A DNA stretch of 41,125 bases from an uncultured Flavobacteriales bacterium (GTDB taxonomy: Bacteria; Bacteroidota; Bacteroidia; Flavobacteriales_D; Crocinitomicaceae): positions 1 to 41,125 of the forward strand of contig CAJXMN010000013.1 in the NCBI GenBank assembly GCA_913056215.1. The letters are read 5' to 3'. A model generated the notes under the pieces. It worked only from the letters and a program-made list of their open reading frames with translations, searched no databases and was not told the DNA's origin. Positions 1 through 41,125 of the stretch are shown here, one piece after another. Position 1 is the first letter of the stretch. Every line of letters starts with the position of its first letter. The position numbers were made by a program, and so were the translations under genes.

Positions 1-173
1 GTTTGAAAGCGACTTATATCGAAGACGATCATCTCGATCAAGTTGATTTTTCTGATCTCTCTACATTAGATGAAAATACGCAGATCTTCGATCCTTTATT
101 GAGTAATCTTGGGGAGTTGAGAACTAAATTCCCAGTTGCTTTGAAAGAAAGCTCTTTTGCTCACTTGGTATAG
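1..173 (+). CDS. 3' end of an unidentified protein (partial)
   Basis: An open frame runs in from the left edge (frame beginning at base 3) and stops at TAG 171-173, giving about 56 C-terminal residues. It is acidic, rich in Asp, Leu and Ser, and ends in SSFAHLV. Codon use looks like that of the neighbouring genes, and the frame is the only open one here, so it is probably real coding sequence. I do not recognise the family. No hairpin with a T-tract follows directly; a patch of intergenic repeats begins about 20 bases later. Confidence 0.55.
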   Translation, partial: LKATYIEDDHLDQVDFSDLSTLDENTQIFDPLLSNLGELRTKFPVALKESSFAHLV

Positions 174-190
174 AAGCAGAATTCGGGTTT

Positions 191-348
191 CGGGCTTCGA
201 GAGCATTTCGACAGGCTCTATGCCCTCCTCAGCCCTCATTCCTCATTCTCCAGCCCTCATTCGTCACTAGAAATAGGAGTTTGTTTCCACTTCATAATGA
301 AAGACTCTCGAAGGCTGAATCCGTAATTCGTATGCTCTCGAAGGCTGA
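191..348. repeat. Patch of short direct and inverted intergenic repeats
   Basis: The 12-mer CTTCGAGAGCAT (195-206) is the exact reverse complement of ATGCTCTCGAAG (332-343). CTCTCGAAGGCTGA occurs twice, 30 bases apart (305-318, 335-348), and CAGCCCTCATTC twice, 21 bases apart (230-241, 251-262). The patch is richer in C and G than the surrounding intergenic DNA. It lies between two converging 3' ends. It resembles dispersed intergenic repeat sequence more than a terminator, since no T-tract follows. Whether copies occur elsewhere in the genome cannot be seen from here. Confidence 0.5.
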
Positions 349-366
349 GTCTCTCCCAAAATCGTT

Positions 367-978
367 TCATATTTCTCCGGCACCTTCTCGAATTACAACG
401 GGGTGATCATTTGTGCAATCCAAAATCGTCGACGCTTTTAGCTGGCCTGTTCCTCCATCAATAATTGTCGGGATCTTATCATCGAAGCGCTGATAAATCT
501 CGTATGGATCAGTAAAGTACTCCATAAGTTCATCATCATTATTGTTTAACGATGTTGTTACCAGTGGATTTCCAAGTTTTTCGACAATCGAAAGGACGAT
601 TTTGTTATTGGGAACCTTAATTCCAATTTCCTTTCGTTTGGCATCAAATAGTTTTGTAACGTCGTTCGATGCGTTGAGAATAAACGTATAAGGGCCTGGG
701 AGGTGCTGTTTCATGAGTTTGAAGGTCGGTTGACTGATCTGTTTGACATACTCAGAGATCTGACTGAAATCTTTGCATATAATAGAAAATTGTGATTGTT
801 TAAGCTTAACGGATTTAAATTTAGCGAGTTTTTCCAATGCTTTTTTATTATTGAGGTCACACCCCATAGCATAAACTGTATCTGTGGGATAAATAATCAA
901 TTCACCTTTCTTTAGTTGAGCTACCACATCATCAATGAGTCGATTATCAATGTTTTCTTCGTTGATCTCTACTAACAT
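367..978 (-). CDS. TsaC/Sua5/YciO-family protein (L-threonylcarbamoyladenylate synthase-like)
   Basis: This 203-residue protein is one YrdC-fold domain. Visible family features are the N-terminal GELIIYPTDTVYAMGCD block (residues ~25-41), LPGPYTFIL (~93-101), the IGIKVPNN strand (~117) and a C-terminal VVIREGAGEI. True TsaC proteins use threonine, bicarbonate and ATP to make threonylcarbamoyl-AMP for the t6A base of ANN-decoding tRNAs. The TTSLNN stretch where TsaC normally has a SAN-type motif makes it look more like the YciO branch, whose role is less clear. Length fits a single-domain YrdC/YciO protein and not the longer Sua5. The ATG at 976-978 is the natural start. It stands alone on the minus strand, with 280 gene-free bases upstream. 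Family assignment is firm, exact reaction less so. Confidence 0.85.
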   Translation of the reverse strand: MLVEINEENIDNRLIDDVVAQLKKGELIIYPTDTVYAMGCDLNNKKALEKLAKFKSVKLKQSQFSIICKDFSQISEYVKQISQPTFKLMKQHLPGPYTFILNASNDVTKLFDAKRKEIGIKVPNNKIVLSIVEKLGNPLVTTSLNNNDDELMEYFTDPYEIYQRFDDKIPTIIDGGTGQLKASTILDCTNDHPVVIREGAGEI

Positions 979-1258
979 AGTCCATTTAATTTTGAATATT
1001 CCATTCTAAATTTAGCGATTTAAAATCTACTGACGTCATTTTACTTTGTTAAAGAAATTAAATGAGCCATTTACCCCTTATCCATGTGTATAACTTAATC
1101 GCTAATGGATGTATGTAATTTTATTAGTTTGAAAAAAGATATATTGAATTAACTTATCAACAGGGGACACGGGTATTATACATTGTACAATACATCAAAT
1201 AATGCTTTTTAGGGTCTTAGTTTACCTGAATTTGATCTTCAAACTTCATGCTGTTCTG

Positions 1259-2752
1259 TCATAGTTTAAAATGAAGACTTTTATTTTGACAGATAATTCC
1301 ATGAAAAGAAAAGTAAATGCTTGAAGCATTTTTGCTGTATTTTATGTACACAGTTCTTTCTTTACCTGGATAAATTGGTATATTAGTTTGATTTTGAATA
1401 AATTGAATTTGACGAACATGATTCCTGTTGCTATTACTTAGATAGAGTAAACTGCTACCATTATTTTTAATGCGAATTGAATCTTCTATCCATTCGTTAT
1501 TTTTAAATCGCGCTCTTTTTTCTGAAAAGGACAGTTTTTTTAAGGAATCAATAACCTCTACATCTGCGCATAAAGCAGGTTGGTTTAGGACGATGTTCCG
1601 GACGTATGGAGATTGACGACTTCCAGCGGAAGCAGAGCCTGCAAGCAATAAATTCTGTCCTTTGTTCAATAAAACCCGAGAAGTCATTCTTACTGCACGT
1701 CTTCGCTTAGCTTGACTTAATGAGTCATTGGTATATAGATATGTTGTTAAATCATCAACTTCACCTCTTTGATTGACTCTTTTTATTAATAATTCATTTG
1801 GTCTGTAGGTGTACTGTACAAACAACATTTCGAGGTTCTGCAAGAGCAGACCATTCGAAAAATCCGGATCATTCTCGGGCACGTGATATTGATATTGTAA
1901 ATTACCTGACAAATCAAGAACCATTATTTCTTTGTTGGTGACGATCCCCAGGTTATTTTTATGAACACTCATTTTGTAATTTCTTAATGAGCCCGTAAAC
2001 CCGTTTCCTACTTGATAACTTTTTTTCCATTGTTTTTTGCCGTCTTGATCGTATTTAAAAACATGGATGAAGGTTGCAGTGGTGTCTTTATCTTTCGATT
2101 TTGCACAAGCATACCAATTTTTTTGACCATCAAATTGAATCTCGCTAGTGAAGGACAGCTGCTCATCTGCAATTTTATATTTATTTTGAACCTGACCAGT
2201 TTTATCGGTCCAAATAACAGAGAGTTTATCGTTTTTTAGAAGAGTAAAAACCAGTTCATTGTCAACGCTTGTCATCGATCTTGCGCTAAAATCAATAGCA
2301 TGCGTATTCATTTGCTCTCCATTGGCACTCAAGGTAATAATTGTACTATCGCTAGAAAACAAGACATAGTCGCCGTTGACATCCGCTATCGATAGAACGC
2401 TTTTACCTTTGAGTGAGTCTAAGGATACTTTCCAGAGCACTGCACCTTGATCGTTGATTTTGAAAAGAAAAGGATTTCTTATATGCTTCATGCGGCGACC
2501 CTGGATGAGATTTTCTCGTCTTTTCATTTTTCCAAGGAGTAAGTAGTTACCGTCACTTGTGATGATTCCTTCCTTAAAAGAACCATCAGGCATCGTAAAG
2601 TTACGGACTTTTGCGGGAAGGCCTTTGAGTTCAGGCAATAGTTCAAATGCATAATTTTGGTTAACTTGAGATGATATGCTCGATTGCTTTTTAGAGGTCG
2701 CACAACTCGATACGAGTGTCCCTAATAGTATAAATAGTAATATGCGTTTCAT
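1259..2752 (-). CDS. Lipoprotein with a beta-propeller-like body
   Basis: The 497-residue protein starts with a lipoprotein signal: MKR, a hydrophobic stretch, then the lipobox LVSSC at about residue 17, so it should be exported and lipidated. The body (~35-370) is a series of strand-rich segments with recurrent patterns such as NDQGAVLWKVSLDS and KYDQDGKKQWKKSYQ, typical of PQQ-type or WD-like beta-propeller blades. The last ~100 residues form a separate Ig-like module with the segment NNGSSLLYLS and YPGKERTVYIKYS, similar in pattern to DUF1573/ASPM-type domains. I cannot name a family. It is transcribed alone, just downstream on the same strand from the T9SS repeat protein, with 135 bases between them. 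A structural or binding role at the envelope is an inference. Confidence 0.7.
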   Translation of the reverse strand: MKRILLFILLGTLVSSCATSKKQSSISSQVNQNYAFELLPELKGLPAKVRNFTMPDGSFKEGIITSDGNYLLLGKMKRRENLIQGRRMKHIRNPFLFKINDQGAVLWKVSLDSLKGKSVLSIADVNGDYVLFSSDSTIITLSANGEQMNTHAIDFSARSMTSVDNELVFTLLKNDKLSVIWTDKTGQVQNKYKIADEQLSFTSEIQFDGQKNWYACAKSKDKDTTATFIHVFKYDQDGKKQWKKSYQVGNGFTGSLRNYKMSVHKNNLGIVTNKEIMVLDLSGNLQYQYHVPENDPDFSNGLLLQNLEMLFVQYTYRPNELLIKRVNQRGEVDDLTTYLYTNDSLSQAKRRRAVRMTSRVLLNKGQNLLLAGSASAGSRQSPYVRNIVLNQPALCADVEVIDSLKKLSFSEKRARFKNNEWIEDSIRIKNNGSSLLYLSNSNRNHVRQIQFIQNQTNIPIYPGKERTVYIKYSKNASSIYFSFHGIICQNKSLHFKL

Positions 2753-2887
2753 AAGTATCGCTTTAGTTGTTTATAATTATAATTTTAGTTTGATCTCGAA
2801 AGAACATTTCGCTTCATTATCGGGCTTGGGGTTCGTTTATTTTACATAAAAGCTTCTAGGATGCCGTATAATTGTAAATCTAATGAG

Positions 2888-4438
2888 CTACCGAACTACC
2901 ACTTTATATACTTCCTGCTCGTTATTTGTGAATAGATGAACAAAATAGATACCAGCTGGTTGATTCATGGTCAATTTTATTCTTTTTTCATCATTATTTT
3001 TGATCTTTTGAAGTACACTTCCGTTCAAATCTGTAATTTCAATATTCACCTGCTGATCTGATAATACACGTTCTATAAAAAGATCCCCGCATGTCGGGTT
3101 GGGATATACTTGATAAGAACCACTTAGTTTATTTTTATCAATTCCAGTTGAAGATGAACCATCCATTTTGACAATCCAGTAATCTAAGTTCCCATTGTTC
3201 CCACTAAGGTCACCGTCTGATGAATTTGATTGACCAGATAAGATAAACCATCCATCCGATGTTTGCTGAATGGACTTAGGGGTTTCAGACATGCTACCTC
3301 CAAAATTTCTCTCCCATAAAATCCCTCCTAGGTTGTCGAGTTTTATGATCCAATAATCAGCACCTCCATTGTTTCCTCCAACATCACCATCAATAGATTG
3401 TGAATAACCAGCAATAGCATATCCGTCATCATCGGTTTGTACCATGGAAAACGCCCAATCTGCATCAATTCCACCATAAATGTTCTCCCATTCGAGTTCT
3501 CCGAGGTTATCCAGTTTTATCATCCAGTAGTCTCCGCCACCATGGTTACTAGAAATATCTCCATCGGAAGATGCTGACTGTCCTGCTATAGCATATCCTC
3601 CATCAGTTGTTATTTGCATTGCATAAGATCGATCGTTTCCACTTCCTCCATAGTTTTTCTCCCATAAAAGTGCACCCGTATCATCAAGCTTTATGATCCA
3701 GAAATCATTGCCACCATTATTACCGCTTACATCATTGTCTCCGGATCCTGAAGATCCTGATACAACATAACCATTATCAGAAGTTTGTTGTATAGCCGTA
3801 GGGAAATCCCAGTCGCTACCGCCAATGTTTTCTTCCCATTGAAGATTGCCAGTGCCATCAATTTTGATGATCCAAAAATCATCATTGCCTTTATTACCAC
3901 CGACATCACCATCTGCTGATGTCGAGGAACCTGCAACTACATATCCTCCATCCGAGGTTTCCCGAATAGCATTAGCTGAATCATAACCGCTTCCCCCATA
4001 GTTGTTTTCCCATAGAAGAGATCCATTGTTATCCAGTTTGATGAGCCAATAATCTGTAAACCCATTGTTATCACTAACATCACCATCGGAAGAGCTAGAA
4101 GAACCTGCTGCAATAAACCCGCCACCTGAAACTTCTTGAATCGAATAAACTCTGTCATTATTGCTGCCTCCGAAATTGTTTTCCCATTCCACAATACCTT
4201 GATCATCGAGCTTTACGATCCAATAATCCATATTTCCGTTATTCCCACTCACGTCCCCATCTAAAGACTCAGAGATACCCGCAATTATGTATCCGCCATC
4301 GGAGGTTTGCACTATAGAGTTCCCCCATTCGTTACCGCTTCCTCCGAGATGTGTTTCCCAGTCAATACTTTGTGAATAAAAAGTGGTATGAAGCAATATA
4401 AATTGGATCAGAATAATGGTGTAATAATTCTTTTTCAT
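2888..4438 (-). CDS. Secreted repeat protein with T9SS type A sorting domain
   Basis: The 516-residue protein has an N-terminal Sec signal (~1-23, ending FYSQS), seven tandem 58-residue repeats (~25-430) and a C-terminal type A sorting domain (~431-516). The sorting domain shows VYPNPTCGDLFIER, a central DLNGSVL strand and PAGIYFVHLF near the end, closing with KVVVR. Such domains direct proteins through the outer membrane by T9SS and are then cleaved; the cargo is released or attached to the surface. The repeats carry TSDGGY, DGDVSGNNG, DYWIIKLD and WENNYGG motifs, which suggests a propeller-like or solenoid structure. No catalytic motif is visible, so an adhesive or structural surface role is likely but unproven. 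A possible promoter lies about 95 bases upstream of the start. Confidence 0.88.
   Translation of the reverse strand: MKKNYYTIILIQFILLHTTFYSQSIDWETHLGGSGNEWGNSIVQTSDGGYIIAGISESLDGDVSGNNGNMDYWIVKLDDQGIVEWENNFGGSNNDRVYSIQEVSGGGFIAAGSSSSSDGDVSDNNGFTDYWLIKLDNNGSLLWENNYGGSGYDSANAIRETSDGGYVVAGSSTSADGDVGGNKGNDDFWIIKIDGTGNLQWEENIGGSDWDFPTAIQQTSDNGYVVSGSSGSGDNDVSGNNGGNDFWIIKLDDTGALLWEKNYGGSGNDRSYAMQITTDGGYAIAGQSASSDGDISSNHGGGDYWMIKLDNLGELEWENIYGGIDADWAFSMVQTDDDGYAIAGYSQSIDGDVGGNNGGADYWIIKLDNLGGILWERNFGGSMSETPKSIQQTSDGWFILSGQSNSSDGDLSGNNGNLDYWIVKMDGSSSTGIDKNKLSGSYQVYPNPTCGDLFIERVLSDQQVNIEITDLNGSVLQKIKNNDEKRIKLTMNQPAGIYFVHLFTNNEQEVYKVVVR
3149..4366 (-). repeat. Seven in-frame repeats of 174 bases (58 residues each)
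   Basis: Inside the T9SS cargo gene the same 58-residue unit occurs seven times without spacers or length variation. Each unit follows the order W-E-x-x-(Y/F)GGS, then TSDGGY, then an A-G-x-S patch, a (D/G)-rich DGDVSGNNG loop, and DYWIIKLD. Unit 7 is the most diverged (GGSMSETPKS, DGWFIL). Units 1-6 keep identical length, which argues for a closed or strictly periodic fold. The Asp/Asn/Gly-rich loop in each unit could bind calcium; this is inference from composition only. Confidence 0.9.
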
Positions 4439-5158
4439 AAGCAGTTAGTGTTCATGCTGTGGGCAGCAACTTGTCTTTAAATATACAAAATCGGCACCAA
4501 ATTGTGATTTTTTAAGTATGGATTAGGCACAAATGTAATTATTTTAAAAAAAAGCAATCTAATATTTCAATGAAATATTCATTTACGATCAATATTGTCC
4601 GATTAAATCGAGAGCTATTCTGTTTTATACTACTACCTTTCATTTTTTATTCACGCTTAGTTAATATTTATAGATGTTCATGAACCCGGTTAACACCACG
4701 CTTCTTGAAAAAAACGAAACAAAAATTCAAGGCTGTCAAAGCAAAACGATCTCAATGAATACAACCATCTTTATTTTTTAGACAAAAAAAGTTCATTCAT
4801 TAGATCAACCCCTTATGGCTATAAAACAGCTGAAATTATTACCAACTAAAGGATATAGAGAAGTTAAAATAATTTTACCGGACAGTTGTGATTTACGATT
4901 AATTATAAACTGTTATTTAATGCATTGTACTTTGAAAGTTCGTGTATTGAACTGTTAAGTTAAGTGGACTAGACTGGTTTTGAATTGAAAAATCATCACT
5001 ATTTCTTATTTAATGGAACAAGAGCACCGAGTTTTAGAACACCTATTCGGGAGGCTGTAACCCGAAATAAATTTTAAAGTTATGAAGTCATGAATAGTAT
5101 AATTAATAATTATTTATTACTTTTTAGCGTGTTTTGCACCTTGTAACGATAGTCGTTT
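4439..5158. other. 720-base stretch without convincing genes
   Basis: AT-rich DNA between two divergently transcribed genes. It holds a possible minus-strand promoter for the T9SS gene (4530-4557) and a small dyad TTCGGG/CCCGAA with a 9-base loop (5046-5066), not followed by a T-tract. Short open frames are present (4671-4778 and 4815-4958, 35 and 47 codons), but they lack a recognisable domain or signal sequence. No tRNA, riboswitch or repeat array was seen. It is long for an intergenic region here, so an unrecognised small RNA is possible. Confidence 0.5.
4530..4557 (-). promoter_or_regulatory. Possible promoter of the T9SS repeat-protein gene
   Basis: Read on the minus strand, TACATTTG (complement of 4530-4537) matches the Bacteroidota -7 box TAnnTTTG, and a TTG (4555-4557) lies 17 bases upstream of it. 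The spacing is slightly short compared with the usual 19-20. The resulting leader would be around 85 bases. A second, weaker -7-like TATATTTA lies nearer the gene at 4476-4483. Confidence 0.35.
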
Positions 5159-5833
5159 ATGAAAATAATTGTATTTCTTGTTGTTTTATTACCTGTAGTC
5201 TCAACCGGACAAACTAAGGAGTTCTATTTTGGTTCAAATTTTTCTAATTATTATTGGTTTGGAGATAACAATTCATTAAACACAAATGCCTACTTACCTG
5301 GTTTGCAAATAGGGCTTAAGTGGGGTAATAAAGAAAAAAATCTCTTTGGAAAACAGAAGCGGTTACAAATGGCCTTTGCCCTTGAGTATAATTTGGCACA
5401 AATAGGTAAAACGAATGAACTGTCTTCAAGAATACCTTTTATTGATGAAAGAGGTGTACACAGCTTGCGAACGAGTATACCTATTCGATTTATATTCAAT
5501 AGGAAATCAAAAACAAATTTCTTCATTTTGGGAGAACCTGGGTTGAATTTAATTTTTTATCAGAGCCATGATAGAACAGATGACATAAATGATCAACTCA
5601 ACCCAATTGATTTATTTGTGAGAGCTGGTGCTGGTATAAAAACAGAGTTTCTAAAAGATGATTATGAAAAGAGTGGCTATAAATTCTCTGGATTAACATT
5701 TACAGCAAGTAAATATATATCAATTGATCCCATCAGATCTAATAATGCAAAAATTGGTATTCTTGACCAGCTATTATTTGATATAGGTTTACGTTTTACT
5801 TATTTCAAGGCTAAAAAAGGATGGTTTAATTAA
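5159..5833 (+). CDS. Small outer-membrane beta-barrel-like protein
   Basis: The 224-residue product has a Sec signal (~1-18, cleavage near VVSTGQ) followed by alternating hydrophobic and polar strands: FYFGSNFSNYYWF, LPGLQIGLKWG, LQMAFALEYNL, SIPIRFIF, FFILGEPGLNLIFY, LFVRAGAGIK and a last strand LLFDIGLRFTYFK. This pattern, the Gly-rich turns and the aromatic-rich C-terminal strand fit an 8-10-stranded barrel of the PorT/OmpW-like kind seen in Bacteroidota. I do not recognise a specific family. The ATG at 5159 is the only start that gives a signal peptide. It is monocistronic: a gene remnant follows on the same strand and a convergent gene lies beyond it. Confidence 0.7.
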   Translation: MKIIVFLVVLLPVVSTGQTKEFYFGSNFSNYYWFGDNNSLNTNAYLPGLQIGLKWGNKEKNLFGKQKRLQMAFALEYNLAQIGKTNELSSRIPFIDERGVHSLRTSIPIRFIFNRKSKTNFFILGEPGLNLIFYQSHDRTDDINDQLNPIDLFVRAGAGIKTEFLKDDYEKSGYKFSGLTFTASKYISIDPIRSNNAKIGILDQLLFDIGLRFTYFKAKKGWFN

Positions 5834-5863
5834 ATTTATATTTAAAAATAAATATGCATCATC

Positions 5864-5950
5864 ATGAAAAGTAAATTAATGATCCTGATCGATGGAGTTT
5901 TGCTCTTTGCTTGCGATAATGATAAGCATCAGTCCTTCACTAAGGCTTAG
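5864..5950 (+). pseudogene. 28-codon lipoprotein-like fragment
   Basis: An ATG at 5864 opens a 28-codon frame ending at TAG 5948-5950. Its translation begins MKSKLMILI, continues DGVLLFAC and then DNDKHQSF, which is the layout of a lipoprotein signal with lipobox LFAC. The frame stops just after the signal and overlaps the last 11 bases of the convergent gene at 5940. It looks like the truncated 5' end of a lost lipoprotein gene, or a very short lipopeptide. It starts 30 bases after the barrel gene ends, so it could be co-transcribed. Confidence 0.35.
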
Positions 5951-6518
5951 TGCTAAGTTCACAGGGATTACAAGGTAGATAGAAGAATATTGAATCCATT
6001 TTTGTTGAATCTCTCATTGACTCTAACTCTCTGTAAAAACTTAAATCCTTGAAGTAAACTGTGTCTAATTCATGATCTATTTCAATTTCAAGAGAACCAT
6101 ATGGAGTGTTATAAAACGGTTCACATTCCGTTGGAATCTCAATTGAATTTTTAGCATTACTTTCTTTAAAGGTCTCAGTTAAGTAATAACGCCAAACCCC
6201 TTCGTATAAACGAATCGAGAACAAACCTGAACGATCCGTTTCTACTTTAAAATTCATATCTGGATCACTAACTTTCCTGAAAATAAGCGTAGTGTTCTGT
6301 ACATCTTGAAAAGGCTGGGTTTGCATGTAGTTATTTGGAGGTTTGGCACCACCGCAATAATTCATTTTATAAACTGCTTTACCTTGTAATACAACTGATT
6401 TCTCATCAGAAAAAACACTGTCGTGTCTCATTTTATCGACATTTTCTCTATGAAAATCGCGGCTTGAATAGCACGATAATAAAAGTAGAACCACGAACAA
6501 GTATAAACAAAACTTCAT
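5940..6518 (-). CDS. Hypothetical lipoprotein with a carboxypeptidase-regulatory-like domain
   Basis: The 192-residue protein has a lipoprotein signal (MKF, hydrophobic core, lipobox LLLSC at about residue 16). Residues ~43-130 resemble a carboxypeptidase regulatory-like (prealbumin-type) beta sandwich: VVLQGKAVYKM, TTLIFRKV, FKVETDRSGLFSIRLYEGVWRY, where the pattern D-x-x-G-x-F followed by a G-x-Y/W is typical. The C-terminal part is acidic and ends with a CNPCELS segment containing two Cys. No catalytic function is apparent; such domains usually bind or present other proteins at the envelope. The gene stands alone, opposed on both sides by plus-strand genes. Confidence 0.65.
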   Translation of the reverse strand: MKFCLYLFVVLLLLSCYSSRDFHRENVDKMRHDSVFSDEKSVVLQGKAVYKMNYCGGAKPPNNYMQTQPFQDVQNTTLIFRKVSDPDMNFKVETDRSGLFSIRLYEGVWRYYLTETFKESNAKNSIEIPTECEPFYNTPYGSLEIEIDHELDTVYFKDLSFYRELESMRDSTKMDSIFFYLPCNPCELSTKP

Positions 6519-6703
6519 GTTTTAATCGTTTTTTATAAAAGTATAATACAAATCATTAAGGCGTATGAAAAAATAATGCCAAGTTTCTTTAAAATGCTGA
6601 AGCTGCCTAAGATTAACTTTTAATTAAATAGATTGGAGACAGATAAATTATGATTCAAGATTATGGATTTTTCATTTCACTTTTTTCCTTATATTATAGG
6701 ATT

Positions 6704-8164
6704 ATGTATAAATTACTAAGTAACTTATTTATTGGTTCGTTGATTTTGCTTACGGCTTGTTCGGAAGAAAACAAACGAACTGATAAAGGAGAAACGACTG
6801 ATAAAATCAATCAAGACAGTACGTTACCTAAGTTTTCACGTGATCTTGAGGCGATTAAAGAAGACGGTGTTCTACATGCTATTACGATCTATAATTCAAC
6901 CAGCTACTTTCTATACCGAGGGGAGCCAATGGGATTTGAATATGAGCTGCTTTCGCGCTTAGCAAATGACTTAGATCTAGAACTCAAGATTACGATTGCT
7001 GAAGATATCGATGAATTATTTCATATGTTAAATAGAGGCGCTGGCGACTTGGTAGCCTACGGTTTAACGATCACTGAGCCTAGACAGAAACAAGTTAATT
7101 TTACAGAACATCACTATGTTACACATCAGACATTAGTTCAGCGAATGCCCGATAACTGGCGTTCCCTTCCTGGCTATAAGATCGAAAAGAACGTCGTTTC
7201 CAACACACTAGAGTTAATGGAAGATACGGTGTGGGTCAGAGAGAAAACTTCGTATGCCGAACGTATCAAGAACTTACAGAATGAGATTGGTGCAGATATC
7301 CCGATCGAGCACATTGAAGGACGAATTCCCACGGATGAAATCATTCGAATGGTAGTGGATGGAGAAATAGAAAGAACGATTGCTGATTATAACATTGCAG
7401 CAATCAACAAGACCTATTATCCTATATTACACATTGATACACGTATTTCATTTGCACAGCGTATAGCCTGGGCGGTGCGTAAGAACTCTCCACAACTTTT
7501 GAAGGCGATCAATAAATGGATTTCTAAAGAGAAGAAGTCAGATGATTATTACGTGATCTACAATAAATACTTTAAAAACAGGAAGTCGTTTAGAGCGCGA
7601 ATACGTAGCGACTTTTACAGCAAAAACAGCAATGCAATCAGTAAATTCGATGATATTATTAAAAAAAATGCTGAACGTATCGGCTGGGATTGGCGTTTAC
7701 TTTGCTCTCAAGTATATCAGGAGTCCAGGTTTAATCCTAAGGCAAAGTCCTGGGCAGGAGCAGGAGGGTTGATTCAATTAATGCCTGCTACAGCGAAAGA
7801 AGTTGGTGTTAGTAACAGTTATGATCCAGCACAGAATATAAGTGGTGGTGTCACTTACTTGAATCGAATGCGCGATAACTTTGCATCTGTAGAGGATTCT
7901 ATTCAAAAAATAAAATTTACCCTTGCCGCGTTTAATTGTGGATTAGGTCACGTACTTGATGCGAAACGCTTAACTAAGAAAAACGGTAAAGACCCAAATG
8001 TTTGGGATAACAACGTAGAGGAATACATTTTGAAATTAAAAGATAAAAAGTACTTTCTCGATGATGTCGTTAAATATGGGTTTGTTAGGGGAGAGGAGCC
8101 CTACAATTATGTGCGGGATATCTTTTTGCGTTATGATCATTACAAAAAGTTTATTGAGCGGTGA
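6704..8164 (+). CDS. mltF: Membrane-bound lytic murein transglycosylase F (MltF-like)
   Basis: From ATG 6704 the product is 486 residues: lipoprotein signal with lipobox LLTAC (~residue 19), a periplasmic solute-binding (SBP_bac_3) domain (~45-285), then a lysozyme-like SLT domain (~305-440). The catalytic Glu is residue 340 in YQESRF, followed by the usual GAGGLIQLMPATA block and the AAFNCGLGHV and YV-type tail motifs. MltF-family enzymes cleave the MurNAc-GlcNAc bond of peptidoglycan, releasing 1,6-anhydro-MurNAc ends, and are anchored to a membrane by lipid. An upstream ATG at 6650 in the same frame exists, but the start at 6704 places the lipoprotein signal at the N-terminus and is preferred. 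Both domains look intact. The gene appears monocistronic. Confidence 0.92.
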   Translation: MYKLLSNLFIGSLILLTACSEENKRTDKGETTDKINQDSTLPKFSRDLEAIKEDGVLHAITIYNSTSYFLYRGEPMGFEYELLSRLANDLDLELKITIAEDIDELFHMLNRGAGDLVAYGLTITEPRQKQVNFTEHHYVTHQTLVQRMPDNWRSLPGYKIEKNVVSNTLELMEDTVWVREKTSYAERIKNLQNEIGADIPIEHIEGRIPTDEIIRMVVDGEIERTIADYNIAAINKTYYPILHIDTRISFAQRIAWAVRKNSPQLLKAINKWISKEKKSDDYYVIYNKYFKNRKSFRARIRSDFYSKNSNAISKFDDIIKKNAERIGWDWRLLCSQVYQESRFNPKAKSWAGAGGLIQLMPATAKEVGVSNSYDPAQNISGGVTYLNRMRDNFASVEDSIQKIKFTLAAFNCGLGHVLDAKRLTKKNGKDPNVWDNNVEEYILKLKDKKYFLDDVVKYGFVRGEEPYNYVRDIFLRYDHYKKFIER

Positions 8165-8361
8165 TAGTTTGTCTGAGTTTGTAATCTGTTAGCCGATATG
8201 ATGGACATCACGGTCCTGGAAATTTTAATGTCTTTTAGGCCTTTATTTTCTGAGTTGTTCAAAATATATCATATATCGCTTATTGATTAGGTAATACCAT
8301 GCATCTTAATTAGGTATAGACCAGCAAATCACCTTATATTTATGATTTTAAAGTCATATTC

Positions 8362-9282
8362 ATGTTTTATAATTCGTATTTCAAGTTTTTCATTTCATTG
8401 ATTTTCTACCCGCTAATTTTCAGTTGGAATGTCTTTGGACAGTTGAATAGTGATAGTATTCAGCAAACTGATAAACTAGCCGCGAATTACTATACTAAAT
8501 TGTCTGCAAGCATAACGCATCCGGTGTATCGTGATTTTGCTACCTCCCCTTTATTTTTCAGAGGAATTGGATTAAACCTAACAGCTGGATGGTTAAATCA
8601 GTCCGATTTAAGAGAGCGAATTTTTCAAATTGAAACGGTCGCAGCAGCTATGTCTCCGAAAACTCCGAAAAGTGATCTTATAAAAGCTAGAGGATTATCT
8701 TTTTTTGGACAACTGAATGCTTTCTACCAAGAGCTATGGAAGCTTGAAAAGTTTTCGAGTTCACGTAATAATATCAAAATTGGTGGTGCGCTGCTCATAA
8801 CACAAAACGCTCGTATAAACAGGGGACTCCAGAATAATGCATTGGGTTTGGAGAGTATTTATAATCTAATGGCATCCGCTCAGATCAAACGAGATATTTC
8901 AAGGAGAAAGAAGAAAAAAATCAATCTATTTCTTTTTAAACCTGAATTAAAACCTGTAAAAAGAGATTTAAGATTTCTTCTAAATATCGGTGTACTAAAT
9001 GTTAATTATCGCCCTGGTTACGCCTATTCCTATGATAGTGAGTTGGTGGGTACAGAAACAGGTCCTGTCAAGTGGGAGTTCGACAATTATAAATGGTCCC
9101 TGAACGGATGGAGAATTCAAACGCAGCTTGAGTATATTAAATACCTGAATAATGGAAATGCTCGAAGTTGGTCATATATTTGGAGAGCGGCACATATTCC
9201 TGGTAGACATGAGGCTTTTCAAATGGCAAGTCATCAAATCCAATTCACATTATTCTTTAATTCTAAAAAAAGTAAATCATGA
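8362..9282 (+). CDS. Secreted, probably outer-membrane protein coupled to an S41 peptidase
   Basis: The 306-residue protein has an N-terminal signal (hydrophobic ~8-25, cleavage near NVFGQ) and a body with alternating strands in its second half (IKIGGALLIT, LRFLLNIGVLNVNY, QTQLEYIKYL, HQIQFTLFFN), compatible with a small outer-membrane barrel. A basic segment RRKKKKINLF sits near residue 185. I cannot assign a family. It ends in the ATGA overlap that starts the S41 peptidase gene, so the two proteins are translationally coupled and probably act together. A -7-like TATATTTA lies at 8335-8342, 20 bases before the start, without a clear -33 element. Confidence 0.65.
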   Translation: MFYNSYFKFFISLIFYPLIFSWNVFGQLNSDSIQQTDKLAANYYTKLSASITHPVYRDFATSPLFFRGIGLNLTAGWLNQSDLRERIFQIETVAAAMSPKTPKSDLIKARGLSFFGQLNAFYQELWKLEKFSSSRNNIKIGGALLITQNARINRGLQNNALGLESIYNLMASAQIKRDISRRKKKKINLFLFKPELKPVKRDLRFLLNIGVLNVNYRPGYAYSYDSELVGTETGPVKWEFDNYKWSLNGWRIQTQLEYIKYLNNGNARSWSYIWRAAHIPGRHEAFQMASHQIQFTLFFNSKKSKS

Positions 9283-10277
9283 GGATTACCGTTTTAATAT
9301 TATCGATATTTATTTTCGCCTCATGTGAGAAAATGCTTTTTAGGCCTGATTTAAACTCAGGAGACCCCCTGAAAAATTTTGATTATTTATGGAATGAAGT
9401 CGATAAAAAATACAGCTATTTTGAATTGAAAAGTGTTAACTGGAAAGCGATAAGGGATCAATATCGTCCAATGCTTTCAGCGAAATCAAGTGAAACTGAA
9501 TTGTTCAACGTGATGGCAAACATGTTGAACGAACTTAAAGATAATCACAGCAATTTGGTCTCACCATTTAATGTTTCTCAATACCCAGTAGATTTGACTG
9601 GTCCAGAAAACTTTCGATGGAGAACTATAGAAGAGCATTATCTTCCTGATATATGGAGAACAGGACCTTTGTTAAATGACTTCCTTAGCGATGAAGAGGT
9701 GGGGTATATTCGTTACTCTAGTTTTGTGTCTAGTTTTAGCAGTGCTCAAATGGACCTGGTTTTAGAACGCTTTAAAGATACGAAAGGGCTTATTATTGAT
9801 CTTAGAAAAAATGGAGGAGGAAGCATATTTAACATTCCTAAATTACTTGCAAGATTTGTTGATACCAAGACATTGGTAGGTTATAATATCACGCGAAATG
9901 GCCCTAATCATGATGACTTCGGAGAGAAAGAAGATATTTACATAACGCCGCATAATGGGATTAAATACTTGAAGCCAGTAGTTGTACTTATTGACAGAGG
10001 TTCATATAGTGCTACTACAACTTTTGCTTTGGCAACAAAAGCTCTACCTAATATACTATTAATGGGAGATACTACCGGAGGAGGAGGTGGACTTCCTAAT
10101 GGTGGACAGTTGCCAAATGGATGGACTTATCGTTTCAGTGTTAGTCAACTACTTGATTTGAATGGAAGCAATTATGCTGAAAATGGTGTCCCGGCAGATA
10201 TAGAAGTGAATTTTGATTGGACAGATTTAACAAAGGATGAAATTCTGGATAGCGCTATCTATGAAATTGTGAATTAA
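9279..10277 (+). CDS. S41-family peptidase lipoprotein
   Basis: The 332-residue protein begins with a lipoprotein signal (lipobox IFASC, ~residue 16). Residues ~30-110 form the helical N-terminal part, including the ELKDNHSNL segment common in this family. The S41 catalytic core (~145-310) shows VGYIRYSSF, GLIIDLRKNGGGS and a serine nucleophile motif RGSYSA, followed by LLMGDTTGGGGG. In Prc/CtpA-type S41 enzymes a catalytic Lys follows the Ser in a TFGK-like motif; here the equivalent place is Gly-rich with no Lys, as in some other S41 branches. There is little room for a PDZ domain. It overlaps the preceding barrel-like gene by 4 bases and is probably an envelope protease with that protein as substrate or partner (inference). 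Confidence 0.85.
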   Translation: MRITVLILSIFIFASCEKMLFRPDLNSGDPLKNFDYLWNEVDKKYSYFELKSVNWKAIRDQYRPMLSAKSSETELFNVMANMLNELKDNHSNLVSPFNVSQYPVDLTGPENFRWRTIEEHYLPDIWRTGPLLNDFLSDEEVGYIRYSSFVSSFSSAQMDLVLERFKDTKGLIIDLRKNGGGSIFNIPKLLARFVDTKTLVGYNITRNGPNHDDFGEKEDIYITPHNGIKYLKPVVVLIDRGSYSATTTFALATKALPNILLMGDTTGGGGGLPNGGQLPNGWTYRFSVSQLLDLNGSNYAENGVPADIEVNFDWTDLTKDEILDSAIYEIVN

Positions 10278-10398
10278 ACAAATACCGTCAAGATACGCTA
10301 GTTATTATGATCTGTACGAATTCAAAGAATATATGATTTAACATTTTTAACGGATAAATTGAAATTTAGCTGAATTAGCATCTAGAAATACGAAAAAT

Positions 10399-11064
10399 AT
10401 GATCCCAAAAGAAGCACTTGACTTTTTAAAGAAACTAGAGAAAAACAACAATCGAGACTGGTTCAAGAAAAATAAATCGACCTTTAAAAAGCATCAGGCA
10501 GATGTGAAAGAAGTATTTGAGTCGATCAAAACAAGGTTAAATGAAAATGATGAGATCGAGAAGTTGAAAATGTTCCGGATTTATCGTGACGTGCGCTTTT
10601 CCAAAGATAAAACGCCGTATAAAACCCATTTTTCTGGTTATTGTTCAAGATTAGGGAAGGAGCGAAGAGGAAGTTACTATGTTCACATTCAGCCCAGTGA
10701 GTCTTTTCTCGGAGTTGGTTTTTGGGATCCAAACAAAGATGATTTACTAAGGGTCAGAAAAGAGATCGAAATGGATGCCGGTGAATTTTATGAGTTCCTG
10801 GAAGATCCTGATTTTAAGAAAACGTGGGGATCGTTTTACGGTCCAACGTTAAAAACGGCTCCCAGAGGGTTTGAAAAGGATCATCCAGACATAGAGCTAT
10901 TGAGAAGAAAGAACTTTACGTTTGTACACCCGCTTCGAGATGAAGAGGTGCTTTCTCCTGACTTTGTAGATAATACCGTTAGAGCATTTGAGAACGCTAG
11001 ACCTTTCCTGGATTTGCTGAGTGATGTTCTAACGACGGACTTGAATGGGGAATCAATTATTTAA
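10399..11064 (+). CDS. DUF2461 domain protein
   Basis: The 221-residue cytoplasmic protein matches the DUF2461 (TIGR02453) family over its whole length. Recognisable blocks are LEKNNNRDWFKKNK near the N-terminus, MFRIYRDVRFSKDKTPYKTHF (~65-85) with its conserved Arg/Asp/Lys positions, the YYVHIQPSESFLGVG strand pair (~98-112), and the ending PFLDLL. The family is common in bacteria and some fungi, and its biochemical role is not established. There is no signal peptide. The gene lies alone between the S41 pair and the bestrophin gene, with 121 and 175 bases on either side. Confidence 0.88.
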   Translation: MIPKEALDFLKKLEKNNNRDWFKKNKSTFKKHQADVKEVFESIKTRLNENDEIEKLKMFRIYRDVRFSKDKTPYKTHFSGYCSRLGKERRGSYYVHIQPSESFLGVGFWDPNKDDLLRVRKEIEMDAGEFYEFLEDPDFKKTWGSFYGPTLKTAPRGFEKDHPDIELLRRKNFTFVHPLRDEEVLSPDFVDNTVRAFENARPFLDLLSDVLTTDLNGESII

Positions 11065-11239
11065 AATAAAACCCCCTTAATTTACAATAGGGTTGTAAAC
11101 TACGACAAATACTATCCAAAACAAGTGGACTTCTCAGATCTATGCGATTCCAATCCCGTGAATCTGGAATAATCCATACTACTGAATCCCATTAAACAGA
11201 AACAATCCCAACCCCATCATTCTTCCTATATTTACGCCC

Positions 11240-12115
11240 ATGAAAAAGTACAATCCAAAAACCTGGTTCAGGCACATCCTGGAATTTCATAAAACAGACA
11301 CTTTATGGGCGTTTCGTTATGAAATATTGATCATTGCTTTATATGCTACGGGGCTCAGTTATCTTGAAATCACCTATTGGAGCGAGTACGAATCTTTTTT
11401 TGCAGCTGTAAATGACGTATTTTCTTTTATAGGTTTTGCTTTTTCATTATTACTCGTTTTCCGAATTAATTCAGCCTATGATAAATGGTGGGAAGGACGA
11501 AAACATTGGGGTGCGCTAGTCAATAATTGCAGAAATTTTGCGATTAAGGTGAAAGCGATGGTAAGCGATAAAAATCAGCCTGAAAAAAATCATTTATACG
11601 ATTTCATGGCAGCATTCCCGTCTTCGTTAAGGTTTCATTTAAGAGATCAGACCGAAGTAGAGAGACTACCGTTAAGTGATGACCTCAAGAATAGATTAAA
11701 AGGAAAGAACCATATTCCAAATGCGATTGCGAGCGTGTTGTATCAAGAAATACAACAATTGAAAAAGCAAGGTGAATTAACGGAGGAAGAGATGATCATT
11801 CTGGATAAAGAACTGAAATCGTTGACAGATGTCCTCGGTGCTTGCGAACGGATCAAAAAGACACCTATTCCATACAGCTACAACATTTTCTTAAAAAAGT
11901 TGATCTTCATTTTTGTAGCTATGACGCCCGTAGCTTTTGTGGCCGACCTTAATTACTGGTGTATTCCTGCAACCGTACTTGTTTTCTATGTATTTGTAGG
12001 ACTCGAATACATTTCAGAAGAAATAGAAGAGCCTTTTGGAACCGACAGTAATGACTTACCTACAGATAATATGGCGGATACCATTTATGAGAATATTCAA
12101 GAGATTCGGTCGTGA
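11240..12115 (+). CDS. Bestrophin-like membrane protein (UPF0187)
   Basis: The 291-residue protein fits the bacterial bestrophin family (RFP-TM, YneE). Typical features are the N-terminal WFRHILEFHKTDTLW, membrane segments at ~28-46 and ~57-76, the FRINSAYDKWWEGRKHWGALVNNCRN block (~76-101) which is the family signature, and a second pair of membrane segments at ~223-240 and ~245-262 including TPVAFVADLNYWCIP. The conserved acidic cluster EEIEEPFGTDSNDLP (~259-273) follows. Bestrophins form pentameric ion channels; bacterial members are reported to conduct cations or anions depending on the pore. A -7-like TATATTTA at 11227-11234 leaves only 5 bases before the ATG, so the mRNA may be nearly leaderless. 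Confidence 0.9.
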   Translation: MKKYNPKTWFRHILEFHKTDTLWAFRYEILIIALYATGLSYLEITYWSEYESFFAAVNDVFSFIGFAFSLLLVFRINSAYDKWWEGRKHWGALVNNCRNFAIKVKAMVSDKNQPEKNHLYDFMAAFPSSLRFHLRDQTEVERLPLSDDLKNRLKGKNHIPNAIASVLYQEIQQLKKQGELTEEEMIILDKELKSLTDVLGACERIKKTPIPYSYNIFLKKLIFIFVAMTPVAFVADLNYWCIPATVLVFYVFVGLEYISEEIEEPFGTDSNDLPTDNMADTIYENIQEIRS

Positions 12116-12335
12116 TAAATGAGCCACTTCTGAAACCTCATTTGTTATTGTTGATATCTAATTGACGACTAGACAGATAGTTTTAAAGAGAAAACCTTAA
12201 ATTTGTTAGTACACAAAAATAAACAGGACTTCCAGTAATCGATCGATAAACACAGTTTCGTTGTATGTTTAGACTAGATTGTCACTAACTGAAACTAGAA
12301 CTAAAAATTAGCAATTATCAAAACATATAAATGAT

Positions 12336-12509
12336 ATGAAGCGTTATTCAATTATTAAACGAAGTACAATGTGGTCTACAAAAGGACTTAAAAATGATGT
12401 AGAAAAATTACTTAACGACAAAAGCGCTGAAGGCTATGAAATAGTTTCCGTAGCATTTGGAGTGAACTTGTGGTGGATGCCAACTGCTTTTGTAACAATC
12501 TGTAAGTAA
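12336..12509 (+). CDS. Small DUF4177-like protein (57 residues)
   Basis: ATG 12336 opens 57 codons ending at TAA 12507-12509. The translation starts MKRYSIIKRS and contains LKNDVEKLLNDKSAEGYEIVSVAF, the pattern of DUF4177-type small proteins (short beta strand, amphipathic helix, then a G-(Y/W)-E-(L/I)-V strand). It ends with an aromatic, mildly hydrophobic segment NLWWMPTAFVTIC. There is no signal peptide. The function of such proteins is unknown. The frame is followed 138 bases later by a secreted-protein gene. The coding pattern and family resemblance make it more than a chance frame, although it is short. Confidence 0.55.
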   Translation: MKRYSIIKRSTMWSTKGLKNDVEKLLNDKSAEGYEIVSVAFGVNLWWMPTAFVTICK

Positions 12510-12647
12510 TAAATTATCGAGAAAAGGTCATCTTCATGCGAAGAGTGAATGATGAATTCATAATAGCAATATTTATCTAAACAAAACTTAACTACTTTTA
12601 TGGTACTAACACAACTAACCAACAAGTTCAACTCAAAATCTCACAAC

Positions 12648-13121
12648 ATGATGAAGCATCTTTTTCTATCCCTAGTATTAACTATTGTTAGTTCAGCCAC
12701 AATTTTCGCTCAAGAAAAGGTTGAGCTCAAATCTGTTTGTGTGCCAGAGAATACCAAGTATCAGATACATGTAGAGTCTGTGGATGAATTCAAGGACTCT
12801 CTAACGATTAGATTGAATGTTGCGAAAGCCTTTGATACGTATAACAGATATGAGGCAGATATTAATTATACCGAAACGTTTGCCAATGAAACTTCCATCA
12901 TTCAAATTGCTCCGACAATCGCATTTCAGGTTCACGTTACTAGAGTAGTGATAAGAGGTGAAAAGTATTACTTGAAAGCACATACATTTTTTCTAATGAA
13001 AGAAGAGTGTTGGGAACCCATGACGACTCATTCCGCATGGTCGAAAATGATGCTAGGAATAAACACTGGAGATTCTTCTGTAAATGGGGTAGGATTTGAA
13101 GGTGAGCTGTTGATAGAGTAG
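12648..13121 (+). CDS. Secreted hypothetical protein
   Basis: From ATG 12648 the product is 157 residues with a clear Sec signal (MMKHLFLSLVLTIV, cleavage after IFAQ). The mature part is a small beta-rich domain with two or three Cys (SVCVPENTK, KEECWEP) that could pair in the periplasm. An in-frame ATG exists at 12600, but the start at 12648 puts the signal peptide at the N-terminus, and a -7-like TACTTTTA (12593-12600) overlaps the upstream ATG, so the shorter form is preferred. I do not recognise the family. A T-rich stretch with no hairpin follows the stop codon. Confidence 0.65.
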   Translation: MMKHLFLSLVLTIVSSATIFAQEKVELKSVCVPENTKYQIHVESVDEFKDSLTIRLNVAKAFDTYNRYEADINYTETFANETSIIQIAPTIAFQVHVTRVVIRGEKYYLKAHTFFLMKEECWEPMTTHSAWSKMMLGINTGDSSVNGVGFEGELLIE

Positions 13122-13249
13122 TGGTTTTTTTTCTTTTGATTTGGCAATTATCTATCTCTGCAAGTGGGTATTAGTCAAAGGAAACTTTATTATTCTTGAA
13201 ATAAAATGATGAAAAAGAACAATGCTATTAAAAATCATGTAAAACCTGA

Positions 13250-13549
13250 ATACATAACTTAGATCAAGGAAGTCAATTTACCAGTGATGAATTTATAGCC
13301 TTGCTCAAAAAAAACGAAATAAGGATTTCTATGGATGGCAAAGGAAGAGCACTGGATAATATTTACATTGAGCGATTCTGGCGCTCCATAAAACAGTAAA
13401 AAATATACCTTAACCTTCCCAATGGAGGTGTTGAGTTATACGATCACATTAGAGAATACATTCAGTTTTACAACAACGAAAGAAGGCATACAGAAATAGG
13501 AAAGGTTCCATCTGATAAAAAGTATTACGGTCAAAAATTGGCAGGTTAA
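13250..13549 (+). pseudogene. Remnant of an IS3-family transposase (OrfB C-terminal part)
   Basis: In frame 2 the sequence reads as the last ~100 codons of an IS3-type integrase-like transposase: LDQGSQFTSDEF around the second catalytic Asp (from 13262), MDGKGRALDNIYIERFWRS with the catalytic Glu in the IER segment, then IKQ, an in-frame stop (TAA at 13394-13396), and KIYLNLPNGG, REYIQFYNNERRH and a final AG before TAA 13547-13549. The start of the gene, including the first catalytic Asp and OrfA, is missing: a TGA lies in frame at 13247-13249. So it is doubly broken, 5'-truncated and interrupted, and cannot make an active enzyme. Confidence 0.85.
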
Positions 13550-13590
13550 ACAATTAAAGTTAAGTTTGATATTGTCCTAAAGATGGGGAG
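13250..13590 (+). mobile_element. Decayed IS3-family element, right end only
   Basis: After the transposase remnant, the bases 13571-13590 (ATTGTCCTAAAGATGGGGAG) look like the terminal sequence of an IS3-group element, following the stop codon by about 20-40 bases. No matching left end is present. Just beyond, the 11-mer GGAGGGGTATA is repeated directly at 13587-13597 and 13603-13613, which could mark a duplication or local slippage. The exact boundary is a guess from the motif. Confidence 0.6.
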
Positions 13591-13822
13591 GGGTATAGAC
13601 CTGGAGGGGTATAATTATTCAGTATAAACAGATCCTAACCTTTCACATAATTTTTTCCTTTAGTCGAAGATGGTAGAGCAATTCACACACCCAAGGAAAT
13701 GAGGACTGATAATAATCAAATTCATAAAAGGGACTAATCATACTGGTGAACAATACAGGATCGATCGTATTAAACTTTCGAATTATTTTATCTATTTTAA
13801 AATATTAATAACATTTTGAACC

Positions 13823-14329
13823 ATGCTAGACCAACATCAGGAAAGACAATATGAAATAATAGGTAACCAACTTGTTTTGATGGTGAAGCGTTCGCCATTC
13901 TTTGTTCGTGGCTTCATGTTTACGTTTTCCTTTTTATTTTTTCTTTTACCATTGGTCGGTCTTTTCGGCGGATTAGTGATGGGAATGGGGTTGCACATTG
14001 CATATTTTATGGGAATGTTTGTCTTTGGGGTGCTAGGATTCTATTTATTAAGGATTTCGCTGTGGAACACTTTCGGCAAAGAGATCATACAATTTCGTGA
14101 GGGGAGAGTTGAATATGTGGCTGATTATGGATGGTTTAAAGATGGTTGCAAGGAAAAAGTGATGGATGAATCGTTAGAATTTAGTGTTCGACCAATAGGG
14201 TTCGAAGATGATCATAAAGGTGCACTCATCATTGGAGAAGGAGACTCAGCGGTGTATTGTGTTACCAAAATGCCGAATTCTGAGTTGAATGAGTTGATCA
14301 AGGAGTTGAGAAATTGTAACACAATATGA
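13823..14329 (+). CDS. Small membrane protein, two transmembrane segments
   Basis: The 168-residue protein starts with a polar N-terminus (~1-30), then a pair of hydrophobic segments (~30-53 and ~55-77) rich in Phe and Gly, and a soluble C-terminal half (~85-168) with strand patterns EIIQFREGRVEYVADYGWF and GALIIGEGDSAVYCVTKM. The arrangement resembles small bacterial proteins with a membrane anchor and a PH-like or DUF-type domain, but I cannot name a family. It stands alone between the IS remnant and the tRNA region. No promoter with both boxes was recognised. Confidence 0.6.
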   Translation: MLDQHQERQYEIIGNQLVLMVKRSPFFVRGFMFTFSFLFFLLPLVGLFGGLVMGMGLHIAYFMGMFVFGVLGFYLLRISLWNTFGKEIIQFREGRVEYVADYGWFKDGCKEKVMDESLEFSVRPIGFEDDHKGALIIGEGDSAVYCVTKMPNSELNELIKELRNCNTI

Positions 14330-14627
14330 TGCATTTTCTGGTACTGAATTTCGAATAGACAGCTGACTAAACAATAGTTTGTTCAATAGCAAACTAAAAC
14401 TTTAATTGTTTCCTCCGTAAACATACGTTTAGACGTATTGAATGAATGAGAGCATCCTATAACTTAAACTTAGCACATAGGTAGAAAGACTGAGAGGTGT
14501 AATTATATTCCAGCTAAGGAGTGCGAGAGTGTTCCTGTTTACTTTTTGGAGGATCATCAACTAAAATTTATGCTTAGTCCCCAACTTTTGCACTTGACCC
14601 TATATTTAGGGCTATTCAGGTTTATTC
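14330..14627. other. Gene-free region before the tRNA terminator
   Basis: No coding frame of note. Two hairpins are visible: TAGTTTG/CAAACTA around an 8-base loop (14375-14396), and ATACGT/ACGTAT around TTAG (14423-14438). Neither is followed by a T-tract. The stretch GTCCCCAACTTTTGCACTTGACCC (in part, from about 14578) resembles the terminal motif of some insertion sequences, but no transposase accompanies it. Confidence 0.4.
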
Positions 14628-14656
14628 AAAAAAAAAGCCTCTCAAATGAGAGGCTT
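14628..14656 (-). terminator. Rho-independent terminator of tRNA-Lys
   Basis: AAGCCTCTC (14635-14643) and GAGAGGCTT (14648-14656) form a perfect 9-bp stem around the tetraloop AAAT. On the minus strand the stem is followed by a run of T (complement of A 14628-14636). It begins 4 bases after the 3' end of the tRNA. Confidence 0.85.
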
Positions 14657-14660
14657 TCAG

Positions 14661-14733
14661 TGATCCCGCTGAGGCTCGAACTCAGGACCCACGCCTTAAA
14701 AGGGCGTTGCTCTACCAACTGAGCTACGGAATC
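14661..14733 (-). tRNA. tRNA-Lys (anticodon UUU)
   Basis: The 73-base minus-strand sequence folds as a complete tRNA. The acceptor stem pairs GATTCCG with CGGGATC (one T-G wobble), the D-arm contains AGCTCAGTTGGTAGAGC, the anticodon arm is ACGCC-CTTTTAA-GGCGT with anticodon TTT, and the T-arm is CTGAG-TTCGAGC-CTCAG. The discriminator base is A. The CCA tail is not encoded (the next bases are CTG), so CCA must be added by nucleotidyltransferase. It is a single-gene unit with its own promoter and terminator. Confidence 0.97.
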
Positions 14734-14798
14734 AAATCATTTATTTTAAGCTTGAAAAAACCGTTGTTTTTCCTTTGTTTTTATCGTGTTTGCGGGTG

Positions 14799-14828
14799 CA
14801 AATATAGGGTGTTATTTTAGTCTGACAA
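14799..14828 (-). promoter_or_regulatory. Promoter of tRNA-Lys
   Basis: On the minus strand TTG (complement of 14826-14828) is followed after exactly 19 bases by TATATTTG (complement of 14799-14806), a full match to the Bacteroidota -33/-7 consensus. Transcription would begin about 60 bases upstream of the mature tRNA, leaving a 5' leader for RNase P. The remaining DNA up to the phosphatase gene (14829-15079) shows only AT-rich tracts and no gene. Confidence 0.75.
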
Positions 14829-15079
14829 GTGAAAAATGAAATTTTTTTGACTTTTTTTGTCTTTAATGCCCGAATCAACTGATAACGAGACAAGAAATAA
14901 AAAAATAATTTTTTCGGGTTTTTAAAGTTTGAGCTAGCCGATCAACTAAAGGAACAGGTCTTTTTTATTTACCAGCACGAATGAAGCATAAAAAGTACTT
15001 ACCCTCGCGCGTTCAAACACCTTAAAGTGATGACTCGAAAATCAAAATGAGGGGGTGCATTCAACAAAGAATCATCGGA

Positions 15080-15754
15080 TCAACTTCCCAACGGCTGATC
15101 GAGCAAATAATAGTCAATGAATTCTCGGACACATCCTTTACCACCACGTTGTTGAAGAACGAGATTTACGTGTTGTTTGACAACCTGAACGGCATCAGCT
15201 GGACAGGCACTAAAACCAACTGATTTCATGACTTCCAAATCGTTTATATCGTCGCCTATAATGCCCACTTCTTCGAACGTGATCTCCATATCATCACACC
15301 ACGATTGCAAAACAGAAATCTTTGGTTCGCGACCTACATATATTCGTTCAATTTTCAATAGGTCTGCACGGTCTTTCACCATATTCAGCTTAAAACCAGA
15401 TGAAATAATCCCCACAGAATAGTGTGAATCGGCTAATGCGCGAACCGCCATCCCATCTTTAGCATTATATTGTTTCAATTGATCACCATTTTCGGTAAAA
15501 AACATTCCAGCATCAGTCATGACGCCATCAATATCGAGGATTAATAATTTTATTTGTTGCGCCTTTTGAGGATGAATAAACATCGGTTTCGTCAATAGAT
15601 TGTTGAAATCCAACTCCTCTTGCTGACAAAAGGCGTGAATTTTGCCAATTGACAAGTCTTCAATTTTCTTGACTTGTTGAGCGGTTAAAAACGCATCGTA
15701 ATCGCGCTCAACGCGCTGAAAATAAGCTTTAATATTTTGTTCAAGTAATTGCAT
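15080..15754 (-). CDS. KdsC-like HAD phosphatase with N-terminal extension
   Basis: The 224-residue protein is a HAD hydrolase of the KdsC (3-deoxy-D-manno-octulosonate 8-phosphate phosphatase) type, C0 class without cap. The nucleophile is Asp74 in LDIDGVMTD (Asp76 acid/base), motif II is IISSG (~117-120), Lys145 lies in REPK, and motif III is GDDINDL (~168-173). The tail RGGKGCVRE (~203-211) is a KdsC signature near the active site. KdsC is usually 170-190 residues; this one has about 65 extra N-terminal residues rich in Gln and charged residues, predicted helical, of unknown role. It overlaps the aldolase stop by one base (TAATG). It probably dephosphorylates the product of that aldolase, a 3-deoxy-ulosonate phosphate; which sugar is not certain. 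Confidence 0.85.
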   Translation of the reverse strand: MQLLEQNIKAYFQRVERDYDAFLTAQQVKKIEDLSIGKIHAFCQQEELDFNNLLTKPMFIHPQKAQQIKLLILDIDGVMTDAGMFFTENGDQLKQYNAKDGMAVRALADSHYSVGIISSGFKLNMVKDRADLLKIERIYVGREPKISVLQSWCDDMEITFEEVGIIGDDINDLEVMKSVGFSACPADAVQVVKQHVNLVLQQRGGKGCVREFIDYYLLDQPLGS

Positions 15755-16752
15755 TAAATTATCTTATAACCAACACTTTCTGCTACGGGTGTGATATTTT
15801 CTTTGAGTTGAATAAATTGTTCGTGCGTCAATTGCTGAGCTGCGTCCGATTTCGCAACGGTAGGATCCGGATGTGCCTCAATCAATAAACCATCAATGCC
15901 CATCGCTACGCACGCCTTTGCGAGTTTCTCAATTCCATATCGAAATCCGAGCGCGTGACTGGGATCCAATATGATTGGTAAATTGGTGTATTCTTGTAGA
16001 TAAGCAACTCCACAAAGATCGAGTGTAAATCGAGTTTTTGTTTCAAAGGTCCGAATGCCGCGCTCACACAAAATCACTTGGTCATTTCCGCCTGAAAGGA
16101 TAAATTCAGCAGCTTGCACAAACTCCTGCAGAGTTGTACCAAATCCGCGTTTGAGTAAAACGGGTTTATTGATCTTTGCACAGGCTCGGAGAATACCCTG
16201 GTCGTACATTGCTTTTGCGCCAATTTGAACAACATCACTGTATTCAATGACCTGATCAACTTGCGTGGCATCCCGCACTTCCGTGATAACACTAAGACCG
16301 TGCTCCTTGCGCATTTTAGCCAACAGTTTTAACCCTTCTAAACCGAGTCCCTGAAAACTGTATGGACTGGTGCGTGGTTTGAAGCAGCCTCCGCGCAATG
16401 TTGTCAATCCAAGTGATGTGAGTAGCTCAGCACTCTGCTGAATCTGTGTTTCAGATTCGACGGAACATGGACCTCCAATTAAAAGGGTATGATTGGTATC
16501 ACCGCCAATGGTTTGCGCGCCGATACGAACTGTACGTGTCTCCTCTTGAAATTCTCGTGAAGCAAGCTGCATATCATTCGGAAAAACCCATTCTTTATCC
16601 ACCTTTCCTGTTAGTAGTTCGGGTGTTGTCTTCACGGAGGAAGACGTGATCATATATTCGCTTCCCTGGTAAGTGACGTGAAAAGCTTTTACGCGATCAG
16701 CAAGAGCTGAAGCTTCATTTTTCGTAATCGTTGTCGCTAATTTTAAGATCAT
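15754..16752 (-). CDS. DAHP-synthase-like (type I-beta) PEP aldolase
   Basis: The 332-residue protein has a degenerate ferredoxin-like N-terminal domain (~1-80) and a (beta/alpha)8 barrel (~85-332) of the AroF/DAHP synthase I-beta class. Metal ligands are all present: Cys96 (GGPCSVES), His266 (DPSHALG), Glu292 (LIEAHPDP) and Asp303. The substrate loop GGCFKPRTSPYSFQG (~121-135) is of DAHP synthase type, with KPRTS rather than the KANRS of KdsA. Lys201-Arg202 (LLKRGF) and the ERGIRTFE block fit. What is odd is residues 178-185, GAKAMYDQ, where the family usually has GARNMQNF. No chorismate mutase domain is fused. It shares ATGA with the upstream gene. It condenses PEP with an aldose phosphate, probably erythrose 4-phosphate, but a changed substrate is possible. 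Confidence 0.82.
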   Translation of the reverse strand: MILKLATTITKNEASALADRVKAFHVTYQGSEYMITSSSVKTTPELLTGKVDKEWVFPNDMQLASREFQEETRTVRIGAQTIGGDTNHTLLIGGPCSVESETQIQQSAELLTSLGLTTLRGGCFKPRTSPYSFQGLGLEGLKLLAKMRKEHGLSVITEVRDATQVDQVIEYSDVVQIGAKAMYDQGILRACAKINKPVLLKRGFGTTLQEFVQAAEFILSGGNDQVILCERGIRTFETKTRFTLDLCGVAYLQEYTNLPIILDPSHALGFRYGIEKLAKACVAMGIDGLLIEAHPDPTVAKSDAAQQLTHEQFIQLKENITPVAESVGYKII

Positions 16753-17750
16753 ATCTCTCCTTTTATGAGGTTTACAAAGGTAACAATTCCTGCCGCATTT
16801 TGGGTGTTATCAAGGACGGGTAGGTAGGTTACTGGAAATGATTGGCCGCGGACTTTATTCAACATTTCGTCAACAGTGGCATTTGAAGCAATCGTGACTG
16901 GCATGTCGTTAATCATCGTGGTAGGATCCATTTCCTCGATATTGGATAAATGCTTGAGCAATGCTTTTCTGATGTCTGCATTTGAAATAATGCCGTGCAT
17001 TTGATGTTCATCTTCAACAATGGTAAAACCTAGTCCACCAGTTTCAATGGACTTGAGAATATTCTCCAGGGTCAAACGGCTTTTTTCGATGATTGGACAT
17101 TCTTCCCGAGGAATCATGAAATCTTTAATTTTGAACCGCGACTCAATTTCGCGTTTAGTGAGGTCCATCAATGCTTGTCCTACACTTGCAGCTTTAAATA
17201 AGAAACTGCCTGATACAGAGCTGTGCACACCCATATTGCGTAAAATGAATGATACTTCACCATTGACGCCACCATCAACATGAACATTTTTATTTGGATA
17301 TTTTTTGCGGAAAGCGCGTATTTTTCTAAAATTTTCGGGATCGAATACACCGCCACTTTGACCAGGAATAGTGGCCATCATCAAAATAAAGTCGAAATTA
17401 GTATACTTATCAAATGCCGTGATAGGAGTAGGTGTGATGATGGCTAAGCCTTTTTCACCAGCTATATCTGAAGGAATCTCTAGTTTATGATCCAGATCTT
17501 CGTATTGAAAAGTAACGTATTCTACCGGGTGCTTGCGCAAGAGGTCAAAATACTGCTCTGGTTGCTGGGTAATAATATGTAAATCAATTGGCATGGAACA
17601 CCATTCACGTATTTTAGCAATATCTTCAAATACCGATGGATCATCATTACAATCGACGTGTAGCATATCTACCTGATGCGCCTCTAGGTCCATAATTGTT
17701 GATTGAAGCGTACGTTTTTTATCGGAATAAATAGAACCGGATATTTTCAT
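16749..17750 (-). CDS. Ribulose-phosphate 3-epimerase-like domain fused to a CBS pair
   Basis: This 333-residue protein joins an Rpe-like (beta/alpha)8 barrel (~1-200) to two CBS domains (~207-333). The barrel keeps the metal and catalytic residues of Rpe at the expected places: His31 and Asp33 (LHVDCND), His58 (IDLHII) and Asp159 (HVDGGV), plus Ser6/Ser9. The phosphate-binding loop MATIPGQSGGVF (~125-136) corresponds to the Rpe MSVNPGFGGQ loop but is altered. The CBS pair, with GFTIVEDEHQMHGIIS and NADIRKAL, resembles the pair of KdsD (arabinose 5-phosphate isomerase), where it follows a SIS domain. The fusion suggests nucleotide- or metabolite-controlled pentose-phosphate chemistry. The protein is one base from the lipoprotein gene and 4 bases into the aldolase gene, so co-expression is certain if the region is transcribed. 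Confidence 0.8.
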   Translation of the reverse strand: MKISGSIYSDKKRTLQSTIMDLEAHQVDMLHVDCNDDPSVFEDIAKIREWCSMPIDLHIITQQPEQYFDLLRKHPVEYVTFQYEDLDHKLEIPSDIAGEKGLAIITPTPITAFDKYTNFDFILMMATIPGQSGGVFDPENFRKIRAFRKKYPNKNVHVDGGVNGEVSFILRNMGVHSSVSGSFLFKAASVGQALMDLTKREIESRFKIKDFMIPREECPIIEKSRLTLENILKSIETGGLGFTIVEDEHQMHGIISNADIRKALLKHLSNIEEMDPTTMINDMPVTIASNATVDEMLNKVRGQSFPVTYLPVLDNTQNAAGIVTFVNLIKGEI

Positions 17751-17751
17751 A

Positions 17752-18132
17752 TTAATTTCTTTCTAAAGGACGAAACGTATTATCTGTGATCACAATACGT
17801 GTCTCGTTATTAAATATCTTTTTTTCAAGTTTGCGCGAAAGCGCTTGAAGTTGGGATTGTTCGCTAATAGCAAGTGGGTCGTTCTGATAACCTTTCCGTT
17901 CAATTAGTTTTATGAGTATCTCTCCATTTTCTTTTTCCAGCTGTATAGTTTGTTTGCGATCACCTACAAAACCGTGGTTCTGCCAATAAGTAGCGAATTG
18001 AATAGCTGTCTTTTTGTCTATACCTTCTAGGTAATAAACACTCAGATTGTCGCCATCTACGCGATTGCCCATGGGAACACCACATGCTCCAAAGATGGCT
18101 ACAATAAATATAAGATGAAGTAGATATTTCAT
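17752..18132 (-). CDS. Small hypothetical lipoprotein, first gene of the Rpe-CBS operon
   Basis: From ATG 18130-18132 the product is 126 residues with a short signal and lipobox IFGAC (~residue 17). The mature domain (~20-126) shows an alternating pattern with LSVYYLEGIDKKTAIQFATYW, KQTIQLEKENGEILIKLIE and a C-terminal IVITDNTFRPLER, resembling a small alpha/beta fold. A TTG three codons upstream could start the same frame but would sit inside a -7-like box. Its stop is one base before the start of the Rpe-CBS gene. I do not recognise the family, and its link to the sugar enzymes may be only positional. Confidence 0.65.
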   Translation of the reverse strand: MKYLLHLIFIVAIFGACGVPMGNRVDGDNLSVYYLEGIDKKTAIQFATYWQNHGFVGDRKQTIQLEKENGEILIKLIERKGYQNDPLAISEQSQLQALSRKLEKKIFNNETRIVITDNTFRPLERN

Positions 18133-18138
18133 GATCTT

Positions 18139-18146
18139 CAAAAATA
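18139..18146 (-). promoter_or_regulatory. Possible -7 box of the Rpe-CBS operon
   Basis: On the minus strand TATTTTTG (complement of 18139-18146) matches TAnnTTTG, with TTG (18169-18171) 22 bases upstream. It lies just 6 bases before the ATG at 18132, so the transcript would be almost leaderless. Spacing of the -33 element is longer than usual, so this is tentative. Confidence 0.3.
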
Positions 18147-18281
18147 GTGATTCTCTTCAAAGCGATTTCAATAAAGCGTTTTTCTTTTTCAGAGCTCATA
18201 ATCCTAAGTGTTCAAAAGAAGACAAAATATTTTCATAAGGCAAAGAAGTATAGAAATAATGCTCATCTCTTGAAAAAAATG

Positions 18282-18289
18282 TAGCTTTG
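18282..18289 (+). promoter_or_regulatory. -7 box of the alpha/beta hydrolase gene
   Basis: TAGCTTTG is an exact TAnnTTTG box, 22 bases before ATG 18312. No TTG stands at the expected distance upstream, so the promoter may be weak or factor-dependent. The box supports the start at 18312, because an alternative TTG start at 18294 would fall at the transcription start. Confidence 0.35.
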
Positions 18290-18311
18290 GAAGTTGCAAA
18301 ATTTGAATGAG

Positions 18312-19142
18312 ATGAAATTGAAAAACGCCGTATACCGTGGAGCTGAGGGGCGCGAGTCATTGATAGATTTAGAAACTCCTGATAAAGTGAGATGTGAAGA
18401 TATTGTTGTCTTTGTACATGGTTATAAAGGGTTCAAGGATTGGGGATGTTGGAACATGGTACAACAGTATTTTATCGATCGCGGTATCGGGTTTTGTAAA
18501 ATGAATTTGAGTCACAACGGTGGAACTGTTGATGAACCGATTGATTTTCCTGATTTGGATGCTTTTGGCGATAATCGATACTCTTATGAAGTGAAAGACA
18601 TCGAAGAGGTTATGGAGTGGATCATGAATCAGCTTGAAGAACTGGATATCAATTTACACCTAATCGGTCATAGTCGTGGTGGAGGAGATGTTATTTTAAC
18701 AGGACATCATCCGCGAGTAAAATCGGTAATTACTTGGGCGGGAATTGATTCCATACCAGCACGATTCCCGGAAGGAGAGGAGTTGGAAAAATGGAGAAAA
18801 GAAGGAGTGCGCCATGTGAAAAACGGAAGGACAGGTCAGGAAATGCCTCATCGCTTTAGCATGTATGAAGATTGGGAACAACATAAGGAAGCACTTTCTA
18901 TAGAGAAGAAAGCACAACAACTCGATAAACCGACATTACACTTGCATGGAGATATTGATGAAGCGGTTTCGATTACTGCTTCGGAAAATCTCAGTCGCTG
19001 GACAGAAGGGAAAATGATAGTGATTCGCGATGCCAATCATACTTTTGGATCAAAACATCCTTTCGAAGATGATCACTTACCCCCCAAACTTTATGAAGTT
19101 TGCTCGTTAACGCTCCAGTTTATTGAAAAGCAAGGAAATTAG
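18312..19142 (+). CDS. Alpha/beta hydrolase
   Basis: From ATG 18312 the protein has 276 residues and the alpha/beta-hydrolase fold: oxyanion segment FVHGYKGFKD (~34-43), nucleophile elbow GHSRGG with Ser121, an Asp in LHGDIDEAV (~210) and the catalytic His in ANHTFG (~240). There is no signal peptide, so it acts in the cytoplasm. The sequence around the active site (GYKGFKDWGCWNMV) is that of the dienelactone hydrolase/serine aminopeptidase-like group, and the substrate is not evident. It stands alone, divergent from the lipoprotein-Rpe operon. Confidence 0.85.
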   Translation: MKLKNAVYRGAEGRESLIDLETPDKVRCEDIVVFVHGYKGFKDWGCWNMVQQYFIDRGIGFCKMNLSHNGGTVDEPIDFPDLDAFGDNRYSYEVKDIEEVMEWIMNQLEELDINLHLIGHSRGGGDVILTGHHPRVKSVITWAGIDSIPARFPEGEELEKWRKEGVRHVKNGRTGQEMPHRFSMYEDWEQHKEALSIEKKAQQLDKPTLHLHGDIDEAVSITASENLSRWTEGKMIVIRDANHTFGSKHPFEDDHLPPKLYEVCSLTLQFIEKQGN

Positions 19143-19427
19143 TCTTGTTGATATAACACCAGATGGCTTGAATAAATTAAGCTGTTACAAAACTAGTCTA
19201 CAATACCTAAAAGCAAGCGTACATTCTTTATCTATTTGATTTGTGTATTAAACTTTTATCTGTTAAGAGGTTACATTGAAGAGTTGCTTTATAGATGCCT
19301 ATAACTTTAAAAAAGTCTCGCTTCAGCAAAGAAGATATTTTTACACCTATTATTCTTATTAAAAATCGTATGTTTGGTCGTTAATTTGACAAAAATGTGC
19401 TAAAAATACGTCAGTAAAACTTCGTGC

Positions 19428-22400
19428 ATGAATTTTACAGGAGATACAAACATCCATTGGCTCGCTCTAATTGAACGAATAGCTGGGATAGGCATTTGGG
19501 AAATTGATTTAGAATCCAGTACCATGGAGTGGTCTGATGGTATTTACAATATGTTAGGTCAGGAACCGTCCTCGGATATTTTTGAACTCGAGCTACTCGC
19601 TGATTTAGTTCACCCCGATGATCTGAAAAGGGCTCAAAAACAATTCGAACAAACTGTTAATTCAGGTGCCACTTACAATATCCAGAAGCGACTTAAACAT
19701 GCCGAAGGTCATTACATTTATGTTCGTTCCAAGGCAGAATTAACGTACAAAGATGGAGTTCCAGCATATCTAACAGGTGTGTTTTTTGACGTTACTAATT
19801 ATGAAACAACTAAATCTCAACTCAACGAATCACAAAGACAAGCTAAATTTTTGCTCGAAAATGCAGATGGTATATTTTGGGAGGCCGATCCGGAATCGTT
19901 TAATTTCTTATACGTCAGTCCGCAAATTGAAGCTGTGCTAGGTTACTCGCGCGATGAGTGGTTAATGAGTTATGAATTTTGGCTCAGTAAGATCCATCCA
20001 GAAGATCGCGAACGTGTGAGGCAGGAGTATCAACACCATATTTTAAATGGTGAAGACCATAAGTTGGAATATCGTATAATGCACGAAAATGGTTCCTGTC
20101 ATTGGTTTCAGCAACGTGTAAAAGTGATTTGTGATGATGCACAACGACCTTATCGATTAACTGGTATGATGGTTGATGTTTCCAAAGAACGAGCCCTACA
20201 GCTTGAACTGGAAAGTGAAAAAGAATTATTAGAAGGATTGGTAAATCATTTGCCTTCGTCATTCTTTTTATTCGATCAAGAAGGTAACCAATTAATGTGG
20301 AATAATAAGTTACTGGAACTTTCGGAGTATACCGCTGAGGAGATCAGGCAAATAAAGCCTCCTGAAATGTTTGAGGGGCAAAATCGAAAAAAAGTAGAAC
20401 AAAAAACATTAGAAACATTTCAAAGAGGATTCGCCGAAGTCGAAGCTGATTTGACAACCAAGACAGGTGATAAAATTCCTTTTTTATTTAAAGCTGCTGC
20501 TACTCAATACAAAGGTAGAAGTTGTATATATGGTATTGGAACTGACCTCCGTCAATTGAAGAGAAAGGACGCCATCATTCGTGAAAATGAGAAGCGGTTC
20601 AAGGCACTTATAAACGAAGGTGGTGATGTAATAATGACCCTTGACCGGGAATTGAAACAAAGTTATGTAAGCCCATCTTCGAGTAGCGTGCTTCATATTC
20701 AACCAGGTGATCTGGAAGGAATGAAGTTTACCGATTACATTCATGAACGGGACAAGCAACGTATTTTGAATGCATTACACGTTGCTAGAAGCAAAAAACG
20801 CCTAAAATTAGAACCTTATCGCTTTAAAAATGGCAAAGATCAATGGCGCTGGATGCAAACAGTTATTACCAATGCAATTGATGTAGACAGCATTGATGGG
20901 TTTGTCCTTAATTCTCGTGATATCACTGAGAATCATAGAAATTTACAACGTCTGAAAAAGAGTGAGGCGCGATACCGAGGTTTATTTGATTCACAGACGA
21001 ATTACGTAGTTCGTACCGATTTAGATGGAAAATTCACTTTCGTAAATAACAAGTTTTTATCGGAATACGACTGGCTCTATCCTAATGGAATCATAGGTGG
21101 ACAAGCGGGTATAACAACGGTTGATGAACATCAAGAGCGTGTAGTTTCGACGGTAGCAAAATGTATAGAGCAACCAGGATCAGTTTATCAGGTGGTACTT
21201 AATAAAAAAACAAAACGCCCAGGTGGTCAAACTACCATTTGGGATTTTGTCTGTATTAAAGATGAAAACAATCAGCCGAGTGAAATCCAATATGTAGGTA
21301 TTGACATCACAGAGCGATCAAAATTTGAAAAGCAGTTAAAAGAAAGCAATGAACGCTTTGAAATGATTGCAAGGACTACTAATGATGCGATTTGGGATTA
21401 TGACTTTATAAAAGGTTCATTTGATCTGGGACAAGGATTTAATACACTTTTTGGATTTAACATCCAAAGTAGTTCGAAGAATATTTTTGAATTGCATGCA
21501 GAACTCTGTCACCCTGATGATGCAGTTGCGATCAACCAGCAATTGAAAGCCAAAATAGAAGGTAGGGATCTAAACGATGATTGGATTAGCGAATTTAGAA
21601 TTATCAAAAATGATGGAGGACTTGCTCATGTCCGGAACCGCGCACATTTTATTCGTAATGAAAAAGGAGAGGTTGTTCGGGCGCTTGGAGCAATCACAGA
21701 TATCTCTCAACAAAAAGCATTTGAATCAAAATTAAAGGAGCTTAATCTCGAACTGAAACAAAAGGTGAAGGCTTTAGATCGTTCCAACCAGGAATTGGAA
21801 CAATTTGCCTACGTAGCTTCGCATGACTTACAAGAACCACTGCGAATGATTACGAATTTCTTGGATTTGCTCGAAAAAAAATATGGTGACGGGTTGGGTG
21901 AAAAAGCAAAGACTTATATACATTATGCCACAGATGGTGCGCGAAGGATGCGTGAACTTATACTTGATTTATTAGATTTCTCAAGAGCAGGGAGAGGACA
22001 TGAAAAGAATGAAGATTTCGACCTTTCAGTGCTCCTCGATAATGTTCTCGCGATGCACAGGAAATCCATTGAAGAAAAAAATGTTCAAATTACCGTGGAC
22101 AAAATGCCCAGGATTTATTCGTGGAAAGTTCCCGTCCACCAGATTTTCTATAATCTGATTTCAAACGCGCTCAAGTTTAGTGATCCCAAAAAGTCACATC
22201 CACAGATCATTATTAAATATGAAGAAACAAAAGATGATCATATATTTCATGTAAAAGATGATGGAGTAGGAATCAATTCGGACTATCACGAAAAGATATT
22301 CGTCTTGTTTCAACGTCTAGCCAATACTAGTACAACAAGTGGCACGGGAATCGGTTTAGCTCTGGTTAAAAAAATCATAGACAATCTGGGGGGAACTATC

Positions 22401-22481
22401 GAGGTGTCTTCCCAGGAGGGTAAAGGTACGACGTTTACCTTTACTATTCCCAAATTGAAAGAGGAAACCAATAAACAATAA
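19428..22481 (+). CDS. Soluble histidine kinase with six PAS domains
   Basis: The 1017-residue protein has no membrane segment or signal. Six PAS/PAC units follow one another from about residues 12, 139, 267, 390, 515 and 643. Several (units 1, 2, 4, 6) show the WEID/WEAD-type start and HP(D/E)D signature typical of PAS_3. A coiled coil (~768-795) leads to the HisKA domain with phosphoacceptor His799 in FAYVASHDLQEPLRM. The HATPase_c domain has the N-box Asn909 (NLISNALKF), G1 DDGVGIN (~943) and G2 GTGIGLAL (~971). The FAYVASHDLQEPLR form is common in cytoplasmic, phytochrome-like or PAS kinases of Bacteroidota. No receiver domain is fused and no response regulator adjoins, so its partner is elsewhere. 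The ligand of the PAS units (for example haem, flavin or none) cannot be read from sequence. Confidence 0.92.
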   Translation: MNFTGDTNIHWLALIERIAGIGIWEIDLESSTMEWSDGIYNMLGQEPSSDIFELELLADLVHPDDLKRAQKQFEQTVNSGATYNIQKRLKHAEGHYIYVRSKAELTYKDGVPAYLTGVFFDVTNYETTKSQLNESQRQAKFLLENADGIFWEADPESFNFLYVSPQIEAVLGYSRDEWLMSYEFWLSKIHPEDRERVRQEYQHHILNGEDHKLEYRIMHENGSCHWFQQRVKVICDDAQRPYRLTGMMVDVSKERALQLELESEKELLEGLVNHLPSSFFLFDQEGNQLMWNNKLLELSEYTAEEIRQIKPPEMFEGQNRKKVEQKTLETFQRGFAEVEADLTTKTGDKIPFLFKAAATQYKGRSCIYGIGTDLRQLKRKDAIIRENEKRFKALINEGGDVIMTLDRELKQSYVSPSSSSVLHIQPGDLEGMKFTDYIHERDKQRILNALHVARSKKRLKLEPYRFKNGKDQWRWMQTVITNAIDVDSIDGFVLNSRDITENHRNLQRLKKSEARYRGLFDSQTNYVVRTDLDGKFTFVNNKFLSEYDWLYPNGIIGGQAGITTVDEHQERVVSTVAKCIEQPGSVYQVVLNKKTKRPGGQTTIWDFVCIKDENNQPSEIQYVGIDITERSKFEKQLKESNERFEMIARTTNDAIWDYDFIKGSFDLGQGFNTLFGFNIQSSSKNIFELHAELCHPDDAVAINQQLKAKIEGRDLNDDWISEFRIIKNDGGLAHVRNRAHFIRNEKGEVVRALGAITDISQQKAFESKLKELNLELKQKVKALDRSNQELEQFAYVASHDLQEPLRMITNFLDLLEKKYGDGLGEKAKTYIHYATDGARRMRELILDLLDFSRAGRGHEKNEDFDLSVLLDNVLAMHRKSIEEKNVQITVDKMPRIYSWKVPVHQIFYNLISNALKFSDPKKSHPQIIIKYEETKDDHIFHVKDDGVGINSDYHEKIFVLFQRLANTSTTSGTGIGLALVKKIIDNLGGTIEVSSQEGKGTTFTFTIPKLKEETNKQ

Positions 22482-22712
22482 TTGAGGCGATACAGAGTGG
22501 TTTTACTATGACGTACTCCAATCTGACACGACAATGATGTTGCCTCCTTTTAAAATGAAGTGTAAACACCCTTAATCCATGATAAGAAGGAAGTCGTGGA
22601 GTGCATAACGTTAAGCTATTGTCAAGTGAATGCATTGCTACGTAATTGTTGGAATAAAAGCGCTCCTATTATCTTCAAAATCTTGCTACTTTTACATTAG
22701 AATAAAGGAATT

Positions 22713-23222
22713 ATGGAAAAGCTGATATTTCTCATCGGTTTTATGGGTGCAGGAAAAAGTACAGTTGGAAAGCGTCTCGCAAGAAAAATGGATCGTTCAT
22801 TTTTGGATACGGACCAACTGATCGAGAAAGAGTTTGATTGTACCATTACCTCATTTTTTGAGCAGTATGGTGAGCCTCATTTTCGGCAGGTTGAAAATAA
22901 TATATTGAACCAGTTAATCGCACGGGAAGATCACCCAATCATTGCTGCAGGTGGAGGGCTTCCTTGTTATCATGATAATATGGAGCTGATGAACAAACAC
23001 GGTATTACTATTTATTTGCATCGGCCAGTAAAAGAGCTTTTTCAGCGGCTTCGTCAAAACAAGCATAAACGCCCACTGATTAATCAAAAATCTGATGAGG
23101 AACTATTGGAGTTCATCGAACAAATGCTCAGTGACCGGGAGCATTTTTATAAAAAGGCCAATATTATCGCTAATCGCAATCAACAGCAAGCGGATAATTT
23201 GATTGGTCTCCTGGAGCGTTGA
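22713..23222 (+). CDS. aroK: Shikimate kinase
   Basis: The 169-residue protein is a standard-length shikimate kinase, which phosphorylates shikimate at the 3-hydroxyl using ATP in chorismate synthesis. The P-loop GFMGAGKST lies at residues 9-17. The shikimate-binding Asp is in FLDTDQLIE, Arg in HFRQVE, and the GGG loop is AAGGGLPCY. The lid region RPLIN (~110) is present and the C-terminal adenine-binding segment (~145-155) fits. An AAAGGA purine-rich stretch precedes the ATG by 5 bases. It stands near, but not in an operon with, the DAHP-synthase-like gene 6 kb away. Confidence 0.95.
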   Translation: MEKLIFLIGFMGAGKSTVGKRLARKMDRSFLDTDQLIEKEFDCTITSFFEQYGEPHFRQVENNILNQLIAREDHPIIAAGGGLPCYHDNMELMNKHGITIYLHRPVKELFQRLRQNKHKRPLINQKSDEELLEFIEQMLSDREHFYKKANIIANRNQQQADNLIGLLER

Positions 23223-23236
23223 AAATGAGGCCCCCT

Positions 23237-23869
23237 TTATACGCCGGGGATTGAAGCAACAGGAGAAGGTTGATACAACATCCATCCCGTAATAGACCGA
23301 CGCATTTTATGCGACAGCAATACTTCGTGATAAAGTGCATCGCTCCTGAAAAGTATGCAGCGATTATAAGTGGGGGGTATTAAAATGGGATCGGAATTTG
23401 ATGGATAAATTTTGAGCTCGCCACCATCACCTGTTTTCCAATCTGGATTCAAATAAATGATCATAGAGATCATACGGTTATTTCTCGCTTTAAACTGATC
23501 GAGATGTTTTTTATAATAAGTGCCTGGAGGGTATAAAGCCAAGTGAAACTCGTAGTCGGAAAGACTGAGAAAAAACGATCGATTTAGCGTTGACATCACA
23601 ACTTCCAGTTGATCAAAAATAGGTAGTTCAAACTGGTCACGAACCTTATCAAGCCAATAAATATGATCTCCACGTATTTCACTGATAATCTTCTCATTGT
23701 CTTTAGTCCCAATGGCTGCTTTTTCTAGTACCCCCGATGACCTGGTGGTTTCAAAAAAAACTTCGATTTGAGTCAAAACATCCTCAGTAAAGAAGTTTTC
23801 CAAAAGTATATAATCCTGTTGGGCTAGCAAATTCAATTGCTCATCCTCTAAATGCGTACCTGAATTCAT
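23237..23869 (-). CDS. 2-oxoglutarate/Fe(II)-dependent oxygenase (PKHD-like)
   Basis: The 210-residue protein has the double-stranded beta-helix oxygenase core. The iron ligands are His122 and Asp124 (KKHLDQF) and His181 (YHEVLL), and Arg191 (MRRSITGW) is placed to bind 2-oxoglutarate. Supporting strands are FHLALYPPGTYYK, MISMIIYLNP and GGELKIYP. This is the prolyl-hydroxylase (SM-20/EGL-9) pattern. The substrate is unknown; protein prolyl residues or small molecules are both possible. It converges with aroK (14 bases apart) and diverges from the lipoprotein gene at 23937. Confidence 0.88.
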   Translation of the reverse strand: MNSGTHLEDEQLNLLAQQDYILLENFFTEDVLTQIEVFFETTRSSGVLEKAAIGTKDNEKIISEIRGDHIYWLDKVRDQFELPIFDQLEVVMSTLNRSFFLSLSDYEFHLALYPPGTYYKKHLDQFKARNNRMISMIIYLNPDWKTGDGGELKIYPSNSDPILIPPTYNRCILFRSDALYHEVLLSHKMRRSITGWMLYQPSPVASIPGV

Positions 23870-23886
23870 TTGAACATTATTGAGGT

Positions 23887-23894
23887 CAAATTTA
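23887..23894 (-). promoter_or_regulatory. -7 box of the 2OG oxygenase gene
   Basis: On the minus strand TAAATTTG (complement of 23887-23894) is an exact TAnnTTTG, 17 bases from the oxygenase ATG. No good -33 TTG stands upstream, so confidence is moderate. Confidence 0.4.
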
Positions 23895-23914
23895 CTGCAT
23901 TATCTGATATCTCT

Positions 23915-23922
23915 TATTTTTG
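23915..23922 (+). promoter_or_regulatory. -7 box of the lipoprotein/nnr gene pair
   Basis: TATTTTTG matches TAnnTTTG exactly and lies 14 bases before ATG 23937. Together with the opposite-facing box at 23887-23894 it makes a compact divergent promoter region of about 67 bases. It also supports 23937, rather than the upstream TTG at 23880, as the start. Confidence 0.4.
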
Positions 23923-23936
23923 TTAAAAAGAAAAAC

Positions 23937-24344
23937 ATGCGCTTATTTGGATTATTTTGTTTTGTGCTGCTTCTCGGTGCTTGCGGTGAAGTAGAAAATA
24001 CGAAAGAGAATATCAGTCGAGTAGATTTATTAGTCGATAACATGTGGATGCTCAATGCTACAGAAAATTCACAAGATCTCATTTCATACGGGGTTAAATT
24101 TTCTAAAGACAAAAAAGTGTTCTATATTGATTCTCAGGGACGTATAATCCCTACCTTTCATGATATTGGATACAAAATAGAACAAGACACATTGCGGATT
24201 GTCGATTTTAAGTACGAACAAAAGTATTTATTTGAAAAAGGGACGCGCATCTTTTTAATCAAGACGCTCAATAAGGAAGAATTAATTCTGAAAATGATTC
24301 ATCCAGAGGAAAATGAATATTATTTTGAAAATGAAATTTTATAG
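23937..24344 (+). CDS. Small hypothetical lipoprotein upstream of nnr
   Basis: From ATG 23937 the protein is 135 residues with a lipoprotein signal (lipobox LLGAC, ~residue 15). The mature part is beta-rich (MWMLNATEN, KKVFYIDSQGRIIP, GYKIEQDTLRIVDF, RIFLIKTL), the layout of lipocalin-like small lipoproteins common in Bacteroidota. The family is not recognised with certainty. Its stop (TAG at 24342) is three bases before the start of the NAD(P)HX repair gene, so the two are probably co-transcribed; a functional link is not obvious. Confidence 0.7.
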   Translation: MRLFGLFCFVLLLGACGEVENTKENISRVDLLVDNMWMLNATENSQDLISYGVKFSKDKKVFYIDSQGRIIPTFHDIGYKIEQDTLRIVDFKYEQKYLFEKGTRIFLIKTLNKEELILKMIHPEENEYYFENEIL

Positions 24345-24347
24345 TCT

Positions 24348-25856
24348 ATGAAATTATTATCCGCTCGGCAACAGCAAAAATTGGATCAGTTTACAATTGA
24401 AAATGAACCTATTTCGGATGTTGATTTAATGGAACGTGCTGGAAAACGCTGTGCGGAAGCTTTGTTGCAGAAATGGGGAGATTACGAACACTTCGCCATT
24501 GTAGTTGGTCCAGGAAATAATGGTGGTGATGGATTGGTGATCGCACGATTGTTAGCCCGACAGGATAAAAAAGTGGTGGTTTATTTCGTGGCACTAACAG
24601 ATTCTGGAAGTGACGCGTTCGAAGTTAATCGAAAACGATTGAAAAATATAGGAGTTACGTGGAAGGTTCTCAAATCTCAAGATGATATTAACGTCGTTGA
24701 TTTTAGGGGACAGGTGATTGTAGATGCTATTTTTGGCACCGGTTTATCCCGACCTGCTGAAGGTATTGCTAAGAAGGTTATAAATCACGTTAATGCGTTT
24801 GATGTACCTACCGTTTCCATTGATGTCCCTTCAGGAATGTATGCGAATGAACTGCATGAAGAACAGGACACATTTATCCTGGCATCTGCTACATTAACAA
24901 TCCATGCTCCAAAACGCAATTTCTTCTACCCTGAAACAGGTAATGCAGTTGGTCAGCTTTCAGTGCTCGATATTGGACTGCTCGAAGATTTCATGGGAGA
25001 GGAATTGAAAACAGATGCATACTATATAACTGATCATTGGCTTAAAAACATACGTCAACAACGTCGTACGTTTACTCATAAAGGTTCATACGGACATGCA
25101 CTGATTGTGGCTGGTTCGGAAGGTAAAATTGGAGCAGCTATACTCTCAGCATCTGGTGCGTTAAGAGCAGGAGCTGGACTTGTTTCTATAAGTATACCAA
25201 AATGCGGATTAACAGCTGTTCATACTCAATTACCAGAAGTAATGGTTGAAGTTAATGGATCTTCTTATTTAGAGCAAATTGGTTTTTCAAAACGGTATCG
25301 GTATGGAATTGGACCAGGGCTTGGAGGAGCCGAGCAGACGACCGAAGCACTCGAAAGGTGGTTAGCGATGGTAGATGAATCAATAGTCATGGATGCAGAT
25401 ATGCTCAATTTGTTGTCCCGAAATAGAGAGTTGATGAGCGATATTCCTGAAAACAGTATTTTAACTCCCCATCCTAAGGAATTTGAGCGGTTGGCAGGTT
25501 CTTTTGCCAATAGTTATGAAAGAACCCAGTTGCAGATTGAGTTTTCGCAAAAATACGGCGTTTTTGTCGTTTTAAAAGATGCACGAACGGTCATTAGTGA
25601 TCCAGATGGAAACTATTATTTCAGCACAGGTGGTAATCCAGGCATGGCAACAGGTGGTTCCGGCGATGTGTTAACAGGTATAATTACGGGTTTATTGGCT
25701 CAAAATTATCAACCACTGGAAGCCTGTATTCTTGGCGTGGGGATACACGCCAAGGCGGGTGACTGCGCGTTAGAAATGGAATCGGTGGAAAGTTTGACGG
25801 CCCAATCTATTGTCAAAGCTTTAGGAACGGCTTTTCGTTCTTTGAAAACGGTCTAA
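24348..25856 (+). CDS. nnr: Bifunctional NAD(P)H-hydrate epimerase/ADP-dependent dehydratase
   Basis: The 502-residue protein fuses two repair domains. The YjeF_N epimerase half (~1-215) shows VVGPGNNGGDGLVIARLL (~55) and DAIFGTGLSRP (~125), interconverting the S and R hydrates of NADH and NADPH. The ribokinase-like NnrD half (~235-500) shows GAGLVSI, GPGLG, LTPHPKEF (~375) and GGNPGMATGGSGDVL (~430), dehydrating the S hydrate with ADP. Length is usual for the fused form. Both active sites look intact. It converges with rarA (10 bases between the stops). Confidence 0.95.
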   Translation: MKLLSARQQQKLDQFTIENEPISDVDLMERAGKRCAEALLQKWGDYEHFAIVVGPGNNGGDGLVIARLLARQDKKVVVYFVALTDSGSDAFEVNRKRLKNIGVTWKVLKSQDDINVVDFRGQVIVDAIFGTGLSRPAEGIAKKVINHVNAFDVPTVSIDVPSGMYANELHEEQDTFILASATLTIHAPKRNFFYPETGNAVGQLSVLDIGLLEDFMGEELKTDAYYITDHWLKNIRQQRRTFTHKGSYGHALIVAGSEGKIGAAILSASGALRAGAGLVSISIPKCGLTAVHTQLPEVMVEVNGSSYLEQIGFSKRYRYGIGPGLGGAEQTTEALERWLAMVDESIVMDADMLNLLSRNRELMSDIPENSILTPHPKEFERLAGSFANSYERTQLQIEFSQKYGVFVVLKDARTVISDPDGNYYFSTGGNPGMATGGSGDVLTGIITGLLAQNYQPLEACILGVGIHAKAGDCALEMESVESLTAQSIVKALGTAFRSLKTV

Positions 25857-25866
25857 TTCAAATTCG

Positions 25867-27150
25867 CTAATATTTTCCTTTCCATCGGGCTTTCAAATTC
25901 GAAGCAACATCTTGTTCTTTTTTTGAACTACCGGCTTTAAAGAAATTCTTCCCTTCTAGATCTGTAGGCATAAATGGTTGAGCGACAAAGTTTTCGGGAT
26001 AATCGTGAGAATATTTATAGTCTTTGCCGTAATCCAGATCTTTCATTAAGCGGGTAGGGGCATTCCGCAACGAGAGTGGTACGGGTAAATCACCTGTTTT
26101 TCGGACGATATCCTGAGCCTCGTTAATCGCTATATATGAAGCGTTACCTTTTGGAGAATTGGCCAAATAAATCGTGCATTGTGATAAAATGATACGCGCT
26201 TCGGGAAATCCGATCGTGTTGACCGCCTGAAAGGTGTTGTTAGCCATAATTAGTGCTGTCGGATTGGCAAGACCAATATCTTCACTTGCGGCAATAATTA
26301 GCCGGCGAGCAATAAATTTGGGATCTTCTCCTCCTTCGATCATTCTTGCTAACCAGTATACTGCTGCATTCGGATCACTTCCACGAATTGATTTAATGAA
26401 AGCTGAAATAATGTCGTAATGTTGTTCACCATTTTTGTCGTAACTTGCGATGTTCTCTTGAGCTATGGCCAGCACTTTATCGTTGGTGATGATTATTTTT
26501 TCTTCTGGAGAAAAGGTGTTGACAACCAATTCAAAGAGGGTGAGCAGTTTTCGCGCATCACCGCCTGAAACACGCAGTAAAGCATCAACTTCTTTTAGCT
26601 CAATGGATAATTCGGATAAATACTCATCGCTTTTCATGGCGTTTTTCAGCAGCGCAACCAATTGTTCTTTTTCTAACGGTTTTAGCGTATAGACTTGTGT
26701 CCTGGACAAAAGTGCGGAGATAACCTCAAAAGAAGGATTTTCCGTTGTTGCGCCAATTAAAGTGACAACACCTTTTTCTACAGCACCCAGCAGTGAGTCC
26801 TGCTGTGCTTTTGAAAACCGGTGAATCTCATCAATAAACAGCAAAGCGCCTCCGCGATCAAACATCCCCTGATTTTGAGCTTTCTTGATAACTTCGCGAA
26901 CATCTTTCACGCCTGAAGATATGGCAGAAAGCGTGTGGAATGGGCGTTTTAATTTTTCTGCCAGCAACAAGGCCAACGTCGTTTTGCCCACCCCCGGAGG
27001 TCCCCATAATATCATCGATGGAAGTACGCCTGCATCCAATGACTTCCGGAGACTAGCGCCTTTTTCAAGCAAATGATCTTGACCTGCGTATGCATCGAGA
27101 CTCCGTGGGCGCATGCGCTCTGCTAATGGGGTAGTGGGTGCGTTTTTCAT
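25867..27150 (-). CDS. rarA: Replication-associated recombination protein A (RarA/MgsA)
   Basis: The 427-residue AAA+ ATPase carries Walker A GPPGVGKT (50-57), Walker B LLFIDEIHRF (~105), sensor GATTENPSFE (~130) and arginine finger region in LLSRTQVY (~145). After the clamp-loader-like AAA part comes the MgsA C-terminal tetramerisation domain with the family landmarks SIRGSDPNAAVYWLARM (~255) and RRLIIAASEDIGLANP (~278). RarA acts at stalled replication forks and binds single-stranded DNA-binding protein. All motifs are present. The gene is alone, with its own promoter at 27164-27194. Confidence 0.95.
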   Translation of the reverse strand: MKNAPTTPLAERMRPRSLDAYAGQDHLLEKGASLRKSLDAGVLPSMILWGPPGVGKTTLALLLAEKLKRPFHTLSAISSGVKDVREVIKKAQNQGMFDRGGALLFIDEIHRFSKAQQDSLLGAVEKGVVTLIGATTENPSFEVISALLSRTQVYTLKPLEKEQLVALLKNAMKSDEYLSELSIELKEVDALLRVSGGDARKLLTLFELVVNTFSPEEKIIITNDKVLAIAQENIASYDKNGEQHYDIISAFIKSIRGSDPNAAVYWLARMIEGGEDPKFIARRLIIAASEDIGLANPTALIMANNTFQAVNTIGFPEARIILSQCTIYLANSPKGNASYIAINEAQDIVRKTGDLPVPLSLRNAPTRLMKDLDYGKDYKYSHDYPENFVAQPFMPTDLEGKNFFKAGSSKKEQDVASNLKARWKGKY

Positions 27151-27163
27151 ATTATTAAAACCA

Positions 27164-27194
27164 TAAAGATACCGGTTTCACGGAGAAAGGACAA
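27164..27194 (-). promoter_or_regulatory. Promoter of rarA
   Basis: On the minus strand a TTG (complement of 27192-27194) is followed after 20 bases by TATCTTTA (complement of 27164-27171). This is one mismatch from TAnnTTTG (A for the last G), a variant also seen before several other genes in this window. The box lies 13 bases from the rarA ATG. Confidence 0.5.
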
Positions 27195-27351
27195 GCTTAA
27201 AAAAGTGATTTTTATCCAACATTTGTAATTGTCTTACGTTATAACAAAAGAAGTAATGGTCAATTTAGTACTAAGCCTATTAAAAATAATGTTGTACGAT
27301 TGGCGTGAAATTTGGTGATATTTTAACGAATAAATAAAACAACTATTTGTA

Positions 27352-27780
27352 ATGAGAATTAGTTTGCTGATTTTAACACTAATGATGATATGGATGAGCT
27401 CTTTTGCGCAAAATATTAAAGGTGTATGGGAGACTTATGACGATGAATCAGGTATACTGAAGTCAGAGGTTCAAATTTATGAAAAAAACGGTAAAATTTA
27501 TGGAAAAATCATTGAGCTGCATAATCTTAAGGTAGACACGGACAATCCTATTTGTATTAAATGCACCGATTATCGCAAAAATGAGCCCGTAAGAGGAATG
27601 GAAATTATTACTGGGTTAAAAAAAGATGGTGATGAATGGTATGCTGATGATGCCATCCTTGATCCTAGCAATGGAAAGATTTATGATTGTAAAATGTGGC
27701 TCGAATCACATGATAAATTAGCTGTTCGTGGTTATATAGGATGGTTTTACAGAACGCAATACTGGAAGCGAAAAGAATAA
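27352..27780 (+). CDS. DUF2147 domain secreted protein
   Basis: The 142-residue protein has a Sec signal (~1-20, cleavage after SSFAQ) and one DUF2147 domain. Landmarks are KGVWETYDDESG at the start, KSEVQIYEKNGKIYGKI, ICIKCTDYRKNEP with two Cys, GMEIITGLKKDG, and ILDPSNGKIYDCKMWL. It ends FYRTQYWKRK, usual for the family. The function of DUF2147 proteins is not established; they are periplasmic and frequent in Bacteroidota. It lies 49 bases upstream of a broken secreted-protein gene, which may once have belonged to the same unit. Confidence 0.9.
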   Translation: MRISLLILTLMMIWMSSFAQNIKGVWETYDDESGILKSEVQIYEKNGKIYGKIIELHNLKVDTDNPICIKCTDYRKNEPVRGMEIITGLKKDGDEWYADDAILDPSNGKIYDCKMWLESHDKLAVRGYIGWFYRTQYWKRKE

Positions 27781-27828
27781 CCGAACGAATTGGTAGTCCT
27801 CGTGTTGTAAAAACTTAATACTACCTGT

Positions 27829-28173
27829 ATGAAAATTATTATACTCGTTTTAGTCTTCCCTGCATTGATTGCATTCAACACATTGGCTCAAGACGCTAAT
27901 GAACAGCAATTTGAGTATTGCGAATTGTGGAGGACCATAAGACCTATGAGCTGATCATTTTACATCATTGCCAATTTCGGAGAAGTACAAAATAAACGCG
28001 TTAAATCACAATTTTTACGCGATAAAAATGGAGAAAAGTTGCTATTTTATTCGATGATAGAAGTGATGAATTTTATGGGTGAAAAAGGGTGGCAGCTCGT
28101 AGATTTTTATCCTAAAAATAAGGACAGTAAACTAAAGCGTAAATGGATAATGAAACGAGTGGTAGCGCATTAG
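27829..28173 (+). pseudogene. Frameshifted gene for a small secreted protein
   Basis: ATG 27829 opens a frame with a signal peptide (MKIIILVLVFPALIAF, cleavage after TLAQ) that meets TGA at 27952-27954 after 41 codons. The same frame then continues open to TAG 28171-28173, with the family-like ending MNFMGEKGWQLVDFY and WIMKRVV. Between codon 32 and the TGA the neighbouring frame reads IVEDHKTYELII and joins EYCE before it as YCEIVED. One missing A near 27923 and one extra T near 27959 would restore a continuous ORF. The sequence therefore carries a compensating pair of frameshifts, or an internal stop, in a gene that was probably intact recently. The C-terminal half resembles DUF4177-type proteins. 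Confidence 0.7.
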
Positions 28174-28383
28174 AAGGTGTTGAATATTCGTGAATCGGTT
28201 ATTTTACGCGGCGTGTGTTTTTCCTCAATTTAGATTTGCACATTTTATGTTATTCGTTAGTAGCAGCGTTCGCCCTACGGATATCTATCTTCATTGAATA
28301 CTGGATTACCCTTTCCCTGTTTTAATCGAAAAATTCACCAATGAAACGTTTAAAATTATCATTTTTGCCTATCTTTAATTATA

Positions 28384-29856
28384 ATGGCTCAAAACCGCAA
28401 AGTATATTCCCTCTCGCAGTTGAATCAGTCACTCGAGAATCATTTCACTACCAAGTTTGGTGAGCGTACATTTTGGGTGACAGCCGAAGTGATTAAGGTC
28501 AACGCTAAAAATGGCAATTTTTACCTTGAATTGGCAGATAGTAAGAATAACACTATGACGGCAAAAAGTTCTGCTACCTTATGGTCGCGCAATTATCGTG
28601 TTATTCAGGATCAAGTTGGAGCAACGGAGTTGCAGGGTATACTTAAACCAGGGAATAACGTACTTTTCGCACTAAAGATCACATATCATCCCGTTTACGG
28701 TTTAAAACTCAATATACTCGATATAGATCCTGCTTATTCCTACGGTGCTATTGAGAAAAGAAGACAAGAGGTTATAGAAAAATTGAGGGCCGCCCAACTT
28801 TTGGATAAACAAAAAAGCCTGAAATTACCTGCAATTATAAAGCGCATAGCACTCATTGGTTCACCTGATACATCAGGGTTTACTGATTTTAACGATGAAT
28901 TATTTAGTAATCACGCGTTCAACAAGTTCGTTATTAAGGTTTTCCCCGTTCGCGTACAGGGAGAACAAGCTGTTCCAGAGCTTATCTCCGCTGTCAAAGA
29001 AGCTGCTTGCTTCGATGCCGATGTTATTGTCATCTTGCGTGGTGGAGGAAGTAAGATGGACCTCGCTATTTTTGATAATTTTGATCTGGCGAATACTATA
29101 GCATCCTCTAGACTACCTGTTCTCACCGGTATTGGACATGAAACTGATCGCGTTGTTGCAGATCTTGTTGCTCATTCATTTTTTAAAACGCCAACAGCAG
29201 TTGCAGCATATATTCATTATGCCATAGCTTCTTATAAGGAGATTATGGGAGACCTTTACGACAGAATTATTCACAGGGCCCAGCGACTTATTAGCGTTGA
29301 GCGTGAAGAATTTAATCATATAAACAGATATCTGCAACACCACAGTGGAACCATGATACAATATTGGAGAACCCAATTTCAACAATTTGAAAACGAAGTG
29401 ATAACAGCTGCAACATCGATTGTGCACGCTTCCAAAAGAACGCAGGATAATACTATACATCAACTTATCTATCAGGTGGAAAGGACGGTGCAAGATCATC
29501 AAAATGAAGTAGATCGTATGCTGGAAGATATTAAAGTGAATGCAGTACATCTTATTGACCAAGAGCGTAAATTTTCCATTGTACAGCGTATTGACCAAAT
29601 TAGAAGTCATAGTATTAATCAGCTGGAAAGATATGCTGTTGTGCTGGAGAATTATAACGACTTGTTGGATATGCTCAATCCGCATAAAATGTTGATGGAA
29701 GGCTATACAATATCTACAATCGAAGGAACGGATGTACAAGATGTAGCGGGAGCACTAACAGGACAAACGTTAAAAACATTGACGAGTAAACAGTTAATAA
29801 CGAGTGAAATTAAAGCAGTAAAAAATACAACAAAAGAGGATGGAAATCAACGATAA
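28384..29856 (+). CDS. xseA: Exodeoxyribonuclease VII large subunit
   Basis: The 490-residue protein begins with the N-terminal OB-fold DNA-binding domain (~1-115; TFWVTAEVIKVNAKNGNFYLEL) and continues with the catalytic core, including ALIGSPDTSGFTDF (~157), VILRGGGSKMDLAIFDN (~218) and LTGIGHETDRVVADLVA (~245), followed by THKTPTAVA-like FKTPTAVAAYI. The rest (~270-440) is a long coiled coil typical of XseA, and a final segment GYTISTIEG (~448). The enzyme, with several XseB subunits, degrades single-stranded DNA in both directions. It is somewhat longer than the E. coli protein because of the coiled coil. It overlaps xseB by 17 bases. Confidence 0.95.
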   Translation: MAQNRKVYSLSQLNQSLENHFTTKFGERTFWVTAEVIKVNAKNGNFYLELADSKNNTMTAKSSATLWSRNYRVIQDQVGATELQGILKPGNNVLFALKITYHPVYGLKLNILDIDPAYSYGAIEKRRQEVIEKLRAAQLLDKQKSLKLPAIIKRIALIGSPDTSGFTDFNDELFSNHAFNKFVIKVFPVRVQGEQAVPELISAVKEAACFDADVIVILRGGGSKMDLAIFDNFDLANTIASSRLPVLTGIGHETDRVVADLVAHSFFKTPTAVAAYIHYAIASYKEIMGDLYDRIIHRAQRLISVEREEFNHINRYLQHHSGTMIQYWRTQFQQFENEVITAATSIVHASKRTQDNTIHQLIYQVERTVQDHQNEVDRMLEDIKVNAVHLIDQERKFSIVQRIDQIRSHSINQLERYAVVLENYNDLLDMLNPHKMLMEGYTISTIEGTDVQDVAGALTGQTLKTLTSKQLITSEIKAVKNTTKEDGNQR

Positions 29857-30052
29857 ATTGACGTACGAAGAAGCTATGCAACGCTTAAAAGAAATCGTAG
29901 GGGAGTTGGAGCGCAAAGAGGTTAAGATCGATGTTCTCTCATCTACGGTGAGTGAAGCAAAATCATTAGTTGAATTTTGCCGGGAGAAATTAGACAGTAC
30001 GGAAGATGACATTAAAAAGATTATTGATCCTGAAGCTGAAGGTCAAACATGA
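29840..30052 (+). CDS. xseB: Exodeoxyribonuclease VII small subunit
   Basis: The 70-residue protein is a full-length XseB: a helical hairpin with LTYEEAMQRLKEIVGELERKE (~8-28), DVLSSTVSEAKSLVEFCREKL (~32-52) and an acidic tail. It binds the coiled coil of XseA. AAAGAGG stands immediately before its ATG, inside the end of xseA, and its stop overlaps the start of dinB by 4 bases (ATGA), so the three are made together. Confidence 0.93.
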   Translation: MEINDKLTYEEAMQRLKEIVGELERKEVKIDVLSSTVSEAKSLVEFCREKLDSTEDDIKKIIDPEAEGQT

Positions 30053-31122
30053 AGCTATCTGAGCGCAAAATAATTCATATTGATATGGATGCGTTCTATG
30101 CTGCTGTTGAACAACGCGATCGTCCTGAGTTGCGTGGTCAACCTTTGGCCGTAGGTGGTTCTGGAGGCCGCGGTGTAATTGCAGCTGCGAGTTATGAAGC
30201 ACGAGAATTCGGTGTCCGATCGGCTATGCCCGCCAAAACGGCGTTGAGAAAATGTCCTATGTTGTTGTTTGTACGGCCGCAATTTGAAAAATATAGAGAG
30301 GTATCAAGGGCTATCCACGAGGTCTTTCAACGCTATACCCACATCATTGAACCATTATCACTGGACGAAGCTTTCTTGGACGTCACGCGAACCAAAGGTT
30401 TAGAGCGTTCTGCGACGTTGATTGCCCAGCAAATTAAGAATGATATTTATAATGAGCTGCGACTCGTTGCATCAGCGGGTGTTTCATATAATAAGTTTTT
30501 GGCAAAAATTGCCTCTGATCAAGATAAGCCCGACGGATTGTTTGTTATTCCACCAGAAGAGGGATCCGCTTTTGTTGCTGAATTACCCATTGAAGATTTC
30601 TTTGGCGTGGGAAAAGTGACTGCTCAAAAATTGCAAAGCATGGATATTTACAAAGGGATTGATTTGCTTCGTTATAATCGAACCGAATTACAGCAACTCG
30701 TAGGTAAATCTGGTTCCTTTTTATATGAAATCGCACGTGGAATTGATGAACGACCAGTAAAAACCGAGCGCGTTCGTAAAAGTATAGGCGCTGAATCTAC
30801 CTATAAAGAGAATATTGAGAGTTCCAGCGTCTTGCGGGAGGCTTTTCATAGTTTGTTTGAAGACTGGTGGTTGCGCTATACGAAACACCATAAGAAGGGG
30901 AGAACACTATCTGTCAAATTGCGGAATGCCGATTTTGAAACGTTCACACGATCGTACACTCATGACCAGGTGTTAACGTCAAAAGTGGAGATTCGAGAAC
31001 AACTGGAGGGACTGTTAATGACTTTATGGAACCAGCAGTCCGTGCGCTTACTTGGAGTATCGATTAGCGGATTTGATGATGAAAAACCAGCACAGCAAAA
31101 TACGCAATTGACTTTTTGGTAG
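30049..31122 (+). CDS. dinB: DNA polymerase IV (Y family)
   Basis: The 357-residue protein is a Y-family translesion polymerase. Palm residues are Asp12 (HIDMDAFYAAVEQ) and Asp106-Glu107 (SLDEAFLDVT). The fingers contain VIAAASYEAREFGVRSAMP, the thumb has the helix-hairpin-helix region GVGKVTAQKL (~188-197), and the little finger (~245-340) shows KSIGAESTY and GRTLSVKLRNADFETFTRS. The tail ends QLTFW, a likely clamp-binding motif. The overlap with xseB puts Pol IV in an operon with exonuclease VII, which fits a role in handling damaged DNA. No LexA-type operator was recognised upstream. Confidence 0.95.
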   Translation: MKLSERKIIHIDMDAFYAAVEQRDRPELRGQPLAVGGSGGRGVIAAASYEAREFGVRSAMPAKTALRKCPMLLFVRPQFEKYREVSRAIHEVFQRYTHIIEPLSLDEAFLDVTRTKGLERSATLIAQQIKNDIYNELRLVASAGVSYNKFLAKIASDQDKPDGLFVIPPEEGSAFVAELPIEDFFGVGKVTAQKLQSMDIYKGIDLLRYNRTELQQLVGKSGSFLYEIARGIDERPVKTERVRKSIGAESTYKENIESSSVLREAFHSLFEDWWLRYTKHHKKGRTLSVKLRNADFETFTRSYTHDQVLTSKVEIREQLEGLLMTLWNQQSVRLLGVSISGFDDEKPAQQNTQLTFW

Positions 31123-31127
31123 TAGGA

Positions 31128-31152
31128 CCACGTTGTTTTTAAAAAACGGTGG
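31128..31152. terminator. Possible bidirectional terminator between dinB and the PyrR-like gene
   Basis: CCACGTTGTTTTT followed by AAAAAACGGTGG forms an imperfect hairpin with a one-base bulge, flanked by T and A tracts in both directions. It lies in the 100 bases between converging stop codons. The match is imperfect, hence low confidence. Confidence 0.3.
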
Positions 31153-31223
31153 AATTCATTAGTTATTAAATAACCTTTTGAGTCGCCTCTGCATATATTG
31201 AATGTAGAGATTGCGTTCATATT

Positions 31224-31718
31224 TTATACCAAATAGGCGAGGGGTGCATCCTCAAAGGTGACCTCTACTCGATCTTGAAGAGTTGTGGATAAGGTGAGCC
31301 CCACGTAATCAACCCGTATCGGATATTTCCGATGTTTTCGATCTACCAGAGCAACTGTCTTTATGCGCTCTGTTGGTATTTCTAGTAGCTTGCGCAGAGC
31401 ATATTGCATCGTTCGGCCCGAATTCATGACATCATCCACTAAAACTAATGTTTGATGACTCATTTCTTCTATATCTTTGGAGAGTGTAATAGCTTCTCCC
31501 AGCGGATTGGTTTTATTTACGCGAATCGAGATCGTGTTGATGGTAATATTAGAAATACGTTGCATCCTTTCAGCAAGTGCTTCCGCAATTTTGTTTCCGT
31601 TTCCATGAATGCCAATAAAACAAATTGTAGGGCTGTCAAAATTGTTTTCAAGTATTTCATAGGCAATACGATCTAACTTTTGTTCTATTTGACGTGCATT
31701 TAATACTGTTGTCTTCAT
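31224..31718 (-). CDS. PyrR-like phosphoribosyltransferase
   Basis: The 164-residue protein has the type I phosphoribosyltransferase fold. The PRPP-binding motif is TLVLVDDVMNSGRT (~97-110), and the surrounding blocks ILENNFDSPTICFIGIHGNGNKIA (~21-44) and VDRKHRKYPIRVDYVGLTLSTTLQDRVEV (~127-155) are close to PyrR, which is both a uracil phosphoribosyltransferase and, in Firmicutes, an RNA-binding attenuator. In Bacteroidota this family is usually annotated as a plain phosphoribosyltransferase, and the attenuator role is not assured. It is the last gene of the dapF-mltG operon, two bases after mltG. Confidence 0.85.
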   Translation of the reverse strand: MKTTVLNARQIEQKLDRIAYEILENNFDSPTICFIGIHGNGNKIAEALAERMQRISNITINTISIRVNKTNPLGEAITLSKDIEEMSHQTLVLVDDVMNSGRTMQYALRKLLEIPTERIKTVALVDRKHRKYPIRVDYVGLTLSTTLQDRVEVTFEDAPLAYLV

Positions 31719-31720
31719 GA

Positions 31721-32794
31721 TTAGTTGTTTTTTCGCTGTTGTTCACTGATCCACCGTTGAAAAGCACGAGCATTGCGGTTATGTTGACTTAGCGATTGGG
31801 CAAAATTATGTCGTCCATCGCCATGGGGTTTTGCACACATGAACAAGTAATTGTTGTCTTCGGCATACAAAACTGCATCGACTACTTGATGAGGAGGAAT
31901 ACAAATGGGGCCTGGAGGAAGTCCTTTGTATAAATAAGTGTTGTATGGGCAATCGATCGCCTTATGAACGTCCAGTAGTCGTTCAACACCCTCCAATTCA
32001 TCTCCCCAGCAAAAACGAAATGTGGGATCAGACTGTAATTTCATTCCTCGACGCAAACGGTTCAGATATAGACCTGCGATGGTCTTCCATTCATCTGAGT
32101 ATTTGTCTTGTTCTTTGTAAATGATTGAAGCCAGTGTAACTGCATCAGATTGCGATGAAATACCGGGATGTTGTTTAAGCTGTGCAGTGCGATCCGCATT
32201 CCAGAATTTTTTGAATTGTTTTGCCATGGATTCAATAAAAGACACGTGATCCGTATCCCAATAAAAACGGTAAGTATCAGGTAAGAATAAGGCCCCAATT
32301 CGTGTTGCAGAGAATCCATATTTACTTAAAATACTATCAGATGTGAGGTAATCAATAAATGCACTGCTATCCATTTCGATCTGACGGGATACTTTTGAAG
32401 CTATATCTTTGATATTTTGACAGTTATTAAATGTTACTTCTACTTCTACTTCAGCATTTCCATTTCCCAGTCGATTGCGCGTAAATCCATTGATCATGGT
32501 TTTATAAGTTGTATGTGGTTCGATCTTATATTTACCTGCGCCTATTTTTTGACCATCGATATTCTTATAGTTCATTACGTTGAGGAAAGCCGATGTATCA
32601 TCAATAATTTTATCAGCATAAAGCAATGAAATAACATCGCTTTGTGTGGCACCAGATGGAATAAAGAAAGGTGTGATCGTGTCATTAACCGAAGTTTTAT
32701 CTCCATCAAAATAGGCACCAATACTATCACAAGAAGACATGTTGAACAGGATTATTACTGTTCCTAATGTTACTATTATATGCGCAAACTTCAT
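31721..32794 (-). CDS. mltG: Endolytic murein transglycosylase MltG-like
   Basis: From ATG 32792-32794 the protein is 357 residues. It begins with a lipoprotein-like signal (lipobox NMSSC, ~residue 23) and continues with a LysM-like subdomain (~35-130; PFFIPSGATQSDVISLL) and the YceG catalytic domain (~160-355). The active-site region TLASIIYKEQ keeps one Glu of the classic EKE pattern (the first is Tyr), as is usual for this phylum; RLRRGMKLQSDPTFRF and NTYLYKGLPPGPICIPP follow. MltG cleaves nascent glycan strands endolytically, a strand-length terminator in the inner membrane. E. coli MltG has a transmembrane helix here; this one appears to be lipidated. The upstream in-frame TTG at 32801-32803 is not preferred. 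The stop is 2 bases from the next gene. Confidence 0.9.
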   Translation of the reverse strand: MKFAHIIVTLGTVIILFNMSSCDSIGAYFDGDKTSVNDTITPFFIPSGATQSDVISLLYADKIIDDTSAFLNVMNYKNIDGQKIGAGKYKIEPHTTYKTMINGFTRNRLGNGNAEVEVEVTFNNCQNIKDIASKVSRQIEMDSSAFIDYLTSDSILSKYGFSATRIGALFLPDTYRFYWDTDHVSFIESMAKQFKKFWNADRTAQLKQHPGISSQSDAVTLASIIYKEQDKYSDEWKTIAGLYLNRLRRGMKLQSDPTFRFCWGDELEGVERLLDVHKAIDCPYNTYLYKGLPPGPICIPPHQVVDAVLYAEDNNYLFMCAKPHGDGRHNFAQSLSQHNRNARAFQRWISEQQRKNN

Positions 32795-32795
32795 T

Positions 32796-33311
32796 TTAAT
32801 CAATCATTTTTTGGTAAAAATAAGCATCATACCATTTGTTTTCCCGTTTAAACCAATTTTTTAGTTCACCGATACGCGAAAATGCGCACTTTTCAAATAG
32901 TTTGATGCTCGGGTTGTTATTTAGTTGAATGAGGCAGTGCAACTGGATAAGGTCGAGTTTTTTTTGGGCAAATGTTTCGACCAGGTTAATGGCGAGTGAA
33001 GCGTAATTCTTACGTCGATGCTTCTCCTCCGCAATCAATATACCGATTCCTGCACGTTGGTGATAAAAATCAATATCGAAGAGATCAATTGCCCCTATCG
33101 GTTTATCTTCCTTACGTAAGCAGATCATTAACCGCAGCTGTTTGTTTTCCCTCACATTGTTCGCGTCCTCAATAAAGGCTAGAATTTCCGCTTCTGTATA
33201 GATTGCTTTTTCAGAAGAATACACGCGATTATTGGGGTCATTTTCCCATGAAAGTAAAACAGCAGCATCCTCTTTTTTAGGTGGCCTGAGATAAATAGGA
33301 AGATCAGTCAT
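32796..33311 (-). CDS. GNAT acetyltransferase (RimJ/RimL type)
   Basis: From ATG 33309-33311 the protein is 171 residues. The GNAT core shows YLRPPKKEDAAVLLSWENDP (~6-25), LMICLRKEDKPIGAIDLFDID (~68-88), and the acetyl-CoA loop AGIGILIAEEKHRRKNYASLAI (~92-113), ending LFEKCAFSRIG. It is like RimJ/RimL alanine acetyltransferases or small-molecule N-acetyltransferases; the substrate is unknown. The start overlaps the end of the preceding gene by 8 bases (ATGACTGA). An in-frame start 9 codons upstream is less likely because it lengthens this overlap. Confidence 0.85.
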   Translation of the reverse strand: MTDLPIYLRPPKKEDAAVLLSWENDPNNRVYSSEKAIYTEAEILAFIEDANNVRENKQLRLMICLRKEDKPIGAIDLFDIDFYHQRAGIGILIAEEKHRRKNYASLAINLVETFAQKKLDLIQLHCLIQLNNNPSIKLFEKCAFSRIGELKNWFKRENKWYDAYFYQKMID

Positions 33312-33825
33312 TCTGTTTGAGTTTTTGAATCCTGGCATTGATATCTTCCGCGCTGTAAGCTGCTATACCGCAATACGAATCAGGAATATGAATGCCGTAA
33401 ATCTTTTTAATTTGTTTTTCGTTGTCAAGCTGTCGCAACAAATCACCAATACGGGTTGCATTACCAACTGGACCATGAATAATCTGATCGATCGGAGAAA
33501 GACAGGTCTTGCCTTTGTTTATGGATTGACCAAATTGCTCAAATGACTGTCGAGTGCGTTCAATAGAATGGTTATCCTTTAACGCAATAAGCAGGGTAGG
33601 GATCGACTTACTGAATAGCAAGGTATCCAGTTTCATGCGCGGGAAATCGTAGTCGATACCGTTAGCTTTTAAGGAATAAAACAACTGATCGACAGACCAA
33701 CCGATATGTGGGGGGATTTTATCCGCATGCATAATATAGATCAGAGATCCGCTCAAGTTCTCGGCAGCCTTACGATCCAGATGTTCGATTTCATCGAAGG
33801 GAATACTATATTGCAATGGATCCAT
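33304..33825 (-). CDS. Hypothetical protein between dapF and the acetyltransferase
   Basis: The 173-residue cytoplasmic protein has a mixed helix/strand pattern, including SLIYIMHADKIPPHIGWSV (~27-45), LPTLLIALK-like IPTLLIAL (~75-82), a SPIDQIIHGPVGNATRIGDL segment (~109-128), and DSYCGIAAYSAEDINARI near the end. I do not recognise the family. It overlaps dapF by 20 bases and the acetyltransferase gene by 8, so it is translationally linked to both. No signal peptide or catalytic motif was seen. Confidence 0.7.
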   Translation of the reverse strand: MDPLQYSIPFDEIEHLDRKAAENLSGSLIYIMHADKIPPHIGWSVDQLFYSLKANGIDYDFPRMKLDTLLFSKSIPTLLIALKDNHSIERTRQSFEQFGQSINKGKTCLSPIDQIIHGPVGNATRIGDLLRQLDNEKQIKKIYGIHIPDSYCGIAAYSAEDINARIQKLKQND

Positions 33826-34585
33826 AAAACACTTCTTTTGCTGGTCCGATTAAAAAGATGTCATTAAACCTGCTTTCATCGCAATTCGCCTCGACAGCAA
33901 GCTTTCCTCCTTTAACTTTTATCCCTACGCGCTGTTGACCATTCAACTTTTGTTCATAGAAATGGGCTAATGCTGCTGCAGTCGCTCCTGTTCCACAAGA
34001 AAAGGTTTCATCTTCCACGCCGCGTTCGTAGGTGAGCATTTCCAATTGATCTTCCTGTATTCTTTCAACAAGGTTCACATTAATTCCATCGGATTTGTAT
34101 GGATCGCTATAGCGTATTTTACGTCCAAATTCCACAATATTCCACGTCGTTAGTTCCTTTACAAATTGCACATAATGAGGGCTACCTGTGTTGAGCGTAA
34201 AAGCATTTTTGGTGCTTTTAATCACTGAGACTGCTGCCATTTGCAGGGCGATAATCCCATTGTCTATTTGTGCCGAATGAACACCGTCCACGGCTAGGAA
34301 ATGAGCGCGCTTTTTAAAGCAATTCAACATTTTCGCAAATTGAACGGCACACCGCGCCCCGTTGCCACAAAAACTGCGGGATCCGTCACTATTAAAATAC
34401 CGCATTTCAAAATCAAAATCATCATGATCATAAAGACAAATAACGCCATCAGCACCTATACCAAATCGACGATCACATAGTTGCGTGATTTGGGGCGTGG
34501 TGAGTTCAAACTCGCTGGTATCCAAACAGTCGATCATGATAAAATCGTTCCCTGTTGCTTGAAATTTTTTAAAAGGTATATTCAT
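33806..34585 (-). CDS. dapF: Diaminopimelate epimerase
   Basis: The 259-residue enzyme interconverts LL- and meso-diaminopimelate for lysine and peptidoglycan synthesis. The two catalytic Cys are Cys73 (SFCGNGARC) and Cys197 (FSCGTGATA). N-terminal KFQATGNDFIMID and IGADGVI, and the later TGSPHYVQFV and GVEDETFSCG, are family landmarks. Length and both half-domains are complete. Its start abuts the stop of the preceding gene without a gap (TAAATG). It sits with mltG, a peptidoglycan enzyme, which is a sensible pairing. Confidence 0.95.
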   Translation of the reverse strand: MNIPFKKFQATGNDFIMIDCLDTSEFELTTPQITQLCDRRFGIGADGVICLYDHDDFDFEMRYFNSDGSRSFCGNGARCAVQFAKMLNCFKKRAHFLAVDGVHSAQIDNGIIALQMAAVSVIKSTKNAFTLNTGSPHYVQFVKELTTWNIVEFGRKIRYSDPYKSDGINVNLVERIQEDQLEMLTYERGVEDETFSCGTGATAAALAHFYEQKLNGQQRVGIKVKGGKLAVEANCDESRFNDIFLIGPAKEVFYGSIAI

Positions 34586-35191
34586 TTATAACTGCAGTGA
34601 CTTGAATTGCTCTGTTTTCTCAAGTCGCAAATGTAACGATTCTGAATGCAAAAACAACGTTCGATCGTCGTCCTTAATTTCCAGTTGTATCGTTTCTTCG
34701 GGGTGGAAACCAAATAGCTTCAATTTATTTCGGTTAAGTTCATAGCCCGTTATGTTCAATGGATTCGACCAAAATTCAACAATTATTTCACGACTGAACG
34801 ATTGCGCATTTTTATTTAATAATTCTGAAACACCAACAGAATCTCTAGGATTCCACTGAAGTATGATTGTTCGCCGTTCTAATAATTCTTCTTCGACTAT
34901 AGCAGGATCAATCATTGTGCTGTCATCCTGTTTAGAAGTATCTTTTTTAACGACGGAGTCTTGAGAACCAGTTGTTTGAGTATTTTTAGAAGTGTCTTTG
35001 GCTTGTTCATCAACGACCACAGACTTTTCAATACGTATTGTGTCGTGAATTATTTTTTCCTTGATGCGATCAATATAAACCTTTTCGGTGGAGGTTTCTG
35101 GTTGCCCTTCAGTAAGATGATTATCTCCTGTATAGCGTCCTAAAAGAAAGGCAGACACTACAATAATTACGAAGATGATCACTTTTTTCAT
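34586..35191 (-). CDS. Membrane-anchored hypothetical protein, first gene of the dapF operon
   Basis: The 201-residue protein has an N-terminal membrane anchor or uncleaved signal (~3-20, VIIFVIIVVSAFLLG), a charged Ser/Thr/Asp/Lys-rich linker (~22-100), and a C-terminal beta-rich domain (~105-201; RRTIILQWNPRD, REIIVEFWSNPLNITGYELNRNKLKLFG, ETIQLEIK). It is predicted to sit in the inner membrane with the domain outside. The family is not recognised. It is the promoter-proximal gene of the six-gene minus-strand unit and diverges from htrA. Confidence 0.65.
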   Translation of the reverse strand: MKKVIIFVIIVVSAFLLGRYTGDNHLTEGQPETSTEKVYIDRIKEKIIHDTIRIEKSVVVDEQAKDTSKNTQTTGSQDSVVKKDTSKQDDSTMIDPAIVEEELLERRTIILQWNPRDSVGVSELLNKNAQSFSREIIVEFWSNPLNITGYELNRNKLKLFGFHPEETIQLEIKDDDRTLFLHSESLHLRLEKTEQFKSLQL

Positions 35192-35362
35192 AGGGTAATT
35201 AGACGACTAAATTAGTAAAAATCAGTTTAATGGAGGGTAATTGATCGCGATTAATGTCATGATAATTGTCATTTATTGGTTAACAACTTTTAACAGCAAA
35301 ACCATTGATATTTGTGATCTATGGCGTTACTATTGATAGTAGATTTTCAAAAAAATAATAAA

Positions 35363-36850
35363 ATGAAAACAAAAATGATCAAAAAATCAGCAAACAGTCT
35401 ATTTTTGGGAATTCTTGGAGGTGTCTTGCCTTTAGGGCTGTTTTTATTGACAATGGACGATACGGTCAAGGATTCGAAAATGATGCAGACGGAAATTAAC
35501 GATCAAAAAGCACCTGTCAGTCCAGTCAATTTTGCCCCTTTTGACATTCACGATTCACCGGACTTTACAATAGCAAGTGAGAAAAGTATTCACTCTGTTG
35601 TGCACGTCAAGACAAAAGTTGTGCAGAAATATGTCCAGCGAGATCCATTTCTCGAATTCTTTTACGGTCCTGGAGCAGGCCGTGAACGTAAGCAGTTTGG
35701 AGAAGGTTCTGGATCTGGTGTGATCATCTCTGAAGATGGATACATTGTCACTAACAATCACGTTATTCGTAATGCGAGTGACATTGAAATCACGTTGAAT
35801 GACAATACGACTTATTCTGCAGAAATTGTCGGAACAGATCCATCCACAGATTTAGCCGTTTTAAAGGTCGATGCCTCTAACTTAGAACCAATGTCATTTG
35901 CAAATAGCGATGACGTAAAAGTAGGAGAATGGGTTTTAGCTGTAGGAAACCCCTTCAATCTTAATTCCACCGTGACAGCAGGGATTGTATCCGCCAAAGC
36001 GCGAAATATCAATATCATTGGTAAGCAAAATAAGGAAGTTATTCCTATTGAGTCTTTCATCCAAACTGATGCTGCTGTCAATCCAGGAAACTCTGGAGGT
36101 GCTCTTGTCAATGCAAATGGGGAACTGATTGGTATTAATACAGCTATTGCATCACAAACTGGAAACTATGCAGGTTATTCCTTTGCAGTTCCTTCCAGGC
36201 TCGTGTCTAAGATCATGAGTGATATCATTGACTATGGAATGGTTCAGCGCGCTTTTCTAGGGGTACAGATTCAAGAAATCAACCAATCCTTAAAGGATCA
36301 GGAAGAATTGGAAAGCACTGCCGGTGTTTATATCGGCAAGGTGAATGAAGGTTCAAGTGCAGAAAAAGGAGGTCTGAAAGAAGGAGATATCATATTGAAA
36401 GTAGGTAGTAAAAAGGTTAACTCACCTTCACAGTTACAAGAAGAAATAGGTAAGAGAAGACCCGGTGATCAAGTAGCTGTAACCATAAGAAGAGATGATC
36501 AAGTACTCACCAAAAAACTCGTTCTGCGCAATAAAGAAGGTAGTACAGAACTGAAGTCTAAGGAGGAAGTTGAACGCTATTCAGCGCTTGGAGCAACATT
36601 TGGAGCGTTAACAGAAGATGAAATGCGCGAATTAGATATTGATCACGGCGTTAAAATCACTTCTATATCTGCAGGTAAACTGAGTTCTTTAGGTCTTACT
36701 GAGGGTATGATCGTCACTAAAGTCAATAATAAAGAGGTAACTACAGTAGTAGATCTGACAAGTGCACTTAATAGTAAAAATAACAATGGAGTGCTGTTGG
36801 AAATTATGACTAAAAGCGGTCGTAAAGATTACGTAGGTTTTGGTCTTTAG
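35363..36850 (+). CDS. degP: HtrA/DegP-type serine protease with two PDZ domains
   Basis: From ATG 35363 the protein is 495 residues: signal anchor (~12-32), a trypsin-like protease domain (~75-280) and two PDZ domains (~290-375 and ~405-495). The catalytic triad is His133 (NNHVI), Asp163 (TDLAVL) and Ser244 (NPGNSGGAL). The LA-loop segment PFLEFFYGPG precedes the protease core, and the second PDZ ends with KDYVGFGL. DegP/DegQ proteins degrade or chaperone misfolded periplasmic proteins. An upstream in-frame start at 35321 exists but would add 14 residues before the signal, and is less likely. The gene is monocistronic, and a hairpin at 36918-36948 ends it. Confidence 0.93.
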   Translation: MKTKMIKKSANSLFLGILGGVLPLGLFLLTMDDTVKDSKMMQTEINDQKAPVSPVNFAPFDIHDSPDFTIASEKSIHSVVHVKTKVVQKYVQRDPFLEFFYGPGAGRERKQFGEGSGSGVIISEDGYIVTNNHVIRNASDIEITLNDNTTYSAEIVGTDPSTDLAVLKVDASNLEPMSFANSDDVKVGEWVLAVGNPFNLNSTVTAGIVSAKARNINIIGKQNKEVIPIESFIQTDAAVNPGNSGGALVNANGELIGINTAIASQTGNYAGYSFAVPSRLVSKIMSDIIDYGMVQRAFLGVQIQEINQSLKDQEELESTAGVYIGKVNEGSSAEKGGLKEGDIILKVGSKKVNSPSQLQEEIGKRRPGDQVAVTIRRDDQVLTKKLVLRNKEGSTELKSKEEVERYSALGATFGALTEDEMRELDIDHGVKITSISAGKLSSLGLTEGMIVTKVNNKEVTTVVDLTSALNSKNNNGVLLEIMTKSGRKDYVGFGL

Positions 36851-36917
36851 ATCAAACCAATGCCATTTCATAGGTGATTCAATTCACTGATTGAAGACCA
36901 ATCATTCATCAAAAGAG

Positions 36918-36948
36918 AATCCGTCGGTAAACCAGTCCGGCGGATTTT
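36918..36948 (+). terminator. Probable terminator after the HtrA gene
   Basis: AATCCGTCGG (36918-36927) pairs with CCGGCGGATT (36937-36946) over 10 bases with one T-G wobble and a 9-base loop. It is followed by only four T (36945-36948), so it is a fairly strong hairpin with a short tract. Confidence 0.55.
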
Positions 36949-36962
36949 CATATAAATTAAAT

Positions 36963-36993
36963 TTTGTAGAAATATTAAATTGACGTAAATTTG
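36963..36993 (+). promoter_or_regulatory. Promoter of rpoD
   Basis: TTTG (36963-36966), a 19-base spacer, and TAAATTTG (36986-36993) reproduce the Bacteroidota consensus TTTG-N19-TAnnTTTG without a mismatch. The start of transcription should fall near 36999, about 36 bases before the ATG. It is the cleanest promoter in the window. Confidence 0.85.
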
Positions 36994-37020
36994 CCACACT
37001 TTTATTTCATTCACTAAAGT

Positions 37021-37025
37021 AAGGA
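37021..37025 (+). promoter_or_regulatory. Shine-Dalgarno-like sequence of rpoD
   Basis: AAGGA lies 9 bases before the rpoD ATG. Most genes in this window have no such sequence, in keeping with the weak use of Shine-Dalgarno in this phylum; the good match here stands out. Confidence 0.6.
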
Positions 37026-37034
37026 AGAACGAGC

Positions 37035-37901
37035 ATGAGACAATTAAAGATAACAAAATCGATCACCAATCGCGAGAGTCAATCACTTGATAAATATTTG
37101 CAGGATATAGGTAAAGAAGAACTTATTACTGCAGATGAAGAGGTCGAACTGGCCAGAAAGATCAAGCAAGGTGACCAAAGAGCACTTGAGAAGTTGACAC
37201 GTGCCAATTTGCGATTCGTTGTGTCGGTGGCGAAGCAATATCAAAATCAAGGTCTCACGCTTCCTGATTTAATTAATGAAGGAAATTTAGGACTCATCAA
37301 AGCGGCTCAGAAATTCGACGAGACGAGAGGTTTTAAATTTATCTCTTATGCTGTATGGTGGATTCGTCAATCGATTTTACAAGCGTTGGCAGAACAAGCT
37401 CGAATTGTTCGTTTGCCATTGAACCAGGTGGGTTCCCTCAACAAAATCAATAAAGCATTTTCGCGACTGGAACAAGAATATGAAAGACCTCCATCTGCGG
37501 AAGAGCTAGCAGAAGCATTAGAAGTCCCTGAAGATAAAATCAAGGAAAGTATGAACGTTTCAGGTCGTCATGTCTCAATGGATGCTCCATTGACAACAAA
37601 TGAGGATGGCGGTACGCTAATGGATGTTATGGCGAACTCGGATTCTCCGAAAGCCGATACGTTATTAATGTCTGAATCGCTTCAGCGCGAAATAGAGCGT
37701 TCATTGTCGACATTGACAGATAAAGAAAGAGAGATTATACGCCTTTTCTTCGGTATAGGTATGAACCACGGACTCACACTCGAAGAAATTGGATCGAAAT
37801 TTAACCTCACACGTGAGCGCGTTCGACAAATAAAGGAAAAAGCCATTCGTCGACTGCGTCATACATCGCGGAATAAGCTTTTAAAGGCTTATTTAGGATA
37901 G
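37035..37901 (+). CDS. rpoD: Primary sigma factor RpoD (short, no region 1.1)
   Basis: The 288-residue protein is a sigma-70 family factor. Region 1.2 starts at about residue 15 ([10 protein letters not shown]), region 2 contains [30 protein letters not shown] and the -10-binding [10 protein letters not shown] (~110), region 3 is ~140-215, and region 4 (~215-285) has the -35-binding helix-turn-helix [23 protein letters not shown]. Region 1.1 and the long nonconserved insert of proteobacterial RpoD are missing, as is normal for Bacteroidota. It is followed by a strong terminator and the gap gene. It directs transcription from promoters such as the one before it. Confidence 0.96.
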
Positions 37902-37910
37902 AAAGCAATA

Positions 37911-37943
37911 AAAAGCTGCTCAATTTGGGCAGCTTTTTTTTTT
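37911..37943 (+). terminator. Rho-independent terminator of rpoD
   Basis: AAAAGCTGC (37911-37919) pairs with GCAGCTTTT (37929-37937). Further pairs with one wobble extend the stem to about 11 bases around the loop AATTT. It runs into a tract of ten T (37934-37943). It ends 37 bases before the gap ATG. Confidence 0.9.
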
Positions 37944-37979
37944 ACATAAATAATTAATTTTTAACAAATAAATAGTCAA

Positions 37980-39431
37980 ATGAACCCTGCAATTGGTTAC
38001 GAAGAGAATTTGGATGCACACGTCAAAAGGGAACGTGCTGCTGTTAAATTAGCGAGTAAGACTGGTCAATTACTTTATGATCAAGGTGTTGAATTAGTCC
38101 TTTTTCGAAATCACCTGGTCAACCTTACGGTTTCTGAAATTATGAACCTGCACAAATACGCAGATAATGTGGTGAAAAAACCCATTGACGTTTTTGCAAC
38201 TTCTTCTATGGCCGAAGCCTTACTCGATTTAGATCTGGCCCCGTCGAAATTAGATATTGGTAAACTTTCATTCGAATATCAGGAAGTTCAGGATCAGTTT
38301 TCTAGTGAACTCGAATTTTTAAAACACCAACTCAAAGATTTTATAGGTAAAGATCGTTTTAAACCTGAACCGCGCGATGTTGTGCTTTACGGTTTTGGAC
38401 GTATTGGTAGATTGGCTGCCCGGGAATTAATTAAACAGGCGGGTAAGGGACAACAATTGCGATTGCGAGCAATTGTGACGCGCGATACATCTGAAAAAAC
38501 AATTACAAAAAGGGCTGCGCTGTTTAGAAATGATTCCGTTCATGGAGCTTTTGATGGTATTGTTGATCTCGACATTGATAAAAAGGTACTTACGATTAAT
38601 GGACAAAGTGTCCAGTTGATTGAAGCTAAAAATCCAGAGGACGTAGATTACGAAGCACATGGTATTCAAAATGCTCTGGTTATTGATAATACGGGAGCCT
38701 TTACGACTAGGGAAGACTTGGAACGTCATCGTCAGGCTAAAGGTGTTTCAAAAGTTATTTTGACTGCCCCTGGAAAAGGCATTCCAAATATTGTATATGG
38801 AATTAATCAACATGAACTAGATATCGAAACTGAAAAAATATATTCAGCTGCTTCGTGTACAACGAATGCCATATCGCCCGTATTAAAAGTAATCAATGAT
38901 CAATTCGGTGTTGAGAAAGGTCACATTGAAACGGTTCATGCCTACACGAATGATCAAAACTTATTGGATAATATGCATAAAAAACCCCGTCGTGGGCGTT
39001 CTGCTGCAATCAATATGGTCATTACTTCAACAGGAGCTGGAAAAGCGGTTACTAAGGTTATTCCAGACCTTGAAAATAAATTGACAGCCAATGCGGTGAG
39101 AGTGCCGACACCCAATGGTTCGCTTGCGATTCTATCCTTGCAACTTGACCAGGAAACCACCGCTGATAAAATCAATGATGCTATCCGAAAGGCGGCATTA
39201 GAAGGTGAACTCGTGAATCAGATTCATTATTCCATCGATGAAGAATTAGTTTCGAATGATATCATCGGAAATACGTGTTGTTCTGTTTTTGATTCCCCTG
39301 CAACTATTGTTGGTCCAAGTGGTAAAAATGTGGTGCTTTACACCTGGTATGATAATGAATATGGTTACACCAAACAGGTTATACGGTTGGCAAAATATGT
39401 GGCGAAAGTAAGAAGATTGATTTATTATTAA
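37980..39431 (+). CDS. gap: Glyceraldehyde-3-phosphate dehydrogenase, long Bacteroidota form
   Basis: The 483-residue protein has about 130 N-terminal residues of unknown fold, then the NAD-binding Rossmann domain with GFGRIGR (from ~138) and the catalytic domain. The catalytic Cys is residue 293 (SCTTNAISP) and the general base His320 (HAYTNDQ). The substrate-binding TSTGAGKAVTKVIP and NGSLAILSLQ blocks and the final NEYGYTKQVIRLAKY are standard for GAPDH. The N-terminal extension occurs in a group of Bacteroidota GAPDH proteins, and its function is unknown. It catalyses oxidation of glyceraldehyde 3-phosphate to 1,3-bisphosphoglycerate, NAD- or NADP-dependent. No promoter was seen between the rpoD terminator and this gene. 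Confidence 0.93.
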   Translation: MNPAIGYEENLDAHVKRERAAVKLASKTGQLLYDQGVELVLFRNHLVNLTVSEIMNLHKYADNVVKKPIDVFATSSMAEALLDLDLAPSKLDIGKLSFEYQEVQDQFSSELEFLKHQLKDFIGKDRFKPEPRDVVLYGFGRIGRLAARELIKQAGKGQQLRLRAIVTRDTSEKTITKRAALFRNDSVHGAFDGIVDLDIDKKVLTINGQSVQLIEAKNPEDVDYEAHGIQNALVIDNTGAFTTREDLERHRQAKGVSKVILTAPGKGIPNIVYGINQHELDIETEKIYSAASCTTNAISPVLKVINDQFGVEKGHIETVHAYTNDQNLLDNMHKKPRRGRSAAINMVITSTGAGKAVTKVIPDLENKLTANAVRVPTPNGSLAILSLQLDQETTADKINDAIRKAALEGELVNQIHYSIDEELVSNDIIGNTCCSVFDSPATIVGPSGKNVVLYTWYDNEYGYTKQVIRLAKYVAKVRRLIYY

Positions 39432-39448
39432 TTTTTAGAAATCACGAC

Positions 39449-39478
39449 AAAAGGGCGGTATAATCCCGCCCTTTTTTT
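39449..39478 (+). terminator. Rho-independent terminator of gap
   Basis: AAAAGGGCGG (39449-39458) and CCGCCCTTTT (39466-39475) form a perfect 10-bp stem around a 7-base loop, with seven T (39472-39478). It lies 17 bases after the gap stop codon. Confidence 0.92.
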
Positions 39479-39677
39479 ATGATTTATACACATAACATTC
39501 ACTGAATACTGCAGATTGAATTTTTAAAATGGTGTGCCGATTTTTTACACTGTGTTGACGCTCCAATTTTAATTTTTTAAGGAATGAAATGAACAGTTTG
39601 TAGATATTATAAAAGGTTGTTTAGCTCGTATTAGTTCGATTTATTTTACGCTTAAAGTTGAGGGAAAATAGTATTTC

Positions 39678-39698
39678 TAAACTCAAAAACTGAGTTTA
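39678..39698. promoter_or_regulatory. Perfect 8-bp inverted repeat upstream of the response regulator
   Basis: TAAACTCA (39678-39685) and TGAGTTTA (39691-39698) are exact reverse complements separated by AAAAC. The repeat sits 13 bases upstream of the likely -33 TTG and 60 bases from the ATG. That is where an activator or autoregulator of the LuxR/NarL type would bind. As RNA it would be a hairpin without a T-tract. No second copy is seen in the window. Apart from this, the promoter and the gap terminator, the 39432-39758 region holds no gene. Confidence 0.4.
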
Positions 39699-39710
39699 AT
39701 CATAAAATAG

Positions 39711-39742
39711 TTGAAATTTTACCAAAAAATAATTTAATTTCG
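39711..39742 (+). promoter_or_regulatory. Possible promoter of the response regulator gene
   Basis: TTG (39711-39713) is followed after 21 bases by TAATTTCG (39735-39742), one mismatch from TAnnTTTG. The -7 box lies 16 bases before the ATG. Confidence 0.35.
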
Positions 39743-39758
39743 TTGTAAATCTGACATT

Positions 39759-40388
39759 ATGAGTGTAGTAAAAATTCTAATCGTAGACGATCACCATTTA
39801 ATAGCACAAGCTTGGTCCGCCGTTCTTCAAGAACAAGAATCTTTTGAAGTTATAGGTACAGCTGCAGGTGAGCGTGATGCGATAGCTCTGGCTAAATCTT
39901 ATCGGCCTGAAGTAATTCTCATGGATATTAACCTGAAGGAAGGTGATGGATTCCAGGCTACCAAAGAGATTTCAAATACACTTCCCAAAACCAGTATTAT
40001 TGGTTTATCAATTCACGATGATACAGCTCTAGTGAAAAAGATGTTAAATCATGGAGCGAAAGGATACCTAACTAAAAATAGTTCGAAAGAGGAGTTGATA
40101 AAAGCAATCAATGACGTTCATAGCGGTAACCAATATATTTGTGAGGAAATCAAAGAAAAATTTGTAAAATCCATGTTTGGTGGAGAAGAAGAACAACCCG
40201 AATTGACAAACCGAGAAATAGAGATCGTGAAGTTGATTGCCAAAGGATTTACCTCTCGTGATATTGGTGAACAACTCAGTGTTTCAAATCGCACAGTCGA
40301 CACCCATCGCCATAATATTTTGAAAAAGCTTAATATTCCGAATTCTGCCCAATTGAGTATTTGGGCTCGCGATAAAGGATACGTTTAA
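39759..40388 (+). CDS. NarL/FixJ-family response regulator
   Basis: The 209-residue protein has a receiver domain (~1-125) and a LuxR-type helix-turn-helix (~148-205). Phosphorylation is at Asp56 (ILMDINL), with Asp10-Asp11, Ser84 and Lys106 (YLTKNSS) completing the active site. The DNA-binding part shows LTNREIEIVKLIAKGFTSRDIG and NRTVDTHRHNILKKL. It should act as a transcription activator or repressor on phosphorylation. There is no neighbouring kinase, so it is an orphan, like the six-PAS kinase at 19428. Its upstream region holds a perfect inverted repeat (39678-39698). Confidence 0.93.
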   Translation: MSVVKILIVDDHHLIAQAWSAVLQEQESFEVIGTAAGERDAIALAKSYRPEVILMDINLKEGDGFQATKEISNTLPKTSIIGLSIHDDTALVKKMLNHGAKGYLTKNSSKEELIKAINDVHSGNQYICEEIKEKFVKSMFGGEEEQPELTNREIEIVKLIAKGFTSRDIGEQLSVSNRTVDTHRHNILKKLNIPNSAQLSIWARDKGYV

Positions 40389-40617
40389 ATCAGTTCTCAC
40401 TTTTTCGATAATTGAGACTCACACATCTTTCTTATATCCCCTATATGTACTACCTAGCCTAACTTGATTTAAGTGAAATTACGTATACGGGTCTGGTTAG
40501 TTCATCTAAACATTCTCTTTGAGAGACCGCTAAATTGTACGTAGCTCTTGTTATGTTCTTATGCTCAATTCGTCATCGTTCTACCTGTTCAATGATGAAA
40601 ATGGATACCGCTCACCT

Positions 40618-40625
40618 TAAATTTG
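40618..40625 (+). promoter_or_regulatory. -7 box of the 60-residue protein gene
   Basis: TAAATTTG is an exact TAnnTTTG box, 27 bases before ATG 40653. No TTG is spaced properly upstream. It overlaps the in-frame TTG at 40623, which makes that start unlikely. Confidence 0.4.
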
Positions 40626-40652
40626 TTCCAGAATCAGTTAATAATTAAAGTT

Positions 40653-40835
40653 ATGACACAAGTTTATCCGAGCACAAAACAAAAATTAATTCGAGAGATT
40701 TTGGAATATTCTGATTTCTATAAGAATCGTAATGAATTAGAGAAACTTGATTTCTGGATGGTAAAATCAATTCACAAATCATGTTTGATTCCCGTATTAA
40801 GATCTGCAGCTTCACTTAAAAGTTTAATGGTATGA
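40653..40835 (+). CDS. Hypothetical 60-residue protein
   Basis: From ATG 40653 the frame codes for 60 residues starting MTQVYPSTKQ and ending SLMV. The middle (LEYSDFYKNRNELEKLDFWMVKSIH) looks helical and charged. There is no signal peptide, cysteine pair or known motif. Its stop overlaps the start of the next gene by 4 bases (ATGA), which argues for real translation. The family is unknown, and a regulator or small partner of the next protein is possible. Confidence 0.45.
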   Translation: MTQVYPSTKQKLIREILEYSDFYKNRNELEKLDFWMVKSIHKSCLIPVLRSAASLKSLMV

Positions 40836-41125
40836 GAAAGTCAATTTATTTCATGTTGTGTTTTTTTCCAATTATTTTAATCGGACAAGAAAGTAGTATA
40901 GACGAGTGCTACAGAAACACTCAAAATATGATTATCAAGTCTCTGGACGGTTTAACTCCAGAAAAAGGTGCTAGAGTGTACAAAGGATATGATCAACCAC
41001 AATTGGGCTATCCTATGGAAGGTAAAATAGCCGAAGGAAATTATGAAAATGGTGTAAAAGTTGGTGAATGGATCTTATATTATAAAGATGGTGTCACGCC
41101 AAAATGTAAAGGAAATTTTGTAAAC
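40832..41125 (+). CDS. Secreted protein with MORN-like repeats, cut by the window edge
   Basis: ATG 40832 opens a frame that stays open to the last base, giving 98 residues. The N-terminus is a Sec signal (MRKSIYFMLCFFPIILIGQ). Later segments EGNYENGVKVGEWILYYKDG and KCKGNFVN match the MORN-variant (toxin-antitoxin YwqK-like) repeats that occur in Bacteroidota exported proteins. Only the start of the gene is visible. The 4-base overlap with the 60-residue gene means they are expressed together. Confidence 0.7.
   Translation, partial: MRKSIYFMLCFFPIILIGQESSIDECYRNTQNMIIKSLDGLTPEKGARVYKGYDQPQLGYPMEGKIAEGNYENGVKVGEWILYYKDGVTPKCKGNFVN

Follow-up and report, generated by a model that had tools for sequence, protein, structure and literature searches.

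We observed four coupled open reading frames on the minus strand at 15080-18132 of the window (the whole stretch of DNA that was analysed, 41,125 nucleotides). ORF calling confirmed the coordinates and the gaps or overlaps of 1-4 bases that a first-pass annotation had described for these four packed genes. The lipoprotein-like gene is separated by a 1-base gap from the gene for a two-part protein, Rpe-CBS, which overlaps the gene for an aldolase (ALD) by 4 bases (ATGA). ALD in turn overlaps a gene for a KdsC-like phosphatase by 1 base (TAATG). The small lipoprotein gave no match in Pfam or NCBIfam; a similar gene was also found upstream in close relatives of family f1 and at some other f1 loci but is absent from most loci, and the lipoprotein is probably not part of the pathway discussed below. 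Relatives of the divergent alpha/beta hydrolase also flank a kdsD-kdsA-kdsB cluster in KdsA-positive genomes (L065, L089, L090).

Table 1. Features of the four-gene cluster and its flank (positions in the window).
Feature	Position	Strand	Description
Small lipoprotein-like gene	17752..18132	-	126 aa; first in the cluster; signal peptide with Cys recognised by visual inspection
Rpe-CBS gene	17750-16749	-	ORF
Rpe-fold catalytic domain of Rpe-CBS	17139..17750	-	Residues 1-204; PF00834; putative arabinose-5-phosphate-forming enzyme
CBS pair of Rpe-CBS	16752..17135	-	Residues 206-333; probable regulatory module of KdsD type
ALD	15754..16752	-	DAHP-synthase-type (I-beta) aldolase, separate clade; putative Kdo-8-phosphate synthase
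KdsC-like HAD phosphatase	15080..15754	-	N-terminal extension of about 60 aa; TIGR01670; putative Kdo-8-phosphate phosphatase
Divergent alpha/beta hydrolase	18294..19142	+	Context marker only

The catalytic part of Rpe-CBS matched PF00834 at 83.9 bits in Pfam, with CBS in addition, and no SIS domain was found in the protein by the same search. The Rpe equivalog, TIGR01163, was not reached (74.1 bits vs a cut-off of 212.6). Four residues, H31, D33, H58 and D159, which we take to be the metal and catalytic (acid-base) residues of Rpe, were invariant in 36/36 sequences. The substrate site, on the other hand, is remodelled in comparison to six ordinary Rpe proteins of f1 relatives: the Rpe motif MDGxFVPNxSFG is not kept (NDD, with a deletion of six residues in the FVPNxSFG loop), and PGFGGQ is replaced by PGQSGG. 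The best PDB folds for a predicted model (pLDDT 91.1) were those of Rpe, slightly above AlsE (Z 24.1 vs 22.3); this ranking of a predicted structure informs on the fold and not on the substrate. None of the 50 matches listed in that comparison, which placed Rpe first, was a CBS chain. Rpe-CBS is like Rpe (PF00834, TIGR01163) and D-allulose-6-phosphate 3-epimerase (3ct7) in its fold and its four metal/catalytic residues, but differs from them in the added CBS pair, the shorter loop, PGQSGG and other changes in the site.

When we examined the CBS pair with a family profile, the best solved match was the CBS pair of the arabinose 5-phosphate (A5P) isomerase 4o9k, by a modest margin over the next (47.9 vs 43.0 bits), and Foldseek also ranked 4o9k top among CBS pairs. 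With the single window sequence, the CBS matches in phmmer were CorC CBS pairs only, and NCBIfam placed CbpB just above KpsF (27.7 vs 25.7 bits). Judged by the family profile and the fold search, the pair is probably a KdsD-type regulatory module, a nearest match being no proof of descent. The A5P isomerases KdsD/KpsF/GutQ (TIGR00393) resemble Rpe-CBS in operon position, nearest CBS pair by family profile, proposed A5P product and nearly exclusive distribution (see below), but they have a SIS catalytic domain where Rpe-CBS has an Rpe-type TIM barrel.

ALD scored above the cut-offs of the NCBIfam models for DAHP synthase (TIGR01361, 317.9 bits vs 267.75; NF006421, 365.3 bits vs 335) and did not reach that of the KdsA model TIGR01362 (121.6 bits vs 314). 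It has an N-terminal domain of about 60 aa, and C96, H266, E292 and D303, presumably the metal ligands, were invariant in 36/36 ALD sequences. The protein carries KPRTSP and DPSH, which we take as motifs of the DAHP synthase family, and lacks KANRS, the KdsA motif. Fold, N-terminal domain, metal ligands, KPRTSP and DPSH are all shared with type I-beta DAHP synthases (NF006421, TIGR01361; T. maritima 1rzm, P. furiosus 1zco). However, ALD has GAKAMYDQGIL where these enzymes (including the solved ones shown) have GARNxQN, and it also differs in genomic context and tree position. In the tree, a division with 99/100 support sets ALD apart from 10 ordinary DAHP synthases of the order, the outgroup row being a long branch. 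The same tree gave no resolved grouping of Rpe-linked ALD against the ALD of KdsA-positive genomes. In comparison to KdsA (TIGR01362), ALD is alike in superfamily fold, operon position and proposed reaction, but differs in having KPRTS in place of KANRS and in its score below the cut-off.

We also searched the organism's own genome for a hidden KdsA. PF00793 and TIGR01362 gave two matches each, those of PF00793 being ALD and a DAHP synthase/chorismate mutase fusion (PF00793 + PF01817), and no KdsA-type aldolase besides ALD was found in this genome.

The KdsC-like protein (motif DIDGVMTD) is a member of the HAD family, as KdsC is, and scored above the subfamily cut-off of TIGR01670 (144.7 bits vs 106.95); the PRK09484 equivalog was not reached (143.2 bits vs 208). 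It differs from KdsC in the N-terminal extension, which is present in the window and many relatives, with the long form occurring in KdsA-positive relatives too. No meaningful helix-turn-helix match was found in the extension of the window protein, and one of five tested members matched HTH_3 below threshold (E 0.0026; 18.2 bits vs a cut-off of 23). A second KdsC-family gene is present in most f1 genomes, as it is in this one.

The order Rpe-CBS, ALD, KdsC-like gene was kept across the class Bacteroidia. ALD directly followed Rpe-CBS in 29 of 30 f1 loci (L003-L032, L003 being the window itself); in the exception, L011, ALD and KdsC lie about 11 kb from Rpe-CBS on the same contig. Outside f1, we read 32 loci drawn from 70 operon-bearing genomes of the class. 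ALD was at most three genes from Rpe in all 32, and a KdsC-family gene then followed in 26. In the order, each of the 69 genomes with Rpe-CBS also had ALD and a KdsC-family gene. Environmental strains that bear the operon include Brumimicrobium salinarum LHR20 (L046) and Taishania pollutisoli CZZ-1 (L062). The first-pass annotation had staked its reading on conservation of this order in relatives, and the order is conserved, which leaves that reading unrefuted.

We further surveyed the distribution of Rpe-CBS and KdsA. Among 199 genomes of the order, Rpe-CBS was present in 69 and KdsA in 121; among 395 genomes of the class, the counts were 82 and 286. No genome had both, where about 42 (order) and about 59 (class) would be expected under independence (kinship is uncorrected, and the genome counts are not independent events). 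Neither system was found in 9/199 and 27/395 genomes. The order count leaves out a match in G128 (8.5e-17) as an ordinary Rpe (residues 6-205, 30% identity), and G145, with ALD at a contig start and neither Rpe-CBS nor KdsA, was entered as 'neither'. Six KdsA matches below cut-off (G114, G144, G011, G042, G132, G101) were included, being near full score, cut by a contig end, or split; the overlap was zero with or without them. In the class survey, KdsA was taken at E<=1e-60 (279 of the 286 genomes are above cut-off), and the 82 Rpe-CBS genomes include eight of family f15 that match mainly to the Rpe part (74 without them). A CBS domain was not found in the three of these eight that were tested.

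Both systems occurred within 15 families and even within five genera (g13, g81, g85, g88, g110). In g13, kdsC and the hydrolase beside it stay at one locus whether this carries Rpe-ALD (L091, L092) or lacks it (L079, L080); where Rpe-ALD is gone, kdsD-kdsA sit elsewhere (L063, L064).

As SIS-only KdsD proteins of KdsA-positive genomes (about 157-175 bits) also miss the KdsD cut-off of 203.7 bits, a count by E-value (E<=1e-20) was the fairer one. By this count, one of the 69 Rpe-CBS genomes of the order gave a KdsD match, a weak one (G076, 92.5 bits) to a 205-aa SIS protein beside genes reading as polysaccharide genes. Two of the 70 operon-bearing class genomes outside f1 did so. In G252 the match covers the CBS half only, while G351 (family f15) is a true exception, having the operon together with a 207-aa SIS protein that shares 49% identity with the KdsD of G035. 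The check for canonical kdsA and kdsD elsewhere, as the first-pass annotation had proposed, hence gave a complete exclusion for KdsA (0/199, 0/395) and a nearly complete one for KdsD. ALD was found together with KdsA in 9 of the 121 KdsA-positive genomes of the order, in some cases inside the kds cluster itself, indicating that ALD alone is not tied to the loss of KdsA. The gene whose presence excludes KdsA is Rpe-CBS.

It could be that just one of the enzymes was really swapped; ALD, for example, may be a Kdo-8-phosphate synthase that receives A5P from another isomerase, with Rpe-CBS merely tuning the pentose pool. We know of no precedent for A5P formation by an Rpe fold, G351 carries a KdsD-like SIS protein beside the operon, and ALD occurs both with and without Rpe-CBS, all of which would suit a single swap. 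However, it is Rpe-CBS and not ALD that excludes KdsA, 68/69 and 68/70 genomes gave no KdsD match, and Rpe-CBS combines an altered substrate site with a CBS profile nearest that of KdsD. We consider a single swap quite unlikely.

We also evaluated the genes that would act downstream. KdsB was above cut-off in 70/78 genomes and not found in 8/78. When 42 KdsB sequences from Rpe-CBS genomes were compared with 13 from canonical genomes (one of which, G005, has KdsD with no KdsA found), no fixed difference was observed. WaaA was present in 30/30 relatives, irrespective of the system, and in this assembly a single in-frame stop interrupts the organism's own waaA.

The missing KdsB genes and the stop in waaA would fit an operon of ordinary metabolism (a regulated Rpe paralogue, an aromatic DAHP synthase and a stray phosphatase), with Kdo made by unrecognised enzymes or not made. 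The naming of the aldolase as DAHP synthase by the NCBI models, and its occurrence beside KdsA in nine genomes, point the same way. Such an operon, however, does not predict a complete exclusion of KdsA, and the genome already has the DAHP synthase/chorismate mutase fusion; on these two grounds an aromatic-pathway operon was rejected as the main reading. The position of ALD apart from the order's ordinary DAHP synthases, the presence of an ordinary Rpe besides Rpe-CBS in six f1 genomes and the retention of KdsB in most genomes also argue against it, and we regard it as very improbable. The regulated DAHP supply suggested in the first-pass annotation lost ground as well: it leaves unexplained why KdsA is absent exactly there, and the genome has the fusion.

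That annotation had also suggested an undescribed 3-deoxy-ulosonic acid. Derived, for example, from an aldose phosphate such as erythrose 4-phosphate, this acid would replace Kdo in the lipid A anchor and would be accepted by KdsB and WaaA. The DAHP synthase score and motifs of ALD, the altered Rpe site, and the finding of no KdsA and hardly ever a KdsD are what one would expect in that case. Against it stand the CBS profile nearest KdsD's, the lack of a fixed difference in KdsB and the interchange of both systems within one genus, which would be easier if their product were the same. As KdsB is retained without fixed change and WaaA is found in all 30 relatives, an undescribed acid is not needed; we consider it unlikely, and Kdo itself is the likelier product. 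The earlier proposal of a copy of KdsD-KdsA-KdsC with exchanged parts therefore stands in its Kdo-like part, carried by the conserved order and the exclusion of KdsA and KdsD, and is not upheld as regards the undescribed acid.

Together, these comparisons, the mutual exclusion of Rpe-CBS and KdsA above all, have led us to conclude that the operon probably encodes non-orthologous substitutes for the enzymes of the first two Kdo steps, with Rpe-CBS for KdsD and ALD for KdsA. From the computed gene content, order, exclusion and residue conservation, we infer the following activities, product and regulation. In the place of KdsD, the Rpe-type metal-dependent barrel with its probable KdsD-type CBS pair would supply A5P, most likely by 2-epimerisation of ribose 5-phosphate via the retained two-aspartate mechanism, or by isomerisation of ribulose 5-phosphate. 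ALD, in the place of KdsA, would form Kdo-8-phosphate from A5P and PEP, and the KdsC-like phosphatase would free Kdo. Ordinary KdsB and WaaA, encoded elsewhere in the genome, would then activate Kdo and attach it to lipid A. The pathway nucleotide that the CBS pair probably senses would be CMP-Kdo or an adenylate.

We found no account of this enzyme replacement in the open PMC set, subscription journals and preprints lying outside it; passages of a paper on Kdo2-lipid A evolution (PMC3087551) treat the lpx and waaA genes. We are evenly divided on a more far-reaching proposal. Rpe-CBS would be a new A5P-forming class (an Rpe-fold aldose-phosphate 2-epimerase with CMP-Kdo feedback via a KdsD-type CBS pair) and, in ALD, Kdo-8-phosphate synthase would have arisen a second time, independently, from DAHP synthases; about one in five of the Bacteroidia species sampled (82/395) would use the pair instead of KdsD-KdsA.

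Kdo, the sugar acid by which lipopolysaccharide is anchored in the outer membrane, is usually assumed to be made by an unvarying enzyme set, and its synthesis is targeted in antibacterial design. In these genomes, two consecutive core enzymes of the pathway seem to have given way to unrelated or distant enzymes, more than once and within genera. As the NCBI models label ALD a DAHP synthase, genomes with the operon look as if they lacked Kdo or carried an additional DAHP synthase, and genome annotation would mask the exchange. If true, the replacement would mean that A5P can be formed by a fold new to this reaction, that substrate use has changed in nature between DAHP and Kdo-8-phosphate synthases, and that a CBS module has been transferred between catalytic domains.

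We confirmed from open reading frames and profile matches that the four minus-strand genes noted in the first-pass annotation form one coupled operon, whose successive junctions are a gap of 1 base and overlaps of 4 bases and 1 base (see the table). The assembly that carries it on contig C13 (G000; 3.2 Mb, 192 contigs) has a computed completeness of 100%. The third gene encodes a DAHP-synthase-type aldolase (ALD), which scored 121.6 bits against the KdsA model TIGR01362, where the cut-off is 314. The N-terminal extension of the KdsC-like phosphatase was found in many relatives, and one of five members tested (L068) gave a sub-threshold helix-turn-helix match.

Features of the operon, its surroundings and related loci
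Feature	Location	Strand	Details
Coupled run of four genes	window 18132-15080	minus	
Small lipoprotein gene		minus	first in cluster
Rpe-fold protein with C-terminal CBS pair (Rpe-CBS)		minus	second in cluster
ALD		minus	third in cluster; NCBI DAHP synthase models TIGR01361 (317.9 bits) and NF006421 (365.3 bits)
KdsC-family phosphatase		minus	fourth in cluster; ~60 aa N-terminal extension
Extension of the phosphatase	window 15569-15754		
tRNA-Lys (anticodon TTT)	window 14660-14733	minus	downstream of operon
waaA of the same genome	L075:4702-5916 (G000:C72)		one in-frame stop; parts of 182 and 196 aa
kdsD-kdsA-kdsB with ALD	L065:5308-8411		genus g34, family f3
Inserted restriction-modification pair	L163:4401-6033		G344, family f49
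ALD-KdsC at contig start	G145:C37:68-1728 (L066)		

We compared Rpe-CBS with six ordinary Rpe proteins from other genomes of f1, the family of the window. H31, D33, H58 and D159, which we take to be the metal ligands and acid/base pair of Rpe, were kept, and were invariant in 36 of 36 Rpe-CBS family members. The surroundings of the substrate differed from ordinary Rpe: MDGxFVPNxSFG was six residues shorter and read NDD..., while H(L/I)M was changed to HII, THYE or VHYE to FQYE, PGFGGQ to PGQSGG and VAGS to VSGS. The predicted model (pLDDT 91.1) matched Rpe (2fli) with a Z of 24.1, as against 22.3 for allulose-6-phosphate epimerase (3ct7), an enzyme of the same fold as the catalytic part.

By family profile, the best PDB match of the CBS pair was that of the arabinose 5-phosphate isomerase 4o9k (E 4.9e-11), a structure that contains CMP-Kdo. 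A second family profile also gave 4o9k (E 1.2e-11, 47.9 bits; next match 43.0 bits, a modest margin), and it was the first CBS pair listed by Foldseek (E 1.3e-8); 3k2v and 3fna, also arabinose 5-phosphate isomerases, ranked lower. The window's CBS pair as a single-sequence query matched CorC CBS pairs alone, and NCBIfam placed CbpB (27.7 bits) slightly over KpsF (25.7 bits). The pair is thus likely of KdsD-type origin by family profile and Foldseek, while the single sequence favours CorC/CbpB. Family f15 (L178, L179, L187, L188, L200) has the same operon with Rpe proteins lacking a recognisable CBS part; a CBS domain search of three of them found none.

The order of these genes was conserved in relatives. 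ALD directly followed Rpe-CBS in 29 of 30 f1 loci (L003-L032, L003 being the window itself), the exception being L011 (G139), where ALD and KdsC lie ~11 kb from Rpe-CBS. In a second set of 22 relatives' loci, sharing some genomes with the first, ALD followed Rpe-CBS in 19; of the others, L047 and L060 are on short contigs, and L048 had no ALD within 21 kb of locus sequence. Among the 70 operon-bearing genomes of the class outside f1, 32 loci were read (L161-L191, L200). ALD lay within three genes of Rpe in all 32, and a KdsC-family gene came after it in 26. In one of these loci, L163, the genes of a type II restriction-modification system, an N6_N4 methylase (PF01555) and an endonuclease of EcoO109I type (PF14511), are inserted between Rpe-CBS and ALD. 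Across the 199 genomes of the order survey, all 69 with Rpe-CBS had ALD (at least 60% identity) and at least one KdsC-family gene. In G145, neither Rpe-CBS nor KdsA was found in the assembly, which is probably an assembly gap.

We further looked for canonical kdsA and kdsD elsewhere in these genomes. In the order survey KdsA was present in 115 genomes over the cut-off, with 6 more fragments or near-misses; none of the 199 had both KdsA and Rpe-CBS, and 9 had neither. In the class survey of 395 Bacteroidia, Rpe-CBS occurred in 82 (8 of them f15 genomes whose match spans mainly the Rpe part), KdsA in 286, both in none and neither in 27. If independent, and ignoring kinship, the two would be expected together in ~42 and ~59 genomes, respectively. 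A single shared ancestor cannot explain this exclusion, since 15 families (f1, f3, f8, f10, f17, f23, f28, f32, f35, f39, f40, f45, f49, f57, f73) contain both systems, as do five individual genera (g13, g81, g85, g88, g110).

KdsD, surveyed with the TIGR00393 profile at E<=1e-20, was nearly absent from the Rpe-CBS genomes as well. It matched 115 of the 199 order genomes, the only one among the 69 Rpe-CBS bearers being G076 (a SIS protein, 92.5 bits, surrounded by genes reading as polysaccharide genes). Two of the 70 class operon genomes matched. In G252 this was the CBS half alone, but the 207-aa SIS protein of G351 (L199; 153 bits) is 49% identical to a canonical KdsD and is a real exception. 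G351 is one of the f15 genomes whose Rpe protein lacks a recognisable CBS part. The TIGR00393 cut-off itself was reached by none of the 70; SIS-only KdsD proteins of genomes with KdsA also fall below it.

Genus g13, of the window's family, contains both arrangements. G149 and G194 (L091, L092) have a hydrolase gene beside a run of lipoprotein, Rpe-CBS, ALD, KdsC and two more genes, with one extra gene between ALD and KdsC in G194. In G153 and G187 (L079, L080) the hydrolase, KdsC and the same two genes remain, Rpe-CBS and ALD are gone, and kdsD-kdsA lies elsewhere (L063, L064). In genus g34 of f3 (L065, L089, L090) a related divergent hydrolase flanks kdsD-kdsA-kdsB-ALD. The new pair therefore occupies a kds-like setting, and ALD neighbours kds genes in some genomes retaining KdsA. 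These g34 clusters are tight, and each includes two PEP aldolases.

ALD retains the superfamily metal ligands and the KPRTSP and DPSH motifs. Compared with ten ordinary DAHP synthases from genomes of the order, it differs at 30 conserved columns. Some of these, TRFTLD among them, are common to solved DAHP synthases, whereas GAKAMYDQGIL stands where those compared have GARNxQN. A 67-row tree placed the ten ordinary enzymes on one side of a branch (support 99/100), and ALD from Rpe-CBS genomes (48 rows) and from KdsA-bearing genomes (8 rows) grouped together without clean separation. ALD is present in 9 of the 121 KdsA-bearing genomes of the order, and this is the main point against simply equating ALD with KdsA.

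In a set of 30 relatives with one system or the other, the window's own genome included, WaaA (PF04413) was found in all 30 and a KdsB-type CTP_transf_3 in 29; the stop in the own waaA may reflect a sequence error or a genuine interruption. A match above the cut-off of TIGR00466, the model of KdsB proper, was found in 72 of 80 genomes searched: both KdsA-bearing genomes (G153, G187) and 70 of 78 with Rpe-CBS. The eight without such a match were G021, G239, G337, G378, G411, G437, G500 and G549, five of which are under 85% complete. An alignment of 42 KdsB from Rpe-CBS genomes with 13 canonical ones (12 with KdsA; G005 with KdsD and no KdsA found) had no column fixed at 90% in both groups yet differing; a smaller set had one, I/V. 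This argues for the same sugar, or nearly the same. The earlier analogy to a Kdo operon was right; the predicted product is more likely Kdo than the undescribed 3-deoxy-ulosonic acid suggested there.

Our literature searches (open PMC set) found no published account of such a replacement. Rpe removes a proton from the carbon beside the carbonyl and returns it on the other face, using two aspartates. We infer that Rpe-CBS would carry out this chemistry shifted by one carbon, on the aldehyde of ribose 5-phosphate, giving arabinose 5-phosphate; the reacting carbon would then lie as far from the phosphate as in allulose-6-phosphate epimerase. ALD would add PEP to the arabinose 5-phosphate aldehyde; I-beta DAHP synthases that accept five-carbon substrates are known. 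The CBS pair would provide end-product control of the pathway.
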